Assembly: GCA_963169235.1 (NCBI GenBank)
Contig: CAUJCX010000059.1
Span: 1-64,000 of the forward strand
DNA: 64,000 bases
Reading direction: 5' to 3'
Source of the DNA: Actinomycetota bacterium
Lineage (GTDB): Bacteria > Actinomycetota > Thermoleophilia > Miltoncostaeales > Miltoncostaeaceae
Shown here: piece by piece, positions 1 to 64,000 of the stretch
Numbering within the stretch: the first letter of the stretch is position 1
How the letters are laid out: each line of letters opens with the position of its first letter
Notes under the pieces: generated by a model
Database searches by the model: none
What the model was told of the DNA's origin: nothing
The model's input: only the letters and a program-made list of their open reading frames with translations
Position numbers and translations under genes: made by a program

Positions 1-1
1 C

Positions 2-154
2 CGCGACCTGCTGGGCGGCAACGGCATCCTGCTCGAGAACCACGTGGCCCGGCACTTCGTGGACGCCCAGGTGGTGTCGACCGTGGAGGGCACCGACTCG
101 GTGCACGCGCTGATCGTCGGCCGCGACATCACGGGGATGTCGGCCTTCACCTGA
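2..154 (+). CDS. Acyl-CoA dehydrogenase (glutaryl-CoA dehydrogenase type), C-terminal fragment
   Basis: Only the last 50 codons are inside the window; the gene starts upstream. The translated tail reads [18 protein letters not shown] and then [18 protein letters not shown]. This is the C-terminal signature of flavin acyl-CoA dehydrogenases: a Gly-Gly-Asn-Gly turn, then the VEGTD segment carrying the catalytic glutamate. The ending with HALI-GR-ITG-AF is typical of glutaryl-CoA dehydrogenases, which oxidise and decarboxylate glutaryl-CoA to crotonyl-CoA in lysine and tryptophan breakdown. The substrate cannot be fixed from this fragment. Confidence 0.8.
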
Positions 155-179
155 CACGTCTCTCCGGGCGTACTACCGC

Positions 180-452
180 TTGCGCATGGAGTCGATCAGC
201 CACCACCAGATGCGCAACGACAGCGCGGAGGTCTTGCGGCGCGTCGCCGCCGGGGAGACGCTCGTCGTCACCAAGAACGGGCTGCCCGCCGCGGTGATCG
301 GGCCGCCGCCGGATGGCACGCTCGCCGACCTCGCGTCCCGCGGGCGGCTCCGCGAGGCGCGAAAGCCCGCCGCCAGCCTGTTGACGTTCCCGCGCGCGAA
401 GGCCGGACGCCCGACGGCGGAGATCGTCCGCGATACGCGTGGCCCCTGGTGA
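180..452 (+). CDS. Phd/YefM-type antitoxin, apparently without a working toxin
   Basis: A 90-residue protein from the TTG at 180 (or 88 from the ATG at 186). The N-terminal 45 residues (SISHHQMRNDSAEVLRRVAAG, then ETLVVTKNGLPAAVI) match the dimerising, DNA-binding Phd/YefM fold. The C-terminus (EIVRDTRGPW) is the usual toxin-binding tail. In working loci the next gene, often overlapping by 4 nt, is a VapC/PIN or Doc toxin. Here the stop codon does overlap a GTG (GTGA at 449-452), but the following frame stops after 16 codons. I read it as an intact antitoxin with a lost toxin. Confidence 0.75.
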   Translation: MRMESISHHQMRNDSAEVLRRVAAGETLVVTKNGLPAAVIGPPPDGTLADLASRGRLREARKPAASLLTFPRAKAGRPTAEIVRDTRGPW

Positions 453-499
453 TCGTCTCGTATGTCGCCCTCGCGATGACCGGCCGCGTGCTGGTCTAG
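449..499 (+). pseudogene. Possible 5' remnant of a PIN/VapC toxin
   Basis: The frame starts with a GTG overlapping the antitoxin stop (GTGA) and encodes only MIVSYVALAMTGRVLV before TAG. Position and the hydrophobic beta-strand start are what one expects of a VapC toxin, but the catalytic Asp normally near residue 5 is not present, and the oppositely oriented gene ending at 496 occupies the rest of the space. This is inference from context; the peptide alone is too short to identify. Confidence 0.25.
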
Positions 500-891
500 G
501 GCGCCGAGATACGCCGCTCGTAGAAGATCTGTGCCTGCCGTCGAAGGTGATCGTGGGAATGGCCGATGGCGTCGCTGCGGCACTCGCTGGGCCGGGGGTC
601 TTCAGCAAACAGAGGGGGTTCATCCCAGTCTGCATCACGCGTGCGCAGCTGGTCTCGAAGCGCGCGGATGGACTCGGTCGCATTCCAGCTGGGGAGCCGC
701 GCGTGTCCACCGCAGAGCCCGCGCGCGGCCTCGCGGGCGGGTCCATCCGGGAGCACGGACGCGATTGCCTGAGCCCCCGCGTCAACCCCACGAAAGAAGC
801 CGTTCATCTCGGCCTCTCGCAACGCGGCCGCGATGAGGTCACGTTGCTCAAGGTCGAGAACTCTCGTTGAGGGGCGGCGCCGACGGAACAC
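496..891 (-). CDS. Hypothetical protein
   Basis: A 131-residue protein that I do not recognise. A good Shine-Dalgarno (GGAGG, spaced 6 nt) precedes the GTG at 891, and the residue composition looks natural (acidic helical start DLEQRDLIAAALREAE, then Trp-rich DADWDEPPLF), unlike the Arg-rich translations in other frames here. It has no signal peptide or membrane segment. It converges on the antitoxin remnant at 449-499, so an insertion or deletion there may have removed the toxin. Function unknown. Confidence 0.5.
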   Translation of the reverse strand: MFRRRRPSTRVLDLEQRDLIAAALREAEMNGFFRGVDAGAQAIASVLPDGPAREAARGLCGGHARLPSWNATESIRALRDQLRTRDADWDEPPLFAEDPRPSECRSDAIGHSHDHLRRQAQIFYERRISAP

Positions 892-979
892 CCGAACCTC
901 CTACGGCGTCGTTGGCGGTGTTCGGACTGATATCAGAGACGCACGCGAGAGTGTTGGTGCGCGACGATACAGCGAAGAG

Positions 980-1540
980 CTAGTTCCCGGTGGGCGATGA
1001 ACCCGGGAGGCGAATCACGCTGGTCTTCCCAGAACGAAGCGTAATCTCCATACTGCGCTGCTGTGTGGTCGTTTCTACCGTGTAGAAGTCATTGGCAACC
1101 GCAGCTTTTGCCGTCGCCACCCGCGCCTGCGCGAGTCCGGGTGCGTATCCGTCTACGCGTCGTGAGCCATCGGGTCGGTCGGTGATGATACGGAGCCCCT
1201 CGCGGGCAATGTACGCGGTGCTCGCACACACCTGGCCGTCGTCCATCGGGCCGGTCGCATCGACGGCGAGACACAGAACGTCGGGGCGTGCCATCGGCCC
1301 GGTTCCCGGTGCCAGCACAAACACGGTGTCTCCCACGCGGGCCCACGAACGCGCGCCGTGGGAGTCGACGAAGAAGCCTGCCGGCAGCGCCGGTGGGCTC
1401 TGGCTGGTCGCGACCCGGGCGTTCGTACTGCGCTTCGGTGCGTGATCCGTCGCTCCCGCTGCGCCCGAGCTCGCGAGGATGGTCGCTGCCCCAAGGACCG
1501 CGACGCCAGCGGACGCTACTGCGAGTCGAACCTTCGTCAT
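980..1540 (-). CDS. Secreted hypothetical protein
   Basis: A 186-residue protein with a clear Sec signal peptide: basic MTKVR, a hydrophobic stretch to about residue 28, and an AGA cleavage site. The mature part has no recognisable domain. It contains two cysteines, in VLCLAVD and QVCAST, that could form a disulfide, and ends in a Ser/Thr-rich tail. It lies in the same direction as, and just downstream of, a second small secreted protein (1580-1966), so the two may be co-expressed. Function unknown. Confidence 0.6.
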   Translation of the reverse strand: MTKVRLAVASAGVAVLGAATILASSGAAGATDHAPKRSTNARVATSQSPPALPAGFFVDSHGARSWARVGDTVFVLAPGTGPMARPDVLCLAVDATGPMDDGQVCASTAYIAREGLRIITDRPDGSRRVDGYAPGLAQARVATAKAAVANDFYTVETTTQQRSMEITLRSGKTSVIRLPGSSPTGN

Positions 1541-1579
1541 GGGGTGCTCCCATCTCTGTTGACGGTCAGCATGGAGATC

Positions 1580-1966
1580 CTAGTTGAAGCCGCACTGGAA
1601 CTGGCGCGTCTGGGTGCTGGACTGCCAGCAGCGGTGCTGGAATGATCCGTACGTGTGCGGGTAGGTCATGCCGGCTCCGGTAGCAGTCTTATGGTAGTAA
1701 CCGCCCGAATGGAGATCGATCGTCATCGTGGGGTACGGCTCATCGCCCCACAGCGCCATCCAGTCACGGTCGGTGGAGTACCACCCCGTCCAGGGCGTTG
1801 GGGAGTTGGGGCTCAAGGACCCCCACGCACACCCCGCCGCGAAGTAACAGCCAGCGTGAGCGGTTCCCGCACACACTCCGAGGGCGGCGACGGCCCCCGC
1901 CGACACCACCCACAGGCGAGCACGGCGGAGGGCGTGGCCGAATGAACGCAAGAACGACGTTGCCAC
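1580..1966 (-). CDS. Small secreted cysteine-containing protein
   Basis: 128 residues from the GTG at 1966, preceded by GGAGGG. A twin-basic N-terminus (RRAR) and hydrophobic core lead to a signal peptidase site after AHA, leaving a mature protein starting GCYFAAGCAWGS. The mature chain has four cysteines (two at the N-terminus, CW and CGFN at the C-terminus) and many Trp, Tyr and His residues, fitting a small disulfide-stabilised exported protein. No family recognised. Confidence 0.6.
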   Translation of the reverse strand: MATSFLRSFGHALRRARLWVVSAGAVAALGVCAGTAHAGCYFAAGCAWGSLSPNSPTPWTGWYSTDRDWMALWGDEPYPTMTIDLHSGGYYHKTATGAGMTYPHTYGSFQHRCWQSSTQTRQFQCGFN

Positions 1967-2100
1967 AGCACACCCTCCGCGTAGTCTGGCCTTATGAGTG
2001 CCGCGTTCTCGTGATGATGTCGTGGAAAAGTACGCGACGTAGTGCCCACGCTAAGCGCGTTGGGGGGGGGCATGTCAACCCCCTAAATCGTGAGACCAGG

Positions 2101-2658
2101 CTATCCCTTGTCGGCGAACGGCACCACGGGGAAGTCGACGGGCACGTCGAGCGCCACGTTGACGTAGTTGGTGAACAGGTTCAGCGCGACGTGCGCGACC
2201 AGCTCGACGATCTCCTCGTCGTCGAACCCGGCGGCGCGGACGGCCTCCACCGCGTCGGCCGGTACGCTGCCGCGCCCCTCCACCACGGCCAGGGCGAACG
2301 TGAGGGCGGCGGCGGTGCGGGGATCGTCGCTGCGCCCGGCCCGGGCCTCCGCCATGGCGTCGTCGCTGACGCCGGCGCCGCGACCCAGCAGGGTGTGGGC
2401 CGACAGGCAGTACGTGCAGCGGTCGTAGTTCGCGATCGCCACAGCGATCTGCTCGCCCAGCGACGCCGGGATGCGGCCGCCGCCGAGGGCCTTGAAGCTG
2501 CCCCACATCGACGCAAGCGCTGCGGGCGAGCGGGCGACGGTGGCGAACATGGCCGGCGTGGTGCCGAACGCACCGTGGATCTCGTCGAGCATGGCGCGGG
2601 TGTCGCCGGTGGCCTCGGCGCGGTCGACGGGGGCAATGCGGGCGGTGCTCGTGCTCAT
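2101..2658 (-). CDS. AhpD-like carboxymuconolactone decarboxylase-family protein
   Basis: 185 residues, of the size and order expected for the uncharacterised peroxidase-related branch of the AhpD/CMD superfamily. The core motif CTYCLSAHTLLGR (around residues 78-90) supplies the CxxC redox pair and the histidine three residues later that make up the AhpD active site. The family reduces peroxides or peroxiredoxin partners through a cysteine relay. The ATG at 2658 has a strong Shine-Dalgarno (GAAGGAG). Just upstream is a perfect AGAGGA-N-TCCTCT palindrome whose core recurs at the promoter of the neighbouring MarR gene, so this is probably the regulator's target. Confidence 0.8.
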   Translation of the reverse strand: MSTSTARIAPVDRAEATGDTRAMLDEIHGAFGTTPAMFATVARSPAALASMWGSFKALGGGRIPASLGEQIAVAIANYDRCTYCLSAHTLLGRGAGVSDDAMAEARAGRSDDPRTAAALTFALAVVEGRGSVPADAVEAVRAAGFDDEEIVELVAHVALNLFTNYVNVALDVPVDFPVVPFADKG

Positions 2659-2684
2659 GACGTTCTCCTTCGGGTGGTTGGTGT

Positions 2685-2697
2685 AGAGGAGTCCTCT
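2685..2697. promoter_or_regulatory. Perfect palindrome, probable MarR operator
   Basis: AGAGGA, one base, TCCTCT: a perfect 6-1-6 inverted repeat in the 81-base gap between the MarR gene and the AhpD-like gene. Its nine-base core AGGA-N-TCCT reappears at 3409-3417 beside the MarR gene's own -35 box. Two copies at the two promoters are what an autoregulating MarR protein would need. Binding is inferred. Confidence 0.55.
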
Positions 2698-2739
2698 GTA
2701 ATGAGGAGACGGGAAGGCGAGAGGGGGCGGGACGAGCGT

Positions 2740-3372
2740 TCAGGCCGCCGGGAGGGTGGCGAGCGGCTGGTACTCGGGGCAGTCGATGCGCAACAGCGCG
2801 GCCGGCAGCGGCACGTCGAGAAGGGCGCAGCGATGGGCGCCCACCTCGGGCGACCCGTCGCGGTCGAAGAACCGGCACAGCGTGCACATGCGCACCTCGG
2901 GCACGTGGCCTCCCCGGCGCAGGGTCGCGACCACCGTGACCAGCGCGTCGAACAGCGCCGCCTGGCTGGTGGCGTCGAGGCTCTGGACGGCCTGGGCGAG
3001 GCCCGCGGCGGGGGCGTCCGCCTCGGCCACCGCGGCGTGGCCCGCGGGCGTCAGGCGCACCGCGGCGGCGCGACGGTCGGACGGGTCGCGGTCGCGGTCG
3101 ACCAGGCCGTGCGCGACCAGCGCGCGGACGGTGTCGCTGGCGCTGGCGACGGCCACGCCCATGCGGTCGGCAACGAACGACAGGCGCGCGGGGCCGGGGT
3201 GCGCGGCCAGCACGCGCAGGGCGCGCAGCTGCGCCGGCTTGAGCCCCAGGCGGCCGGCCGTGTCCCACTCGGCCAGGCGCACGTACGTGGCGACGCGCTC
3301 GAGCGCGTCGGCCGCGCGGTCGGCCAGGGGAGGGGTGTCGGCCCAGGGATCCTCGGTGTCGGGACGGCTCAC
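2740..3372 (-). CDS. MarR-family regulator with C-terminal cysteine cluster
   Basis: 210 residues. Residues 35-125 form a MarR winged helix (LKPAQLRALRVLAAHPG, FVADRMGVAVASASDTVRAL, DRDRDPSDRRAAAVRLTPAG with the conserved wing). The unusual part is the last 50 residues, which contain CTLC, HRC and DCPEY: four cysteines plus a histidine that could hold zinc or an iron-sulfur cluster. The gene starts at a GTG 7 nt after a TAGGCT -10 box with a consensus TTGACA 18 nt further up, so the mRNA is probably leaderless. Next to an AhpD-type CxxC enzyme, a redox- or metal-sensing role is likely but unproven. Confidence 0.8.
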   Translation of the reverse strand: MSRPDTEDPWADTPPLADRAADALERVATYVRLAEWDTAGRLGLKPAQLRALRVLAAHPGPARLSFVADRMGVAVASASDTVRALVAHGLVDRDRDPSDRRAAAVRLTPAGHAAVAEADAPAAGLAQAVQSLDATSQAALFDALVTVVATLRRGGHVPEVRMCTLCRFFDRDGSPEVGAHRCALLDVPLPAALLRIDCPEYQPLATLPAA

Positions 3373-3379
3373 GGCGCCC

Positions 3380-3417
3380 AGCCTACGAGGGCATCGTCAG
3401 GCATGTCAAGGACTCCT
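3380..3417 (-). promoter_or_regulatory. MarR gene promoter with operator at the -35 box
   Basis: On the minus strand: TTGACA at 3409-3404, an 18-nt spacer, TAGGCT at 3385-3380, then 7 nt to the GTG at 3372. The AGGACTCCT core of the 2685-2697 palindrome lies at 3409-3417, touching the -35 box, so a bound repressor would block RNA polymerase. This is the most consensus-like promoter in the window. Confidence 0.6.
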
Positions 3418-4252
3418 AAACAAAACGCTCGCCGTCGGCGGTGACCGACCGCGGGGTGAAGCCCAGGAGGCGCGCGGCGCGCGTGCTGTCGAGCACCAGG
3501 GCGCGGGGGCGGCCGGGCGGGCTGGGCGCGCCCCGGAGAAGGGCCGCGTCGAGCCCGCTCCACCCCGCCACCGCCTGGGCGAACCGCAGGCGGCTGACGG
3601 TCTGCGGCCCGGCCAGGTGCAGGGGCCCGGCGTGGGGCGTGGCGGCCAGCGCGACCAGCGCCGAGGCCAGATCGTCCACCTGCACGGGGCGGCGAAGCTC
3701 GTCGTCGAAGAACGCCATCTGCACGTCGCCGCTCACCACGTCGGCCACCACCCGCTCGTGCGGTGACGGCGGGCCGCCGGGGCCGCCGTAGATGAGCGAC
3801 GTGCGCACGATGGCCGCGTCGGGATCGCACGTGGTCACCAGGCGCTCGGCGTCGGCCTTGCTGCGCCCGTAGTCGTGGACGGGGGCGGGCACGGCGTCCT
3901 CCCCGATGGGGGCGTCGCTGCGCCCGTCGAACACCACGTCGGACGACAGGTGCACCAGGCGCGCCCCCGCGGCCCGGGCTGCGCGGGCCACCGCCGCGGC
4001 CCCGCCGGTGTTCACCGCGCGCATGCGGGGGCCGTCGAGGAGGTACGCGGTGTGCACCACGGCGTCGGGCAGGATGCGCGACACCAGCGCGGCGACGGCG
4101 TCGGCGTCGCACACGTCGAGCCGGTGGGGGGTGGCCTCGGCGGGTGCGTCGCCGGTCAGCACGGTGGCGTGCACGTGCCAGCCGGCGTCGGCGGCGGCGC
4201 GGCACACGCGGCCCCCGAGATAGCCCGATCCGCCGGTGACGAGCAATCGCAT
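3416..4252 (-). CDS. NAD(P)-dependent reductase, RmlD/extended-SDR type
   Basis: 278 residues from the ATG at 4252 (the frame is open further upstream, but the Rossmann motif fixes this start). The N-terminus is MRLLVTGGSGYLGGRV, the GxxGxxG dinucleotide site. Later come the SSDVVFDG segment and YGRSKADAE, the catalytic YxxxK of short-chain dehydrogenases, and a C-terminal half of dTDP-4-dehydrorhamnose reductase type (HLAGPQTVSRLRFAQAV). Likely a sugar-nucleotide or related carbonyl reductase. No rhamnose genes are nearby, so the substrate is open. A TACCAT box 9 nt before the ATG suggests a very short leader. Confidence 0.75.
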   Translation of the reverse strand: MRLLVTGGSGYLGGRVCRAAADAGWHVHATVLTGDAPAEATPHRLDVCDADAVAALVSRILPDAVVHTAYLLDGPRMRAVNTGGAAAVARAARAAGARLVHLSSDVVFDGRSDAPIGEDAVPAPVHDYGRSKADAERLVTTCDPDAAIVRTSLIYGGPGGPPSPHERVVADVVSGDVQMAFFDDELRRPVQVDDLASALVALAATPHAGPLHLAGPQTVSRLRFAQAVAGWSGLDAALLRGAPSPPGRPRALVLDSTRAARLLGFTPRSVTADGERFV

Positions 4253-4293
4253 GGAACCGGGATGGTAGTCGGCGACGGGCTCCTGGCCTACGC

Positions 4294-4307
4294 TGGACGT
4301 ACGTCCA
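4294..4307. promoter_or_regulatory. 14-bp palindrome in the csbD leader
   Basis: TGGACGTACGTCCA is a perfect 14-base palindrome directly behind a TACGCT -10-like box (4289-4294) and ahead of the GAGGAAAG Shine-Dalgarno of csbD. It could be a repressor site or a small 5'-UTR hairpin. No regulator is identified. Confidence 0.4.
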
Positions 4308-4325
4308 CGAGGAAAGCGAGACGCC

Positions 4326-4505
4326 ATGAGCGACGGCAAAGCGGACGAGATGAAGGGCCGGCTGAAGGAGGCCGCGGGGGCCGTGACCGGCGATCGCGAC
4401 CAGGCCCGCGAAGGTCGCGACGAGCAGCGCAAGGGCAAGCTGAAGCAGGCCGGCGAGAAGCTGGGCGACGCGGTGGACGCCGTCAAGGATGCCGCCAAGC
4501 GCTGA
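4326..4505 (+). CDS. CsbD-family stress protein
   Basis: 59 residues, nearly all charged and helical, matching the CsbD pattern: KADEMKGRLKEAAGAVTGD followed by a second, similar helix KGKLKQAGEKLGDAVDAVK. CsbD-like proteins are small, abundant, general-stress-induced proteins of unknown biochemical role. GAGGAAAG precedes the ATG. A palindrome in the leader suggests its own regulation. It stands alone between the reductase and the thiamine operon. Confidence 0.85.
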   Translation: MSDGKADEMKGRLKEAAGAVTGDRDQAREGRDEQRKGKLKQAGEKLGDAVDAVKDAAKR

Positions 4506-4582
4506 GCTGCACCACGTCCACCGGGCGGTGTGCCGTGGTAACCTCGGCGGACCGCCCACGGGCGCGGACAATCTTCATAGAC

Positions 4583-4667
4583 CCTGCTAGGGGGGCCTTA
4601 CAGGCTGAGATCCCATCCGGGACCACCCTAGAACCTGATCTCGTTAATGCGAGCGGAGGGAAGCGGG
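4583..4667 (+). promoter_or_regulatory. TPP riboswitch (THI element)
   Basis: The conserved THI-box pieces are present in order: GGGGGGCC, GGCTGAGA, ACCCTAGAACCTGATC, GTTAATGC, and GAGGGAAGC. The closing P1 helix can be drawn as CCTGCT (4583-4588) with AGCGGG (4662-4667). The 3' strand ends at the base before the ATG, and the Shine-Dalgarno GGAGGG (4655-4660) lies inside the aptamer. TPP binding should therefore hide the ribosome site directly, with no separate expression platform. It controls the four-gene unit 4668-7527. Confidence 0.93.
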
Positions 4668-4961
4668 ATGATCATGGAAATCCAGGTGCTGCCGACCCCC
4701 ATGGGCACGGCGCATCAGCCTTACGCCTACGTCGACGCGGCCATCGCGGCGATCGCCGGCAGCGGCCTCACGTACGAGGTGAACGCGCTCGGCACGGTGG
4801 TGGAGGGCGAGCCGGACGACGTCTGGGACCTGGCGCGGGCGGTGCACGACGCCACGCTGGCGGCCGGGGCGGAGTCGGTGGTGACCAACATCAAGCTGGC
4901 CGAGCGTCCCGGAGGGGACCTCCGCATGGGGGAGCTCGTGGCGCCCTACCGGGCGGGCTGA
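4668..4961 (+). CDS. Thiamine-binding protein, YkoF/MTH1187 family
   Basis: 97 residues. The ATG at 4668 is 7 nt after the Shine-Dalgarno in the riboswitch; an upstream in-frame ATG at 4647 lies inside the aptamer and is not a start. The sequence (IQVLPTPMGTAHQPYAYVDAA, then YEVNALGTVVEGE and SVVTNIKLAERPGG) matches the small ferredoxin-like MTH1187/YkoF proteins, which bind thiamine or its pyrimidine part in the cytosol. Co-transcription with an HMP-type ABC transporter under TPP control fits a role in buffering or sensing the imported precursor. Confidence 0.8.
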   Translation: MIMEIQVLPTPMGTAHQPYAYVDAAIAAIAGSGLTYEVNALGTVVEGEPDDVWDLARAVHDATLAAGAESVVTNIKLAERPGGDLRMGELVAPYRAG

Positions 4962-4967
4962 TCGCCG

Positions 4968-5750
4968 GTGGGTTACGCACGGCGTGGCGCCGCCCGGCTT
5001 GTGCCACCCCTGGCGCTGCTCGCGCTGCTGGTCGCCGCGTGGGAGGCGTGGGTGAGGGTCGCGGGCATCGACCCGTCGGTCATCCCTGCGCCCACGCGGG
5101 TGGCGGCGGCGCTACGTGACCAGGCGGGGCCGCTGTACGAGAACTCGCTCACCACGTTGGCCGAGACGCTGATCGGCCTGGGGCTGGGAGCGGTCCTCGG
5201 GCTCGTGGTCGCCATCGTGATCGCCGGGTCGCGCCTGGCGCGCAGCGCCGTGGAGCCGCTGTTGGTGGTGCTGCAGACCGTTCCGCCCATCGTGCTGGCG
5301 CCCATCCTGGTGCTGGCGCTGGGGTTCGGCTGGGCCCCGCGCATCGCCGTGGTGACGGCCATCGTCTTCTTCCCCGTGGCGATCGCGGCCGCCGGCGCGT
5401 TCGTGTCGGCCGACCCGTCCCGCATCGAACTGATGCGCTCGTTCGGGGCCTCACGCCTCGACGTGCTGCGCCACGTGACCCTGCCCGGCGCCGTCCCCGC
5501 CATCTTCGACGGCGTGCGCATCAGCGCGGCCTACGCCGTCGCGGGCGCCGCCATCAGCGAGCAGATCGGCGGTGCCGAAGGCGGTCTCGGCCTGTTCATC
5601 GTCCGCTCGCAGCGCAGCTTCCGGGCCGACCAGGTGGTGGCCGCCGTGGTCGTCATCGCCGCGCTGTCCGTCGTCATCTACGCCGTGGTCGGGCTGCTTG
5701 CCCGCAAGGCCGCGCCGTGGCACCACATCCATCGCACGGAGGCCCCATGA
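4968..5750 (+). CDS. ABC transporter permease, thiamine-precursor (ThiX-like) type
   Basis: 260 residues from the GTG at 4968. Six hydrophobic segments and the EAA-loop signature (LMRSFGASRLDVLRHVTLPGAVPAIFDGVR) identify a BPD-type permease of the SsuC/TauC/ThiX group. The riboswitch upstream and the NMT1/THI5-like binding protein downstream specify hydroxymethylpyrimidine or a related thiamine precursor over sulfonates. The next gene overlaps by 4 nt (ATGA). Confidence 0.85.
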   Translation: MGYARRGAARLVPPLALLALLVAAWEAWVRVAGIDPSVIPAPTRVAAALRDQAGPLYENSLTTLAETLIGLGLGAVLGLVVAIVIAGSRLARSAVEPLLVVLQTVPPIVLAPILVLALGFGWAPRIAVVTAIVFFPVAIAAAGAFVSADPSRIELMRSFGASRLDVLRHVTLPGAVPAIFDGVRISAAYAVAGAAISEQIGGAEGGLGLFIVRSQRSFRADQVVAAVVVIAALSVVIYAVVGLLARKAAPWHHIHRTEAP

Positions 5751-6751
5751 AGCCCGCGGCACGCCGCATCGCGTGCGTCGTCGCCGCATCGGTGATGGCA
5801 CTGTCGGTCGTCGCGTGCGGCGACGACGCGTCCACCGGTGCCGGGCCCAAGAAGGTGACGGTGATCCTGGACTGGACGCCCAACACCAACCACGCGGGCG
5901 TGTACCTGGCCCGCCAGAAGGGCTACTACCAACGGGCCGGGCTGGACGTGAAGGTGATCGAGCCCGACCAGGCCGGAGCCCTGGCGCAGGTGATGGCCGG
6001 CAACGGGCAGTTCGCGTTCTCGTACGCCGAGCAGGTTCTCCCCCTGCGCGCGCAGGGCTCGGACGTCGTGTCGATCGCGGCGGTGACGCGCACCAACACC
6101 AGCTCGCTGGTGTCTCCCGCCGACCGCGGCATCCGCCGCCCCCGCGACCTCGAGGGCAAGACGTACGCCGGGTTCGGCGGAGACATCGAGAAGCCCCTCA
6201 TCGAGGCGCTGGTGCGCTGCGACGGCGGTGATCCGGCGAAGGTGAAGTACGTCGACGTCGGCAACGTCGACTACACCGTGGGCTTCCGCCGCAAAGCGTT
6301 CGACGCCGTGTGGGTGTTCGACGGCTGGGACGTCATCCGCATGCGACGCATCCAGAAGACACCCGTCAACACCATCCAGTTCCGCGACCACCTCAACTGC
6401 ATCCCCGACTGGTACACGCCCGTGATCGCCACCAGCGGCACGGTGCTGAAGGAGCAGCCCGAGACGGTGCGGGCGTTCCTGGCCGCCACCGCCAAGGGGT
6501 ACGAGGACGCCGCCAAGCATCCGTCCGAGGCGGCCGCGGTGGTGATGCAGGCGGCCCCGGAGTCGGACCAGGCGCTGTTGGTGCCGTCGGCGCGCTTCCT
6601 GGCGCCGTTCTTCCTCGACGCCAACGGCCGCTGGGGACACCAGGACCCGGGCATGTGGGAGGGGTTCAACGCGTTCCTGCGCACCAACGACATCACCGCG
6701 CCCGAGTCGGCGGAGGGATCGTTCACCAACGACTACCTGCCGAAGGGGTGA
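5747..6751 (+). CDS. NMT1/THI5-like substrate-binding lipoprotein for thiamine precursor
   Basis: 334 residues starting at the ATG of an ATGA overlap with the permease. Residues 1-24 are a lipoprotein signal with lipobox VVAC. The mature protein opens with KKVTVILDWTPNTNHAGVYLARQKGYY, the hallmark of NMT1/THI5-like HMP-binding proteins (ThiY). The rest is a type II periplasmic-binding fold (GNGQFAFSYAEQVLPLRAQG). It should sit lipid-anchored outside the membrane and deliver formylaminopyrimidine or HMP to the permease. Confidence 0.88.
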   Translation: MKPAARRIACVVAASVMALSVVACGDDASTGAGPKKVTVILDWTPNTNHAGVYLARQKGYYQRAGLDVKVIEPDQAGALAQVMAGNGQFAFSYAEQVLPLRAQGSDVVSIAAVTRTNTSSLVSPADRGIRRPRDLEGKTYAGFGGDIEKPLIEALVRCDGGDPAKVKYVDVGNVDYTVGFRRKAFDAVWVFDGWDVIRMRRIQKTPVNTIQFRDHLNCIPDWYTPVIATSGTVLKEQPETVRAFLAATAKGYEDAAKHPSEAAAVVMQAAPESDQALLVPSARFLAPFFLDANGRWGHQDPGMWEGFNAFLRTNDITAPESAEGSFTNDYLPKG

Positions 6752-7527
6752 CCGGCAGAGTCTCCATCCGGGGCCTCGGCCACCGGTTCGGCGACCTCCC
6801 GGTGCTGGACGACGTGGACGTGGAGGTGCAGCCCGGCGAGGTGGCGGCCCTCATCGGGCCCACCGGCTGCGGCAAGTCCACCATCCTGCGGGTGCTGGGG
6901 GGCCTCCTGCGTCCCACCGCGGGCACCGCCGAGATCGACGGCGTGTCGGTGGTGGGGACGCCCGGCCGCGCCGGCTACATGCCGCAGAGCGACACGCTGA
7001 TGCCGTGGTACCGGGCCCTCCCCAACGCCGCGCTCGGGGCCGAGGTGCGCGGCGTCCCTGCCGCGGAGGCCCGGCGTCGCGCCCGCGCGCTGTTCGCCCG
7101 CTTCGGCCTGGCGGGCTTCGAGGACTCCTGGCCGTCGCAGCTGTCGGGCGGCATGCGCCAGCGGGTCGCCCTGCTGCGCACCGTGCTGACGGAGGCCCCC
7201 GTGATGCTGCTGGACGAGCCGTTCGGGGCGCTCGACGCCATCACCCGCGGCGACCTTCAGGGCTGGCTGGCCGAGCTGATCGCCGAGACCGGGCACACCG
7301 TCGTGCTGGTGACCCACGACATCGACGAGGCGCTGCGCCTGGGGGACGACGTGCTGGTGATGTCGCCCCGTCCGGGCCGCATCGTCGACCGCGTGCGCGT
7401 CGAACTGCCCCGGCCGCGGCCCGCGGCGGCGCTGGTGGAGCCCGCCGCGACGCGGCTGAAGGCGCGCGTGCTGGCGAGCCTCGACCCCGGCGACGCGACG
7501 GGCGCGCGGCCCGGCGGCCAGACCTGA
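6748..7527 (+). CDS. ABC transporter ATPase, thiamine-precursor uptake
   Basis: 259 residues from the GTG of a GTGA overlap at 6748. Walker A is GPTGCGKST, the signature is LSGGMRQR, Walker B is VMLLDEPFGALD, and the switch histidine is in LVTHDIDEA. The family is the SsuB/TauB/ThiZ importer ATPase. It is the last gene of the TPP-controlled operon; the GTPase gene starts 12 bases later and may be read through. Confidence 0.88.
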   Translation: MTGRVSIRGLGHRFGDLPVLDDVDVEVQPGEVAALIGPTGCGKSTILRVLGGLLRPTAGTAEIDGVSVVGTPGRAGYMPQSDTLMPWYRALPNAALGAEVRGVPAAEARRRARALFARFGLAGFEDSWPSQLSGGMRQRVALLRTVLTEAPVMLLDEPFGALDAITRGDLQGWLAELIAETGHTVVLVTHDIDEALRLGDDVLVMSPRPGRIVDRVRVELPRPRPAAALVEPAATRLKARVLASLDPGDATGARPGGQT

Positions 7528-7539
7528 GAGAATCCCGGC

Positions 7540-9267
7540 GTGACCGCGCCGAACACCGACCCCACGGCCGAGCTGTCGCCGCTGCGTGACGCCGTGGCGG
7601 GCCTGCGCGCCGCGCTCGACCGCGCGGTGCTGCCGCTGGAGATCCCGGGCGTCGCTGACGTGCGGGCGGCGCGGACGGCGCTGGCCGACCAGATCGACGA
7701 CTACATCCTGCCGCGCCTGTCGTCGCTGGACGCGCCGCTCCTGGCCGTGGTGGGGGGCTCCACCGGCGCCGGCAAGTCGACGCTGGTGAACTCGGTGATC
7801 GGCGAGGCCGTGTCCCGCGCGGGCGTGCTGCGCCCCACCACCAGCGCCCCCGTGCTGGTGCACCACCCCGACGACGCGCGCTGGTTCACCGACCAGCGCA
7901 TCCTGCCGGGCCTGGGCCGGGTCACCGGCCAGGTGGCCCCCGACGCGCCGCAGGACCCGTCGTCGGTGCGGCTGGTGCCGTCGGCCGCGCTGTCCCCGGG
8001 CCTCGCGGTGCTCGACGCGCCCGACATCGACTCGGTGGTCACCCGCAACCGCGACCTGGCCGGTCAGCTGCTGGCCGCGGCCGACATGTGGATCTTCGTC
8101 ACCACGGCGGCGCGCTACGCCGACGCCGTGCCCTGGGAGCTTCTGCGGCAGGCGTCCGAGCGGGGCACGTCGGTGGCGATCGTGCTCGACCGCGTCCCCC
8201 CGGGGGCGGGGGAGGAGATCCGCGCGCACCTCGGCACCATGCTGACCGAGCAGGGCCTGGGCGGGGCGCCGGTGTTCACGGTGGACGAGAGCCCCCTGGA
8301 CGCGTCCGGCCTGTTGCCCGCGGCGCAGATCGGCCCGTTGCGCGACTGGCTCCAGGGCCTGGCGGGCGACGCCCAGGCCCGCGCGGCGGTGGTGCGCCAG
8401 ACGCTCACGGGGGCGCTCGACGCGCTGGAGGCGCGCAGCGCCGAGGTGGCCGCGGCCGTGGACGCGCAGTCGCAGGCCGCCGCGGGCCTGGCGCGAGAGG
8501 TGGGCGACGCGTACGGGGAGGCGACCGAGGCCGTCAGCCGCGACGTCAGCGACGGCACGCTGTTGCGCGGCGAGGTGCTGGCGCGCTGGCAGGAGTTCGT
8601 CGGCACCGGCGAGTTCTTCCGGCAGGTGGAGTCCACCGTGTCGCGGCTGCGCGACCGCATCACGTCGTTCATCCGCGGGCGCCGGGACGAGCCCGAGCCG
8701 CTGGGCGAGGCGCTCCACAGCGGGGCGGCCACGCTGATCGAGGCGGAGGCCCAAGGGGCCGCCACCCGCGCGGTGAAGGCGTGGCGCACGAGCCCCGGCG
8801 GCGCACCGCTGGTGGAGCGCCACCCCGAGCTGGGGTCACCCGGACCCGGCTTCGGGGACTCCGTCGAGCGCCTCGTGCGCGACTGGCAGGCGGGCATCTT
8901 CGAGATGGTGCGGCACGAGGGCAAGGACCGCCGCGCGGCGGCGAAGGGCATGGCGTACGGCGTCAACGGCCTGGGGCTCGCGCTGATGCTGGTGACGTTC
9001 GCGTCCACCGGTGGCATCACGGGCGCCGAGGTGGGCATCGCGGGCGGCTCCGCGGTGGTGGCCCAGAAGGTGCTGGAGGCGATCTTCGGCGACGAGACCG
9101 TGCGGCGGCTGGCCGCGAAGGCCCGGGAGGACCTGGTGGCGCGCGTGGGCGAGCTGTACGACAGCGAGGCCCACCGCTTCGACGAGGTGCTCTCCGCCGC
9201 GCTGGCCGACGGGGAGGCGGCGGACGGGCTGCGGCGTGCGGCGGCGGCCGTGAAAGCCGCGAGGTGA
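7540..9267 (+). CDS. Dynamin-like/YfjP-type GTPase, first of a pair
   Basis: 575 residues from the GTG at 7540. The GTPase domain (residues 60-250) shows G1 GGSTGAGKST, a TTSAP switch, G3 DAPDIDS, and a weak G4-like LDRVPPG in place of NKxD. A long helical region follows, with a hydrophobic stretch near residues 470-510 (GLALMLVTFASTGGITG) that could insert in the membrane, as in bacterial dynamin-like proteins. The next gene is a second GTPase overlapping by 4 nt, so the two probably act as a heteromer. Cellular role unknown. Confidence 0.7.
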   Translation: MTAPNTDPTAELSPLRDAVAGLRAALDRAVLPLEIPGVADVRAARTALADQIDDYILPRLSSLDAPLLAVVGGSTGAGKSTLVNSVIGEAVSRAGVLRPTTSAPVLVHHPDDARWFTDQRILPGLGRVTGQVAPDAPQDPSSVRLVPSAALSPGLAVLDAPDIDSVVTRNRDLAGQLLAAADMWIFVTTAARYADAVPWELLRQASERGTSVAIVLDRVPPGAGEEIRAHLGTMLTEQGLGGAPVFTVDESPLDASGLLPAAQIGPLRDWLQGLAGDAQARAAVVRQTLTGALDALEARSAEVAAAVDAQSQAAAGLAREVGDAYGEATEAVSRDVSDGTLLRGEVLARWQEFVGTGEFFRQVESTVSRLRDRITSFIRGRRDEPEPLGEALHSGAATLIEAEAQGAATRAVKAWRTSPGGAPLVERHPELGSPGPGFGDSVERLVRDWQAGIFEMVRHEGKDRRAAAKGMAYGVNGLGLALMLVTFASTGGITGAEVGIAGGSAVVAQKVLEAIFGDETVRRLAAKAREDLVARVGELYDSEAHRFDEVLSAALADGEAADGLRRAAAAVKAAR

Positions 9268-10913
9268 CGCCCATCCGGCGGCAGGGCGCGGCCACCGACG
9301 CGGTCGCGGCGCTGGCGGGCCGGGCCGAGGCGCTGGCACGCGCGGTCGAGGCCGGGGGCGATCTCCTGGACGCCGCCGCGGCCCGGCACGCCGCCGACGT
9401 CGCCCGGCGCGTCGGGGAGCGCACGGCGCTCGTGGGCGGGCACGTGGTGGTCGCGCTGGCCGGCTCCACCGGGGCGGGCAAGTCGTCCATCTTCAACGCC
9501 CTGGTGGGGGAGGACGTCGCCGAGGTGGGCGTGCGGCGCCCCATGACCTCGGTGCCACGGGCCGCGGTGTGGGGGGACGACGGGGCGGGGCCGCTCCTTG
9601 ACTGGCTGGGCGTGGCGCGTCGCCACCGCGTCGCGGGCGGCGACCCGGGGCTGGCGGGCCTGGTGCTGGTGGACCTGCCCGACTTCGACTCGCGCGAGGC
9701 GGCCAACCGGGCCGAGGCCGAGCGCCTGCTGGAGCTGGTGGACCTGTTCGTGTGGGTCACCGACCACCAGAAGTACGCCGACGCCGTGATCCACGACCAG
9801 TTCGTGGCCACGCACAAGGCCTACGGGCGCAACACGCTGGTGGTGCTGAACCACGCCGACGAGCTGCCGGACGCGCAGGTGGCGACCGTCGTGGCCGACC
9901 TCACCCGGCTGCTCGAAGCCGACGGCCTGGCGGACCCGCGCGTGATCGCCACGTCGGCGCGCACCGGGCGGGGGCTCGACGAACTGCGCGGCGCCGTCCG
10001 CGACGTGATCGCCGACCACCAGGCGTCGCTGCGGCGGTTGCAGGTGGACGTCGCCGAGGCCGCGCGGGCCTTGCGCGACGGCCTCGGCACGGCGCAAGGG
10101 ACGGTGTCGCGCGAGGCGCGCGACGCGCTGGTGACGGCGCTCAGCCGAGCGGCGGGCGCCCCCGCGGCCCTGGACGCGGTGGAGCGCAGCTACCGCCGCG
10201 ACGCGCTGGGACGCACGGGAGTGGTGTTCACGCGCTGGCGCCGTTCGCTGACCGCCGATCCCCTGTCCCGCCTGCGTCTCGACCGCCTGCCCGGCGCCCG
10301 GTCGGCCGCCGACACGGCGGGCGCCCACGTGGCGGTGGAGCGCACGTCGCTGCCCGCGGCCAGCCCGGCGGCCCGGGCCGAGGCGCAGATGGCCACGTCG
10401 CGGCTGGCCCAGTCGGCCTCAGCGGGCCTTCCGCCGCGCTGGACGGACGCCGTGGACGCGGCCGCGCACCCGCCGGACGCCGACCTGCGCGACGCGCTCG
10501 ACCGCGCCCTGGGAGGCGCCGTCGAGCGTCACCGCTCACCCGCGTGGTGGCACCTGGCGGGCGCGCTGCAGTGGGTCTTCGCCGCGATGGTGGTGGTGGG
10601 CGTGCTGTGGTACCTGGCGCTGGGCCTGGCCGGATGGCTCCAGTTCGCCCTGCCGGACGTGCCCCGCTACGGCCCGGTGCCGTACCCGTTCATCCTGATC
10701 GTGGCGGGCATCGTGTTCGCGCTGGTCGTGTCGTTCGCGTGCCGGGTGGTGGCCGGCGCGGCCGCGCGGCGCCGCCGGGCGGCGGTGTCCCGCCGGGTGC
10801 GCGACGCGGTGGGACAGGTGGCCGACCGCGACGTCATCGCGCCGGTGGAGGCCGTGCTGGCCCGCCATCGCGCCGTCGCCGGTGACCTGGCCCGCGCGGC
10901 GGGGGACGCATGA
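9264..10913 (+). CDS. Membrane GTPase of the dynamin/Era-like type, second of a pair
   Basis: 549 residues from the GTG of a GTGA overlap. Motifs: G1 GSTGAGKSS, RPMTSVP as switch I, G3 DLPDFDS (the same DxPDxDS variant as its neighbour), G4 NHAD. Both proteins also share a YADAV segment. Near the C-terminus are two clear transmembrane helices (WVFAAMVVVGVLWYLALGLAG and FILIVAGIVFALVVSFACRVV). The likely role is a membrane-bound GTPase working with the first one, perhaps in membrane remodelling or stress. ATGA overlap with the RNase gene. Confidence 0.7.
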   Translation: MTPIRRQGAATDAVAALAGRAEALARAVEAGGDLLDAAAARHAADVARRVGERTALVGGHVVVALAGSTGAGKSSIFNALVGEDVAEVGVRRPMTSVPRAAVWGDDGAGPLLDWLGVARRHRVAGGDPGLAGLVLVDLPDFDSREAANRAEAERLLELVDLFVWVTDHQKYADAVIHDQFVATHKAYGRNTLVVLNHADELPDAQVATVVADLTRLLEADGLADPRVIATSARTGRGLDELRGAVRDVIADHQASLRRLQVDVAEAARALRDGLGTAQGTVSREARDALVTALSRAAGAPAALDAVERSYRRDALGRTGVVFTRWRRSLTADPLSRLRLDRLPGARSAADTAGAHVAVERTSLPAASPAARAEAQMATSRLAQSASAGLPPRWTDAVDAAAHPPDADLRDALDRALGGAVERHRSPAWWHLAGALQWVFAAMVVVGVLWYLALGLAGWLQFALPDVPRYGPVPYPFILIVAGIVFALVVSFACRVVAGAAARRRRAAVSRRVRDAVGQVADRDVIAPVEAVLARHRAVAGDLARAAGDA

Positions 10914-11422
10914 GGATCGCCGCCATCGCGGTGCTGGTGGTCGCCGCTGTGGTGTTCGCCCTGGTCTGGTGGAAGCGGCCGGCGGTCAGGCGATCGCCGC
11001 TGACCCTGCGCGTCGGCGGCGTGCTGGTGCTGCTGGCCATCGCCATCGCGTCGCCGCTGCCCGTCTGGGGCGACGGCGGGGGCACCGACCCTGCGCCGCG
11101 CACCCCGCCGCCCGCGTCCCAGCAGGCGCCGCAGGCGGGCGACTCCACCGCGGTGCCGCTGTCGTCGTTGCCCCGGGAGGCCCGTGACACCGTCGCGCTG
11201 ATCGACCGGGGCGGGCCGTTCCCGTACTCCCGCGACGGGGTGGTGTTCGGCAACCGCGAGGGGCTTCTGCCCCGCCGCGCGCGCGGCTTCTACCACGAGT
11301 ACACCGTGCGCACGCCGGGCAGCCGCGACCGCGGGGCGCGCCGCATCGTGACGGGGGACGGCGCCCGCCTGTTGTACTACACCGATGACCATTACGCGTC
11401 GTTTCGCGAGGTGACGCGGTGA
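10910..11422 (+). CDS. Membrane-tethered guanyl-specific ribonuclease (RNase Sa/barnase type)
   Basis: 170 residues. The C-terminal 90 residues align by eye with RNase Sa: GGPFPYSRDGVVFGNRE, YHEYTV (general base E130), RGARRIVTG (R145), and DHYASF (H161); the catalytic trio is intact. Secretory barnases have a cleaved signal; this one has two hydrophobic helices (about 3-20 and 36-52) with a strongly basic loop between them (KRPAVRR). The positive-inside rule puts that loop in the cytosol, leaving the RNase domain outside on a Pro-rich stalk. It is coupled to the GTPase gene by ATGA and to barstar by GTGA. Confidence 0.85.
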   Translation: MRIAAIAVLVVAAVVFALVWWKRPAVRRSPLTLRVGGVLVLLAIAIASPLPVWGDGGGTDPAPRTPPPASQQAPQAGDSTAVPLSSLPREARDTVALIDRGGPFPYSRDGVVFGNREGLLPRRARGFYHEYTVRTPGSRDRGARRIVTGDGARLLYYTDDHYASFREVTR

Positions 11423-11805
11423 CGGGCGACGGGCTGCCCGGGGCACCGCATGACGGGCCGGGGGGCGTGGTGCGCACGCCGCTGGGCGCGGGCGAGGCCG
11501 AGGAGCGCCTGGGGCGCCTGGGCTGGGACGCGGCGCTGGTGAGCGACGGCGCCACCAAGGCGGCGTTCCTCGACACGGTGGCGTCGGTGCTGCGCTTCCC
11601 CGCGTACTTCGGGCACAACCTCGACGCGCTGTGGGATTGCCTCAACGAGCTTCCCGGGCCGACGGCGCTGGTGTGGGAGGGGTGGCAGCGCATGGCGGTC
11701 GAGACGCCCGACGACTGGGCCGGCGTCATCGACGTGCTGTCCGAGCGCGCCCGCGACGCCCGGGCGCCGTTCGCGCTGGTGCTGGTGGAGGGCGCGCGCC
11801 GGTGA
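11419..11805 (+). CDS. Barstar-family ribonuclease inhibitor
   Basis: 128 residues from the GTG overlapping the RNase stop. The segment FPAYFGHNLDALWDCLNELPGP (residues 60-81) is the barstar signature; D69 and D73 correspond to the two aspartates that plug the barnase active site. The protein has no signal, so it is cytosolic and protects the producer while the RNase is made. The tight coupling in this order confirms the toxin-immunity pairing. Confidence 0.92.
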   Translation: MTGDGLPGAPHDGPGGVVRTPLGAGEAEERLGRLGWDAALVSDGATKAAFLDTVASVLRFPAYFGHNLDALWDCLNELPGPTALVWEGWQRMAVETPDDWAGVIDVLSERARDARAPFALVLVEGARR

Positions 11806-11824
11806 CCGGCCGCCGCGGCGCCTG

Positions 11825-13093
11825 ATGGCCGCTCCCGAGCTCACCGCGGCCGACGTGGACGCCGCCACCGCGCGCCTGGCCGGGGTGGTGCAGCGCACGC
11901 CGCTTCAGTTCTGCCCGCGCTTGTCCGAGCAGACCGGCGCGGACGTGTGGCTGAAGCGCGAGGACCTGCAGCCGGTGCGCTCGTACAAGCTGCGCGGCGC
12001 GTACAACCTCATCGCCCAGCTGGACGACGACGCCCGGGCGGCGGGGGTGGTGTGCGCCAGCGCCGGCAACCACGGTCAGGGCGTGGCGATGTCGTGCCGC
12101 CTGCTGGGCATCCACGGGCGCATCCACGTGCCCGCCAGCACGCCCCGCCAGAAGCTCGACCGCATGACCGACCTGGGCGGGCCGTGGGTGACGCTGCACG
12201 TGCACGGCGACACGTACGACGACGCCGCGGCCTGGGCCGTGGCCGACGCGAACGACAACGGGGGCACGCTGGTGCCCGCCTTCGACGACGAGCGCATCAT
12301 GGCGGGGCAGGGCACGCTGGCCGCCGAGATCATGAGTCAGCTGGGCGGACCGCCCGACGTGCTCATCATCCCCGTGGGCGGCGGGGGGATGCTGTCCGGG
12401 TGCCTGGCGTGGATGTCGGAGCGCTCGCCCAGCACCCGCGTGGTGGGCGTGGAGCCCGCCGGCGCGGCGTCCATGGCGGCGGCCCTCGACGACGGCGGGC
12501 CCGTGACGCTGTCGCACATCGAGACGTTCGTGGACGGCGCGGCCGTCAAGCGCGCGGGGGACGCCCCGTTCCGCGTGATCCGCGACCTCGGCGGACGCGT
12601 GACGCAGGTGACCGAGGGCCGCATCTGCAGCGAGATGCTGGCGCTGTACCAGGTGGACGGCATCATCGCCGAGCCCGCGGGGGCGCTGGCGTGCGCGGCG
12701 CTGGGCACGCCCGGCCGGCCCGGGCCGGTGCCGGTGGAGGCGGGCCAGACCGTCGTGGCCGTGGTGTCGGGCGGCAACAACGACGTGTCGCGCTACAGCG
12801 AGATCGTCGAGCGGGCGCTGGTGTGGGAGGGGCGCAAGCACTACTTCATGGTGGACTTCCCGCAGGAGCCGGGGGCGCTGCGCCGCTTCCTCGCCGACGT
12901 GCTGGGCCCCACCGACGACATCACGCTGTTCGAGTACGTCAAGCGCAACAACCGCGAGACCGGCCCCGCGCTGGTGGGCATCGAGCTGGGCAGCCCCGAC
13001 GACCTGCCGGGCCTGCTCGACCGCATGGCCACCAGCCCCATGGTGGTCGAGAAGCTCGAGTCCGACAGCGCGTTCTACCGCTTCCTGGTGTAG
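11825..13093 (+). CDS. ilvA: Threonine ammonia-lyase (threonine dehydratase)
   Basis: 422 residues. It converts threonine to 2-oxobutanoate, the first step of isoleucine synthesis, using PLP. The Schiff-base lysine is K55 in SYKLRGAYN, the phosphate-binding loop is VGGGGM near residue 185, and SAGNHGQG is the family substrate loop. The C-terminal 90 residues (KHYFMVDFPQEPGALRRFL onward) are a single ACT-like regulatory domain, the short biosynthetic form found in Bacillus and corynebacteria, so isoleucine feedback is expected. It lies 19 nt after barstar and may be transcribed with it. Confidence 0.93.
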   Translation: MAAPELTAADVDAATARLAGVVQRTPLQFCPRLSEQTGADVWLKREDLQPVRSYKLRGAYNLIAQLDDDARAAGVVCASAGNHGQGVAMSCRLLGIHGRIHVPASTPRQKLDRMTDLGGPWVTLHVHGDTYDDAAAWAVADANDNGGTLVPAFDDERIMAGQGTLAAEIMSQLGGPPDVLIIPVGGGGMLSGCLAWMSERSPSTRVVGVEPAGAASMAAALDDGGPVTLSHIETFVDGAAVKRAGDAPFRVIRDLGGRVTQVTEGRICSEMLALYQVDGIIAEPAGALACAALGTPGRPGPVPVEAGQTVVAVVSGGNNDVSRYSEIVERALVWEGRKHYFMVDFPQEPGALRRFLADVLGPTDDITLFEYVKRNNRETGPALVGIELGSPDDLPGLLDRMATSPMVVEKLESDSAFYRFLV

Positions 13094-13120
13094 CCGGGCG
13101 CCCCACGGCCGCGCGGTCGG

Positions 13121-13408
13121 TCAGCCGGCGTCGTCGTCGGCGGCGTCGGCCTGGCCGGGCCCCCAGGCCGGGTCCCACAGCCCGAAGCGGGCCTGCCCGC
13201 CGTGGAAGTGCGCGTCGCGCACCAGCTTCACCACGAAGTCGCGGCGGGCGTCGCGGTCGAGCTCGTCGAGGGCCTGCACCTGCTCGGGCGACACCGTCAC
13301 CGGGCCGGCGTCGGCGAGGGCGCGCAGCGGGTCCTCGATGAACGCGTCGCGGAACCGTCCGTCGGCGACCAGGCGCACCCAGAGCGTGGGAGGTGCGGTG
13401 TCGTCCAT
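13121..13408 (-). CDS. Small acidic protein resembling Nif11/Os1348-type leader domains
   Basis: 95 residues from the ATG at 13408. A TAGGGT -10 box (13415-13420) sits 6 nt upstream, so the ATG fits a leaderless transcript better than the GTG at 13414. The central part, LVADGRFRDAFIEDP followed by LRALADAGPVTVSPEQVQAL and DELD, follows the pattern L-x-D-x-x-F-R-x-x-F-x-x-DP-x-x-AL that marks Os1348/Nif11-like domains, known as RiPP leaders or domains of larger enzymes. No maturase or transporter lies next to it. It is convergent with ilvA. Identification tentative. Confidence 0.55.
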   Translation of the reverse strand: MDDTAPPTLWVRLVADGRFRDAFIEDPLRALADAGPVTVSPEQVQALDELDRDARRDFVVKLVRDAHFHGGQARFGLWDPAWGPGQADAADDDAG

Positions 13409-13439
13409 GTCCACACCCTAGAACGGGTCGCGGCGCGCG

Positions 13440-14477
13440 TCAGTACCGCCCGTTGTTCTCGCGCGCGTCGCCGAGGCCCAGCCGGCGGTGGGACGTGGTG
13501 CCCGCGATGAGCCACGGGTACATCACGTTGGACGGGTCGTACACGTGGGCGAAGCCCAGCGTGTGGCCGGTCTCGTGGACGATCACGCTGGCGAGGTCGG
13601 TGCGGTCGGCGCGCCCGCCGGCCAGCGAGTACGGTCGCGCGGGCCGGGCGTCGAGGCGGGTGTCGCTCTCGATGCCGCGCCCGCCGAGCACCCACGTGAA
13701 CGTGCAGGCCAGGGCACCGCGGCACACGCCACCCATGGCGGCGACGCTGCCGAACCCGATGGAGCTGACGCCGTTGCGTCCTACGGGCAGGCGCGTCGCG
13801 CCGCGGTAGCGAAACGCGACCCGTGACGCGTCGGGCACGCCGCAGCGGTTGCGGTTGGCCCCCCACGCGGCGCGGGCATCCTGCGCGGCGCGGACGACGC
13901 CGGCGCGGGGCAGGCGGCGGGGCACGGACCGCGCGTTGAGCCGCCAGTTGATGGGAAACGCGCCCCACGGCGCGCCCGTGGGGTTGCGCGCGTCGCGGCA
14001 GCCCTGGGCGGCCGCGACGGCCGTGCGGGCTGTCGCCAGGGCGGGTGCCGCGTCGAGGCGGTCGACCACCAGGCGCAGGCGGCCCCGTCGGTCGAAGTAG
14101 CGCACGGAGCGGTACACGTCGCTGCGGTCGAGCTCGGCCTCGGCCAGGCGGGACCCGTCACGGCGGGCGATGACGACGCGGCGGCCGCCGGGGACCCGGG
14201 CGACGGTGACGGCCCCGCCCGGGGGGCGCGTGAACGGCGCCGGCCCGTCGGCCACGGGCGCCCACCCGGGCATGGGGGGCACGCCGACTGCCGGCGGCGG
14301 GCCGGGCGTCGTGGGCGTCGTGGGCGTCGTGGGCGTGGTGGGCGCCGTGGGGGACGTCCCCGTCGACCGGGCGGTGGTCGCGGGGCCGTTGTCCGAGCTG
14401 CACCCGCCCACGGCGGCCACCGTCGCCGCGAGGCACGCCGCGTACGCGAGGATCCGGCGGGGGAACGGGCGACCCAT
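13440..14477 (-). CDS. Lipoprotein zinc metalloprotease (matrixin-like)
   Basis: 345 residues from the ATG at 14477. Residues 1-24 form a lipoprotein signal with lipobox VGGC. Then follows a low-complexity Thr/Pro linker (PTTPTTP repeats, residues 40-56). The catalytic signature HETGHTLGFAH with the downstream Met-turn NVMYPW is that of metzincins, closest in spacing to matrixins; the three histidines bind zinc. The protease should be anchored outside the membrane, acting on extracellular or cell-wall proteins. The linker is encoded by a 9-bp tandem repeat that could vary in length between strains. Confidence 0.85.
   Translation of the reverse strand: MGRPFPRRILAYAACLAATVAAVGGCSSDNGPATTARSTGTSPTAPTTPTTPTTPTTPGPPPAVGVPPMPGWAPVADGPAPFTRPPGGAVTVARVPGGRRVVIARRDGSRLAEAELDRSDVYRSVRYFDRRGRLRLVVDRLDAAPALATARTAVAAAQGCRDARNPTGAPWGAFPINWRLNARSVPRRLPRAGVVRAAQDARAAWGANRNRCGVPDASRVAFRYRGATRLPVGRNGVSSIGFGSVAAMGGVCRGALACTFTWVLGGRGIESDTRLDARPARPYSLAGGRADRTDLASVIVHETGHTLGFAHVYDPSNVMYPWLIAGTTSHRRLGLGDARENNGRY
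14304..14346. repeat. 9-bp tandem repeat in the protease linker
   Basis: Units GTGGGCGTC at 14311 and 14320, GTGGGCGTG at 14329, and GTGGGCGCC at 14338, after a partial unit at 14304. On the coding strand each unit encodes three residues of the Thr/Thr/Pro linker, so changes in copy number keep the frame. Confidence 0.8.
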
Positions 14478-14639
14478 GCGAGGCCACTCTACGCGCGGCC
14501 GGTGCGGTGGACCCCTCTGTGGTGGCCGGTCCAGGTCGCCATGTCGCCCCGCGCGCCGGCCCGCACGATCCCGACCTTCCGATGCGGCGCCAATCGCGGG
14601 TGCTTCCGGTTTCTCGCTCAACACCGCCCCCTTGGCCTG

Positions 14640-14746
14640 TCAGAGAGACCATCTGCCCAACCCCGGGGTGCGGGAGCGCAAAGCCGGGACGCGCCGGTGC
14701 CTCCGTCATGCCCCGCCCAGCTCAGGTGGCGTGTGGTTGCCACCTG
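14640..14746 (+). ncRNA. Candidate structured leader of the secreted protein gene at 14823
   Basis: The 345-base gap between the divergent protease and secreted-protein genes holds, on the plus strand, a GC-rich region with GCGCAAAGCC at 14676-14685. The AAAGCC word and the CCAA-stem-GGGA context before it resemble the first half of a c-di-GMP-I (GEMM) riboswitch, but I cannot find a convincing second half. It is followed by a perfect 8-bp hairpin, CAGGTGGC (14723-14730) with GCCACCTG (14739-14746). The gene then has a TAGCGT-like box and GGAGG (14810-14814). The RNA element is a suggestion only. Confidence 0.25.
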
Positions 14747-14822
14747 GGTGGGGTGGGGGGTCCCGGCGGCGGTTCGTAGCGTGGATCGCGTCACCCCACC
14801 CAGGTCCCCGGAGGTCCCACCC

Positions 14823-15257
14823 GTGTCTCGCTCTCTTGCGTCCCGCTCGTCCCTGCGCCTCCTGGGTGGCGTCGCCGCCGTTGCCGTGGCGGCGTCGCTT
14901 GCGTCCCCGGCCGTGGCGATCCCGTTGCGGAACGCGTCGGTCACGGTGAACGACGCTGACACCGTGGGCGCACGCACGGACGTGTTCCTTCCGCCGACAG
15001 CTCGTTACTGCCACGGGTTCGTGCGCGCGTACCTGCTCGCCGCGGGTCCCGACCGCTGGTACGTCATTGGGCGCCGCGGCAAACTCCGGATCGACTTCCG
15101 CGACTGTGACCAGGACGGCTACATCGGCCAGGGGATGGGCGTCACCTTCCGCGACACGGGTGGCGGCATGCGCAGGATCTGCTTCGAGGCGTGGACGCCG
15201 CTCCGGTCGGGGCGTCAGTCGCGCCACTACGCCTGCACCGGTTCCTTCACCCGCTGA
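14823..15257 (+). CDS. Secreted protein with an EF-hand-like loop
   Basis: 144 residues from the GTG at 14823 (GGAGG 8 nt upstream). A signal peptide ends at AVA near residue 27. The mature protein has four cysteines (YCHGF, RDCDQ, RICFE, YACTG), likely two disulfides. The stretch DCDQDGYIGQG has the DxDxDGxI start of calcium-binding EF-hand or dockerin loops, but lacks the acidic residue at position 12. Family unknown. Confidence 0.6.
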   Translation: MSRSLASRSSLRLLGGVAAVAVAASLASPAVAIPLRNASVTVNDADTVGARTDVFLPPTARYCHGFVRAYLLAAGPDRWYVIGRRGKLRIDFRDCDQDGYIGQGMGVTFRDTGGGMRRICFEAWTPLRSGRQSRHYACTGSFTR

Positions 15258-15262
15258 CCGGG

Positions 15263-15919
15263 TCAGCCCCCGCCGCGGCCCGGGGGCGAGTTCATCGACA
15301 GCACCACCTCGCCGCGATCGGTCGCGATGCCGGTCGCGGTGATGCCGGGCGGGGCCTCGGGACGGAACCGCAGCGGCAGATCGTGGTCGCCCAGGTAGGC
15401 GTTCATCAGCGCCGGATCGCCGCCCACCTCGACGAACGTGAACGTGCCCGGCGTGCAGTCGTGCGCGGCCTCGTCGTAGCGCTCGCGCCACACGTCCATC
15501 GGGTCGCGGCGGCCCTCGGCGGGGCCGATGAAGAACGGCAGCGGGTAGCGGGGCATCCCGGCGGTGCGGAACGTGATGGTGCTGCCGTCCTGCAGCGCCA
15601 TCTCGCCCGACTGCACCGGCAGGCCGCGCCGGGCCGCGGTGTCGTCGAGGTCGGCGACGCCCAGCACCCACCAGATCACGCGGTCGGTGCCCGCCAGGGC
15701 CTGGCTGAGCCACGCGCCGTCGTCCTTGGACGTGTCGCCGACGCCCAGGAGCTCGAGGAACGTCGGGGGCTGCAGGGGCACCAGGCGGTTGGTGGTGCCG
15801 CCCAGGTGCCTTCCCCCGGGGACGGATCCCAGCCCGTACTCACTGCGCAGCCACTCCGCGGTGGCGTCGACGTCCTGCACGCCGTAGATCACGTGGTCGA
15901 TGAAGAAACCCTCGGACAT
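15263..15919 (-). CDS. VOC/glyoxalase-like domain protein
   Basis: 218 residues with GGGAGG before the ATG. The N-terminus IDHVIYGVQDVDATAEWL is the beta-alpha-beta start of a glyoxalase/bleomycin-resistance (VOC) module; its histidine is the usual first metal ligand. NRLVPLQPPTFLELLG and the later PLPFFIGP fit the Glyoxalase_3-like group seen in many actinobacteria, whose substrates are unknown. It is a single gene with no obvious operon partner. Confidence 0.75.
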   Translation of the reverse strand: MSEGFFIDHVIYGVQDVDATAEWLRSEYGLGSVPGGRHLGGTTNRLVPLQPPTFLELLGVGDTSKDDGAWLSQALAGTDRVIWWVLGVADLDDTAARRGLPVQSGEMALQDGSTITFRTAGMPRYPLPFFIGPAEGRRDPMDVWRERYDEAAHDCTPGTFTFVEVGGDPALMNAYLGDHDLPLRFRPEAPPGITATGIATDRGEVVLSMNSPPGRGGG

Positions 15920-16048
15920 GCCGCTCCTCCCCTCACCGGGCCGTTGCCGTCACCGTACCGCGGAATGGCACGCCACCGCGCCTGCGCCCCCCGAGGGGAG
16001 GTCGGATAAGGCCGCTGAAACGGTCGTAGAAGGCCCGCAGCTTGTCGA

Positions 16049-16741
16049 TCACGCGCCCTCATCCGGATGTGGCGATTCGGCCCATTCGATCGCCTCCTCC
16101 ACCGTGTGCGTCTGGGTGTCCCGCTGCTGTGCCAGCGATCGCTGAAACCGTGCGATCTCCCGCTCGAAGCCGTCGCCAAGGCGATCCACGAACGTGTCGG
16201 CGCGCTCGACGACGTCATCGAAGTGGCCTGTCCGGCGTGCCAGGTCCAACGTCAGCAACGCATCGTGGTCGTGCGAACCGGAGAAGGTCTGTCCCTCGGC
16301 GTGCAGGCGATCGAGCCAACCGAGTGCCTCCTCCCGCAGGGTGCGGGCCTCGGCGCCGAGATCCTCGTCGTCACACGCCCAGACGGCACACAAGGTCGCC
16401 CAAAGGGCGTCGCGGGCGTGGCCGCCAAGCTGGCACAGGTGCCGGAACGCGAGGAAGTCGCGCGCCAGCTGGGGGAACCGCTCGTCGGCCAGGATCGTGA
16501 GGTACTCCGGGCAACGCACGGCAGCCGGCAGGTCAACCCCGGTGAGCGCCTCGAGGCCCCGGCTGCGATAGCCGCAGTGCGGGCAGTCGTCGATCTGCCG
16601 AGACAACGTGAACCGCGCCAACCCCGGGGGCCGCGTGTCCAGGTCCATCGAGCCGAACGAGCTCGTGCTCAGCAGCATCATGACGTCGACCGACGCGCCG
16701 CAACTGGCGCAGGTGACGTTGTCCTCGGCAATCATGGTCAT
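16049..16741 (-). CDS. Zinc-ribbon protein of unknown function
   Basis: 230 residues with GGGAGGC before the ATG at 16741. Two CxxC knuckles, CASC at residues 11-14 and CPHC around 53-56, form a probable zinc ribbon. The rest is alpha-helical and reminiscent of tetratricopeptide-like repeats (ARDALWATLCAVWACDDED and EEALGWLDRLHAEGQ). The layout resembles DUF2225-type proteins, but I cannot confirm the family. No operon partner. Confidence 0.65.
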   Translation of the reverse strand: MTMIAEDNVTCASCGASVDVMMLLSTSSFGSMDLDTRPPGLARFTLSRQIDDCPHCGYRSRGLEALTGVDLPAAVRCPEYLTILADERFPQLARDFLAFRHLCQLGGHARDALWATLCAVWACDDEDLGAEARTLREEALGWLDRLHAEGQTFSGSHDHDALLTLDLARRTGHFDDVVERADTFVDRLGDGFEREIARFQRSLAQQRDTQTHTVEEAIEWAESPHPDEGA

Positions 16742-16982
16742 CGTGGAGCCTCCCTTTCGTCACCCTGTACTCAGCGTCGCCGGGCCCGGGTCTTACGGAC
16801 GGCCGTGAGGATGTGGGGAGGGGCGCGAGTCCACGGCACGCGTGTTCGCGTCGGCCCGCGCGTCTCTCGCCCCCGGTGGTCTCGTCAGAGCCCTCCGTCA
16901 CGCCCAGCCCAGCTGACGGTGACGTCCCACACGCCGCCCATCTGGTGGTCGATGAAAGAGCCCTCGGACCCCCGCGCTCTGG

Positions 16983-17369
16983 TCAGACGCGCACGACCGC
17001 CACACCGGAGAACGCCGAGAAATCGGCGTCCTGCGTCACGACGGCAACGCCATGGCGCATGGCGGTCGCCGCGATCCACGCGTCGTGGCGCCGAACGCGT
17101 CGGCCCGCCTCACGCTCGCCTGCCGCGATGCGGGCGAAGCAGCTCGCGGTGGCCGCATCCACGTCCAGCAGCGGGTACGTCGCGCGCACGTACGACAGCG
17201 TCGCCAGGCGTCGTGCCCGGCTGTCGGTGTCGCGGGCTCGCAAGACACCCAGCTCCAGCTCGGCGGCGGTGATGACGGACACCGCGAGCTCATCCGGCAG
17301 CGCATCCCCGAGAGGCCGCCCGGCCTCTCGCGCGATGAACACCGACGTATCGGCGATGGCGCGCGTCAC
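16983..17369 (-). CDS. vapC: VapC-type PIN-domain ribonuclease toxin
   Basis: 128 residues from the GTG of a GTGA overlap with the antitoxin stop. The four PIN acidic residues are visible: the Asp of IADTSVF, the Glu of TAAELELG, the Asp of RRHDAWIAATA, and the Asp of VTQDADF. They hold divalent metal and cut RNA, typically tRNA or rRNA. The operon order antitoxin then toxin, with the 4-nt overlap, is standard for vapBC. Confidence 0.9.
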   Translation of the reverse strand: MTRAIADTSVFIAREAGRPLGDALPDELAVSVITAAELELGVLRARDTDSRARRLATLSYVRATYPLLDVDAATASCFARIAAGEREAGRRVRRHDAWIAATAMRHGVAVVTQDADFSAFSGVAVVRV

Positions 17370-17608
17370 TCGTCGTCGACGAGGTCACCCCGGACGTCGG
17401 CAAGGTCGTCGAGCAGCCCCGGGTCGGCGAGTGGCATGGCGCGCAGTTGCGCGGAGGGCACCCACGGGCTCCTGCGCGCGCGATGGGGAACGATGTCCGC
17501 CACCGGCTCCCGATTCACCGTGAGCGTCAACGTGTGCCCCTCGCGTACCGCGGCAACGACCCGCGCGGTGCTGTTGCGCAGGTCCCGTACCGACACTTCA
17601 TCAGCCAT
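17366..17608 (-). CDS. vapB: VapB-type antitoxin (Phd/YefM fold)
   Basis: 80 residues from the ATG at 17608. The N-terminal half VSVRDLRNSTARVVAAVREG is the DNA-binding Phd/YefM element; TLTVNREPVADIVP follows, then an acidic toxin-binding tail (LLDDLADVRGDLVDDE). A TACGTT -10 box 7 nt before the ATG indicates a leaderless mRNA. Three GTGCAC sites overlap and precede the promoter (see 17609-17670), the likely autoregulatory operators. A broken second copy of the gene lies 1.8 kb upstream (19314-19402). Confidence 0.88.
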   Translation of the reverse strand: MADEVSVRDLRNSTARVVAAVREGHTLTLTVNREPVADIVPHRARRSPWVPSAQLRAMPLADPGLLDDLADVRGDLVDDE

Positions 17609-17670
17609 GTGCACCAACGTAGCACCCCCGTGGCACGGCGGGTGCACGAGAGTCTTTCGTGGTGTGCACC
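17609..17670. promoter_or_regulatory. vapBC promoter with three GTGCAC operator sites
   Basis: The self-complementary hexamer GTGCAC occurs at 17609-17614, 17642-17647 and 17664-17669, starts spaced 33 and 22 bp (three and two helical turns), so all face the same side of the DNA. The first site lies between the -10 box (17616-17621, TACGTT on the minus strand) and the antitoxin start. This is the arrangement expected for cooperative repression by the VapBC complex. Confidence 0.5.
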
Positions 17671-17859
17671 GGGAGGCTCATGGCCACGACGGGACTCCTC
17701 GGGCCCGAGACGGCACCGCGGGCCACGCACCAGCGCGGGCGACACCGCCATCTCGGGTGACCGTCACCACGAATTCCCGCACGGTCCCCCGCACGGTCAA
17801 GAGACGCGAACGGGTGCCGGATGCGTCTGGCGACGCATCGTCCGCGGGGCTCGTGTGGG

Positions 17860-19110
17860 TCAGGGGCCCAGCGTGCCGAGGGGGATGACGTGGACGCCGC
17901 TCGGCAGCGTGTAGGCGTACTGGGTGCCGGTGATGATCGCGAGGAACGCGGCGGGGCCGGTGCGGTCGGCGTCGACCCGCTCGTCCCGCAGCGTCAGGAG
18001 GTTGCGTTCTGCCTGCGCGAGGTGCGCGGAGCCCAGCTTCACCTCGGCGGCACCCCAGGCACCCGACGGGTACTCGATGATGGCGTCGACCTCCAGCCCC
18101 GTGTTGTCCCGATAGTGGTAGACGTTGCCGAACTCGGCGCCTGCGAGGCAGCGAAGGTCGCGGACCACCATCGACTCGAACACCTGCCCGAAGTATGCGG
18201 GGTCGCGGGCCAGGCGCGCCGGACCGACCCCGAGGGCGGCGAGTGCGAGCGAGGGGTCGCACAGGTGCAGCTTGGGTTGGGTGCGCAGACGGGAGCGTGA
18301 GCGCAGCGCGACGCTCCACGCCGGTAGCTCGTCCAGGGCGAACACGCGTCGAAGGGCATCCATGTACGCGGCGATGGTCTTGACGTCGACAGGGGGCCCC
18401 GCGCCGGAGACATCCCGGGCGATGGCCGCGAGGGTCGCCTCGCTTGCGACGTTGCGCGCAAGCGAACCCACCAGACGCCGCAACCGGTCCGCGTCGTGGC
18501 GGACGCCGACAGCAAACGGGACGTCGGTGCGGCACAGGTCGTCCAGGTACGCGCCGCTGAACACCGCGGCGTGCCGATCGGTGGCGCCGAGGAGGGCAGG
18601 CCAGCCGCCGCGCACCGCCAGGGACGCAAGCGCGTCGTAGGTCAGCGGGGACGTTCCGCTCACCGTCGTCGCGTGGGCGAGGCCCGACAGCGACACCTCG
18701 CCGGAGGAGTGCTGACTTTCCGACAGCGACATCGGTCGCATGCGCAGGCGGGCGAACCGGCCTGCACCCGAGTGGCGCGTGATGTCGTCGGCGGGGGTGG
18801 CGGACCCCGACAAGATGAACTGGCCGCGCTGCCGGCGGTCGTCGACCTCGTGCCGGATGGCGTTCCACAGGCTGGGCGCCAACTGCCATTCGTCGATAAG
18901 GCGTGGGGAGGCGCCCCGTAGCACCTCGACGGGATTGAGATCGGCGAGCGCCACCATCTCGGGTGAACGGTCCATGCGCACCGAGCTCGCGGCGTGTTCC
19001 AGTGCGGTGGACGTCTTCCCGCACCCACGGGGGCCCTCGATGAGTACCGCCCCCAGGCCCCCGAGGAGCTCGTCAAGGACGCGGTCGGCAGTGCGCACGA
19101 GGTAGGTCAC
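17860..19110 (-). CDS. AAA ATPase with DUF4143 domain
   Basis: 416 residues from the GTG at 19110; the frame is open further upstream but a TACACT -10 box 6 nt before this GTG makes it the natural leaderless start. Walker A is EGPRGCGKTST; RLIDEWQLAPSLWNAIRHEVD is the Walker B region typical of AAA_14 ATPases; and the C-terminal half (EVDAIIEYPSGAWGAAEVKLG) is DUF4143, which resembles a restriction-endonuclease-like fold. The family is very common and functionally obscure, possibly defence- or selfish-element-related. Three 23-bp direct repeats lie in its promoter, and it is bracketed by copies of the vapB antitoxin. Confidence 0.82.
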   Translation of the reverse strand: MTYLVRTADRVLDELLGGLGAVLIEGPRGCGKTSTALEHAASSVRMDRSPEMVALADLNPVEVLRGASPRLIDEWQLAPSLWNAIRHEVDDRRQRGQFILSGSATPADDITRHSGAGRFARLRMRPMSLSESQHSSGEVSLSGLAHATTVSGTSPLTYDALASLAVRGGWPALLGATDRHAAVFSGAYLDDLCRTDVPFAVGVRHDADRLRRLVGSLARNVASEATLAAIARDVSGAGPPVDVKTIAAYMDALRRVFALDELPAWSVALRSRSRLRTQPKLHLCDPSLALAALGVGPARLARDPAYFGQVFESMVVRDLRCLAGAEFGNVYHYRDNTGLEVDAIIEYPSGAWGAAEVKLGSAHLAQAERNLLTLRDERVDADRTGPAAFLAIITGTQYAYTLPSGVHVIPLGTLGP

Positions 19111-19120
19111 GAGAGCAGTG

Positions 19121-19183
19121 TACCCTGATCTGCAACGTTTTCGTACCATGATCTGCAACGCATGCGCACCATTGTCTGCAAGG
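19121..19183. repeat. Three direct repeats with a 23-bp period upstream of the ATPase gene
   Basis: A 17-base motif, TACC-N-TGATCTGCAACG, occurs at 19121-19137 and 19144-19160, with a diverged copy (CACCATTGTCTGCAAGG) at 19167-19183. Starts are exactly 23 bp apart. The first copy touches the TACACT -10 box (19117-19122), so the array reaches into the promoter of the gene starting at 19110. Probable binding sites for a regulator or for the ATPase itself. Confidence 0.75.
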
Positions 19184-19244
19184 TCGTGATGCCCGGGCGT
19201 GCAATCTCAAAGTGGCCGCAGCGCGCGCGCTGCCCCGGGTCGTG

Positions 19245-19402
19245 CGGCACGTCGCCGCAGTCGTGCCGGCGCCCCGGGGATTCCGCGCGTAGCAGGGGGA
19301 ACGCTGTCCGCTGCCGGCTCCCGATTCACCGTGAGCGTCAACGCGCCGCCCCTCGCGTACCGCGGCAACGACCCGCGCGGTGCTACTGCGCAGGTCCCGC
19401 AT
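19245..19402 (-). pseudogene. Frameshifted duplicate of the vapB antitoxin
   Basis: The minus strand encodes MRDLRSSTARVVAAVREG in one frame and then TLTVNREPAADSVPP in another, the two halves of the VapB sequence at 17366-17608. At DNA level 19314-19399 matches 17505-17589 almost base for base, with one extra nucleotide just before the CCCCTCGCG shared by both (about 19342-19348), which breaks the frame. There is no toxin gene beside it and the tail has drifted. It is a decayed duplicate in the same orientation as the intact gene. Confidence 0.75.
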
Positions 19403-19414
19403 CGGCGCACGCGA

Positions 19415-19436
19415 AAGGCCCTGTTTCCAGGGCCTT
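19415..19436 (-). terminator. Terminator hairpin behind tRNA-Gly
   Basis: AAGGCCCTG (19415-19423), loop TTTC, CAGGGCCTT (19428-19436): a perfect 9-bp stem immediately 3' of the tRNA on the minus strand, followed there by TTC. There is no long U-run, as is usual in GC-rich actinobacteria. Confidence 0.7.
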
Positions 19437-19442
19437 CGTAGG

Positions 19443-19515
19443 AGCGGGAGACGAGGTTCGAACTCGCGACATTCAGCTTGGAAGGCTGACGCTCTACCAA
19501 CTGAGCTACTCCCGC
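19443..19515 (-). tRNA. tRNA-Gly (anticodon TCC)
   Basis: 73 nt on the minus strand. Acceptor GCGGGAG pairs with CTCCCGC; D-arm GCTCAGTTGGTAGAGC; anticodon loop CTTCCAA gives TCC; T-arm has GTTCGAAC. The discriminator is T, normal for glycine tRNA. CCA is not encoded. Confidence 0.95.
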
Positions 19516-19568
19516 GCAGGGCGATCGTAGCAAGGCTCCACCCGGGCGCCGCACCCGGGAGGCGGACG

Positions 19569-21908
19569 TCAGGCGGGGGGCGGCTCGCGCAGTCCGGGCG
19601 GGCCCAGCACCACGCGCTCGAGGGCGCGGGCGGCCGGCTCCCAGAACTGGGTGCCCGTCACGCGCTCCACCTCGGCCAGCGCGGCGGCGACGTCCTTCAC
19701 GTCGCCGTAGCTGCGGGCGCTGGTCATCACGTCCCACGCGTCGGCGACCGCGATGATGCGGGCGCCCTCGGGGATCTGGTCTCCGGCGAGCCCGTCGGGG
19801 TAGCCGGCCCCGTCCCAGCGCTCGTGATGGTGCCGCACCCACCGGCACTGCTCGCGGTCGAGCACGTCCGACGTGATCTCGGCGCCCAGGGCCGCGTGGC
19901 GCTTCACCACGTCGTACTCGGCGGGGTCGAGCGGCCCCTCCTTGCGCAGGATCGAGTCGGGCACGCCCAGCTTGCCGATGTCGTGAAGGAGGGCGGCGTC
20001 GCGCAGCTCGCGGGCCCGCTCCTTGGTCCAGCCCAGGGCGACGGCGACGCGCTGGGCCATGGCGGCCACGCGCACCGAATGCCGGTTGGTGGCGGTGTCC
20101 TTCGCGTCGATGGCCCGCGCCAGCGAACGCAGCGCCGCCACCGACCTCGTGCGCTCCAGGCGGCGGGCCCGCTCCTTGGGCGACATCGCGTGCACCAGGT
20201 GGGGGCTGTACACGCACGTCTGGTTGCGGCCGTTGCCCTTCGCCCAGTAGAGCGCCCCGTCGGCGTGGCGGTAGAGCTCGTCCCCGTCGTCGGCATGGGT
20301 CAGGTCGCACACGCCGGCCGAGAACGTCATGCGCTCATCGCCCCACATCGGCGTCGCCGACATCAGGCTGCGAGCCCGGTCGAGCGCCTCCCGGGCCACG
20401 TCGGCGCCGGTCTCGGGCAGGAGCCACGCGAACTCCTCGCCGCCCACGCGCGCGACCAGCTCGGTGCGGCGGGCCGTGCCGCTGAGGAGGCGGGCCACGT
20501 CGCCCAGCACCTTGTCGCCCGCCTGGTGGCCGTACGTGTCGTTGAAGCGCTTGAAGTGGTCGAGGTCCACCAGGGCCAGCGCCAGGGGGCGCTCGTAGCG
20601 GTGCGCGCGCGCCACCTCGTCGCGCAGGCGCTCGTGGAACGAGCGGTGGTTGGCGAGCCCCGTCAGCGGATCGGTGAGGGCCTGCGTCGCCAGCCGCGTG
20701 CGGGTCTCGGCCGCCACGATGGCCACGCTGGCGAGCTCGGCGAAACGCTCCAGGCGGGCCTCCGTGCCCAGCGGCACCGCCCGGCCGCGCCGTCCCACGG
20801 CGACCACCGCGCCCCACAGCGCGCCGTCCACCTGCACGGGCGCGGCCACGGCCGACGCGCCGTCCGCCTCGTCGTGAAGGCCCCCCAGCGCGAAGTCGCG
20901 TCCCCGCGTGGTGCGTCCCGTCGCCATCATGCGCGGCAGGACGTCGCCCGCATCAAGCGGCATGTGCGTGCCGGTGACCACCGTCGACGCGCCGCCCACG
21001 GCGTGCACGACCGCCTGCTCGGGCACGGGGAAGTGCAGCACCAGCGCGACGTCGCTGCGGATGAGGCGCGAGACCTCGTCGGCGACCATCCGCAACGCGG
21101 CGGAGGCGTCGCTCTCGATGGCGACGGCCATCGCCACGCGGCGCAGGGCGTCCTGCTCGCGGGCCTCCTGCTCGGCCCGCTGCACCCGCGTGGCGGCGTT
21201 CTCCAGCGCGGCCACCCGCAGCGTCGCGTCGCGCAGGCTGCACACCACGCCGTCGCCCGGCCCGGTGCGGCGCACCACCGCCTCGATCCACACCACCGTG
21301 TGGTCGGGACGACGCACGCGGAACGTCACCTCCAGTGACGCCGACCCCGCCACGGCGCGCCGCAGCACCTCGTCGAGCTCGGGCCGGTCGTCCGGCAGGG
21401 CCAGGTCCACCAGGCGGTGCCCTTCCAGGTGCACCGGCGGGGCGCCGAACAGCTCGGGCGTCGCGCCCGCCGCCCACGCCACCACGCCGTCGGACGTCAG
21501 CTCGGCGAGGGCGTCGCCCGACTCGCCCACGGCCCCGTCGCCGGGCGCGGGCGTCACCACGCACAGCGTGCCCGCGGACGTGTGGGACGCGTCCCGCCGC
21601 GGGGTGGCGGTGACGCGCAACCGGCGCGGTGCGCCGTCGCGATCGGTGACGTCGACGACCAGGCTGGCCGGCTCGAACGCCGCGAAGCGGCGGGCCGCGG
21701 AGGCGGCGGCGGCCGACAGCACGGCCACCATGGCGTCGTCGTCGCCCGGCGCGTCGTCGGCCCCCCACAGGCGCAGGCCGTCGAAGGCGCGGTTCACCCG
21801 GATGCTGCCGTCCGGCGAAACCACCGCCGCAGGCACCGGGAGGGCGTCCATGCTCAGAGCTCCGGCAACCGCGTTCTCGTCCGTCGCGCGCTCGTGCTCG
21901 GGTGTCAT
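19569..21908 (-). CDS. Sensor with GGDEF and HD-GYP domains (c-di-GMP turnover)
   Basis: About 779 residues from the ATG at 21908 (a longer start at 21998 is possible). Two PAS-like regions (residues 15-110 and 120-250) and a GAF-like region (270-400) precede a GGDEF domain with active-site VGGEEF and no RxxD inhibition site (RRTE instead). The C-terminal domain is [20 protein letters not shown] and [14 protein letters not shown] carry the metal ligands and GYP triplet. One protein can thus make and break c-di-GMP. No transmembrane helix; cytosolic. A single gene. Confidence 0.85.
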
Positions 21909-22023
21909 CCGGATCGGGTCGATCGTGGGTGCGTCCTTGGTTTCCGTACCGTGGTCAGCAGTGAGTATGAACGCGGACGGCCCCGGCGCAAAGCCCACCG
22001 CGCCCGCGCGGCCCGTACGCGGC

Positions 22024-23460
22024 TCACGGCGTGGGGACGGTCACCACGATCAGCTTCTCGGTGGTCATGTTGCGCACGGCCCAGTGGGGCCCCTCGCGGG
22101 TGTTGCCGCTGTCCTTCTCGCCGCCGTACGGCTGCTGATCCACCCGGAACGTCGGCGTCTCGTTGATGAGCACCCCGCCGAACCCGAGCCGCCGCGCCCA
22201 CCCCAGGGCCCGGTCGACGCGGCCCGTGAAGATGCCCGCCTGCAGGCCGAACGGCGTGCCGTTGGCCAGGTCGATGGCCTCGTCGATGCCGGCCACCGCG
22301 GCGACGCCCACGACGGGCCCGAACACCTCCTCGCACGACAGCTTCATGGTGGGCGTGATGCCGTCCACCACGGTGGGGGCCAGCAGCCGGTCGTGCTGCG
22401 TGCCGCCCGTGACGACGCGCGCGCCGCCCCGCTTGGCGCCCGCCACCCACGCGATCACGCGTTTCTGCGACGGCTCGTCGATCACCGGGCCCACGTCCGT
22501 CGCCTCGTCGCGGGGATCGCCCACGACCAGGGACTCCACCGCGGCGCAGAACGCGTCCAAGAACTCCTTGTGGACGGCCTTCTCGACGTACACGCGCTGC
22601 ACCGACACACAGCTCTGGCCCGCGTGGGTGAAGCCCGACGCCGCCAGGCGCGCCACCGCGTGCTCCAGGTCGGCGTCGGCCGCGACGATCACGGGCGACG
22701 AGTTGCCCAGCTCGAGCGCCACCCGCTTGGCAGGCTGACGACGCGCGATGTCCCAGCCCACGGGGCCCGACCCGGTGAACGAGATCATGGGCACGTCGGC
22801 GTGGTCGACGATGCGCGTGCCCACCGTGGCGCCGGGCCCGGGGATCACGGCCAGCGCGCCGGGCGGCAGGCCGCACTCGGTCAGCACGCGTGCCAGAAGC
22901 AGCGCCGACAAGGGCGTGGCGCCCGCCGGCTTCAGCACCACGGGGCATCCGGCGGCGATCGCGGGCGCCACCTTGTGGGCCACCAGGTTGAGCGGGAAGT
23001 TGAACGGGGAGATCGCCCCGACCACGCCGACCGGCTCACGCACCACCACGCCCATCCTGCCGGCGCCGAACGCGCTGGCATCCATGGGCACGGTCTCGCC
23101 GCCCAGCGTCAGCGCCTCCGCCGCCGAGAACCGCAGCGTCTCGACCGCCCGGTCGACCTCGCCGCGGGCCTGCTTCAGCGGCTTGCCGGCCTCGAGGCAG
23201 ATGGTCATGGCGAAGTGCTCGCGGTCGGCCCGCACGGCGTCGGCCGTGCGCAGCAGCACCGAGGCCCGCTCGGACGCGGGGGGAGGGGGAAGGTGCGCGC
23301 ACGCCGACGCGACGGCCCGGTCGACCATGGCCTCGTCGCCGTTCTCCACGCGGGCGATCACCTCGCCGTCGAACGGGTTCACCACGTCGGTGCCGCCGAC
23401 GCCCGTGGCCTCGCGCCCGTCGAGGAACGGGCCGGTGGGCTGGCGCGGATGAAGGCTCAC
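22024..23460 (-). CDS. NAD(P)-dependent aldehyde dehydrogenase
   Basis: 478 residues from the GTG at 23460, which overlaps the endonuclease IV stop by 4 nt. Motifs of the ALDH superfamily: ISPFNFPLNLVAHKVAPA, FTGSGPVGWDIA (NAD site), LELGNSSPVIV (general-base Glu), FTHAGQSCVSVQR (nucleophile Cys), EEVFGPVVG. It oxidises an aldehyde to the acid; the substrate cannot be named. Coupling to a DNA-repair gene is probably incidental. Confidence 0.88.
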   Translation of the reverse strand: MSLHPRQPTGPFLDGREATGVGGTDVVNPFDGEVIARVENGDEAMVDRAVASACAHLPPPPASERASVLLRTADAVRADREHFAMTICLEAGKPLKQARGEVDRAVETLRFSAAEALTLGGETVPMDASAFGAGRMGVVVREPVGVVGAISPFNFPLNLVAHKVAPAIAAGCPVVLKPAGATPLSALLLARVLTECGLPPGALAVIPGPGATVGTRIVDHADVPMISFTGSGPVGWDIARRQPAKRVALELGNSSPVIVAADADLEHAVARLAASGFTHAGQSCVSVQRVYVEKAVHKEFLDAFCAAVESLVVGDPRDEATDVGPVIDEPSQKRVIAWVAGAKRGGARVVTGGTQHDRLLAPTVVDGITPTMKLSCEEVFGPVVGVAAVAGIDEAIDLANGTPFGLQAGIFTGRVDRALGWARRLGFGGVLINETPTFRVDQQPYGGEKDSGNTREGPHWAVRNMTTEKLIVVTVPTP

Positions 23461-24371
23461 TGAGACCCCCTGAGTTCCCGGCCCTCGCGGTGGAAGCGGC
23501 GCGCGCGTTCCATGTTCTCGGTGTCGGGTCCGTTGTTGTCGATGCCTGGTACCTCCAGCACCACCGGCAGGCCCTGAAGGCGGGGGCACCCGAGGATGCG
23601 GCGCATGCCGTCCGCCCCGATGCCGCCGTCGCCGATGTTGGCGTGCCGGTCGCGGTTGGAGGCGAACGCGGTGGCCGAGTCGTTGAGGTGCAGGCTCCGC
23701 AGCCGGTGCATGCCCACGGTGGCGTCGAAGTCGTCGAGCACCCGGTCGATGCCGTCCGGCTCGTGCACCGGGTAGCCGCTGGCGAACAGGTGCTGCGTGT
23801 CCAGGCAGAAGCCCACGCGCGCGTCGTCGTCGACCCGGTTGGCCACGTCGGCCAGCTGGGCGAAGCTGCGGCCGATGGTGTCGCCCGCCCCGGCCGTGTT
23901 CTCGAGGTACACCTGGCACGCGCCGGGCACCCGCTCGAGCGCCTCGCGGATGCCCGCCGCGATGCGGGCCACGGCCTCGTCGTACGTGCTGCCCTTCGAC
24001 GATCCGACGTGCAGTACCACGCCCGCGAGGCCCAGGCGCTCACCGATCTCCAGGTGCTGCACCAGGCTCTCCACCGAGAACCGGTAGATGTTGCGCGTCT
24101 TCGTCGCCGGCTTGCCGGGCGGCCCGGTGGGCACCTCGGCGTCCGGGGCGCCCAGGTTGATGAGGTACAGGCCGTGGCTCACCAGCGGCCCCATGCCGGC
24201 CTCGGCGGCCTTGGCGCGGAACGCGGCGATCTCGTCGTCCTTGTGGCGGATGGGCGCCCACGTGCGCGGGTTGTGCGTGAACACCTGGAGGCTCTCGCAG
24301 CCGATCGCGAGGCCCCGGTCGATGGCGTTGCTGATACCGCCCGAGGACGACACGTGTGCTCCGAACCGCAT
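23457..24371 (-). CDS. nfo: Deoxyribonuclease IV (AP endonuclease)
   Basis: 304 residues. It cuts 5' of abasic sites in base-excision repair with three zinc ions. The fold motifs are clear: RFGAHVSSSGGI at the start, LVSHGLYLINL, VVLHVGSSKG, VYLENTAGAG, FCLDTQHLFASGY, SLHLNDS, RHANIGDG. A TAGACT -10 box sits 7 nt before the ATG at 24371, so the second of two in-frame ATGs (24377 and 24371) is the likely leaderless start. It diverges from the SNase-like gene, whose promoter is back to back. Confidence 0.93.
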   Translation of the reverse strand: MRFGAHVSSSGGISNAIDRGLAIGCESLQVFTHNPRTWAPIRHKDDEIAAFRAKAAEAGMGPLVSHGLYLINLGAPDAEVPTGPPGKPATKTRNIYRFSVESLVQHLEIGERLGLAGVVLHVGSSKGSTYDEAVARIAAGIREALERVPGACQVYLENTAGAGDTIGRSFAQLADVANRVDDDARVGFCLDTQHLFASGYPVHEPDGIDRVLDDFDATVGMHRLRSLHLNDSATAFASNRDRHANIGDGGIGADGMRRILGCPRLQGLPVVLEVPGIDNNGPDTENMERARRFHREGRELRGSQ

Positions 24372-24434
24372 GCCCATGAGTCTACGCGCACCCCCGCGAG
24401 CCGGGCAGCCACGCGGGCCCGTAGGGTGGCGGGC

Positions 24435-25037
24435 GTGCGTGGCGTGACGGCGATGGCATGCGGGGCGGCGCTGGCGTGCGGGGCGGCGGTGGCGGCCCCG
24501 GCGGCGGAAGGCCTCACGGTGACCGGGCGGGTGACGGCGGTCGCCGACGGCGACACGCTCACCGTGGCCGCGGGTGAGCGGCGCGTGCGCGTGCGGCTGG
24601 TCGGCGTGGACGCCCCCGAGATCTACGGCGACGTGCCGCAGTGCGGCGGGTGGGAGGCCACCGACCGGGCCCGCCGCCTGGTGCCGCGCGGCGCGACGGT
24701 GAGGGTGGTCACCGACCCGACGCAGCGCCGGTTCGACCGGTGGGGACGCCTACTGGGCTACGTCTTCGTGCCCGGCGCCCGCGGTGCCCGTGGGTCGGTG
24801 AACTACCGCCTCATCCGCGAGGGGCTTGCCCGGGTCGACACCAAGGGGTGGACGCCGTTCGCGTACCGCCGCATCTACGTGGCGGGACAGCAGGCCGCGG
24901 TGGCCGAGGGCCGGGGGCTGTGGGGGCCGCCGTGCCGCGAACGTCCCGCGGCGGCTCAGGCCTCCCGCGCCGCCACGCCCAGCTCGGCGACGATGCGGTC
25001 GATCTCCTCGGGGGGCTGGGGCCGCACGATGTGGTAG
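24435..25037 (+). CDS. Secreted thermonuclease-like (SNase) protein
   Basis: 200 residues from a GTG lying 7 nt after a TAGGGT -10 box (leaderless). A short signal peptide (to about AAPAAEG) precedes an SNase domain: VADGDTLTV, VRVRLVGVDAPE with the metal and transition-state residues Asp/Arg/Asp/Glu, and QRRFDRWGRLLGYVFV with the second catalytic arginine. It should degrade extracellular DNA or RNA. The last 27 codons run into the opposing gene (ending 24956), so the real C-terminus may be shorter or the genes overlap tail to tail. Confidence 0.85.
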   Translation: MRGVTAMACGAALACGAAVAAPAAEGLTVTGRVTAVADGDTLTVAAGERRVRVRLVGVDAPEIYGDVPQCGGWEATDRARRLVPRGATVRVVTDPTQRRFDRWGRLLGYVFVPGARGARGSVNYRLIREGLARVDTKGWTPFAYRRIYVAGQQAAVAEGRGLWGPPCRERPAAAQASRAATPSSATMRSISSGGWGRTMW

Positions 25038-27586
25038 CCCTGCACCAGGCCGCAGTTGAGCTGCGCCAGCACCTCCAGCTGCTCCTGCGTCTCGACGCCC
25101 TCCGCGACGGTGTCGAGTCCCAGCGACTGGGCCAGCATCAGCACGCTGTGGGTCAGCGACGAGTCGGTGGCCTGGTCCAGCTCGGCGATGAACGCCCGGT
25201 CGATCTTCACGCACGTGACGGGCATGCGGTGCAGGTAGGCCAGCGAGCTGTAGCCGGTGCCGAAGTCGTCGATGGCCAGGCCCACGCCGGTGGCCCGCAG
25301 CTGCTGCAGCGCGTCGCGGCACTGGGCCGACTCGGCCAGCACCGACTCGGTGATCTCGAGCACCAGCAGCGCCGGGTCGAGGTCGTGGGCGTGCAGGGTG
25401 CGCACCACGTCACCCACGAACGACGGGTGCCGCAGCTGCACGGCCGACACGTTGACGTTCATCGACAGAGGCTGCGGCGAGCGCTCGTTCCAGACGGCGG
25501 TCTGGCGGCACGCCTCGTCCAGCACCCAGCGCCCGATGTCGACGATTAGCCCGCTCTCCTCGGCGTTGGGGATGATCTCGGCGGGGCTGATGGCGCCCAG
25601 CTGCGGGTGCTGCCAGCGGATGAGGGCCTCGAAGCCGCGCAGGTGCCCCAGCGTGGCGTCCTTGATGGGCTGGTACACCAGCGAGAACTGGCGCTCGCGC
25701 AGCGCCTGCGGCAGCGCCACCTTCAGGTCGAGGCGCCGGTGGGCGACGTCCAAGAGGCGGTCGTCGAACACCGACACGCGGTTCTTGCCGGCCCGCTTCG
25801 CCTCGTACATGGCGATGTCGGCGTCGCGCAGCAGGCTCTCGACCGTCGATCCGGGGCCCACGAACGCGATGCCGACGCTGGCCTGCGGCGCGATGGCCAC
25901 GTCCATGATGCTGATGGGCTCGCGCAGCCGCTCGAGCGTGCGCTCGGCCTGCACGACAGCCGACTCGTGATCGGCCAGGTCCTCCAGCAGCAGCGCGAAC
26001 TCGTCGCCGCCCAGGCGGGCCACCGAGTCGCCCCGCCGCACGCAGGCGCGCAGGCGGTCGGCGATCTCGCTCAGCAGCTCGTCGCCGGCCCCGTGCCCGA
26101 TGCCGTCGTTGACCGACTTGAAGTCGTCGATGTCGATGAACACCACCGCGGTGGCCGGCTGGCCCTTGCGCGCCCAGCCGTCGATGGCGTGCTGCACGCG
26201 GTCGTTGAACAGCGCCCGGTTGGGCAGGTCGGTGAGGTCGTCGTGGAACGCCCGCCGCGACAGCTCGTCCTCCATCGCGCGCCGGTGCGTCACGTCGCGC
26301 AGCGTCACCACCAGCGCGCCCACCGACGGGTGGTCGGTGAGGTTGGCCACCGTGCCCTCGAGGAAGCGGGGGTTGCCGGCGGAGTCCGGGGCGTAGGCCT
26401 CCAGCGGCACCACGGCGTCGCCGTCGGCCAGGGCGTTGGCGTAGACCCGCTGCACGTCGGCGCGGCTCGCCTCCGCCACCAGATCGCTGACCCGCTGCCC
26501 CATGAGTTCCTCGGGATCCGCCTCCCACAGCGCGCCCGCGGCCGGGCTGGCGAACGCGACGCGGTCGTGGGCGTCGGTCAGCATGATGGCGTCGCTCGAG
26601 TGGTTGATCACGGCGGCCAGCCGTTCCTCACCGTGGCGCAGCGCCACGCGGCGGGCCTGGCCCATGAGGCCCCACAGGCGCACGCCCACCAGGCCGATGC
26701 ACAGCGCGGTGGCCGTCAGCGTCACGGCGAAGCGCCCGTCGCTCAGCAGGTCGTGGGCGCCCACCTCCAGGGCCAGCGACGCCACGACGGCCACGCATCC
26801 GGCCAGCACGACGGCGATGCGTCCGCGCTCCAGGCCGAACGTCTCCGGCACCGGACGCGGGTGTGCGGTCGCCCCCGGCATCAGCGGCGATCCCGCGGCG
26901 ATCACCAGGCCCCACAGCCACACGACGTCCGACACGGCGCCGCGGGCGTAGCCGCTGTGCAGGTCGATCCACGCGAAGCCGACGGCCGACGTGATCATCA
27001 GCGCGACGCCGATGGTGAACGTGATGCTCGCCGCGGTGCGAGCCCCGCGGTACAGCACCATCCGCAGCAGCACGATGCCCATCAGCAGGGCCACCGCGGG
27101 GTAGGCGACGGTGAACGCCAGCGGCAGGAACTCGCCCCGCTGCATGTTCAGCACGGGGTCGATCAGCTGCACCCACAGCAGGACGGCGGGAGCCAGGGCC
27201 ACGACGCCCACGTCGATCCACGACGTGCGGCCGCCGCCGTCGCCTCCGCCGCGCACCAGCAACACCGTGGTGAGCGCCAGCGGCAGGTAGGCCACCAGGC
27301 CCACGGCGCTGGCCACGACGGGGAAGTGGCTGTTCCACGTGAGCCAGAACAGCAGCTGCGAGGCGGCGAACAGCGCCATCGCCACGACCAGGGAGAGCCA
27401 CGGGGCGCGGCGGGTGTGCCACGCGCGATGAAGGCCCGCCGACGCGGTGATGAGGGCCACGATCACGGGAACGTTGTACGCCACCCCCGCGACGAGCGTG
27501 CTCTCGGGCATCACCAGAAACGGCACGGACGCGGCGAACGCCGCAGCCACAAGCAGCATCCAGCCGCGCGGTAGACGAGGCTCCAT
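24956..27586 (-). CDS. Membrane GGDEF-EAL protein (c-di-GMP cyclase/phosphodiesterase)
   Basis: 876 residues. Residues 1-310 hold about nine hydrophobic helices, a membrane sensor of MASE-like type. Then a PAS domain (IMLTDAHDRVAFASPAAG), a GGDEF domain with RLGGDEF and an upstream RRGD matching the RxxD inhibitory site, and an EAL domain with its key residues (FEALIRW, NVNVSA, EITES, DDFGTGYSS, VKID, EGVETQ). Both activities may be present. The Shine-Dalgarno AGGAGG lies only 1 nt before the ATG at 27586, which is odd; the ATG at 27559 is an alternative start. Confidence 0.87.
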   Translation of the reverse strand: MEPRLPRGWMLLVAAAFAASVPFLVMPESTLVAGVAYNVPVIVALITASAGLHRAWHTRRAPWLSLVVAMALFAASQLLFWLTWNSHFPVVASAVGLVAYLPLALTTVLLVRGGGDGGGRTSWIDVGVVALAPAVLLWVQLIDPVLNMQRGEFLPLAFTVAYPAVALLMGIVLLRMVLYRGARTAASITFTIGVALMITSAVGFAWIDLHSGYARGAVSDVVWLWGLVIAAGSPLMPGATAHPRPVPETFGLERGRIAVVLAGCVAVVASLALEVGAHDLLSDGRFAVTLTATALCIGLVGVRLWGLMGQARRVALRHGEERLAAVINHSSDAIMLTDAHDRVAFASPAAGALWEADPEELMGQRVSDLVAEASRADVQRVYANALADGDAVVPLEAYAPDSAGNPRFLEGTVANLTDHPSVGALVVTLRDVTHRRAMEDELSRRAFHDDLTDLPNRALFNDRVQHAIDGWARKGQPATAVVFIDIDDFKSVNDGIGHGAGDELLSEIADRLRACVRRGDSVARLGGDEFALLLEDLADHESAVVQAERTLERLREPISIMDVAIAPQASVGIAFVGPGSTVESLLRDADIAMYEAKRAGKNRVSVFDDRLLDVAHRRLDLKVALPQALRERQFSLVYQPIKDATLGHLRGFEALIRWQHPQLGAISPAEIIPNAEESGLIVDIGRWVLDEACRQTAVWNERSPQPLSMNVNVSAVQLRHPSFVGDVVRTLHAHDLDPALLVLEITESVLAESAQCRDALQQLRATGVGLAIDDFGTGYSSLAYLHRMPVTCVKIDRAFIAELDQATDSSLTHSVLMLAQSLGLDTVAEGVETQEQLEVLAQLNCGLVQGYHIVRPQPPEEIDRIVAELGVAAREA

Positions 27587-27666
27587 ACCTCCTCAATCGA
27601 CAGAAACGGGCCCAGCATGAGGGGCCGGGCGCGCGGTGCGACTGCGCTTCGCGGCGGTTTTCGCCT

Positions 27667-28668
27667 CTAGTCGATACCCGCGCGCACCTGCACCGGCACG
27701 TGGTGGGCGACGGCGAGCGCGTTGAGGTCTCCGCGCCGCAACGCTTCGGCGACCGTCTCGTCGTCCACGCCCGCGTCGCGCAAGCGCTGCGCCAAGCCGT
27801 TCTCGTGGGCGTAGCGGAAGAACAGCCACGCCGCGGCGGTGATGGTCAGCAGGCAGTGCATCGCCACCATGGCGGTGCCCGCGTTGGCCTGATCCTCCAG
27901 CGGGTCGAGGCCCCACACGCGGGCGGCGTTCGCGTGCGATGCGTAGAACGCGGTGCCCGAGAACCAGTAGATGTTGGCGATGATGACGCCGACGAACCAC
28001 ACCACCGACAGGTAGACGACCTTCGCGGGGGTCCCGAACCAGCGGGGCACCTCGACGCCGCGCTCCACGATGGGCAGCCACAGCACGACGCCCAGCACGA
28101 AGAACCCCAGCTGCTGAAGCACCCACAGGGTCTCGTGCTCGAGCACGACGTGGTGCACCGGGGCGTACAGCCACAGCGCCATCGTCGCGGTCCACAGGGC
28201 CAGCGCCACGCCCGGGTTGCCGAGGACCTGCACCCATCGGTACGGCGGCGGCGTCTGCCCGGGGACGCGACGCGGCCACGCCAGCAGCACCCCGACGGGC
28301 GCGAACCCGCCGATGAGCGTGTGCTGGACCATGTGCGCCCACAGGATGCCGCCCTGCGCCAGCCCGGCGAGCGGCGAGCACACGGCCAGCAGCAGGATCG
28401 CGAGGGCGCCCGCCAGCCACCACCGCTGAGCGGTGCCGAAAAGGCCGCGCTGGTGGGCGTACCAGGCGACGAACGCGCCGCCCGCGAGGATGGTGATGAC
28501 CTCCACCGGGGGCACGGCCCACAGGGTCCACCAGCGTCCGGGGGCGGTGGTGAGCGACCCCACGCCGCCGGTGTACGACGTGAACCGCCCCCCGGTGAGG
28601 GCCGTCAGGGCCAGCACCAGCGAGACGCAGGCGGCGAGGCCGAGATATGCCAGCGGACGGCGGGTCAT
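27667..28668 (-). CDS. CtaG-type cytochrome c oxidase assembly protein
   Basis: 333 residues from the ATG at 28668, with about eight hydrophobic helices. Segments such as WAHMVQHTLIGGFAPVGVLLA, APVHHVVLEHETLWVLQQ and DPLEDQANAGTAMVAMHC carry the histidines typical of caa3_CtaG, a membrane protein needed to load copper in caa3 oxidase. It is divergent from the DMT transporter at 28755. No oxidase subunits are in this window. Confidence 0.8.
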   Translation of the reverse strand: MTRRPLAYLGLAACVSLVLALTALTGGRFTSYTGGVGSLTTAPGRWWTLWAVPPVEVITILAGGAFVAWYAHQRGLFGTAQRWWLAGALAILLLAVCSPLAGLAQGGILWAHMVQHTLIGGFAPVGVLLAWPRRVPGQTPPPYRWVQVLGNPGVALALWTATMALWLYAPVHHVVLEHETLWVLQQLGFFVLGVVLWLPIVERGVEVPRWFGTPAKVVYLSVVWFVGVIIANIYWFSGTAFYASHANAARVWGLDPLEDQANAGTAMVAMHCLLTITAAAWLFFRYAHENGLAQRLRDAGVDDETVAEALRRGDLNALAVAHHVPVQVRAGID

Positions 28669-28754
28669 GGGCACCCATGTTCTCACCGCCCGGCCCCCAC
28701 GGCCCAGGGGCGGGTGTCCCGCGTCGCACCGGCCAGCCGCTAGGGTGCCGAGCC

Positions 28755-29678
28755 GTGTCGCCAACCGTCGGACTGGGGCTCGCGTTCGCGCTCGCCTGCG
28801 CGATCGTCATGCTCGCGGGCTTCCTGCTGAAGGAACGCGGGGCGCGCTCGTCGCCGCCCGTGGTGCTCAGGAGCCCCGTGCGCTCGACGCTCGCCCTGTT
28901 CCGCAATCCCTGGTGGACGGCGGGCTTCCTGGTGGCGGGCGCCGGCTGGGTCTTCCACGTGGCCGCGCTGGCGCTGGCCCCCATCAGCCTCGTGCAGGTG
29001 ACGATCGCCGCGGGGCTCGTGCTGTTGACGCCGCTGGCGGACCGCGTGTTCGACCACGACGTGGCGCGGCGCGAGTGGATCGGCGTGGCGCTCACCGCCG
29101 TCGGGCTGGTGCTGGTGGCCGTCACGCTCGGCGCCGGGGCCGAGCACGCCCATGCCGAGTACTCCGGGCGCACGCTGGCGCTCTACGTCGGCGTGCTCGC
29201 GGCCGTGGGCGTCGTGGCCGCGTTGGTGGCGATGGGACGGGGGCTCTGGGCGGGTCCGCTCCTGGGCCTGTCGTGCGGGCTCCTGTGGGGCGGCAGCGAC
29301 GTGACCATCAAGGCCGCGTCGGCGCTGCTGGGCGACCGGGGAGTGGGCGTCGTCGCGACTCCCCAGGTGGCGGCCATCGCGGCGCTATCGGCCGTCGGCT
29401 TCGTGGTGGGGGCGCGGTCGCTGCAACTCGGGCCCGCGGTGGCGGTGATCGCGATCACGACGGCGGCGACCAACATCGTGACGATCGCGTCCGGGGCCAT
29501 CGTTTTCGGCGAGACGATGCCGTCCCACCCTGTGGCCCTCGCCGGGCGCGTGCTCGGGCTGGTGCTCGTGGTCGCCGGGGCGGTGATGACGCCCGGGCCC
29601 GGAGCCCACGACGCGGACGACGCCCCGGCGCTCTCCACGGGTGACCAGAGCCTCGTGCCGGACGGCGAGTCGTCCTGA
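28755..29678 (+). CDS. EamA/DMT-superfamily transporter
   Basis: 307 residues, with about nine to ten hydrophobic helices in two related halves, as in EamA/DMT proteins. The gene starts with a GTG eight nt after TAGGGT (nearly leaderless). Substrate unknown; the family exports metabolites or drugs. The charged tail (HDADDAPALSTGDQSL) is unremarkable. Confidence 0.75.
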   Translation: MSPTVGLGLAFALACAIVMLAGFLLKERGARSSPPVVLRSPVRSTLALFRNPWWTAGFLVAGAGWVFHVAALALAPISLVQVTIAAGLVLLTPLADRVFDHDVARREWIGVALTAVGLVLVAVTLGAGAEHAHAEYSGRTLALYVGVLAAVGVVAALVAMGRGLWAGPLLGLSCGLLWGGSDVTIKAASALLGDRGVGVVATPQVAAIAALSAVGFVVGARSLQLGPAVAVIAITTAATNIVTIASGAIVFGETMPSHPVALAGRVLGLVLVVAGAVMTPGPGAHDADDAPALSTGDQSLVPDGESS

Positions 29679-29762
29679 TCCGAGGGGCTTCGGGGTGTCA
29701 GCCGTCCCGGCGTGCGCCGCACCCGGGGCCCGCGAGGGCCGGGCCGGTATCCTTCCCGACCG

Positions 29763-31235
29763 ATGGCACCTCCCCAGCGACGCAACATCACCACCCCCGC
29801 CCGCGTACGGTTCGCCCCCAGCCCCACGGGCCTGCTGCACGTCGGCGGCGCCCGCACCGCGCTGTTCAACTGGCTCGTGGCCCGCAACACCGGCGGCACG
29901 TTCGTGCTGCGGCTCGAGGACACCGACCGCGAGCGGTCCACGTCCGAGAGCGAACAGCAGATCTACCGCGCCATGGAGTGGCTGGGCCTCGACTGGGACG
30001 AGGGCCCGTACCGCCAGAGTGAGCGCGGAGAGGTGTACGACGAGGCGGTCGCCGCGCTGCGCGCCGCCGGTGCCGTGTACGCGTCGTGGGAGACCGAGGA
30101 GGAGATGGACGCGCAGCGGGCCGCGGCCCGCGCCGACAAGCGGGCCCCGGTGGTGCGCGGCCGGCGCGACTGGTCCGACGAGGACGTCGCCCGGTTCGAG
30201 GCGGAGGGGCGGCGCCCCGTGTGGCGCTTCGCCGTCGACCCGGAGGGCCGCACGGTCATCGACGACTACGTGCGCGGCGAGGTGACGTTCGAGCACTCCG
30301 CCATCGAGGACTTCGTCGTGGCCCGGTCGGACCTGACCCCCACGTACAACCTGGCCGCCGCCGTCGACGACCACGCCATGGGCATCACGCACGCGCTGCG
30401 CGGCGAGGACCACCTGTCCAACACGCCCAAGCAGATGATGGTGATCCGTGCGCTGGGGGGCACCCCGCCCGAGTACGCCCACATCCCGCTCATCCTGGGA
30501 CCCGACAAGAAGCGCCTGTCCAAGCGGCACGGCGCGGCGTCGGTGGAGGAGCTGCGCGACGCCGGCTACGTCCGCGACGCCGTCGTCAACGCGCTGGCGC
30601 TGCTGGGCTGGAGCTACGACGACAAGACCACCCGCTTCACCGTCGAGGAGCTGATCGAGAAGTTCTCGGTGGGCCGCATCAGCCGCAGCCCCGCGGTGTT
30701 CGACCTCAAGAAGCTCGACCACATCAACGGCCGCGTGCTGCGCACGCTGAACGACCAGCAGTTCGCCGACGCGCTGGTCGAGTGGCTGCGCCGCGACGGC
30801 TTCTTCACGCGCCACGGTGACGAGGCCGAGGACCTGGTGCGCCGCAGCGTCCCCGCCGTCAAGCGCAAGATGACGCGCCTCAACGAGTACGAGACGCTGG
30901 CCGGGTGGCTGTTCACCGACCTCCAGATGGACCCCGAGGCGTGGCAGGGCATCGAGGCCGACGTGAAGCTGTCGCTTCAGTGCGTCGGCACGGGCCTGGG
31001 CCGCCTGGAGGCCCTGCCCGAGTGGACGCAGCCCGAGATCAAGCACGCGCTTCAGGACCAGCTGCACATCCTCGGCTCGAACGCGCGCGAGTTCCTCGAG
31101 CCGCTGCGCATCTCGCTGACGGGGTCCACTATCTCGACGGGCATCTACGAGAGCCTCGACCTGATGGGCCGCGAGGAGTCGCTGCGGCGCCTGCGCCTGG
31201 CCCTCTCGCGGCTGGCCGAGCTCTGGGACCCGTGA
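29763..31235 (+). CDS. gltX: Glutamyl-tRNA synthetase
   Basis: 490 residues from the ATG at 29763, 9 nt after a TATCCT -10 box. It charges tRNA-Glu, and possibly tRNA-Gln if an amidotransferase is present. The HIGH motif is in RFAPSPTGLLHVGGARTALF, the KMSKS motif is KKRLSKRHGA, and the C-terminal anticodon-binding domain is complete. It lacks the four-Cys zinc cluster of the E. coli type, which is common in this group. The next gene overlaps by 4 nt. Confidence 0.95.
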   Translation: MAPPQRRNITTPARVRFAPSPTGLLHVGGARTALFNWLVARNTGGTFVLRLEDTDRERSTSESEQQIYRAMEWLGLDWDEGPYRQSERGEVYDEAVAALRAAGAVYASWETEEEMDAQRAAARADKRAPVVRGRRDWSDEDVARFEAEGRRPVWRFAVDPEGRTVIDDYVRGEVTFEHSAIEDFVVARSDLTPTYNLAAAVDDHAMGITHALRGEDHLSNTPKQMMVIRALGGTPPEYAHIPLILGPDKKRLSKRHGAASVEELRDAGYVRDAVVNALALLGWSYDDKTTRFTVEELIEKFSVGRISRSPAVFDLKKLDHINGRVLRTLNDQQFADALVEWLRRDGFFTRHGDEAEDLVRRSVPAVKRKMTRLNEYETLAGWLFTDLQMDPEAWQGIEADVKLSLQCVGTGLGRLEALPEWTQPEIKHALQDQLHILGSNAREFLEPLRISLTGSTISTGIYESLDLMGREESLRRLRLALSRLAELWDP

Positions 31236-31675
31236 GCCGCTGGTGGGCGCTGCCCACCGCGCGGCTGGTGCCGCTGGGTGGAGCGGTGGTGTTCGGCGTG
31301 TTCTTCATCGTGGCCGCGGTGCTGCGCTTCTCGGGCGTGGGCGACGACGTGACGGTGCGGGTGGCGGGCGGGATGGCGTATGCGTTCCTCGCGTTCGTGG
31401 CCGTGGCGCTGGTGATGTGGCGCTCGCGGTCGCGCCTGCGTGCGCGCCACGTGGCGACCGACGCCCTGACGGCCGAGCAGTCGCTGGTGGCCCAGGTGGG
31501 ATCGCCCGTCGCGGTGCGCGTGGCCGACGCGCCACCACCGCCGCGCGGCGAGCCCTGGCCGGTGGCGGCGCACGTCGCGGGCCCCTCGGGTGCGGCCGAC
31601 GTCATCGTCACGCTGCAGCGCGAGCGGGGCGACTGGGTGGTCGCCGGATGGCGCCAGGCGTCGCCGCCGTCCTGA
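31232..31675 (+). CDS. Small membrane protein, Coa1-like
   Basis: 147 residues from the GTG of a GTGA overlap with gltX. Two hydrophobic helices (about 11-30 and 42-62) are followed by a soluble domain ending in VIVTLQRERGDWVVAGWRQ, the shape of Coa1/Tim21-like domains in cytochrome oxidase assembly factors. The family call is tentative. Coupling to gltX suggests housekeeping expression. Confidence 0.55.
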   Translation: MSRWWALPTARLVPLGGAVVFGVFFIVAAVLRFSGVGDDVTVRVAGGMAYAFLAFVAVALVMWRSRSRLRARHVATDALTAEQSLVAQVGSPVAVRVADAPPPPRGEPWPVAAHVAGPSGAADVIVTLQRERGDWVVAGWRQASPPS

Positions 31676-31786
31676 GCGCATGAAACCCCTGCGTCCGGTA
31701 CGCGGACACAGCGGACCCCGCAGCCTGTCACACCCCCGTGTCACCACGTTTGTCGGCGTGGCGCGAGTGGCGCTACAGTCGTCGCC

Positions 31787-33475
31787 ATGACGACCTCCGC
31801 GGACGCCCCGGGCTCCGGAACAACGGGCTCCGATGCCCGCCCCGCGGGAGACCGTCTGGAGCCCGGCGTGGTGCTGGAGCACCTGGGCATCGCGGTGTTC
31901 GCCGTGGACGGCGCGTTGCAGCTGACTGCGATCAACCCCGAGATGCGCGCGCTGGTGGGGGCCGCCGCCGCCGCGCTGGCATCGCGCGAGGTGGCGCCGT
32001 TCACGTTCCTGTGGCCGGCCGACCGCATCCGGTGGACGGGGGCGCTGGCCAAGGCGGCCCAGGGCACGCCGTTGCGCATCACGGCCCGCGTGGCCGGTGC
32101 CACCGGCGACCCCATCACCGTCATCGCCGAGCTGCGGCCGGTTCCCGCCCCCGACGGCGACCCCGCGGGCGTGGTGGTGGGGCTGACCACGGGCCTCGAG
32201 TCGCCCCAGTCGGCCGGGGCCCAGCTGCTGGCCGGGGGCGCGTTGTCGGAGGACTCCCCCGACGCGATCCTGCGGTGGGACGCCGACAACCGCGTCGTCT
32301 ACATGAACCGGGCGGCCGAGCTCAACAGCGGGTTCACGCGCGAGGACATCCTGGGGGTCGACCTGCACGGCCTGCCGGCTCCCGAGGCGACGTACCAGGC
32401 CAGCGTGGAGCGGGCGCTGGCGACGGGCCTCGACCACGTCGACGAGTTCGAGTACCAGCCGATCACCGGCGAGACCATGTACGTGCGCACCCGCTACCTG
32501 CCCGAGACCGACGCCCACGGGCAGGTCTCCCACGTCATCACCATCACCCAGGACGTCACGCCGCAAAAGCAGGTGGAGCTCGAGCTGGCGCGGCTGGTAC
32601 TCATCAACACGCGCAGCGCCCAGCGCGAGGCGTCGTACCGCCGGGTGTCCGAGATCACGGCGTCCGGCGAGGGGCTGACCGCCGTGTGCGAGGCGGTGTG
32701 CCAGGAGGCCGTCAGCCTGCTGTCGGCGCTTCAGGCGTGGGTGACGGCGCACGAGCCGGACGGTCCGGGGCGCTTCGTCGGCGGTGCGCGCGACGGGGAC
32801 GCCGAGTCGGGAGGCACCCGCCACGATTGCGACATCGTCGTCGGCCCCGAGCTGTGGGGGGTGCTCAGCGTGGTGGTGCCGGGTGACCCGCCCGGCGACA
32901 TGGTGGACACCATGCGCACGCTGGCGCAGCTGGTGGCGACGGCATGCGTCAACGCGCGCATGATGGACGAGCTGGCCGAGATGGCCCGCACCGACTCCAT
33001 GACGGGGCTGGCCAACCGGCGCGCGTTCTTCGAGGCGCTCGACGGCGAGGTGGCCAAGGCCCGCCGCTACGGCGACGACCTGGCGGTGGCCATCGTCGAC
33101 CTCGATCACTTCAAGCGCGTCAACGACGAGTTCGGTCACGGCGTCGGCGACGACGTGCTGTGCGCGGCGAGCCGCAGGCTGGTCGAGGTGGTGCGTCGCG
33201 GAGAGCTGTTCGCCCGCATCGGCGGCGAGGAGTTCGCGTGGATCCTGCCGCGGGTCGACCTCGAGGACGCCATGGGGGTGCTGGAGCGCGCCCGTGCCGT
33301 GGTGTCGTCACCCCCCATCGAGCCCGTGGGCGTGATGACCATGTCGGCCGGCGTCGCCGTGCTGCGCGAGGGCGACTCGGTGAAGTCGCTCATCCGCCGC
33401 GCCGACGCAGCCCTGTACCGGGCGAAGTCCGGCGGGCGCGACCGGGTGGAGCCCCAGCAGGACGCCGACGGGTAG
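31787..33475 (+). CDS. PAS-GAF-GGDEF diguanylate cyclase
   Basis: 562 residues. A TACAGT -10 box 7 nt before the ATG indicates a leaderless mRNA. Two PAS modules (residues 15-140 and 145-265, the latter with ILRWDADNRVVYMNRAAELN), a GAF-like region (280-380) and a C-terminal GGDEF domain with DSMTGLANRRAFFEAL and RIGGEEFAW. The position of the inhibitory site reads RRGE instead of RxxD, so product inhibition may be weak. Soluble. It synthesises c-di-GMP in response to an unknown signal. Confidence 0.88.
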   Translation: MTTSADAPGSGTTGSDARPAGDRLEPGVVLEHLGIAVFAVDGALQLTAINPEMRALVGAAAAALASREVAPFTFLWPADRIRWTGALAKAAQGTPLRITARVAGATGDPITVIAELRPVPAPDGDPAGVVVGLTTGLESPQSAGAQLLAGGALSEDSPDAILRWDADNRVVYMNRAAELNSGFTREDILGVDLHGLPAPEATYQASVERALATGLDHVDEFEYQPITGETMYVRTRYLPETDAHGQVSHVITITQDVTPQKQVELELARLVLINTRSAQREASYRRVSEITASGEGLTAVCEAVCQEAVSLLSALQAWVTAHEPDGPGRFVGGARDGDAESGGTRHDCDIVVGPELWGVLSVVVPGDPPGDMVDTMRTLAQLVATACVNARMMDELAEMARTDSMTGLANRRAFFEALDGEVAKARRYGDDLAVAIVDLDHFKRVNDEFGHGVGDDVLCAASRRLVEVVRRGELFARIGGEEFAWILPRVDLEDAMGVLERARAVVSSPPIEPVGVMTMSAGVAVLREGDSVKSLIRRADAALYRAKSGGRDRVEPQQDADG

Positions 33476-33505
33476 GGGAGGGACCCCTGCTACCGTGTGC
33501 GGCCA

Positions 33506-33579
33506 CGGGACGTGGCGCAGCCTGGTAGCGCACCGGCTTTGGGTGCCGGGGGTCGCCGGTTCGAATCCGGCCGTCCCGA
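33506..33579 (+). tRNA. tRNA-Pro (anticodon TGG)
   Basis: 74 nt. Acceptor CGGGACG pairs with CGTCCCG; D-arm GCGCAGCCTGGTAGCGC; anticodon loop TTTGGGT gives TGG; T-arm GCCGGTTCGAATCCGGC; discriminator A. CCA is not encoded. It is followed by an unusual hairpin-rich region. Confidence 0.95.
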
Positions 33580-33628
33580 TCGTTCGCGCGGGGGGGCGGG
33601 GAAGGCTGCGACGTGCCCGGAAAGGGAA

Positions 33629-33805
33629 CGGGCGGCGTCGGGGTGCCCTCCCGACGCCGCCCCGCGGCCGCGACCGGGTGCCCTCCGGTCTGCGGCCGTT
33701 CAAGGCGCCGGGGGAATGTCCCGAACCCCGCGCCTCATGCTCTTGGTTATCGACGGCGGAGCCCCGGGCACACCCGCCTCTAGACGAATTGCCCAGGTGG
33801 GCTCC
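33629..33805 (+). ncRNA. Hairpin-rich region between tRNA-Pro and mscL, with two hairpins sharing one loop
   Basis: A 347-base gap with no protein gene. First hairpin: GGGCGGCGTCGGG (33630-33642) with CCCGACGCCGCCC (33650-33662), a 13-bp perfect stem. Second: GCGACCGG (33669-33677 region) with CCGGTCTGC (33685-33693). Both carry the same 11-base loop region GGGTGCCCTCC (33641-33651 and 33676-33686). A third long-range pairing is GGAGCCC (33758-33764) with GGGCTCC (33799-33805). The first hairpin could terminate tRNA-Pro; the repeated loop suggests a structured RNA. mscL has its own later promoter (TACGTT near 33868). Confidence 0.4.
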
Positions 33806-33926
33806 CCGGGCCGTAACCCGCGCTCGCCGTCGCCTGTCTACCGTCGTGACGCCATCCGGTCGGGTACGTTCCGCGGTCGGGGGGCAGTGCCCTTGAACAC
33901 CCACCAACCGAAAACGGGGGAACCGA

Positions 33927-34292
33927 ATGGTGAAAGACTTCCGTGACTTCATCACCCGCGGCAACCTGGTCGATCTGGCGGTCGCCGTCCTCATCGCGAC
34001 GGCGCTGGCCGACCTGGTCAAGTCGCTCACGAACAACATCATCAGCCCGCTGATCGCCATGTTCGGCGGCAAGCCCGACTTCGGCTCGCTGACGTTCGAG
34101 ATCAACAACGCCGTCTTCAAGTACGGCCAGTTCCTGACCGACGTGATCGCGTTCATCATCTTCGCCGCCGTCATCTACTTCTTCATCGTGCGGCCGTTCA
34201 GCCGCTTCATGGAGCGGTGGAGCCCGGACGCCGGCGAGTCCGCCGAGGACATCCTCAAGGACATCCGCGCGGAGCTCCAGAAGAAGGACTGA
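33927..34292 (+). CDS. mscL: Large-conductance mechanosensitive channel
   Basis: 121 residues. It forms a pentameric membrane valve that opens on osmotic down-shock. FRDFITRGNLVDLAVAVLIATALADLVKSL is the first helix and pore motif; the second helix is VIAFIIFAAVIYFFIVRPF; and the C-terminal helix (EDILKDIRAELQ) is present. The usual GxIGxAF-type pore is varied (IATALADLV). Good GGGGGAAC Shine-Dalgarno. Confidence 0.93.
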   Translation: MVKDFRDFITRGNLVDLAVAVLIATALADLVKSLTNNIISPLIAMFGGKPDFGSLTFEINNAVFKYGQFLTDVIAFIIFAAVIYFFIVRPFSRFMERWSPDAGESAEDILKDIRAELQKKD

Positions 34293-34319
34293 CCCGCTCG
34301 CGCCGCCGCGTCCCCGGGG

Positions 34320-35460
34320 TCAGGCCCTGGGAGACGCGGCGACCGCGTGCTGTGACGCGGCCTCCTGCCGGGTGAGGGAGTCGCCGTATGCCGGGCCCTC
34401 CGCCCACCGGCAGCCGATGGCGCGCAGACGCTCGTGCGTCGGGGCGTCCCCCACGCCCGTCGCCAGCGTGGCCAGGCCGTGGTGGCGCGCGATCGACAGG
34501 CCCGCCTGGATCGCCGACCAGTCGTCCGCGGCGATGGCGGAGGGGCTCACGGTGAGACCGTCGGCCGGGGTGTCCGCCAGCGCGACCACGGCGTCGTCGT
34601 CGGCGGTGGCCTCCAGCATCACCCGTGGCCCCAGCCGGCGCAGGGAGGCGAGGGCACCCGGTGCCGCCACGGAGGTGGCGGCCGGTTCCAGCCGCAGCCA
34701 CAGCCGTCCCGCGTGGGCGGGGGCCCGCCTCAGCACGGCCTCCACGAACGCCACCAACCCGGCGTCCACGGGGGTGTCGGGAGGCAACCGCACCATGGTG
34801 ACGGGGGTCTCGAGGGCGCTGCGGCTGCGGCCCCACTCGGCCAGCGCACCGATGGCCCGCACCAGGCACCTGCGCACCTCGGTCTCGTCGGCCTGCGGGC
34901 CCGGTGACGTGCTGAACCCGGCGATGCGCCCCCCCGCGACGTCGACGACGCGGGTCCAGGCCTCGGCACCGGGGCCGCGCGGCGCCACCGGGCGCTCGGG
35001 TTCGCGGGGCGCCACCGCGACGCGCGGGCGCTGCTGGGGCGGCGACCGGCGGCGGGGTGCCGCTGGGCGTCCACGACTCCTCCAGCGTCAACAGCACGCA
35101 CTCACGCCCGTCCCACGTGATGGGGTGGGTGCACGCCCTCACGGGGCGGCCGTGCGCCGCGGGTACCACCACGGGGGCCTGTGCCGCCAAGAGCGCCACC
35201 GCCGGTGGGGCGAACGTGCCCGCGTCGGGCCCGGGCAACAGGGCGATGGCCTTGCGGTTCGACACGATCACGTGGTCGCCCCGCACCACCGCCAGGCCCC
35301 ACGGCACGGCCTCCATCACCTGGTGCAGGTGCTCCTCGGCACGCTGGGCGACGCTGTTCAGCGCGGCGCTGCGCAGCTCGCGCGCAGACGTGGTCTCGCG
35401 GATCTCCCACGCCGGTTCGTCGGGAAGGTCGGGCTTGTCGATCGTCAGTGTCGTGACCAC
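34320..35460 (-). pseudogene. PAS-like plus degenerate EAL protein, split by a frameshift
   Basis: An N-terminal part from the GTG at 35460 (TLTIDKPDLPDEPAWEI, then a PAS-like EEHLHQVMEAVPWGLAVVRG, to about 35050) and a C-terminal part (34320-35015) lie in different frames. The first has no stop of its own; it just runs on antisense-like. The C-terminal part has the order of an EAL domain but with the motifs worn away: EAL is GFS, EGVET is TGVGD, and the lysine of VKID is gone, so it cannot cut c-di-GMP. One extra base in the Pro/Ala linker (35000-35060) explains the split. Real, programmed or sequencing error cannot be told apart here. Confidence 0.6.
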
Positions 35461-35737
35461 GTCGCGAGGATGGGTGCATCGCAGTGTACGACGGGCCTCG
35501 GCGTGCGCCACACGGAGCCTCCGCGCATGCCGCGGTGAGACCGTCGCGGTCCAAGGGCCTGCGGACGGGGAGAGAACGCGGGTGGGTTGATGATTTCGGA
35601 GGTTCTCACAGGCCGTCCACGTCGCGCGGAGGCTGATGGGGGATACTCCCCGCACATGGCGACGAGGCCCGCGGGCCTGGCGGCGAGGGGTTGCCACCCG
35701 CGAGCCTGCCGCACACGCCACCGCTTGGAGGCTGGAC

Positions 35738-36094
35738 ATGACCGAACACGACGTGCCCGATGGCGCCGCCCGGGAGCGCGACGAGATCGTCAGCGAGGTC
35801 GAGGCGGAACAGCAGCGCATTCGTGAGAACCTCGACCCCGCGGCCCAGGACCCGTCGACGCGCCGCGGCATCACCGGGGCGACGCGCCGCGTCGCGGCGA
35901 TCGCCGGTGTCGCCGGCGGGGTGGTGGTGGGAGTCGTCAGCGCGCTCATCTGGGAGAACGCGGGCATCGCCATCGCCGCCGCGGTGTGCGCCGCCATCGT
36001 GTGCGCGATCCTCTCGGCCATGCTGCTGCTCGAGCGCGAGGACGGCCGCGTGGAGGAAGGCGTGAGGGAAGGCAAGGAGCACCCGCCCACGTGA
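35738..36094 (+). CDS. Small membrane protein with two helices
   Basis: 118 residues from the ATG at 35738, preceded by GGAGG. The N-terminal 45 residues are acidic and helical (REHDVPDG-like, then EIVSEVEAEQQRIRENLD). Two hydrophobic helices follow (AAIAGVAGGVVVGVVSALIW and AIAAAVCAAIVCAILSAMLLL), then a charged tail. Unknown function. The stop overlaps the GTG start of the GH3 gene by 4 nt. Confidence 0.6.
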   Translation: MTEHDVPDGAARERDEIVSEVEAEQQRIRENLDPAAQDPSTRRGITGATRRVAAIAGVAGGVVVGVVSALIWENAGIAIAAAVCAAIVCAILSAMLLLEREDGRVEEGVREGKEHPPT

Positions 36095-37230
36095 TCGGCC
36101 GCACCCGCCAGGTGGCGGTGCGCTGGGCCGTGGCGGGCGCTGCGTGCGCGCTGGCCACCGCTCCCGCCGTCGCCCAGCCGGCGGGGGAGGCCACCGACGT
36201 GCCGGCGCACCGCCTGGCGGGTCAGCACATCGTCTGGTCGTTCCCGGGGCGCACGCCGCCCGGCTGGCTGGTGGCCGGCATCCGCCGCGGAGACGTCGGC
36301 GCCGTGCTGCTGTTCGCGTCCAACGGCACCGACCCGGCCGCCGTGCGGCGCCTGGTCGATCGGCTCCAGGCCGTGCCGCGGCCGGTGCTCGATCCGCCGC
36401 TCCTGGTGATGAGCGACCACGAGGGCGGCCCGGTGCGACGGCTCGACGCGCCACCCACCCGCGGGGCGCGCGACCTGGCCGGCCTGCCCGTCACGGCCAG
36501 CCTGGCCGCCGGCAGGCAGGCCGGGGCGGCGCTGTGTGCGGCGGGCGTCAACGTCGACCTCGCCCCCGTCGTCGACCTGGCGCGTCCCGGCTCGGTGATC
36601 GCGCGCCAGGGGCGCAGCTTCGGCCGGGGTCCCGACGCCGTGGCGCGGCGCGCCGTGGCGTTCGCCACCGGCCTGGCCGAGTACGGCGTGGGGGCGGCTC
36701 CCAAGCACTTCCCGGGGCTCGGCGCGGCCACCGAGACCACCGACGACGTGCCCGTCACCATCGGCCTGTCCCGCGCCGAGCTGCGCCGCGCCGACCTGCG
36801 GCCGTACCGCGCGCTGGTGCGCCACCGGGTGCCCCTGGTGATGATGTCGACCGCCGTGTTCCCGGCGTTCTCGTCGCGTCCGGCGGCACTGGCGCCCGAG
36901 CTGGTCACCGGCGAGCTCAAGGGGCGGCTCGGGTTCGGCGGCATCGTCGTGGCCGACGCGCTCGACACGCCGGCGCTGGCGGTGGTGGGCAGCCACGGCA
37001 CCGTGGCCCGTCAGGCCGCGGCGGCGGGAGTCGACCTGATGCCGTTCGTCTCCCCGCAGGCCGCCCGGGCGGCCCAGGCGTCGCTCGCCGCCGCGCTCAA
37101 CACGGGACAGCTCGACCGCGCGGCGTCCCGCGCGTCGCTCGAGCGCGTGCTCAGCTACCGGCGCACGCTGGCGCTGGCACCGCCCGGCATCCGGTCATCG
37201 GCCGTGGCCCGCGCCTGTCCCACAGGGTGA
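36091..37230 (+). CDS. Secreted glycoside hydrolase family 3 (NagZ-like)
   Basis: 379 residues from the GTG of a GTGA overlap. A signal peptide ends at about AVAQPAG. The TIM-barrel carries the GH3 markers LLVMSDHEGGPVRRL, NVDLAPVVDLARPGS, GAAPKHFPGLGAATETTD (the His/Asp loop of beta-N-acetylglucosaminidases) and GGIVVADALDTPAL, in which Asp should be the nucleophile (normally SDDL). Probable exo-glycosidase acting on peptidoglycan or other amino-sugar glycans outside the cell. Confidence 0.85.
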   Translation: MIGRTRQVAVRWAVAGAACALATAPAVAQPAGEATDVPAHRLAGQHIVWSFPGRTPPGWLVAGIRRGDVGAVLLFASNGTDPAAVRRLVDRLQAVPRPVLDPPLLVMSDHEGGPVRRLDAPPTRGARDLAGLPVTASLAAGRQAGAALCAAGVNVDLAPVVDLARPGSVIARQGRSFGRGPDAVARRAVAFATGLAEYGVGAAPKHFPGLGAATETTDDVPVTIGLSRAELRRADLRPYRALVRHRVPLVMMSTAVFPAFSSRPAALAPELVTGELKGRLGFGGIVVADALDTPALAVVGSHGTVARQAAAAGVDLMPFVSPQAARAAQASLAAALNTGQLDRAASRASLERVLSYRRTLALAPPGIRSSAVARACPTG

Positions 37231-37256
37231 GGTTTGCCGGGGCGCCCGCGGGGGCC

Positions 37257-37433
37257 TCAGCCCTCCTTGGGCGCGTCGATGTCCTCGGGAGCGGGCGGGT
37301 CCTTGTGGTGCTCCAGGGCGCTGCGCCAGTCCTTCGGCACGTCGCGGCTCCAGGGGTACAGCTGCTTGCCGTGGTTCGGGATCGCCTGCGGGTTGGATCC
37401 GAACCAGCGGTTGGGGTATCGAGTCTCGGGCAT
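37257..37433 (-). CDS. Small hypothetical protein
   Basis: 58 residues, MPETRYPNRWFGSNPQAIPN onward, ending in an acidic tail. A TACATT box 6 nt before the ATG at 37433 supports both the gene and a leaderless start. No signal, membrane segment or known domain; rich in Trp, Pro and His. Convergent with the GH3 gene. Confidence 0.5.
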   Translation of the reverse strand: MPETRYPNRWFGSNPQAIPNHGKQLYPWSRDVPKDWRSALEHHKDPPAPEDIDAPKEG

Positions 37434-37529
37434 GCCAGGAATGTAGCGGACGCGGCCGCGGGCCATCCGGTCGCGGCGACCGGTCGGGACGGTCGGCGCC
37501 CTATTCCGGGGCGTTACCATCCCCGACAC

Positions 37530-37602
37530 GCCGGTGTAGCTCAGTTGGTAGAGCAGCTGCCTTGTAAGCAGCAGGTCCGGGGTTCGAGTCCCCGCGCCGG
37601 CT
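37530..37602 (+). tRNA. tRNA-Thr (anticodon TGT)
   Basis: 73 nt. Acceptor GCCGGTG pairs with CGCCGGC; D-arm GCTCAGTTGGTAGAGC; anticodon loop CTTGTAA gives TGT; T-arm CGGGGTTCGAGTCCCCG; discriminator T. CCA is not encoded. Confidence 0.95.
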
Positions 37603-37674
37603 TCGACGACCCTCGCCCCTCGGTGGAAGCGTCAACCTGGGGCGCGAACTCTATGCCCTGCGTGACGACGAGCC

Positions 37675-37815
37675 CTACGCGGCGGCCTCGTGTGCGAACG
37701 CGTGCCGGCGTCCGCGCGCGCGGTCTGCTTTCACGTTCGCGGTGAGCTTGGCGGGCTTGCACAGCAGGCAGCCGGCGCGGCGGTGCTTTGGTCGCTTGCG
37801 CTTGTGATGAGCCAT
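37675..37815 (-). CDS. Small basic CxxC protein, actinobacterial type
   Basis: 46 residues: MAHHKRKRPKHRRAGCLLCK and a basic tail. The CLLC pair could bind metal. Short proteins of this type (very basic N-terminus, then RRAGCL-CKP) are widespread in actinobacteria, with no known function. A TACCAT box 7 nt before the ATG supports the start. Confidence 0.6.
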   Translation of the reverse strand: MAHHKRKRPKHRRAGCLLCKPAKLTANVKADRARGRRHAFAHEAAA

Positions 37816-37876
37816 GGGAGTGATGGTAGCGCCGAGAGCCGATGGGGCCATGCGGCGGACGCCCACTCCCGGCGCG

Positions 37877-38689
37877 TCAGGCGGACGGAGGCGGCCAGTC
37901 GCCCGTGCCGGCGGGCGGCGGGGGCACTCCCGCGGCGCGCCGGGGGTCGAAGCCGCCCTTGCGGAACCGCAGATCGAAGTACACCAGCACGATCAGCGCG
38001 GCCAGGAACGGCGTGGTCAGCACCGACGCCACCAGGTTGAGGGTGTGGCCGATGATGTGCTTGGACGTGTTTCCGGAGTCGCCGGAGGCGAACAGCGCGC
38101 CCCCCAGGATCACCGAGATCACCACGACGGCCAGCACGATCAGCAGGCCCGCCACCAGCAGGCGGCCGAACGTGGCCCACCAGCGCCCCTGCACCAGCTC
38201 ACGCGAGCGCGAGATCGCGTCGCCGACGCCCAGTTTCTCGACCAGCAGGGCCGGCGCCGCGACGCAGAGGGCCACGGCCAGCCACACGCCGGGGACGATC
38301 AGCAGCACGGTGCCGATGGCGACCAGCACGCCCACGGCCAGCGAGAGCAGAAGCAGGGGGCCGAAGCGCTGCAGCGCGAACCGCAGCGACTCCTGCCACG
38401 TGATGTCCTCGCCGGCCTCGGCGCCCGCCACGATGCGGTACGTCGCGCCCGTGGTGAGGGTGCCGCCCACCATCGCAAGTGCGATGGCGACCATCTGGCC
38501 CGCGAACACCGAGCCCGACATGCCCGTCGCGCCCGGGTCGGCGGGAGCGCCGGTGCCCAGGTCGATCATCAGCGCGACCAGCTCCACCGGCACCAGCACC
38601 AGCAGCGTCACCGCAAAGAGAGCCGACGCGTGGTTCTTCACGATTTCGAAGGTGCGGCTGATGAGGGTGCCAACGTCAAGCGGATACAT
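37877..38689 (-). CDS. Multi-pass membrane protein (DUF975/GPDPase-membrane-like)
   Basis: 270 residues with six or so hydrophobic helices. The start MYPLDVGTLISRTFEIVKNHASALF and a central EKLGVGDAISRSRELVQGRWW are typical of the membrane domain found in glycerophosphodiesterase-associated and YciC-like proteins. The C-terminus is Pro-rich (GVPPPPAGTGDWPPPSA). A TATGCT box 6 nt before the ATG indicates a leaderless mRNA. Function unknown. Confidence 0.65.
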   Translation of the reverse strand: MYPLDVGTLISRTFEIVKNHASALFAVTLLVLVPVELVALMIDLGTGAPADPGATGMSGSVFAGQMVAIALAMVGGTLTTGATYRIVAGAEAGEDITWQESLRFALQRFGPLLLLSLAVGVLVAIGTVLLIVPGVWLAVALCVAAPALLVEKLGVGDAISRSRELVQGRWWATFGRLLVAGLLIVLAVVVISVILGGALFASGDSGNTSKHIIGHTLNLVASVLTTPFLAALIVLVYFDLRFRKGGFDPRRAAGVPPPPAGTGDWPPPSA

Positions 38690-38814
38690 ACGGACAGCAT
38701 AAACGAGACACGTCACAGTTCCATCTCGTGTCGCGTTCGTGCGGAATGTCGCGGCGTTGTGCCCGAACACCACCGCGCGGTCGCCGCGTGTCGCCGCCTA
38801 TCGTTGTTGGCCGA

Positions 38815-39507
38815 ATGAGCGAGCCGAAGAAGCACGACATCACGATCACCAACGTCGCGTCGTCGGCGGCCGGCGGGGCGGCCTCGGCCGTGGCCCTGTC
38901 GTATTTCGGCGCCACCGGCAGCCTGATCGGCGCTGCCCTGGGGCCCGTGGTGTTCCTGGTCGCCAAGGAGCTGGTGAAGCGGCCCACCGAGCAGGCCGCC
39001 GCCCGCATGCCCCGCCCGCAGATGCGCACCGCGACGCCGTCGGACGAGCCCGTACCCGTGCAAGGGGTGGACGCACCGGTCGGTGCGCGTCGCCTGAGGC
39101 GGCCCCACGCGATCGCCCTGGGCGCCACCGCGGTGCTGGCCACGCTGCTGGTGATCGCCGCGTTCACCTTGCCCGAGATGCTGGCGGGACGTTCGCTGGT
39201 GTCTGACCGCCAGAGCACGTTCTTCAAGAACGCCCCGGCGGTGACGCGCAAGGCCACCACGCCCACCCGATCGCAGCCGCAGCAGCCCGCGGCACCCGCC
39301 ACGGGTGGGCACACCGCTCCGGCCGACGCGTCCACGCAGCCGGCTCCGGCGGTCACGGCACCGCAGCCCCCGGCGCCCGCCGCCACCACGCCCGCCGCGC
39401 CGGCGCCCGCTCCACAGGCGACACCGCAGCAGACCACGCCCGCGGCACCCGCACCCGCACCGGCACCCGCACCGGCGCCCGTAGCGCCGTCTTCCACGAC
39501 CCCGTAG
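38815..39507 (+). CDS. Membrane protein with Pro/Ala-rich exported tail
   Basis: 230 residues. An N-terminal hydrophobic region (residues 15-50) and a helix at about 105-122 (LGATAVLATLLVIAAFTLPEM) bracket a cytosolic loop. The last 90 residues are low-complexity Pro/Ala/Thr (APAPAPAPAPV), probably outside and spanning the wall. Start is the ATG 10 nt after a TATCGT box. Function unknown. Confidence 0.65.
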   Translation: MSEPKKHDITITNVASSAAGGAASAVALSYFGATGSLIGAALGPVVFLVAKELVKRPTEQAAARMPRPQMRTATPSDEPVPVQGVDAPVGARRLRRPHAIALGATAVLATLLVIAAFTLPEMLAGRSLVSDRQSTFFKNAPAVTRKATTPTRSQPQQPAAPATGGHTAPADASTQPAPAVTAPQPPAPAATTPAAPAPAPQATPQQTTPAAPAPAPAPAPAPVAPSSTTP

Positions 39508-39513
39508 GGCCCG

Positions 39514-40248
39514 TCACGGCGTGCGGCGGCGCAGGGTGAGGCTCCCCAGCACCAGCGCCGCCACGATCCACCCGACCAGCACGACCACGTCCACGCCGAT
39601 GTCGCCCAGTGGCGTGCGGTTGTGCGTGACCGTTGTCATGGCGTCCACCGCGTACGACAGCGGCAGCACGTCCGACACCACGCGCAGCGCGTCGGGCAAG
39701 GCGTCGCGGGGCACCAGCAGGCCGCACAGAAGGAACTGCGGCAGCACGAACGCCGGCATGAACTGCACGGCCTGGAACTCGGTGCGCGCGAAGCCGCTGG
39801 CCAGCAGCCCCAGCGCCGCGCCCAGCACGGCATCGGCCACCGCCACCACCACCAGGGCCCACAGCGGACCCTCGACGTCGAGGCCGGCGACGTACACCGC
39901 GAACGCCGTGGCCACCACCGCCTGAACCACGGCCGCGGCCCCGAACGCCAGCGCGTAGCCGAACATGAAGTCGGCCTTGCCCAGCGGCGTCGTCAGCAGG
40001 CGCTCCAGGGTCCCCGACGCGCGTTCGCGCAGCGTCGCCACCGACGTCACCACGAACATCACGACGAACGGGAACACGCCCAGGAGAGCCGCGCCGATGC
40101 CGTTGAACACCCCGGTGCCGTGGTAGATCCAGGCCAAGAGGCCCAGCAGCACGCACGGCACCACCAGCAACAGGGCCACCGTGCGGTGGTCGCCGCGGAT
40201 CTGGCGCAGCACGCGCGCCGCGGTGGCCAGCGTCAGGCGCGGGCTCAC
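39514..40248 (-). CDS. ABC-2 type transporter permease
   Basis: 244 residues from the GTG overlapping the ATPase stop (GTGA). Six hydrophobic helices and the ABC-2 features TLRERASGTLERLLTTPLGKADFMFGYALAF and the later FMPAFVLPQFLLCGLLVPRDALPDALR. Exporter type; with its ATPase and TetR partner it probably pumps out a toxic compound or lipid. Confidence 0.85.
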   Translation of the reverse strand: MSPRLTLATAARVLRQIRGDHRTVALLLVVPCVLLGLLAWIYHGTGVFNGIGAALLGVFPFVVMFVVTSVATLRERASGTLERLLTTPLGKADFMFGYALAFGAAAVVQAVVATAFAVYVAGLDVEGPLWALVVVAVADAVLGAALGLLASGFARTEFQAVQFMPAFVLPQFLLCGLLVPRDALPDALRVVSDVLPLSYAVDAMTTVTHNRTPLGDIGVDVVVLVGWIVAALVLGSLTLRRRTP

Positions 40249-40982
40249 GACGCCTGCTGCCGGTCGATGAGGGCGAGGAACGCCCGCTCGGCGTCGGGTG
40301 CGCCCGTCGTGCGCAGCAGGTCGTCCGGGGTGGTGTCGGCCACCAGGCGCCCGGCGCGCAAGAGCAACAGGCGGTCGCACCGCGTCGCCTCGTCCATGAC
40401 GTGGCTCGACACCAACAGCGTGCGGCCCGCGTCGGCCAGCGTGTGGAAGAGGTCCCAGAGGTCGCGGCGCAGCACGGGGTCGAGGCCCACGGTCGGCTCG
40501 TCAAGCACCAGCAGGTCGGGGTCGCCCACCAGGGCGGCCGCCAGCGACACTCGCGAGCGCTGCCCCCCCGACAGGTTCGCCACGCGGCTGTGCGCGCGGT
40601 CGGCGAGGTCCACCCGCGCGACGGCGTCGGCGGCGCTCGCGCCCGGCGCGCCGGCGATGCGGGCGAAGTACTCCACGTTCTGCATCACCGTCAGGTCGTC
40701 GTACACGCTGGGCGCCTGCGTCACGTAGCCCACCCGTCGGCGCAGGCCCGGCGATCCGGCGGGTTCCCCCAGCACGGTCAGATCGCCCGAGACACGCTGC
40801 TGCACCCCGACGACGGCGCGGATCAGCGTCGACTTGCCGCTGCCGCTGGGACCCAGGAGGCCCACGACCGAGCCGCGGGGCACGGTGAGGTCGATGCCCA
40901 CCAGCACGTGGTGCCCGCCGCGCACCACGCCGACGTCCCGGGCCTCGATCGCCGCCGTGTCATTCACCATGCGATGAGTCAT
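40245..40982 (-). CDS. ABC-2 exporter ATPase
   Basis: 245 residues from the ATG overlapping the TetR stop (ATGA). Walker A GPSGSGKST, signature NLSGGQRSR, Walker B LLVLDEPTVGLD, switch SSHVMDEA: the DrrA-like exporter ATPase group. Middle gene of the tetR-ATPase-permease operon. Confidence 0.88.
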   Translation of the reverse strand: MTHRMVNDTAAIEARDVGVVRGGHHVLVGIDLTVPRGSVVGLLGPSGSGKSTLIRAVVGVQQRVSGDLTVLGEPAGSPGLRRRVGYVTQAPSVYDDLTVMQNVEYFARIAGAPGASAADAVARVDLADRAHSRVANLSGGQRSRVSLAAALVGDPDLLVLDEPTVGLDPVLRRDLWDLFHTLADAGRTLLVSSHVMDEATRCDRLLLLRAGRLVADTTPDDLLRTTGAPDAERAFLALIDRQQAS

Positions 40983-41623
40983 ACGCCGGCGCGCGGTCCG
41001 GGCGCAACCCCGTCCACCAGGTACCCCTGCAACACCGGCGCCAGCCGGTCCACCAGGTCGGCCACGGGTGCCTCGACCAGGGGCTGATGCCCCAGCACGT
41101 ACCGCAGCATGGCCACGCCCACCATCTGGGCCGCCGCCAGGCCCACCCGCGTCGGCAGCGTGGCGTCGCCGGGGTCCGAGTAGTGCGCGGCGACGCGTCC
41201 GAACACCTCGGCGGCCAGGAAATCGCGCAACATGGCCGCCGCCGCATCGTGGCTGGCGGCGGCACGCAGCACCGCGATCATCTGGGGCGTGCGGCCGGGC
41301 TCGTCCCACGCCTCGAAGAAGCCCTGGGCCAGCCGCCTGCCGACGCCCTCGGGCGGCCCGTCGAGCACCTGATCCACCGTCGCGCGGGGGTCCAGGGGCA
41401 GGCGCATCACCTCCGCGAACAGCGCCGACTTGCCGCCGAAGTAGTGGTGCACCAGCGCGGGATCGACGTGTGCGTGGCGGGCGACGGCGCGCAGCGACGT
41501 GGCGTCGTAGCCCTGGGCCGCGAACACGTCGCGGGCTGCGTCAACGATGGTGCCACGGGTGTCGGCGCCCGCAGGGCGTCGACCTCGGCGCGGCCTCGGG
41601 GGGTGGCCGTCCACGCCGGGCAC
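40979..41623 (-). CDS. TetR-family regulator of the ABC-2 exporter
   Basis: 214 residues from the GTG at 41623 with GGAGGG before it. The helix-turn-helix is in TIVDAARDVFAAQGYDATSLRAVARHAHVDPALVHHYFGGKSALFAEVM. The gene is first in the operon, the usual place for an autorepressor that senses the exporter substrate. Divergent from the cobalamin riboswitch operon. Confidence 0.87.
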   Translation of the reverse strand: MPGVDGHPPRPRRGRRPAGADTRGTIVDAARDVFAAQGYDATSLRAVARHAHVDPALVHHYFGGKSALFAEVMRLPLDPRATVDQVLDGPPEGVGRRLAQGFFEAWDEPGRTPQMIAVLRAAASHDAAAAMLRDFLAAEVFGRVAAHYSDPGDATLPTRVGLAAAQMVGVAMLRYVLGHQPLVEAPVADLVDRLAPVLQGYLVDGVAPGPRAGV

Positions 41624-41679
41624 TGTACGCCCTCCCGGGACGGACGTCGCTTGTGCGGGGTCGGGTGGATGAGATAGAC

Positions 41680-41825
41680 ATGCGTCGTCCGGCCCTGCCG
41701 GATGCTGTGAGGAGAGTCAGCGAAGCCGGTGTGATCCCGGCGCTGTCCCGCAACTGTGATGTCCCCGCCCTCCGGCGACGGACGAGCCAGGTCGCCTGCC
41801 TCCTTGCGACGTCGTAGTCCTCGGG
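41680..41825 (+). promoter_or_regulatory. Cobalamin riboswitch aptamer
   Basis: Conserved elements of the B12 aptamer in order: the AGCGAAGCCGGTGTGATCCCGG stem, CGCTGTCCCGCAACTGTGA (the B12-box core region) and GCCAGGTCGCCTGCC. It lies about 90 nt before btuF. With the hairpin at 41878-41907 it forms a translational switch for the seven-gene operon. Confidence 0.92.
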
Positions 41826-41877
41826 TGAAGGGCTGCTCGTCGGCGGCGCCTCAGGCGACGCCTTCCCGAGCTTCCTT

Positions 41878-41907
41878 TCATCCTCCAATCGCTTCACTGG
41901 AGGGTGA
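41878..41907 (+). promoter_or_regulatory. Shine-Dalgarno-sequestering hairpin of the B12 switch
   Basis: TCATCCTCCA (41878-41887) can pair along its full length with TGGAGGGTGA (41898-41907), with one G-T wobble, across a 10-nt loop. The btuF Shine-Dalgarno GGAGGG (41899-41904) is buried in it. This is the expression platform that would shut translation when B12 is bound. Confidence 0.75.
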
Positions 41908-41914
41908 TTTCCGC

Positions 41915-42775
41915 ATGCTGAAGAACTCTGTCGCCATGGGCGGCGTCGCGGCGCTGGCCGCCGCCACCGCCCTGGCCGCCGCCGTGCCCGCCACGGCCGC
42001 TGCGCGCACGTGCGCCCCCGCCACCCGCGTGGTGTCGCTGTCGCCGACCGCCACCGAGATGCTGTTCGCCATCGGGGCGGGCCGCCGCGTGGTGGCCGTG
42101 GACGACATGTCCAACTACCCCAAGACCGCTCCCCGCACCAAGCTGTCGGGCTACAAGGCCAACGCCGAGGCCGTGCTGAAGTACCGCCCGCAGGTGGTGG
42201 TGATGCAGAGCGACTCCAACAACGCCGTGGCGGGCCTGCGGGCCGCGAAGGTACGCGTGGTGCTGCAGCCCCCCGCGACGACCCTCGCCCAGAGCTACGC
42301 CCAGATCCGCCAGCTGGGGGCGCTGACGTGCCGCCAGAAGGGGGCCGCGGCCACCGTCGCCCGCATGAAGAAGGGCATCGCGGCCGCGGTCGCGTCGGCG
42401 CCCGCGTCGGCGCGCGGGGCAACGTACTTCCACGAGCTCGACAACACGCTGTACGCGGCGTCGTCCAAGACGTTCATCGGCCAGATCTACGGGATGTTCG
42501 GGCTGAAGAACATCGCGGACCCCGCCGACCGCGGCACCGGCTACCCGCAGCTGTCCGCCGAGTCGGTGATCGTGGCCAACCCGCAGTACATCTTCCTGGC
42601 CGACGCCGGTTTCGGGGAGAGCGCCGACACCGTGGCGAAGCGGCCCGGCTGGGGCAGCATCTCGGCGGTGAAGAACCGCCGCGTGTTCGCCGTGAACGCC
42701 GACCTGGCCTCGCGCTGGGGGCCGCGCGTGGTCTCGTTCGCCCGCCAGGTGGCGGCCGGTCTGAAGGCCTCGTAG
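41915..42775 (+). CDS. btuF: Corrinoid-binding protein BtuF
   Basis: 286 residues from the ATG at 41915. It has the short BtuF fold: TRVVSLSPTATEMLFAIGAGRRVVAVDDMSNYP at the N-terminal lobe and a second lobe with GTGYPQLSAESVIVANPQYIFL. It captures B12 or cobinamide outside the membrane and docks on BtuC. Oddity: the signal peptide ends AxA with no lipobox cysteine, unlike the thiamine-precursor lipoprotein at 5747, so anchoring is unclear. Confidence 0.88.
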   Translation: MLKNSVAMGGVAALAAATALAAAVPATAAARTCAPATRVVSLSPTATEMLFAIGAGRRVVAVDDMSNYPKTAPRTKLSGYKANAEAVLKYRPQVVVMQSDSNNAVAGLRAAKVRVVLQPPATTLAQSYAQIRQLGALTCRQKGAAATVARMKKGIAAAVASAPASARGATYFHELDNTLYAASSKTFIGQIYGMFGLKNIADPADRGTGYPQLSAESVIVANPQYIFLADAGFGESADTVAKRPGWGSISAVKNRRVFAVNADLASRWGPRVVSFARQVAAGLKAS

Positions 42776-42788
42776 GAGCCGCGGACCG

Positions 42789-43880
42789 GTGAGCACCGAC
42801 GCCCCGACCCCCGCCGCCACGGCGGGGGTCCAGGCCCTGCCGCAGGCCGCGTGGGCGCTGTGGGTGCGCCTCACGTGCGCCGTCGTCGTGCTGGTCGGGT
42901 GCATGCTGGCGGGGCTGTTCATCGGCGCGGTCCACATCCCGCCCGGCGGCGTGGTGCTGGACATCCTCGACCACCTGCCGCTGGTACACATCGACTCGGG
43001 GCTCACCGAGCAGCAGCGGGACGTGCTGTGGCTCCTGCGCATGCCGCGCGTGGCGCTGGGGGCGCTGGTGGGGGCGACGCTGGGGCTGGGGGGTGCCGCG
43101 TACCAGGGGACGTTCCGCAACCCCCTGGCCGACCCGTACCTGCTGGGCGTGGCCGCGGGCGCCGGCCTGGGGGCCACCATCGCCATCGTGTACGCACAGG
43201 GCCATTCGCTGGGCGGCCAGTCGCTTCTGCCCGTGCTCGCGTTCGCGGGCGGGGCGCTGGCGGTGGCGCTGGCGATGCTGGTGGGGCGCTCGTTCGGCGA
43301 GGGGCGCAGCTCGACCACTCTGATCCTCGGCGGCGTCGCCGTCGCCACGTTCCTCACCGCGGTGCAGACGTTCGTGCAGCAGAGCCGCGACGACACGCTG
43401 CGCATCGTCTACGACTGGATCCTGGGGCGGCTGGCCACGTCGCAGTGGAGCGAGGTGCGGATGGTGCTGCCGTACCTGGTCGTCAGCGCCGTGGTGGTGC
43501 TGTTGCACGGCCGCATGCTCGACGTGCTGGGCCTGGGCGACGACACCGCCGAGAGCCTCGGCGTCAACCCCGCCCGGGTGCGCGGCATCGTGGTGATCGC
43601 GGTCACGCTGGGCACGGCGGCCGCCGTGGCGGTGAGCGGCCTCATCGGCTTCGTCGGCATCGTCGTGCCGCACGTGGTGCGCCTGCTGGGCGTGCGCGGC
43701 TACCGGGCGTTGCTACCACTGTCGGCCCTGGCGGGCGGGGCGTTCCTGGTGCTGTGCGATCTGCTGGCCCGCACGGCACTGTCACCCGCCGAGCTGCCGA
43801 TCGGCGTGGTGACCGCACTGGTGGGCGCGCCCGTGTTCGCGCTGGTGCTGCGGTCGGCCCGGGGGAGCGCGCAGCCGTGA
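42789..43880 (+). CDS. btuC: Corrinoid ABC permease BtuC
   Basis: 363 residues, about ten hydrophobic helices, FecCD family. LRMPRVALGALVGATLGLGGAAYQGTFRNPLADPYLLGVAAGAGLGA is the family's signature region. The GTG at 42789 is 13 nt after btuF. The C-terminus overlaps btuD by 4 nt. Confidence 0.9.
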   Translation: MSTDAPTPAATAGVQALPQAAWALWVRLTCAVVVLVGCMLAGLFIGAVHIPPGGVVLDILDHLPLVHIDSGLTEQQRDVLWLLRMPRVALGALVGATLGLGGAAYQGTFRNPLADPYLLGVAAGAGLGATIAIVYAQGHSLGGQSLLPVLAFAGGALAVALAMLVGRSFGEGRSSTTLILGGVAVATFLTAVQTFVQQSRDDTLRIVYDWILGRLATSQWSEVRMVLPYLVVSAVVVLLHGRMLDVLGLGDDTAESLGVNPARVRGIVVIAVTLGTAAAVAVSGLIGFVGIVVPHVVRLLGVRGYRALLPLSALAGGAFLVLCDLLARTALSPAELPIGVVTALVGAPVFALVLRSARGSAQP

Positions 43881-44647
43881 TCGAGCTACGCGACGTGCGC
43901 GTAGTGCGCGGGGGCAGGCCGGTGCTGCACGGCGTCAACCTGGACGTGCCGCGCGGCGCGTGGTGCGCGCTCATCGGCCCCAACGGGGCCGGCAAGAGCA
44001 CGCTGCTGCGCGCCATCGCCGGTGGGCCCGTGGACGGTGGCGCGGTGCTGATCGACGGGCAGCCCGTGCACGCCATCGGTCGCCGGGCTCGCGCCCGGCG
44101 CATGGCCGTGGTCGACCAGCAGCCCACCATGCCCGCCGACATGACGGTGGCCGACTACGTCGCGCTGGGCCGGACGCCGTACCTGTCGTACTTCGGGCGG
44201 GAGGGCGCCGACGACCGCCGCGTCGTGGCCGAATGCCTCGATCGCCTCGACCTGATGGCGTTCGCCGGGCGCCGCGTGACCACGCTGTCGGGCGGCGAGT
44301 GGCAGCGCACCGTGGTGGCCCGGGCCCTCGCCCAGCAGCCCGACGTGCTGCTGCTCGACGAGCCCACCAGCGCCCTCGACGTGGGGCGCCAGCTGCACGT
44401 GCTCGAGCTGGTCGACCGCCTCCGCGGCGACGACCTCACCGTCATCAGCGCCACGCACGACCTGGGCCTGGCGGCGGCGTTCAGCGACCGCGTGGCGCTG
44501 GTCAGCGGCGGCCTCATCGTGGCCGAGGGCGCCCCCGCCGAGGTGATCCGCGAGAGCGTCCTGTCGGAGCACTACGGCGCCGACCTGCGCGTGCTGCGCG
44601 ACGACGAGGGGCACCTGGCCGTCGTGCCCCGCCGGACGCGCCCGTGA
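43877..44647 (+). CDS. btuD: Corrinoid ABC transporter ATPase BtuD
   Basis: 256 residues from the GTG of a GTGA overlap. Walker A GPNGAGKST, signature LSGGEWQR, Walker B LLLDEPTSALD, switch SATHDLGLA: the FhuC/BtuD group of importer ATPases. Four-base overlap with cobU. Confidence 0.9.
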   Translation: MIELRDVRVVRGGRPVLHGVNLDVPRGAWCALIGPNGAGKSTLLRAIAGGPVDGGAVLIDGQPVHAIGRRARARRMAVVDQQPTMPADMTVADYVALGRTPYLSYFGREGADDRRVVAECLDRLDLMAFAGRRVTTLSGGEWQRTVVARALAQQPDVLLLDEPTSALDVGRQLHVLELVDRLRGDDLTVISATHDLGLAAAFSDRVALVSGGLIVAEGAPAEVIRESVLSEHYGADLRVLRDDEGHLAVVPRRTRP

Positions 44648-45183
44648 GCCGCCTCACGCTGCTCGTGGGTGGCGCCCGCGCCGGCAAGTCGAGCCTGGCC
44701 GAGCGCATGGCCCTCGCCAGCGGGATGCCCGTCACGTTCATCGCCACCGCGACGGCGGACGACGAGGACATGCGGCGGCGCATCGCCCGGCACCGCGCCG
44801 AGCGGCCGGCGGACTGGGTGACCGTGGAGGAGCCCCGCGACCTGGCGGCCGCGCTCGGAACGGCGGCCGCCGGCCACGTGGTGATCGTGGACTGCCTCAC
44901 CCTGTGGACCACCAACATGGTGCTGGCGGGCCACGACGACGCAGCCGTCGCGGTCGCCGCAGGCGCCGCCGTGCGGGCCGCCGCGTCCCGCGCCGCGCCC
45001 GTGGTGGTGGTCACCAACGAGGTCGGCCTGGGCGTCGTGCCCGCCTCGGCGCTGGGGCGCACGTACCGGGACACGCACGGCATGGTCAACCGCCAGTGGT
45101 CGCGTGCTGCCGACGCCGCCTATCTGGTGGTGGCGGGCCGCGCCATGCCGTTGCCTCCCTGCGACGAGGTGCCCGGCCTGTGA
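44644..45183 (+). CDS. cobU: Adenosylcobinamide kinase/phosphate guanylyltransferase
   Basis: 179 residues from the GTG overlapping btuD. P-loop LLVGGARAGKSSLAE, the active-site histidine region RRRIARHRAERPADW, VDCLTLWTTNM and VTNEVGLGVVP are those of CobU/CobP. It phosphorylates adenosylcobinamide and then attaches GMP, activating imported cobinamide. Confidence 0.93.
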   Translation: MSRLTLLVGGARAGKSSLAERMALASGMPVTFIATATADDEDMRRRIARHRAERPADWVTVEEPRDLAAALGTAAAGHVVIVDCLTLWTTNMVLAGHDDAAVAVAAGAAVRAAASRAAPVVVVTNEVGLGVVPASALGRTYRDTHGMVNRQWSRAADAAYLVVAGRAMPLPPCDEVPGL

Positions 45184-46223
45184 GCGTCAACGGGCAGAAC
45201 GGTCTGACGAGCGTCGCGCCCGTCGACGCGGCCGCCGCGGCCCTCGCACGCGAGGCGGTCGACGCGCTGGCGAAGCCGCCCGGAAGCCTGGGGCGCATGG
45301 AGGACCTGGCGGTGCAGCTGGCCGGGATCGCCGGGGTGTGCCCGCCGCCGGTACCCCATGATCCCGTCGCCCTGGTGTTCGCCGCCGACCACGGCGTGGT
45401 GGCCCGCGGCGTGTCGCGCTGGCCCCGGGAGGTCACCGCCGCGATGGTGGCGCAGCTGCTCGCCGGCCGGGCCGCGTGCAACGCGATCGCCCGTACCGTG
45501 GGCGCCCGCGTGGTCGTGACCGACGTGGGCGTCGCCACCCCCGTGGCGCCCCATCCCGACCTGGTGTCGCGCGCGGTGGCGCCGGGCACGGCCGACATGC
45601 TGCAGGGCCCGGCGATGACGGCCCACGAGATGGCCCGGGCGGTGCAGGTGGGCGTCGACGTCGCGCGCGCGGCGGTGGAGGCCGGTGCCGGCGTGGTGTG
45701 CGTGGGCGACATGGGCATCGGCAACACTACGGCCGCCGCGGCGCTGGTGGCCGCGTACACCGGCGCCGGCGCCGCCGACGTGGTGGGGAGAGGTGCGGCC
45801 TCCGACGACGCCACGGTGGAGCGCAAGCGGGACGTGGTGGCGCAGAGCCTGCGGCGGCATCCCTCGCGCGACCCCGGGGCCGTGCTGGCCAACCTGGGCG
45901 GGTTCGAGCACGCGGGCATGGCGGGCGCGGTGCTCGCGTGCGCGCTCGCCCGGGTGCCCGTGGTGCTCGACGGCGTCAATGCCGACGCGGCGGCGCTGGC
46001 GGCGGCGGCGATGTGGCCCGCCACGCGCGGCTACATGATCGCCGGCCACCGTTCGCGCGAACCGGGCGCCGCCGCGGCCCTGGGGCACCTGGGGCTCGAC
46101 GCCGTCATCGACCTCGACATGCGGCTGGGGGAGGGCACCGGGGCGCTCCTGGCCGTGCCCGTGATCCAGGCCGCGGCGCGGGTGCTCCACGACATGGCGC
46201 GCCTGGACGAGGTGGCGGGGTGA
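45180..46223 (+). CDS. cobT: Nicotinate-nucleotide-dimethylbenzimidazole phosphoribosyltransferase
   Basis: 347 residues from the GTG overlapping cobU. KPPGSLGRMEDLAVQLAGI, VFAADHGVVARGVSRWP, MGIGNTTAAAAL and the catalytic Glu in DMRLGEGTGA are all present. It makes alpha-ribazole phosphate, the lower ligand precursor. Confidence 0.94.
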   Translation: MSVNGQNGLTSVAPVDAAAAALAREAVDALAKPPGSLGRMEDLAVQLAGIAGVCPPPVPHDPVALVFAADHGVVARGVSRWPREVTAAMVAQLLAGRAACNAIARTVGARVVVTDVGVATPVAPHPDLVSRAVAPGTADMLQGPAMTAHEMARAVQVGVDVARAAVEAGAGVVCVGDMGIGNTTAAAALVAAYTGAGAADVVGRGAASDDATVERKRDVVAQSLRRHPSRDPGAVLANLGGFEHAGMAGAVLACALARVPVVLDGVNADAAALAAAAMWPATRGYMIAGHRSREPGAAAALGHLGLDAVIDLDMRLGEGTGALLAVPVIQAAARVLHDMARLDEVAG

Positions 46224-46966
46224 GGAGCCCCGTGGGCCCCATCGTGGCGGCCCACGCGTTCCTCACCCGGCTACCGGTGCCCCGCCGGGCCGACGGCGGC
46301 ATGGACCCGCACCGCTTCATGGCGTGGCTGCCGCTGGTGGGCCTCACCGTGGGCCTCATCGCCGCGGCGACGCGCTGGGCGGCCGATCCGCTGGGGCCCG
46401 TGTTCGCCACGCTGGCGGCGTGCGCGGCCGGCCCGCTGGTGACGGGGGCCTTCCACGAGGACGGCCTGGCCGACACGTTCGACGGCCTGGGTCCCCTGGA
46501 CCGTTCGCGGCGGCTGCAGGCGATGCGCGACTCGCGCCTGGGCACGTTCGGCGTGCTTGCCTTGGTGGCGAGCTTCGGCGCGCGGGTGGCGCTGCTGGCG
46601 CCCCTGGGCTGGCGGCAGGCCGGGGCGCTGCTGGTGGCCGGCCACGTGCTGGGGCGGTGGTCGACGCTGCCGCTGGCCCGGTGGGCGCCTCCCGCCCGCA
46701 CCGAGGGCCTGGGCACCACGGTCACGGGGCTTGCGGGGAGGACCGTGGCGGCGGGCACCGCGCTGGCCGCCGCGATCGCGGTGCCCGCGCTGTGGTGGGT
46801 GACGCCCGGGGCCGCGGGCGCGGCCGTCGCCGCCGCGGCCGTGGTGACCGCGGTGACGGGCGTGTGGTGGCTGCGGGCGTTCGGCGGCGTCACGGGCGAC
46901 ACGTACGGCGCCACCAACCAGCTGGTCGAGATCGCCACCATCGCGGGAGCGGTGGCGGTGCTGTGA
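46220..46966 (+). CDS. cobS: Adenosylcobinamide-GDP ribazoletransferase
   Basis: 248 residues from the GTG overlapping cobT. Membrane protein with HEDGLADTFDGLG (the metal-binding core of CobS/CobV) and FLTRLPVPRR at the N-terminus; the final GDTYGATNQLVEI is also typical. It joins the activated corrin and the lower ligand at the membrane. Confidence 0.92.
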   Translation: MRSPVGPIVAAHAFLTRLPVPRRADGGMDPHRFMAWLPLVGLTVGLIAAATRWAADPLGPVFATLAACAAGPLVTGAFHEDGLADTFDGLGPLDRSRRLQAMRDSRLGTFGVLALVASFGARVALLAPLGWRQAGALLVAGHVLGRWSTLPLARWAPPARTEGLGTTVTGLAGRTVAAGTALAAAIAVPALWWVTPGAAGAAVAAAAVVTAVTGVWWLRAFGGVTGDTYGATNQLVEIATIAGAVAVL

Positions 46967-47538
46967 CGCGGCTGGTGCTGGTGCGCCATCTGCGCGTGGC
47001 CGCGTCGCACCGAGGCCTGTGGGTGGGCGGCGGCACCGACCCGGACGCCGACGAGGCCGCGTGCGCCGAGGCGCGCGCGCCGATGCGTGCCCTCGCCCGC
47101 GCATGGCCACCTGACGCCGTGTGGTGCTCCCCGCTTCGCCGCGCGCAGCAGACCGCGGCTCTCGTCGGCCTGCCGCTGGTCACCGACCCGCGGCTGACCG
47201 AGCGCGACTTCGGCCCGTGGGAGGGACGACCCGTCGACGAGGTGATGGCCGACGTGCCCCCCGAGGCCACCGAGGGCACCGCGGCGTGGCTGGCGTACGA
47301 CCCGGGCGGCGAGACATCGGCCGGGGTGGCCGCCCGCGTCGAGGCCGTGTGGCGCGACCTGCGCCGCGCGCGCGGATGCACGTGGTGCGTCGCCCACGCC
47401 GGTCCCCTGGCGTTCCTCCGGGCCCTGGCCCTGGACATCACGGTGCCCGAGGCGTTCGACGATGCGCTGCCCCACGGCGGCTGGTGCGTGATCGACGCAG
47501 GCGGCGGCGAGACCTCGAGGGGCCGCCTGGCCCCGTGA
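46963..47538 (+). CDS. cobC: Histidine-phosphatase protein, probable alpha-ribazole phosphatase
   Basis: 191 residues from the GTG overlapping cobS. Position at the end of the cob genes and TERDFGPWEGR (the general acid) plus CVAHAGPLAFLRAL (second histidine) indicate CobC, which removes phosphate from alpha-ribazole or cobalamin 5'-phosphate. Unusual: the first motif reads LVRHLRV, where the family has RHG; the glycine is replaced by leucine while the histidine nucleophile is kept. Activity is therefore plausible but should not be assumed. Confidence 0.8.
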   Translation: MTRLVLVRHLRVAASHRGLWVGGGTDPDADEAACAEARAPMRALARAWPPDAVWCSPLRRAQQTAALVGLPLVTDPRLTERDFGPWEGRPVDEVMADVPPEATEGTAAWLAYDPGGETSAGVAARVEAVWRDLRRARGCTWCVAHAGPLAFLRALALDITVPEAFDDALPHGGWCVIDAGGGETSRGRLAP

Positions 47539-47559
47539 GAGCGGGCGGCGACCACCGGG

Positions 47560-48153
47560 CTACGGTCGCAGAAGGCGCTCCAGCGCGTCGGCCAGCATGG
47601 GGGCCTCCCCGAGGGCGGTGAACCCCGGCTGGTCGGCGATGCGGCCGATGAAGCCGTCGAGCACCAGCAGCATCCACGTGGCCAGCGTCCGCGCGGGCTG
47701 GTCGGCGCGCACGTCTCCCACCCGCTGGGCCCGTGCGACCCACACCGTGAGGCCGTCGGCCAGCGCGGCGGCGTCGTCGGCCAGCGCCCGGGCGACCTCG
47801 GGTTCGTTCATCACGCTCGCCACCGCGCGCACGAAGCCCGCGATGCGCGGGTCGGCCAGTTCGTCCACCTGCCACGCCGCCACGTCGCGCAGCACGCCCG
47901 CGGCGTCGTCGCGCCCCTCCTGGGCGGCGAACCATGCCCGGGTCTCGCGCGTGCCCAGGTCGAGGATGGCCAGCAGCACGTCGGCCTTGGTGGGGAAGTA
48001 GTGGAAGAACGTGCCCGACCCGATGCCCGCCTCGCGGCAGATCTCGGCCGTGGTGGCGCCGTGATAGCCGAGCCGCGCGAAGCACGTGAGCGCCGCGTCG
48101 ACGATCAGCAGGCGGCGCTCGGCGTGCCGCCGCGGGTCAACGGTGCGGGCCAT
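47560..48153 (-). CDS. TetR-family regulator
   Basis: 197 residues. Helix-turn-helix in IVDAALTCFARLGYHGATTAEICREAGIGSGTFFHYFPTKADVLLAIL. It is divergent from the membrane-protein gene at 48218; a perfect GGAGTG-AC-CACTCC palindrome (48189-48202) in the 64-base gap is its likely operator. Convergent with cobC. Confidence 0.87.
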   Translation of the reverse strand: MARTVDPRRHAERRLLIVDAALTCFARLGYHGATTAEICREAGIGSGTFFHYFPTKADVLLAILDLGTRETRAWFAAQEGRDDAAGVLRDVAAWQVDELADPRIAGFVRAVASVMNEPEVARALADDAAALADGLTVWVARAQRVGDVRADQPARTLATWMLLVLDGFIGRIADQPGFTALGEAPMLADALERLLRP

Positions 48154-48188
48154 GGTTTTCCGGTCGTGAACCGTTCGCGGTGATTACT

Positions 48189-48202
48189 GGAGTGACCACT
48201 CC
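48189..48202. promoter_or_regulatory. Perfect palindrome between divergent genes, probable TetR operator
   Basis: GGAGTG, AC, CACTCC. It lies just upstream of the TATTGT -10 box (48205-48210) of the gene at 48218, in the place where a repressor would block polymerase, and 36 nt from the tetR start. Perfect symmetry and placement are the evidence. Confidence 0.6.
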
Positions 48203-48217
48203 GTTATTGTAGCGCTC

Positions 48218-49270
48218 ATGCTCCCGCTCCGGATGAGGCTGCCCGCGGTCGTGGCACTGGTCGCCGGTGCCCCGATATGCGCGGAATACCTGCAGGCGTA
48301 CATGGGGTCCACCGGCGACGTGGCGCAGATGGCCGGTGGGCTGCTGGTGCTGGGTCCGTTGTACGGCGGTGCGGCGCTCGTCATCCGCGAGGTCGCCGTC
48401 TCCACGCACCGCGGCTGGCCGGGGATCGTGCTGATGGCGACGGCGTTCGGCCTGCTGATGACGGGCGTCATCGACCTGTCGCTGGTGGGTGAGTACCGCT
48501 CCGACGTGGAGGGCTGGCGCGAGCTGCGCGAGCCCACGCTGGTAGGTGCCTGGGGCGTCAGCGTGGCGCCGTTGGTGGGGTGGGTCAGCGGCCACGTGCT
48601 GATGAGCGTGGGCGTGCCGCTGATGGTGCTGTACGCCGCGGCCCCCCGCCTGCGTGGCGCGCGGCTGGTGGGGCGATGGGGACTGCTCGCCACCGTGGTG
48701 CTGTTCAGCCTGGCCGCGCTCGCCATCCGCATGGACGCGCGGCGCGTGTATGAGCCCGATCCCGCGCCGTCGGCGTGGCAGTACGGCGCGGTCGCCGCGG
48801 CGGTGGCGCTGGCGCTGGGCGCGGCGTTCACGCGGTGGGGGGCGGCGCCCTCCCAGAGGCCGGGTCGGCGGGTGTGGAGCCCGCGGGCGGTGTTCGTCGC
48901 CACGGTGGTGGTGTCACTGGCGTACGGCCTCACCGACTACTCGTGGTGGGGCGTCGCCGTCACGGTGGCCGCGCTGACCGGCGCGGCGTGGGGCCTGGGC
49001 GCCGTGGCGCGGTCGCCCGGGTGGGGGCCGCGCCACGTGGCGGCGGTGGCGGGGGCCGCCCTGGTCGCCCGCACCGCGATCGGGTTGCTGGCGCCCGTGC
49101 CGCCCGGTGTGGCGGCGGTGGCGAAGTACGGGCAGAACGCCGTGCTGCTGGCGGCGGTGGTGGCCGTCGCGTGGTGGATCGCGCGGCGCACCGCCGCGGA
49201 GCCCGAGCCGCGCGCCGGCGGCGCTGAGGCGGCGACGGGCGCCGCGCGTGCACCGGCGGGTGCCCGATGA
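48218..49270 (+). CDS. Multi-pass membrane protein
   Basis: 350 residues, about ten hydrophobic helices; no family recognised. Leaderless: TATTGT lies 7 nt before the ATG. Probably the target of the divergent TetR. It overlaps the next gene by 4 nt (ATGA). Confidence 0.65.
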   Translation: MLPLRMRLPAVVALVAGAPICAEYLQAYMGSTGDVAQMAGGLLVLGPLYGGAALVIREVAVSTHRGWPGIVLMATAFGLLMTGVIDLSLVGEYRSDVEGWRELREPTLVGAWGVSVAPLVGWVSGHVLMSVGVPLMVLYAAAPRLRGARLVGRWGLLATVVLFSLAALAIRMDARRVYEPDPAPSAWQYGAVAAAVALALGAAFTRWGAAPSQRPGRRVWSPRAVFVATVVVSLAYGLTDYSWWGVAVTVAALTGAAWGLGAVARSPGWGPRHVAAVAGAALVARTAIGLLAPVPPGVAAVAKYGQNAVLLAAVVAVAWWIARRTAAEPEPRAGGAEAATGAARAPAGAR

Positions 49271-49929
49271 GCGCCCCGGAGCGCTGGACGCTGGTTCGCG
49301 GGGGACGCACCCACGAGGTGCTGATCGCCGACGCGGGGCTGCGTCGGCACGTCACGTGGAGCATCGACGGCATCACCCGGGCCGAGGCGCGCACGGTGGA
49401 CGAGAAGGTGCGTCTGCGCGGCGACGATGCAGGCGACGGCGCGGGCGGGGCCGTGGAGGTGCGCCTTCCGCGCTTCGTCGGCCCGGCACGCCGGGTGACG
49501 CTGCAGGCGGACGACCCCGACGCACCGGACGGCGTGGACTTCGTACCCGAGCCGGGTTCGCGCGCCGCGCGGCGCGAGGCGCGTATCCGTGCGCATCCCC
49601 GCCGCCACGAGCTGGTCGCGACGGTTGTGGGCGTGGTCGGCCTGGTCGCGCCACTGGTGCTCGTTGCGGTGCTCGCCCGCTTCGCGTTTTCGCTACCGCT
49701 TCCGGACCTGCCGCTGCCCCGCGTGTCGTTGCCCGACATCCCGTGGCCCTCGTGGCCACGGCCGCGTCCCCACCTGCCAGGATGGGTCGCGTGGACCCTC
49801 GACAAGACCAAGTACGTGATCCCGGTGGTGGTGGCGTTCGCCATCGCCCGGGGCGAGGTGCGCCGGCGCCGGGCTCAGGACGCGCGGCGTGCGCACGAGG
49901 CCGGCGACGAGGCGTCGCCGCACGGGTGA
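49267..49929 (+). CDS. Hypothetical membrane protein
   Basis: 220 residues from the ATG of an ATGA overlap. A soluble N-terminal half (WTLVRGGRTHEVLIADAGLRRHVTW, then an acidic beta-rich part) is followed by a helix at about 116-137, a Pro/Leu repeat region (LPLPDLPLPRVSLPDIPWPSW) and another hydrophobic segment. Unknown function. Second gene of the 48218-50332 unit. Confidence 0.55.
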   Translation: MSAPERWTLVRGGRTHEVLIADAGLRRHVTWSIDGITRAEARTVDEKVRLRGDDAGDGAGGAVEVRLPRFVGPARRVTLQADDPDAPDGVDFVPEPGSRAARREARIRAHPRRHELVATVVGVVGLVAPLVLVAVLARFAFSLPLPDLPLPRVSLPDIPWPSWPRPRPHLPGWVAWTLDKTKYVIPVVVAFAIARGEVRRRRAQDARRAHEAGDEASPHG

Positions 49930-49939
49930 GGGGCCCGCG

Positions 49940-50332
49940 ATGACGACGGGTGACGACGCGGCCACGTTCTACGATGCGGTGGGAGGGGAGGCGTTCTTCC
50001 ACGACCTGGTGGCCGACTTCTACCGCGGCGTCGCGACCGACGCGCCGCTGCGCGACATGTACCCCGAGGACGACCTGGGACCCGCCGAGGAGCGCCTGCG
50101 CCTCTTTTTGGCGCAGTACTTCGGGGGACCCACCACGTACACCGAGCGGCGCGGTCATCCGCGCCTGCGCATGCGGCACGTGCCGTTCGTGATCGACCGC
50201 GACCAGCGCGACCGGTGGCTCTCGCACATGCTCACCGCCCTTGACGCGCGGCGTCTTGACCCGGGGCACGACCGGGTCATCCGTGACTACTTCATCACCG
50301 TCGCCGACTTCATGGTGAACACGCCCGACTAG
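49940..50332 (+). CDS. Truncated hemoglobin (group II, GlbO-like)
   Basis: 130 residues from the ATG at 49940. FYDAVGGEAFFHDLVADFYRGVATD and LRMRHVPFVIDRDQRDRWLSHM are the truncated-globin signatures; the histidine in MRHVPF is the proximal haem ligand and TYTERRGHPRLRMRH is typical of group II (GlbO). Possible roles are oxygen or NO handling. It follows the membrane protein gene by 10 nt. Confidence 0.88.
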   Translation: MTTGDDAATFYDAVGGEAFFHDLVADFYRGVATDAPLRDMYPEDDLGPAEERLRLFLAQYFGGPTTYTERRGHPRLRMRHVPFVIDRDQRDRWLSHMLTALDARRLDPGHDRVIRDYFITVADFMVNTPD

Positions 50333-50549
50333 CCCTGTTGCAGCGGCGGTAGAACGGGTAGTGAACCGGTCTGTCTGTGCGGGCATGCGGCAATGCCGTG
50401 CTTCCCCACGGCGTGTGTGTGGGCGAATACGGGCCCACGTGGCGGCACCGGTGCGACGATGGGTGGTGCCGGAATCCATACATCCGGCGGCGTCCCGCGC
50501 GGGATCAGCCTCTTGTCACCACGCAGTTGACGAAAGGACAGATCTCTCG

Positions 50550-51143
50550 ATGCGATCAGCGTTTGATCGGCTTCTCTCCTGGTTCGGCCTCGCCGCCGCC
50601 ATCCTGTTGTTGATCGGCGCCGGCCTGGCGTTCTGGTCGAGCGCGTTCATCCACGATCAGGTGTCGGCCCAGCTGAAGGACCAGAAGATCACGATGCCCT
50701 CCGGTGAGGCCATCCAGGATCCCGAGGTCAAGCCGTATCTGGAGCAGTACGCGGGGCAGCAGATGACCACCGGCGACCAGGCCAAGGCCTTCGCCGACCA
50801 CTACATCTGGGTGCACATGCAGAAGTCGGGCGGCGGCAAGACCTACGAGGAGGTCTCCGGCGAGTACATCGGCATGCTGAAGGACCCCAACTCCGACAAG
50901 GCCAAGATGGCCGAGCTGGGCGAGCTGCGCCAGTCGCTGTTCATGGGCAACACGCTGCGAGGCCTGCTGCTGAACGCGTACGCGTTCGACAAGGTGGGCT
51001 CCATCGCCCGCATCGGCGGCATCGTGGCGCTGGTGGGTGGCGTGCTGATGCTGGTGCTGTCGGGCCTCGGGTTCCGGCACGCCCGCAAGGTCGACGCGGG
51101 CGACGCGCCGGTCGCGGCCCAGGCGCCTCCGGCCTCGTCCTGA
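50550..51143 (+). CDS. Membrane protein with two transmembrane helices
   Basis: 197 residues, GAAAGGA before the ATG. Helices at about 12-31 and 150-172 bracket an acidic, Lys/Gln-rich extracytoplasmic domain (HDQVSAQLKDQKITMPSGEAIQDPEVKPYLE). Codon use and charge pattern look natural. Function unknown; the topology suggests a surface-exposed loop domain. Confidence 0.6.
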   Translation: MRSAFDRLLSWFGLAAAILLLIGAGLAFWSSAFIHDQVSAQLKDQKITMPSGEAIQDPEVKPYLEQYAGQQMTTGDQAKAFADHYIWVHMQKSGGGKTYEEVSGEYIGMLKDPNSDKAKMAELGELRQSLFMGNTLRGLLLNAYAFDKVGSIARIGGIVALVGGVLMLVLSGLGFRHARKVDAGDAPVAAQAPPASS

Positions 51144-51228
51144 GCCTTCCGCACCTGGGTGGACGCGTCACCGCGTCCGCCCGGGGCGAGTCTCGGCGCG
51201 GAGCATTCGCGGGGAGACCGGGCGTGGC

Positions 51229-51816
51229 CTACCCGCGCGCGAACGCCACCAGGGGCGCGATGTCCCCGCCGTCGGCGGCGCGGAGGGCCGCCAGGTGGCG
51301 GCGCCGTACCTGGTCAACCGCGACCAGGTTGCTGCGACCCCACGTGAAGGGCGCGCGCCCCAGTGCCATCGCCAAATGGTCGGCGACCAGGCGCGCGTGG
51401 CGGCCGTTGCCGTTGGGGTAGAGATCGATGGCCACGAGGCGGTGGCTGACGCGCACGGCAACCTCGTCGGGATCCATCGCGTACGGCATCCATCCGTCCC
51501 GCTCGATCCTCAGCTGCGCGAGCCGCTTGGGGATCTGGTGCCATTCGCAGCCGATGTTCGTGTCGTGCTGCCGTCGTCGCCCCGCCCACGTCCAGACGTC
51601 GCCCAGCATGGCGCGGTGGAGACCGTCGAGGAACGAGTCGTCCAGGCACGAGGCGGCGTTGCGCGGCCCGGGTCGCCGCAGCCAGCCGGACGCGCCGGCG
51701 ATGCTGAGGGCCTCGAGGGCGTCCAGGTCACCACGGGTGAGCACGGGGAGTCTCAGGCCTGCGACGTCGTTCGCCGTCAGCGGCGTCTGGCCGTCAAGGG
51801 TGGGCCACGCCGTCAC
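51229..51816 (-). CDS. Fic/DOC-family protein (mobile mystery protein B type)
   Basis: 195 residues. The Fic core HRLVAIDLYPNGNGRHARL retains the AMP-transfer signature HxFx(D/E)GNGR in its mystery-protein form (H, then NGNGR). Upstream WTWAGRRRQHDTNIG and DPDEVAVRVSHRLVAI are also typical. It overlaps the upstream XRE gene by 4 nt, the invariable partner order of 'mobile mystery protein' A and B. Likely a toxin-like nucleotide transferase held by its partner. Confidence 0.85.
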   Translation of the reverse strand: MTAWPTLDGQTPLTANDVAGLRLPVLTRGDLDALEALSIAGASGWLRRPGPRNAASCLDDSFLDGLHRAMLGDVWTWAGRRRQHDTNIGCEWHQIPKRLAQLRIERDGWMPYAMDPDEVAVRVSHRLVAIDLYPNGNGRHARLVADHLAMALGRAPFTWGRSNLVAVDQVRRRHLAALRAADGGDIAPLVAFARG

Positions 51817-52265
51817 GGCTCGCGCCAGAGCCCGCTTTCGCTCACCTGTCGGGCGACCACACGGCGCTCGTCGTCGGTGAGGGTCTCCGATTGCGCCTCG
51901 AGGTCCATGGTGTGGCCCACCCGCTCAAGCAGGCGATCGGTGAGGGCCGCCACGCGTCGCGCTCGGATGTCGTCCAGGCTCGTGCGCGGGACGATGGCGT
52001 ACACCACGTCGCAGTCCATCGCTTCGGCCGCGCGCTGCAGGGTCGACAGCTGCGCGGTGCGCGCCTTTTCGGACGACTCCATCTTTGCCACGGCCGCGTG
52101 CGACACCCCCATGCGCTGGGCGAGATCGCGCTGCGACATGCCAAGGGCTTCGCGGATGGTCCGCACCCAGCCGCCCGCGGGCGGCGCGGGTACCGCGTCC
52201 CGCGCCTGCGCCATTCCGTGGTCGAGCCGTCGGCGGGCAGCGTCCTTGAGGCGGGTCGAGCGCAT
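51813..52265 (-). CDS. XRE-family regulator (mobile mystery protein A type)
   Basis: 150 residues. An XRE helix-turn-helix in TIREALGMSQRDLAQRMGVSHAAVAKMESSE, then LQRAAEAMDCDVVYAIVP, a conserved tail of this family. A TAACGT box 6 nt before the ATG indicates a leaderless mRNA. It partners with the Fic protein and probably represses the operon. Such pairs are scattered between genomes like TA loci. Confidence 0.85.
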   Translation of the reverse strand: MRSTRLKDAARRRLDHGMAQARDAVPAPPAGGWVRTIREALGMSQRDLAQRMGVSHAAVAKMESSEKARTAQLSTLQRAAEAMDCDVVYAIVPRTSLDDIRARRVAALTDRLLERVGHTMDLEAQSETLTDDERRVVARQVSESGLWREP

Positions 52266-52486
52266 ACCTTCACGTTACCAGTAGCCGCGCTCCGCGCATA
52301 CGTCAGGGTTTACAAGAGTGAGACCGTTTGCGCACCTACACGTTTCCGAACTGCGTCGTTCGACGCGGGTGGGACCTCCGGCTCGAGCCAGATGACACCC
52401 TGGGCGCGCGGGCGTCGTCGCACCCGCGTGACACGTTCGATCGAGATCGGCATTCCCGCGGCACGGGATGGGTGGTCACATGCGGC

Positions 52487-52702
52487 ATGCGCATGAGCCG
52501 CCACGCCCGCAACGCCGCTCGCCGCGTGCGCGTGCCACCGGGACCCGTCTACGAGGCGTTGCGCGAGGCGACTCCGCACGACCTGGACGAAGCGGGTAAT
52601 ACGCGCTACACAGTGATCATCTACGGAGAGCGCTACCGCGTGATCGTTGCGAGGGACGATCCGCACTTCATCATCAGCTTCCATCCTCGGCGAAAGGGCT
52701 GA
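52487..52702 (+). CDS. Small DUF4258-like protein, toxin position
   Basis: 71 residues from the ATG at 52487 (or 52493). Basic N-terminus, then YTVIIYGERYRVIVARDDPHFIISFHP, which resembles the beta-rich core of DUF4258 or RelE-like toxins. The next gene, 2 nt after, is a DUF2283 protein, the partner commonly found with DUF4258. Family call tentative. Confidence 0.5.
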   Translation: MRMSRHARNAARRVRVPPGPVYEALREATPHDLDEAGNTRYTVIIYGERYRVIVARDDPHFIISFHPRRKG

Positions 52703-52704
52703 GC

Positions 52705-52992
52705 GTGCGTGCCGAGTACGACAGCGAAGCGAGGGCTCTCCAGATCGTGCTGGCCGACGCCGAGCCCTGGACCGACGGTGACGAGATCGCCGGCCTGCAG
52801 GTGGCGTACGCGGGCGGTGTGGCGGCGGGTATCGAGGTGCTGCGCCCGGACATCGCCACCGTCGCGGCGCGGCTGGCCCCCGTCGCCGAGCGCCTGGGCG
52901 TGGACGCGCAGGAGGTGGCCGCGGTGGCACAGGCCGCCCTGGCAGTGCCCGACCGCGAGGTGACGCTGGCCGTGGGGCGCCCGTACCGCTGA
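52705..52992 (+). CDS. DUF2283-family protein, antitoxin position
   Basis: 95 residues from the GTG at 52705. The start AEYDSEARALQIVLAD fits the DUF2283 pattern (YD-x-E-A-D-A-L-Y-I), followed by a helical, acidic C-terminal part. It is separated from the preceding basic protein by 2 nt. Such pairs are thought to be toxin-antitoxin modules; that is inferred here from arrangement only. Confidence 0.6.
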   Translation: MRAEYDSEARALQIVLADAEPWTDGDEIAGLQVAYAGGVAAGIEVLRPDIATVAARLAPVAERLGVDAQEVAAVAQAALAVPDREVTLAVGRPYR

Positions 52993-53192
52993 CGGACCGG
53001 TGAGCGCGCGGGGCCCGCATGTCCTGGTGAGTGCCAAAGCGCGTCCGAAGCGCCTCGTCAAGGTGCCACGCAATCACTGTCCAAGCACCGCCAAGGACAC
53101 CCGGCGACGCGGTCGTTCCGCGGACGTGGCGTCGAGCACGCGTCGCCGAGGCCCTCATACGGGCAGCCGACGGTGCTTTCAGGTGCGGTCGC

Positions 53193-55283
53193 CTACCCCC
53201 GCAGGGCGTACCAGGGGGTGTGGCCGGTGGAGTTCGCCGCCCGGATGGTGCCGCGGACGGTGGATCCGGCGGGGACGCGCAGGGTTGCGCGGGGCGCGCG
53301 GGTGGTGATGCGCTTCGTGGCGCCGCCGGGCAGGCGCACCACCAGCTGGTAGCGGGTCGCGTTGCGGACGGGCCTCCAGCGCAGCGTCAGCGTGCCGCCC
53401 GCACGACGCGGGGCCAGCTGCACCAGGCGTCCCGTGGGGGCGACCAGCCGGCGGGGGACGGCGAACGTGGCGACGCGCGACGCCTGCCCGGCGACGCTGT
53501 GGGTCACCCGCAGGCGCGTGCCCGTGGGGGTGCCGCGCGTGCGGACGACGAGCGCGACGGTGCGGGCCCTGGTGGTCGTCACGGCGGTCACCCACGCGCT
53601 GCGGCGCAGCGTGCGGCCCGCGATCGCGGAGCCCTTGAGCATCGCGATGCGCCGGTTCTTGGCGTTCACCAGCACGACGGTGTAGCGCCCGGGGGTGAGG
53701 AGGGTGAGCCTCACCCGCACCACGCCGCTGTGGTCGACGACGACCCGCGACGCGCGCCGCACGAACGGCGACGGCGGCGTCGCGACGGGCGGCTGCTGGG
53801 TCACGGGGGGCGTGACGGGCGTGACCGGGGTGGGGGGTGCCTCGGTGACGACGGCGCTGAGCGCGGTGGTGACCCGGGTGGGGTCGCGGCCGTCCTGCCA
53901 GGGGCTGACGGCGGCGGTGCCCCGCACCCGGAAGCCCACATCGGCCGCGGTGAGCGTGTACGTGCGGTTGCGGGCCCGGAGGATGGTGGTGCAGTTGTCG
54001 CCCTGCGCGTCGCACCGCTGCCACGAGTAGATGGTCGAGGCCGGCTGCGGGTTCCACGTGATCTCCATCGACACCGCGCTGCCCGCCCGGGCCTCGCCGC
54101 CGAGCGGCGGGGTCGCCACCGTCGGCAGGGGCCAGGCGGGGTCGTCCACCGCCGCCGACCTGCGTGAGAGGCCGCCGCCGAACGTGGTGAACGCGCCGCC
54201 GGCGAACAGCGTGCCCTTGTCGGTCCACAGGGCGTTCACCGCCCCGTCGGCCTGGGCGTCCCAGCCGCGGATGGCGCCGGTGTCGGCGTCAGCCGACGCC
54301 ATGTACGAGCGGGCGGGAGACCCGGCGCCGGTGAACGTGCCGCCGATGTAGACCCAGGCGCCGGTCACCGCGAGGGCGCTCACCTGGCCGGTACCGGTGT
54401 TGCCCAGCGGGTTCCAGGTGGTGGGGGCGCCCGAGATGGCGTGCACCTCGGCCAGGGCGCGCCTGGGCTGGCCGGCGACGGTGTCGAAGCTGCCGCCGAC
54501 GAAGACGGCGTTGTGGTCCTCCCGCAGCTCGAGGGCGTGCACCACCGGGGTGCCCGCGCCGCCGACGTCGGGGTCCCAGGTCAGGGCGTCGCCCGTGCCC
54601 ATCCTGATGGCGGCGGCGTTGTTGCGCGCCTGCCCCGCGGCGGTGGTGAACCGGCCGCCGACGTACACGTCGTTGTCGTGCAACAGCACCGCGTTGACGA
54701 TGGGGGTGCCGCCGCCGCCGACGCCCGGGTTCCACGACGTGGGCGTGCCGGTGGTGGCGTCGAGCGCGGCCACGAGAGCGCGGCCCTGGCCGCCGACGGT
54801 GGTGAACTCCCCGCCCACGTAGACCACGCCGTTCTGCACGGCCAGCGAGTGGACCGCGGCGTCGGTGCCGGGGTTCCAGGCGGTGACGTTGCCCGTGGCG
54901 ACGTCGATCGCCGCCAGGCCGTTGCGCGCCTGCCCGGAGACGGTCATGCCGGTGCCGCCGGCCACGTACAACACGCCGTTGACCACGTCGAGGTCGTTCA
55001 CCTCGGCGCCCGTGACCTTGCCCGCCCACGCCTGGTCGACGGTGCGGTCGGCCTTCACGTGCACCACGCTGCCGAGCGCCTGGCCGCCGCGGGTGAAGCC
55101 CGTGCCGCCGACGAAGTACCCTCCCGACCCGTCCGGTGCGACGGCGTTCGCCTGCCCCGCGTCAAGCGAGGCGTCGAACGTGCCCACGGGGAGGTCGCCG
55201 GGGGCGGCGAGCACGGGCGCGCCCACCACCAGGGCCACCATCGCGGCGACGGCGATGACGATGCGCCACACGTACCTGTGCAT
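53193..55283 (-). CDS. Secreted repeat protein, beta-propeller-like (smaller paralogue)
   Basis: 696 residues from the ATG at 55283 (GAAAGG 12 nt upstream). A signal peptide ends near ALA (residue 27). Residues 40-360 contain about six repeats of roughly 45-55 residues of the type VYVGG-F-T-x-x-G-Q-x-R-N-x-x-A-x-D-x-x-T-G-x-x-T-x-W-D/N-P, typical of delta-60/beta-propeller blades. Then an Ig-like domain with a Cys pair (RCDAQGDNC), a Thr/Pro linker, and a C-terminal domain ending in an FN3-like RYQLVVRLPGG module. Extracellular, probably adhesive or structural. It is the tandem paralogue of the next gene. Confidence 0.75.
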   Translation of the reverse strand: MHRYVWRIVIAVAAMVALVVGAPVLAAPGDLPVGTFDASLDAGQANAVAPDGSGGYFVGGTGFTRGGQALGSVVHVKADRTVDQAWAGKVTGAEVNDLDVVNGVLYVAGGTGMTVSGQARNGLAAIDVATGNVTAWNPGTDAAVHSLAVQNGVVYVGGEFTTVGGQGRALVAALDATTGTPTSWNPGVGGGGTPIVNAVLLHDNDVYVGGRFTTAAGQARNNAAAIRMGTGDALTWDPDVGGAGTPVVHALELREDHNAVFVGGSFDTVAGQPRRALAEVHAISGAPTTWNPLGNTGTGQVSALAVTGAWVYIGGTFTGAGSPARSYMASADADTGAIRGWDAQADGAVNALWTDKGTLFAGGAFTTFGGGLSRRSAAVDDPAWPLPTVATPPLGGEARAGSAVSMEITWNPQPASTIYSWQRCDAQGDNCTTILRARNRTYTLTAADVGFRVRGTAAVSPWQDGRDPTRVTTALSAVVTEAPPTPVTPVTPPVTQQPPVATPPSPFVRRASRVVVDHSGVVRVRLTLLTPGRYTVVLVNAKNRRIAMLKGSAIAGRTLRRSAWVTAVTTTRARTVALVVRTRGTPTGTRLRVTHSVAGQASRVATFAVPRRLVAPTGRLVQLAPRRAGGTLTLRWRPVRNATRYQLVVRLPGGATKRITTRAPRATLRVPAGSTVRGTIRAANSTGHTPWYALRG

Positions 55284-55417
55284 GAGCGAAGCGGGCCTTT
55301 CGAGATCGGGCGACGCCGCCGGCGCGTGGCGCAGGCGGGTCGTCCGGTGCGAGCGGTCGTGCAGGTCGAACGGGTGGCCCCGGAGCCCCCAGGGCCACCC
55401 CGTCCGTCTCCGGCGTC

Positions 55418-58400
55418 CTAGCGGCGAAGGGCGTACCACTTGGTGCGTCCGGTGGCGTTGGTCGCGCGGATGGTACCGCGGGCCGGCCCGGCGGCGGATG
55501 CGCCGACGCTGAACGTCGCGTGCGTGGCGCGGGTGGTGATGCGGGTGCCCTTGCCGTTGGGAAGGCGCACGATCAACTGGTAGCGCACGGCGTTGCGGAC
55601 AGCCTTCCAGCGCAAGGTCAGGGTGCCACCCGAGCGCACGGGGGCCAGTTGCACCAGGCGCCCCATGGGGGTGCCCACGCGGCGGGCGGGCATGCGGAAC
55701 GTCTTGCGCTTGAGCGGCGTGGCGTCGGGCGCCTTGTAGATCACGCGCAGGCGCGCGCCCTTGGGGATGCCCTTCGTGCGCACCTTCAGCGTGATGGTGC
55801 GGAGCTTGGCCGCCACGACGGTGGGGGCCGAGCCGTTGCGGCGCAGCTTGCGGCCGGCGATGACCGATCCCTTGCGCATGGTGATGCGCCGGTTCTTGGC
55901 GTTGACCATGGCGAGGGTGAAGCGGCCGGGCTTGAGCAGCGTGAGCTTCACGGTGACCAGGCCCTTGCGGGACACGCGGATCTTCGAGGCCTGCTTGACG
56001 AACGGGGTGATCTTCTCCTTGGCCGACGGCGCCTGGGCGCCCGCGCCCGGAGTGCCGCCACCCGTGCCGCTGCCGCCTCCGCCGGTGCCCAGCGTGGTCC
56101 CCGGGGTGGTGCCGGGGTTGTCGGCGACCGGCACCGCGATCAGGGCGCTGAGGGCGCTCGTGACGGTGCTGGGGTCGCGCCCGTCGGCCCACGCACTGAC
56201 GGTGGCCACGCCGCGGACGGTGGAGCCGACGTCGCCCTGGGTCAGGGTGTACGTGCTGTTGGTGGCGCCCGTGATGGTGGTGCAGTTGGCGCCGTTGGCG
56301 TCGCAGCGCTGCCACGAGTACACGACGTAGGCGGGAGCGGGGTCCCACGTGGCGTCGATGCTGAGCGTCGCGCCGGGCTCGGTCTTACCGCTGAGGGCCG
56401 GGTTGGTCACCGTGGTCTTCGGCCAGCCGGGGTCCGGGATGGCCCCGTAGCCCTTCACAATGCTGTTGCTGTTGAACGACGTGAAACGGCCGCCGATGTG
56501 CAGCACGCCGCCGCTCGACAGCAGCGCTTGGACGTTGTTGTTGGACTTCGGGTCCCACGCGTTGAGGGCGCCGGTGGTGGCGTCGGCGGACGCTACGTAG
56601 TGGTGGAACGGTGACCCGAGGTTGACGAAACCGCCGCCGAACGTGACGGTCTGGCCGGTCACCGAGATCGCGTCCACGCTGCCGGTGGCCGCACCCTTGG
56701 GGTCCCACGACGTGAGGGCACCGCTGGCGGCGTCCACCGCGGCGAGGCCGTTGCGGGTCTGGCCACCCACGGCGTTGAACTGCCCGCCCATGATGACCGT
56801 GTTGCCGTCCTCGGTGAACGCCAGCGCCCGCACCGAGGGCGTCGAGACGTACGTGGCGTTCGGGTCCCAGCTGGTGAGCGTTCCGGTGCTGTCGAGGGCC
56901 GCGGCGTTGTTGCGGGTGGTGGCGTCGACAGCGGTGAACTGTCCTCCCACGTACACGTCGGTGCCGCGCATCGCGAGCGCGGTGACCCTTGGGCTGGCCG
57001 CGTCGGTGAGCGTGGGGGCCCAGGCCGTGGCCGCGCCGTTGGTGGTGTCCACCTCGGCCAGGCCCGTGCGGGCCGTCTGGCTGCCGGTGGGCCCGAGGTT
57101 GGCGAAGTCCCCACCCAGGTAGACGTGTCCGTTGCCCACGGCGAGCGCGTTGACCGTGCCGTCGGCGTCGGGGTCCCACGCGGTGGGGGTGCCGGCGGTG
57201 GTGTCGACCGCCGCGGCACGATGGCGCGTCGTGGCGCCGAGCTGGGTGAAGGCGCCGCCCATGTAGATCGTGGAGCCGTCGCGCGCCATGGTCGTCACGA
57301 GGCTGTTCGGAGAGGGATCCCACGGAAGCATTTCGCCGGTGTCGCTGCTGAACGCCGCCGCGTTGGTGCGGGGCAGGGAGTTGACGCCCGACATGCTGCC
57401 GACGAGGTAGACCTTGTCGGCGTCGGCCGTGATGGTGCTGAAGCCACCGTCCGTGCGTGGGTCCCAGGCCTCGACGCTGTTGCTGGTGGCGTCGATGGCG
57501 GCGACGCCCTTGCGCGCCTCGCCATCGAACGTTGCGAAGACCCCTGCGACGTAGACCCGGTCGCCCACCATCGTCATGTCGTTGATGACGCTGCTGGGCG
57601 CGGGGTCCCACGCGCCGATCGCGCCCGTCGTGGCCGAGGCCACCGCGAAATACTTGCGGGTCTGGCCACCGATGGAGGTGAAGTTGCCGCCGACGTAGAC
57701 GTTGTCGCCGTGTACGGCGATGCCGTTAACAGCGTTGTTTGCGCCTGCGCCGGTGATCTGCCACGGCAGCACGGCCCCCGTGGTGGCGCTCACGGCCGCG
57801 ACGTTGACGCGGTTGGCAGCGCCCGCCTTGGTCATGATCCCACCGATGTAGAGCGTGCTGCCCGAGACCGCCATGTCGTACACCGCGGAGCCCGTCAGGT
57901 TGGCGTTGAACGGGCTCAAGGCGCCCGTGGCGAGGTCGAAGGCCGCCAGCTGGCCGCGCGTCGTCCCGCCCACCTGGCTGAACGTACCCCCGGCGTACAG
58001 GAGGCCGTTGCCCTCGGCGAACCTTTTCACGGTGCCGTTCACGTTGGGGTTCCACGACGTCAGCGTGCGCGTGGCGACGTCGATCGACGCCAACCCGTTG
58101 CGGGTCTGGCCACCGATCGTCATCCCGCTGGAGCCGCCGATGTACAGCGTGCCATTCGAGTAATGGAGGATCTCGATCGTGCCGGCGGTCATCGTGACGG
58201 GCCAGGCCATGTCCACCGTGAGGTCGGCCTTCACGTGCACCAGGCGGCCCATGTCTTGACCCTTGTGCTTCCACCCGCCACCGGCCCCGACGAAGTAGCC
58301 CCCCGAGCCGTCGGGTGCCGCAGCGTTGAAGCTGAAGTTGGTGAGCACGGCGTCGAACTCCGTCGGCAGGGCGCCGGTGGTCGCCGACACCACCGCCGCA

Positions 58401-58606
58401 GCGCCCACCGGATGGAAGACCTTGGTGAACGACCCGCCCATGAACACGGTGTGGTTGGCGGGGTCATGCGCCAGCGAGTACACCTGCCCGTCGGTGCTCC
58501 ACCCCACCTTGGGCACGCCGCCGGCGACCGCCACCGCGGGGAGGGCGACGACGAGCGCGAACAGCGCGGACGACGCCGCGAGGGCGCGGGACACAGGGGA
58601 GATCAT
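55418..58606 (-). CDS. Secreted repeat protein, beta-propeller-like (larger paralogue)
   Basis: 1062 residues with GAAAGG 8 nt before the ATG at 58606. A signal peptide (to AVAGGVP) and about a dozen of the same blade repeats (for example NTVIMGGQFNAVGGQTRNGLAA and VYVGGNFTSIGGQTRKYFA, each followed by WDP), then the same Ig-like domain (RCDANGANC), linker and C-terminal module as the downstream paralogue. The repeat number is about double. No LPxTG or membrane anchor at the C-terminus, so cell attachment, if any, is by another route. Confidence 0.75.
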   Translation of the reverse strand: MISPVSRALAASSALFALVVALPAVAVAGGVPKVGWSTDGQVYSLAHDPANHTVFMGGSFTKVFHPVGAAAVVSATTGALPTEFDAVLTNFSFNAAAPDGSGGYFVGAGGGWKHKGQDMGRLVHVKADLTVDMAWPVTMTAGTIEILHYSNGTLYIGGSSGMTIGGQTRNGLASIDVATRTLTSWNPNVNGTVKRFAEGNGLLYAGGTFSQVGGTTRGQLAAFDLATGALSPFNANLTGSAVYDMAVSGSTLYIGGIMTKAGAANRVNVAAVSATTGAVLPWQITGAGANNAVNGIAVHGDNVYVGGNFTSIGGQTRKYFAVASATTGAIGAWDPAPSSVINDMTMVGDRVYVAGVFATFDGEARKGVAAIDATSNSVEAWDPRTDGGFSTITADADKVYLVGSMSGVNSLPRTNAAAFSSDTGEMLPWDPSPNSLVTTMARDGSTIYMGGAFTQLGATTRHRAAAVDTTAGTPTAWDPDADGTVNALAVGNGHVYLGGDFANLGPTGSQTARTGLAEVDTTNGAATAWAPTLTDAASPRVTALAMRGTDVYVGGQFTAVDATTRNNAAALDSTGTLTSWDPNATYVSTPSVRALAFTEDGNTVIMGGQFNAVGGQTRNGLAAVDAASGALTSWDPKGAATGSVDAISVTGQTVTFGGGFVNLGSPFHHYVASADATTGALNAWDPKSNNNVQALLSSGGVLHIGGRFTSFNSNSIVKGYGAIPDPGWPKTTVTNPALSGKTEPGATLSIDATWDPAPAYVVYSWQRCDANGANCTTITGATNSTYTLTQGDVGSTVRGVATVSAWADGRDPSTVTSALSALIAVPVADNPGTTPGTTLGTGGGGSGTGGGTPGAGAQAPSAKEKITPFVKQASKIRVSRKGLVTVKLTLLKPGRFTLAMVNAKNRRITMRKGSVIAGRKLRRNGSAPTVVAAKLRTITLKVRTKGIPKGARLRVIYKAPDATPLKRKTFRMPARRVGTPMGRLVQLAPVRSGGTLTLRWKAVRNAVRYQLIVRLPNGKGTRITTRATHATFSVGASAAGPARGTIRATNATGRTKWYALRR

Positions 58607-58915
58607 CTGCGGGGCCTTTCAAGGACGGGCGACGGTGCGATGCGGAGACGGCTTAGAGCGCCACGTCGGCACGTTCACCGCGAATCTTGAGGGCTACTCC
58701 GCGGATTATTCGGCGCCTGCCGCGAACAGGGGACGGGAGGCCCGCGGGACGCGGGCCCACCGACCATGCGCCCTCCAGGTGCTGCGGCCGGCGGCACGAC
58801 GCGGGCGTCGTGCGCGCGCGGCCGTGATGGTGGGCGTACCGGCGCGCCGGGACCCGCGTCGTGGCCGCGCGCTACGCTTTCCGGTCGGTCCCGACCCCCA
58901 CCCCGAAAGCCGCCT
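58607..58915. other. Divergent gap between the large repeat protein and typA
   Basis: 309 bases without a gene. It holds the two opposing promoters: a TACGCT box at 58873-58878 fits typA (leader about 30 nt ending in GAAAGC), and the GAAAGG Shine-Dalgarno of the repeat protein is at 58615-58620. CCGCGAAT and CCGCGGAT occur within 45 bases of each other near 58680-58710, with no recognised function. Nothing else seen. Confidence 0.5.
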
Positions 58916-60751
<1,836 letters not shown>

Positions 60752-60814
60752 TATCCTTTTCGCACTCACGCTCCGCCCGCCCTTTACGTGTTCGCATAAC
60801 AGGGAACAACCCCG

Positions 60815-61171
60815 ATGACCAACGCCTCGCACAGCCCCGTCCCGCTCTACCGCGCCAAGGCCGAGCTGTTCAAGACACTCGGCCACCCGGTACGCATCCG
60901 CGTGCTGGAGCTCTTGATCGAGCGTCCCCATACGGTCAGCGAGCTGCTGGACGCCATCGACATCGTCCCCTCCAGCCTGTCGCAGCAGCTGGCGGTGCTG
61001 CGCCGCCAGGGCATGGTGGTCGGCCAGCGTGACGGTGCCAGCGTCACGTACGAGCTCACCAGCGAGAAGGTGGCCGAGATGATGAACGCCGCCCGCGGGG
61101 TGCTGCGCGAGCTGCTCAGCGACCGCATGGCGCTGTTCGACGCGCTGGGAGCAGAGTCGTCCGACCGCTGA
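60815..61171 (+). CDS. ArsR-family regulator
   Basis: 118 residues, AGGGAAC before the ATG. Winged helix: LFKTLGHPVRIRVLELLIERPHTVSELLDAIDIVPSSLSQQLAVLRRQGMV. No metal-binding cysteine pair of the classic ArsR type is present. The SulP transporter starts 70 nt downstream behind a GAATG-CATTC inverted repeat (61220-61236) that may be its operator. Confidence 0.87.
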   Translation: MTNASHSPVPLYRAKAELFKTLGHPVRIRVLELLIERPHTVSELLDAIDIVPSSLSQQLAVLRRQGMVVGQRDGASVTYELTSEKVAEMMNAARGVLRELLSDRMALFDALGAESSDR

Positions 61172-61219
61172 GGCGTGGGCGGTACCCCGCTCACCCCTGC
61201 CCAGGACGTGCGAACTTTT

Positions 61220-61236
61220 GAATGACTGAACCATTC
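61220..61236. promoter_or_regulatory. Small inverted repeat before the SulP gene, possible ArsR operator
   Basis: GAATG (61220-61224), seven bases, CATTC (61232-61236), immediately before the GTG at 61242. ArsR-type regulators bind short imperfect dyads of this AT-richer kind; this region is the only AT-rich stretch nearby. Binding is inferred. Confidence 0.35.
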
Positions 61237-61241
61237 CGCCT

Positions 61242-62936
61242 GTGGGCATGACGGCGGTGTTGGCGAACCTGTTGCGCCTGCTGCCCACCGGGGCGGACCT
61301 GCGCCTGATGGGCCGGCGGCCCGGCCGCGACCTCATGGCCGGGCTGACGGTGGCGGTCGTCGCGCTGCCCCTGGCCCTGGGCTTCGGCGCCGCGTCGGGC
61401 ATGGGCGCCGAGGCGGGCATGATCACCGCGGTGGTGGCGGGCGCCGCGGCCGCCTTGTTCGGTGGCTCCAACCTGCAGGTGTCGGGGCCCACCGGGGCCA
61501 TGACGGTGGTGCTGGTGCCCATCATGCAGCGCCACGGCGCCGACGGCGTGCTGATGGTGGGGCTGATGGCCGGGGTGGTGCTGATCGTGCTGGCTGCGAC
61601 GCGGGTGGGCTCGGTGGTGCGCTACGTCCCCGCGCCCGTCGTGGAGGGCTTCACGCTGGGCATCGCCGCGGTGATCGCGCTGCAGCAGTTGCCCGCCGCC
61701 CTGGGCGTCGCCCCCCGTGCGGGTGAGGGCGTGCCGGTGGTGGCGTGGGGCGCCGTGTCCGACTTCGTGCGATCGCCCCACTGGGCCCCCGCGGTGATGG
61801 CCCTCGCCGTGGCCGCCTTCATCCTGGTGGGGGTGCAGTGGCGCTCGTCGCTTCCGTTCGCGATCGTGGCCGTGGCGCTGGCCACCGCCGTGGCGTACGT
61901 CGCCCGGCTGGACGTGGCCACCATCGGGGCGCTGCCCGCGACGCTGCCGTGGCCGTCGGCGTCGTTCCTCGACATGGGCGCGGTTCCGGAGCTGGCGACC
62001 GCGGCGGGCGCCGTGGCCGCGCTGGCCGCCCTCGAGAGCCTGCTGTCGGCCACCGTCGCCGACGGCATGACCGTGGGCCAGCGGCACGATCCCGACCGTG
62101 AGCTGTTCGGTCAGGGCCTCGCCAACGTCGCGGCGTCGCTCTTCGGCGGTGTCCCCGCCACCGCCGCCATCGCGCGCACCGCCGTGAACGTGCGCTCGGG
62201 GGCGTCGTCCCGCCTGGCGGCCTTCAGCCATGCGGTGATCCTGGGCGGCGTGATGTTCGTCGCGGCGGGCCTGGTGGGCAAGATCCCGTTGCCGGCGCTG
62301 GCCGGCGTGCTGATCGCGACCGCGGTGCGCATGGTGGAGCTGGGCGGGTTGGGGGTGCTGGTGCGGGCGTCGCGCTCCGATGCGAGCGTGCTGGCGCTGA
62401 CGGCGGTCGCCACGCTGGCCCTCGACCTGGTGCAGGCCGTGCTGCTGGGGCTGGTGATCGCCGGGGCCCTGGCCCTGCGCAAGGTGACGCAGGCCGCCGG
62501 GGTGGAGCAGGTGCCGCTCGACACGCGCGACCACCACGACGAGGAAGCCGACCTCATGCGCCAGCACATCGTGGCGTACCGCTTGGACGGGCCGCTGTTC
62601 TTCGCCGCCGCGCACCGGTTCCTGATGAGCCTCGTCGAGGTGCCCACCGTGCGGGTGGTGATCCTGCGGCTGGGGCGCGTCACCACCGTCGACGCCACGG
62701 GCGCGCTGATGCTGCGCGACGTGGTGCGTCAGCTGGAGGAGCGGGGGGTGGTGGTGATGGCGTCCGGCGTGCGGGCGACCCACCGCCGGGCGCTGGCCGC
62801 CGTGGGCGTGCTGGATCACCTGGGCGACCGCGGGCGCCTGTTCGCCACCACGCCCGAGGCCATCGCCGCGGCCCGCACCGTGCTGAGCGAGGGCGGCGTG
62901 CTGCCACCCACGGGAGTCGATGCCGGGGGGCGGTGA
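61242..62936 (+). CDS. SulP-family anion transporter with STAS domain
   Basis: 564 residues from the GTG at 61242. Residues 30-430 are a multi-helix SulP domain (DLMAGLTVAVVALPLALGFGAASGMG, GGSNLQVSGPTGAMTVVLVP, ALESLLSATVADGM). Residues 460-555 are a STAS domain (VRVVILRLGRVTTVDATGALML), with the Asp-Ala-Thr-Gly core. Substrate may be sulfate, bicarbonate or another anion. Coupled in order with the ArsR regulator. Confidence 0.88.
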   Translation: MGMTAVLANLLRLLPTGADLRLMGRRPGRDLMAGLTVAVVALPLALGFGAASGMGAEAGMITAVVAGAAAALFGGSNLQVSGPTGAMTVVLVPIMQRHGADGVLMVGLMAGVVLIVLAATRVGSVVRYVPAPVVEGFTLGIAAVIALQQLPAALGVAPRAGEGVPVVAWGAVSDFVRSPHWAPAVMALAVAAFILVGVQWRSSLPFAIVAVALATAVAYVARLDVATIGALPATLPWPSASFLDMGAVPELATAAGAVAALAALESLLSATVADGMTVGQRHDPDRELFGQGLANVAASLFGGVPATAAIARTAVNVRSGASSRLAAFSHAVILGGVMFVAAGLVGKIPLPALAGVLIATAVRMVELGGLGVLVRASRSDASVLALTAVATLALDLVQAVLLGLVIAGALALRKVTQAAGVEQVPLDTRDHHDEEADLMRQHIVAYRLDGPLFFAAAHRFLMSLVEVPTVRVVILRLGRVTTVDATGALMLRDVVRQLEERGVVVMASGVRATHRRALAAVGVLDHLGDRGRLFATTPEAIAAARTVLSEGGVLPPTGVDAGGR

Positions 62937-63017
62937 GGGGGTTTGGTAGCGTGGGCCCACGGGGCGCTCGCCCTCCGAATCGCAGTCCCACCCTGTCGCC
63001 GTGCCCGGAGGTCCCCG

Positions 63018-63098
63018 ATGTCCCATCACGCTGGAGCGCCGCGCGGCGCGGACGTGGTGTGGCTGTCCATCCGGTCGAGTGGGTGCCCCGCGCGATGA
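63018..63098 (+). CDS. Short upstream ORF coupled to the glycosyltransferase
   Basis: 26 codons (MSHHAGAPRGADVVWLSIRS start) with a strong GGAGG (63007-63011) 6 nt before the ATG. Its stop overlaps the next start exactly (ATGA at 63095-63098), while the large gene has no Shine-Dalgarno of its own. It therefore probably delivers ribosomes to the downstream gene. Whether the peptide matters is unknown. Confidence 0.5.
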   Translation: MSHHAGAPRGADVVWLSIRSSGCPAR

Positions 63099-64000
63099 CG
63101 CACGCTGCGCGGCGGTGGCCGTGGGCGGTGGCACTGGCATGCGGCGTGGCGCTCCTGGCGCTGGACGCGGTGTTCCCCGACCTCGGCAAGGTCTTGGTGG
63201 GTCCCCGCGCGCGCGGCACCGACACCCTCATGCGCCTGACGCCCCTCAACGTGTTGGGCATCCTCGCGCTGGCCCTGGCGGTGGCCCTCGCCGTGCGCGG
63301 CCGCCTGTCGCCCGCGACGTCCCGGCGCTCGGCTCTGCTGCCCGTCGGGGCCGTCGCGGGCGTCGTGGCGTTCCACCACGCCGCGCTGATCGCCGTCGCG
63401 CACTGGTGGCCCCAGGCGCCGGCGGTGATCCTCGACACGCCCGAGGCGCACGTGGAGCACGCGCGCAACACGTTCTTCTTCGGGCGCAACGCCGAGTTCA
63501 GCGACATGCTCGAGACGCGCACGTGGTTCGGTGCGGACGGCGGGGGCAACCCGTACGACGCGGGCACGTTCTATCCCCCGTTCGCGCTGCTGATCGCCCG
63601 GGTCCTCTCGCTGCTGAGCGTCTCGTACGCGCTCGCCGTCATCCTGTTCCTGGCGGCGCTGGCGGTCGCCCTGGGCGCGGTGACGCTGTGGCCCCGCAAC
63701 CGCGCCGCCGCGCTGGTGCTGGTACCCGTCAGCTACGCGTCGTACCCCATGCTGATCGCGATCGAGCGCGCCAACCTCGAGATCGTCGCCCTGCCGTTCT
63801 TCGCCTTCGCGTGGCTCGCGTTCCGGCGGTCGCACATGGCGGCCCTGTTCGTCGCCGCGACCGGCGCGGCGGTGAAGTTCTTCACGTGGCCGCTGGCGTG
63901 GGGCACCCTGCGGCGACGCACCTGGTTGAGCGCGTTGCTCCAGGTGACGGCCATCGCGTGGATCGCCCTGCTGTCGTGCGTCGTGCTGGGCGTGCCCGCC
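63095..64000 (+). CDS. GT87/DUF2029-type membrane glycosyltransferase, N-terminal part
   Basis: The gene runs off the window; 302 codons are present. About eight hydrophobic helices and the segment LIAIERANLEIVALPFFAFA, then ATGAAVKFFTWPLAW, match the DUF2029/GT87 (mannosyltransferase-like GT-C) pattern, in which ER-x-N is followed by a helix and AA-x-K-x-x-x-x-P. An extracytoplasmic Asp/Glu stretch with His (HVEHARNTFFF) lies in the first big loop. Polyprenyl-phosphate-sugar donor use is expected for this family. Confidence 0.75.
   Translation, partial: MTHAARRWPWAVALACGVALLALDAVFPDLGKVLVGPRARGTDTLMRLTPLNVLGILALALAVALAVRGRLSPATSRRSALLPVGAVAGVVAFHHAALIAVAHWWPQAPAVILDTPEAHVEHARNTFFFGRNAEFSDMLETRTWFGADGGGNPYDAGTFYPPFALLIARVLSLLSVSYALAVILFLAALAVALGAVTLWPRNRAAALVLVPVSYASYPMLIAIERANLEIVALPFFAFAWLAFRRSHMAALFVAATGAAVKFFTWPLAWGTLRRRTWLSALLQVTAIAWIALLSCVVLGVPA

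What the first reader, a model, noticed from the sequence alone, without database searches (positions are those of the whole stretch)
33629..33805. Tandem hairpins with identical loops behind tRNA-Pro
Two strong hairpins, stem sequences unrelated, share the same loop region GGGTGCCCTCC 35 bp apart. Unrelated stems with a conserved loop are the mark of a loop read by a protein or RNA. A third long-range pairing follows. None of this is needed for tRNA maturation or for mscL, which has its own promoter.
Basis: seen in the sequence. Interest (0 to 1): 0.55.

Follow-up and report, generated by a model that had tools for sequence, protein, structure and literature searches.

The report
Small RNA with repeated hairpin loops
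Behind a tRNA gene, on the opposite strand from the one first read, lies what looks like a gene for a small regulatory RNA whose hairpins have changeable stems but the same loop, and related RNAs sit next to different genes in several relatives.

Summary
Two strong hairpins share the 7-nt loop GTGCCCT 35 bases apart, and theirs is the only same-loop pair among 545 neighbouring hairpin pairs in 464 kb of this genome. The setting was misread. The element is unrelated to tRNA-Pro: 1 of 35 tRNA-Pro flanks has it. It runs on the MINUS strand: promoter-like box TGGGCAN5TCTAG, 26 nt, CGATAA, then three hairpins and a T-rich tail (33795 to about 33619). On that strand the loop is AGGGCAC.

I found 17 further copies, in 13 of the 42 held genomes of one Thermoleophilia family counting this one (8 of 12 genera; 7 copies rest on weak scores or inspection). 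Flanking genes differ. In the seven best copies the stems covary (11 of 15 pairs changed on both sides, 0 of 500 shuffles), while GGGCAC and its closing G-C stay fixed. All seven carry the box at nearly the same spacing, three of them found without using it. Rfam has no match.

Best reading: an undescribed family of trans-acting small RNAs that present one active loop two or three times, like mycobacterial 6C RNA. The partner, mRNA or protein, is unknown. CsrA is unlikely.

The parts
33779..33795 (-). Promoter-like box TGGGCAATTCGTCTAGA (consensus TGGGCA N5 TCTAG), probably an activator site
   Evidence: Exact form once in G000 and once in G001, in none of the other 59 genomes; recurs same-strand upstream of genes in family genomes; 7 of 7 best RNA copies have it, null 2 of 4000 at 10 or more of 11
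33745..33752 (-). -10-like element CGATAACC, 26 nt after the box
   Evidence: CGAT or CGAA at 26-27 nt in 7 of 7 best copies; function inferred
33618..33740 (-). Predicted small RNA, about 120 nt (ends inferred)
   Evidence: Fold z -4.2, 0 of 200 shuffles; no transcript data
33702..33736 (-). Hairpin A; its inner loop holds UUCGGGACAUU rather than GGGCAC
33665..33698 (-). Hairpin B, loop AGGGCAC at 33678-33684
   Evidence: covariation
33630..33662 (-). Hairpin C, terminator-like, 13 pairs, loop AGGGCAC at 33643-33649
33619..33629 (-). T-rich tail GTTCCCTTTCC after hairpin C (weak U tract)
   Evidence: stronger in G001 (TTTCCTTTTTC)
33506..33579 (+). tRNA-Pro (TGG), neighbour, not part of the element
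33927..34292 (+). mscL, neighbour, divergent from the RNA
   Evidence: PF01741, E 6.9e-32

Best explanation
A gene for a trans-acting small RNA of about 120 nt on the minus strand, one copy of a family found so far in one Thermoleophilia family. It is switched on through a shared promoter box (TGGGCA N5 TCTAG, 26 nt before a CGAT -10-like element) and ends at a GC-rich terminator-like hairpin. Its active part is the loop core GGGCAC on a G-C closing pair, shown two or three times per RNA on stems whose sequence does not matter. Most likely each loop is a redundant antisense seed (for GUGCCC) that pairs with mRNAs without a chaperone, as the C-rich loops of 6C RNA do. Shown by computation: strand signals, family, covariation, fixed loop, recurring box. 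Inferred: transcription, trans action, base-pairing. My shares: the RNA family about 0.88; given that, base-pairing about 0.5, protein capture about 0.35.
For: Same-loop tandem hairpins are unique in 464 kb (1 of 545 pairs). Covariance: 98.1% of cells paired, 11 of 15 pairs changed on both sides, 0 of 500 shuffles (MAFFT-only alignment of 4). New copies found by structure alone in G012, G019, G022 (E 6e-7 to 8e-6) turn out to have the promoter box at 9-10 of 11 positions with the same spacing; null 28 of 4000 at 9 or more, 2 of 4000 at 10 or more. Two copies found by promoter alone (G010, G025) turn out to have the loops. Neighbours differ: tRNA-Pro/mscL, gcvPB/GNAT, a Fur-like gene/uvrA, an amidase/DUF4389 gene, alpha/beta hydrolase (some gene names are my reading of the protein letters). 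The box stands same-strand upstream of protein genes such as a pilin. G011 has a pyrimidine-rich T run after a separate terminator hairpin on this strand. A 6C-type RNA with two redundant loops is known (PMC10470900, passages).
Against: No transcript data. G001's minimum-energy fold differs and its z is only -2.0. U tracts are weak or missing in several copies (G012 has none). The box is reversed relative to the RNA in G008, G011, G017 and absent in G025b, G022b, G019b; the last three have CGGGAC as second loop. GTGCCC is not enriched at gene starts: 17 of 369, mean of 60 permutations 13.6, rank 17 of 60, in 16% of the genome. Members of one genus are not independent.
Confidence: 0.55

Rival explanations
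1. Same small RNA, but the loops catch a protein (Csr/Rsm-like titration): an RNA-binding protein, probably dimeric, reads N-GGGCAC hairpins and is soaked up by the RNA.
For: Two or three identical loops per RNA and two copies in some genomes; the closing G-C is also fixed; ViennaRNA draws the loop as a bulged base plus a G(GGCA)C tip, a shape a protein could read.
Against: No other intergenic [AC]GGGCAC hairpin of 5 or more pairs in 464 kb (2 of 2 are the RNA itself). CsrA is not the protein: not found in G000 and G010, which carry the RNA, and GGA is not in the loop.
Confidence: 0.3
2. Plus-strand terminator hairpins of tRNA-Pro, or of the tRNA/mscL region, whose loop identity is chance.
For: They lie 50-120 nt behind the tRNA; stable GC-rich stems.
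Against: 1 of 35 distinct tRNA-Pro 3' flanks has them; no T run on the plus strand behind them; same loop in copies with other neighbours.
Confidence: 0.04
3. A DNA repeat or mobile palindromic element (REP-like), with no RNA function.
For: Different neighbours in different genomes; GC-rich palindromes.
Against: One or two copies per genome; stems differ completely between copies while loops agree, the reverse of a spreading repeat; box and spacing kept.
Confidence: 0.05

Closest known systems
6C RNA / B11 small RNA of actinobacteria (works like)
   Same: Two hairpins with like loops in one small RNA of an actinobacterium; for B11 either loop alone suffices and mRNA G tracts are the proposed partners (PMC10470900, passages).
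   Different: The loop is GGGCAC, not C-rich; no Rfam match; different promoter context. On the untranscribed strand the loop reads GUGCCC, which only looks C-rich.
CsrB/CsrC and RsmX/Y/Z (protein-titrating small RNAs)
   Same: Repeated identical loops, sometimes several RNA copies per genome.
   Different: No GGA in the fixed loop; CsrA not found in two RNA-bearing genomes.
Cuckoo / CcsR RNAs of alphaproteobacteria (recalled; one listing)
   Same: Repeated loops with one short motif, thought to act as antisense seeds.
   Different: Other motif, other phylum; the loop on the transcribed strand here is not anti-Shine-Dalgarno.

Membership tests
6C RNA | Two hairpins with runs of C (six or more) in the loops | tested here: not met
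   Loops are AGGGCAC on the minus strand and GTGCCCT on the plus strand
6C RNA | Match to the Rfam model | tested here: not met
   No match at gathering score in the window or in 5 relatives' loci; not among weak matches up to E 5
6C RNA | Loops pair with mRNAs | not testable with these tools
   Only a weak negative: no GTGCCC enrichment at starts
CsrB/Rsm small RNAs | GGA in the repeated loops | tested here: not met
   Loop [AC]GGGCAC; with a C-G second pair and C first (G010, G025a, G012 hairpin C) no GGA even across the stem edge
CsrB/Rsm small RNAs | CsrA/RsmA in the same genome | tested here: not met
   PF02599 in 24 of 41 genomes but not found in G000 (96% complete) or G010 (98%); a gap in a draft genome could hide it
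tRNA-linked terminator | Kept behind the same tRNA in relatives | tested here: not met
   1 of 35 distinct flanks
Independent small RNA gene | Covarying structure, promoter and terminator signals, changing neighbours | tested here: met
   terminator signal weak in several copies
Independent small RNA gene | A transcript | not testable with these tools
   No RNA-seq at hand

The most novel reading that the evidence does not exclude
A Csr/Rsm-like control system built on a different, unidentified RNA-binding protein: the GGGCAC loop is its recognition site, small RNAs of this family soak the protein up, and one transcription factor, bound at TGGGCA N5 TCTAG, drives the RNAs together with pilin and other genes.
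Probability: 0.25. Interest if true: 0.8.

Novelty: new variant of a known kind. Interest (0 to 1): 0.6.

Why it matters
It adds an RNA family without an Rfam match, in a class of bacteria for which my two-term paper search for small RNA work found only two plant-rhizosphere papers (listing only), together with a promoter box that ties the RNAs to protein genes. One fixed loop on freely changing stems gives a short, clean probe for finding the partner, and two or three copies per RNA make a redundancy test easy.

Tried and rejected
tRNA- or mscL-linked element: rejected.

Genome-wide family of GGTGCCCTCC hairpins: rejected; 52 hits but only two with long stems.

CsrA titration: rejected as a membership claim (loop letters).

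Known Rfam family: none at gathering score; weak chance matches only.

Presence outside the family: of 12 non-family hits at E up to 0.05 in 357 non-family genomes, 10 were inspected; none had two such hairpins, one (G345) had a single 4-pair one; 2 (G232, G190) were not looked at. Weak family hits G033, G001b, G001c, G029, G028, G164, G015, G010b and G006c were left out; G025c, G032 and G021 were also seen and left out; other weak hits were not inspected.

Targets: no enrichment of GTGCCC at starts, no leader copies of the hairpin (gene calls by a simple GC3 method of mine).

Double-loop pattern in 399 class genomes: 27 genomes; stems of 5 or more at two of the loops only in G000 and G001. 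The third G001 hairpin counts as 3 contiguous pairs before a mismatch.

Full report
Observation. The two hairpins are real. In 464 kb of this genome, one of 545 neighbouring pairs of 7-nt-loop hairpins shares its loop, and it is this pair. The decamer GGTGCCCTCC is frequent in the genome (52 against 7 for the reversed control), but the other places look like coding sequence with stems of 1 to 5 pairs.

Not a tRNA feature. In 35 distinct 3' flanks of tRNA-Pro-like genes from this genome and relatives, only the window's has the loop hairpins. The congener G001 (its contig matches JAGQUM010000003.1, 'Thermoleophilia bacterium isolate HKST-UBA59') keeps tRNA-Pro followed by mscL without hairpins. 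It has three hairpins with the same loop at another place, between gcvPB and a GNAT gene (the gcvPB name is my reading of the protein sequence).

Strand. Both copies share TGGGCARTTCSTCTAGA at one end and a T-rich stretch at the other. Read on the window's minus strand the order is box, 26 nt, CGATA, hairpins, terminator-like hairpin, T-rich tail. The exact box GGGCANTTCNTCTAGA occurs once in each of these two genomes and in none of the other 59 searched. The looser form TGGGCA N5 TCTAG, spaced to CGAT as in the window, gave 14 places in 12 of 42 family genomes with up to one mismatch, 7 of them exact, against 3 for the reversed control. Same-strand genes behind the box or its near forms include a type IV pilin (PF07963), homologous two-gene operons in G006, G011, G015 and G000 (G008 and G017 look the same), alpha/beta hydrolases and putative secreted proteins (homology judged by eye). 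In the pilin promoter the best CGAT lies 10 nt further, one helical turn. So the box is a promoter element with a direction, and in the window it points along the minus strand. Resemblance of CGATAA to the -10 of FliA/WhiG-type sigma factors is recalled and untested.

A family of RNAs. Two places found by the promoter search, G010 and G025, lead into twin hairpins with loop CGGGCAC. A covariance model of hairpins B and C from four sequences then found G012, G019 and G022 (E 6e-7 to 8e-6), a second copy in G025 (2.7e-4) and one in G022 (0.0056) among 42 family genomes. The first three were found without any use of the box, yet carry it at 9, 10 and 10 of 11 positions with the same spacing (27 nt in G012). 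In 4000 random stretches, 2 reach 10 or more and 28 reach 9 or more. These three are of one genus, so they are not independent in descent. A third model (12 sequences), searched in 41 family genomes, added G019b (2.1e-5) and G011b (7.5e-5) and, more weakly, G014, G005 and G006b (0.005-0.02), which on inspection have such hairpins, some with 8-nt loops AGGGGCAC or AAGGGCAC. G008, G011 and G017 (E 0.004-0.026 with the second model) have two CGGGCAC hairpins and a separate hairpin followed by a pyrimidine-rich tail, divergent from an alpha/beta hydrolase with the box reversed in between. One more candidate, G006 beside a hydrolase, was read by eye. In all: 18 loci in 13 of 42 held family genomes and 8 of 12 genera. 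Of these, 7 are the best-supported set, 4 more are strong by a model they were not part of (G025b, G022b, G019b, G011b), and 7 rest on weaker scores or inspection. Outside the family nothing convincing was seen among 357 genomes of the class (10 of 12 hits inspected).

Structure. On the 7-sequence alignment 98.1% of cells pair, 11 of 15 pairs change on both sides, 0 of 500 shuffles reach any of the five measures, and slid controls reach 37-53% paired. This alignment was fitted to the model; the 4-sequence alignment, made by MAFFT alone, gives the same picture (96.7%, 11 of 15, 0 of 500). On 20 single hairpins, 90% of cells pair with covariation score 0.72 against 0.17 shuffled, though two of the five measures are no better than shuffles there. 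These hairpins were picked by the letters G[AC]GGGCACC (20 of the 23 listed were aligned), so that set cannot show that the loop is fixed. The fixed loop rests on the model-found copies, which the models themselves favour, and three of those (G019b, G022b, G025b) have CGGGAC in the second loop. Folds: G000 z -4.2, G010 -3.0, G025 -5.0, G001 -2.0 with another minimum-energy fold.

Mechanism. Changing neighbours, own promoter signal, own terminator signal and a repeated fixed loop fit a trans-acting RNA whose loops are the working part. 6C/B11 is the nearest known behaviour: two like loops, each sufficient (PMC10470900, passages; [quoted passage not shown] Against simple base-pairing, GTGCCC is not enriched at gene starts in the sample; against protein titration, the hairpin has no other intergenic copy there. 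Neither test is strong. CsrA is an unlikely partner.

Novelty. No Rfam family matches. Searches of the paper library for GGGCAC with stem-loop and sRNA, for Thermoleophilia with small RNA, and for tandem hairpins with conserved loop in Actinobacteria gave nothing on such an RNA (listings only). I therefore call it a new family within a known kind.

Noticed in passing
G000:C26:46353 (L168), G000:C37:28569 (L158); L114, L112, L144, L147, L159, L172: The box TGGGCA N5 TCTAG recurs upstream of a pilin, homologous two-gene operons, alpha/beta hydrolases and putative secreted proteins across the family: an undescribed regulon.
   Followed up: partly
window 33779-33795 and loops at 33643-33649, 33678-33684: The promoter box and the RNA loop share the letters GGGCA; whether this is chance was not tested.
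   Followed up: no
G000 and relatives: CsrA (PF02599) is present in 24 of 41 of these genomes, including the congener, but was not found in G000 or G010.
   Followed up: no
window 4579-4678 (+) and 41676-41817 (+): TPP and cobalamin riboswitches.
   Followed up: no
window 31787-33475 (+): PAS-GGDEF protein (likely diguanylate cyclase) just upstream of tRNA-Pro.
   Followed up: no
G000, 52 places: GGTGCCCTCC is far commoner than its reversed control (52 against 7), apparently through codon use.
   Followed up: partly
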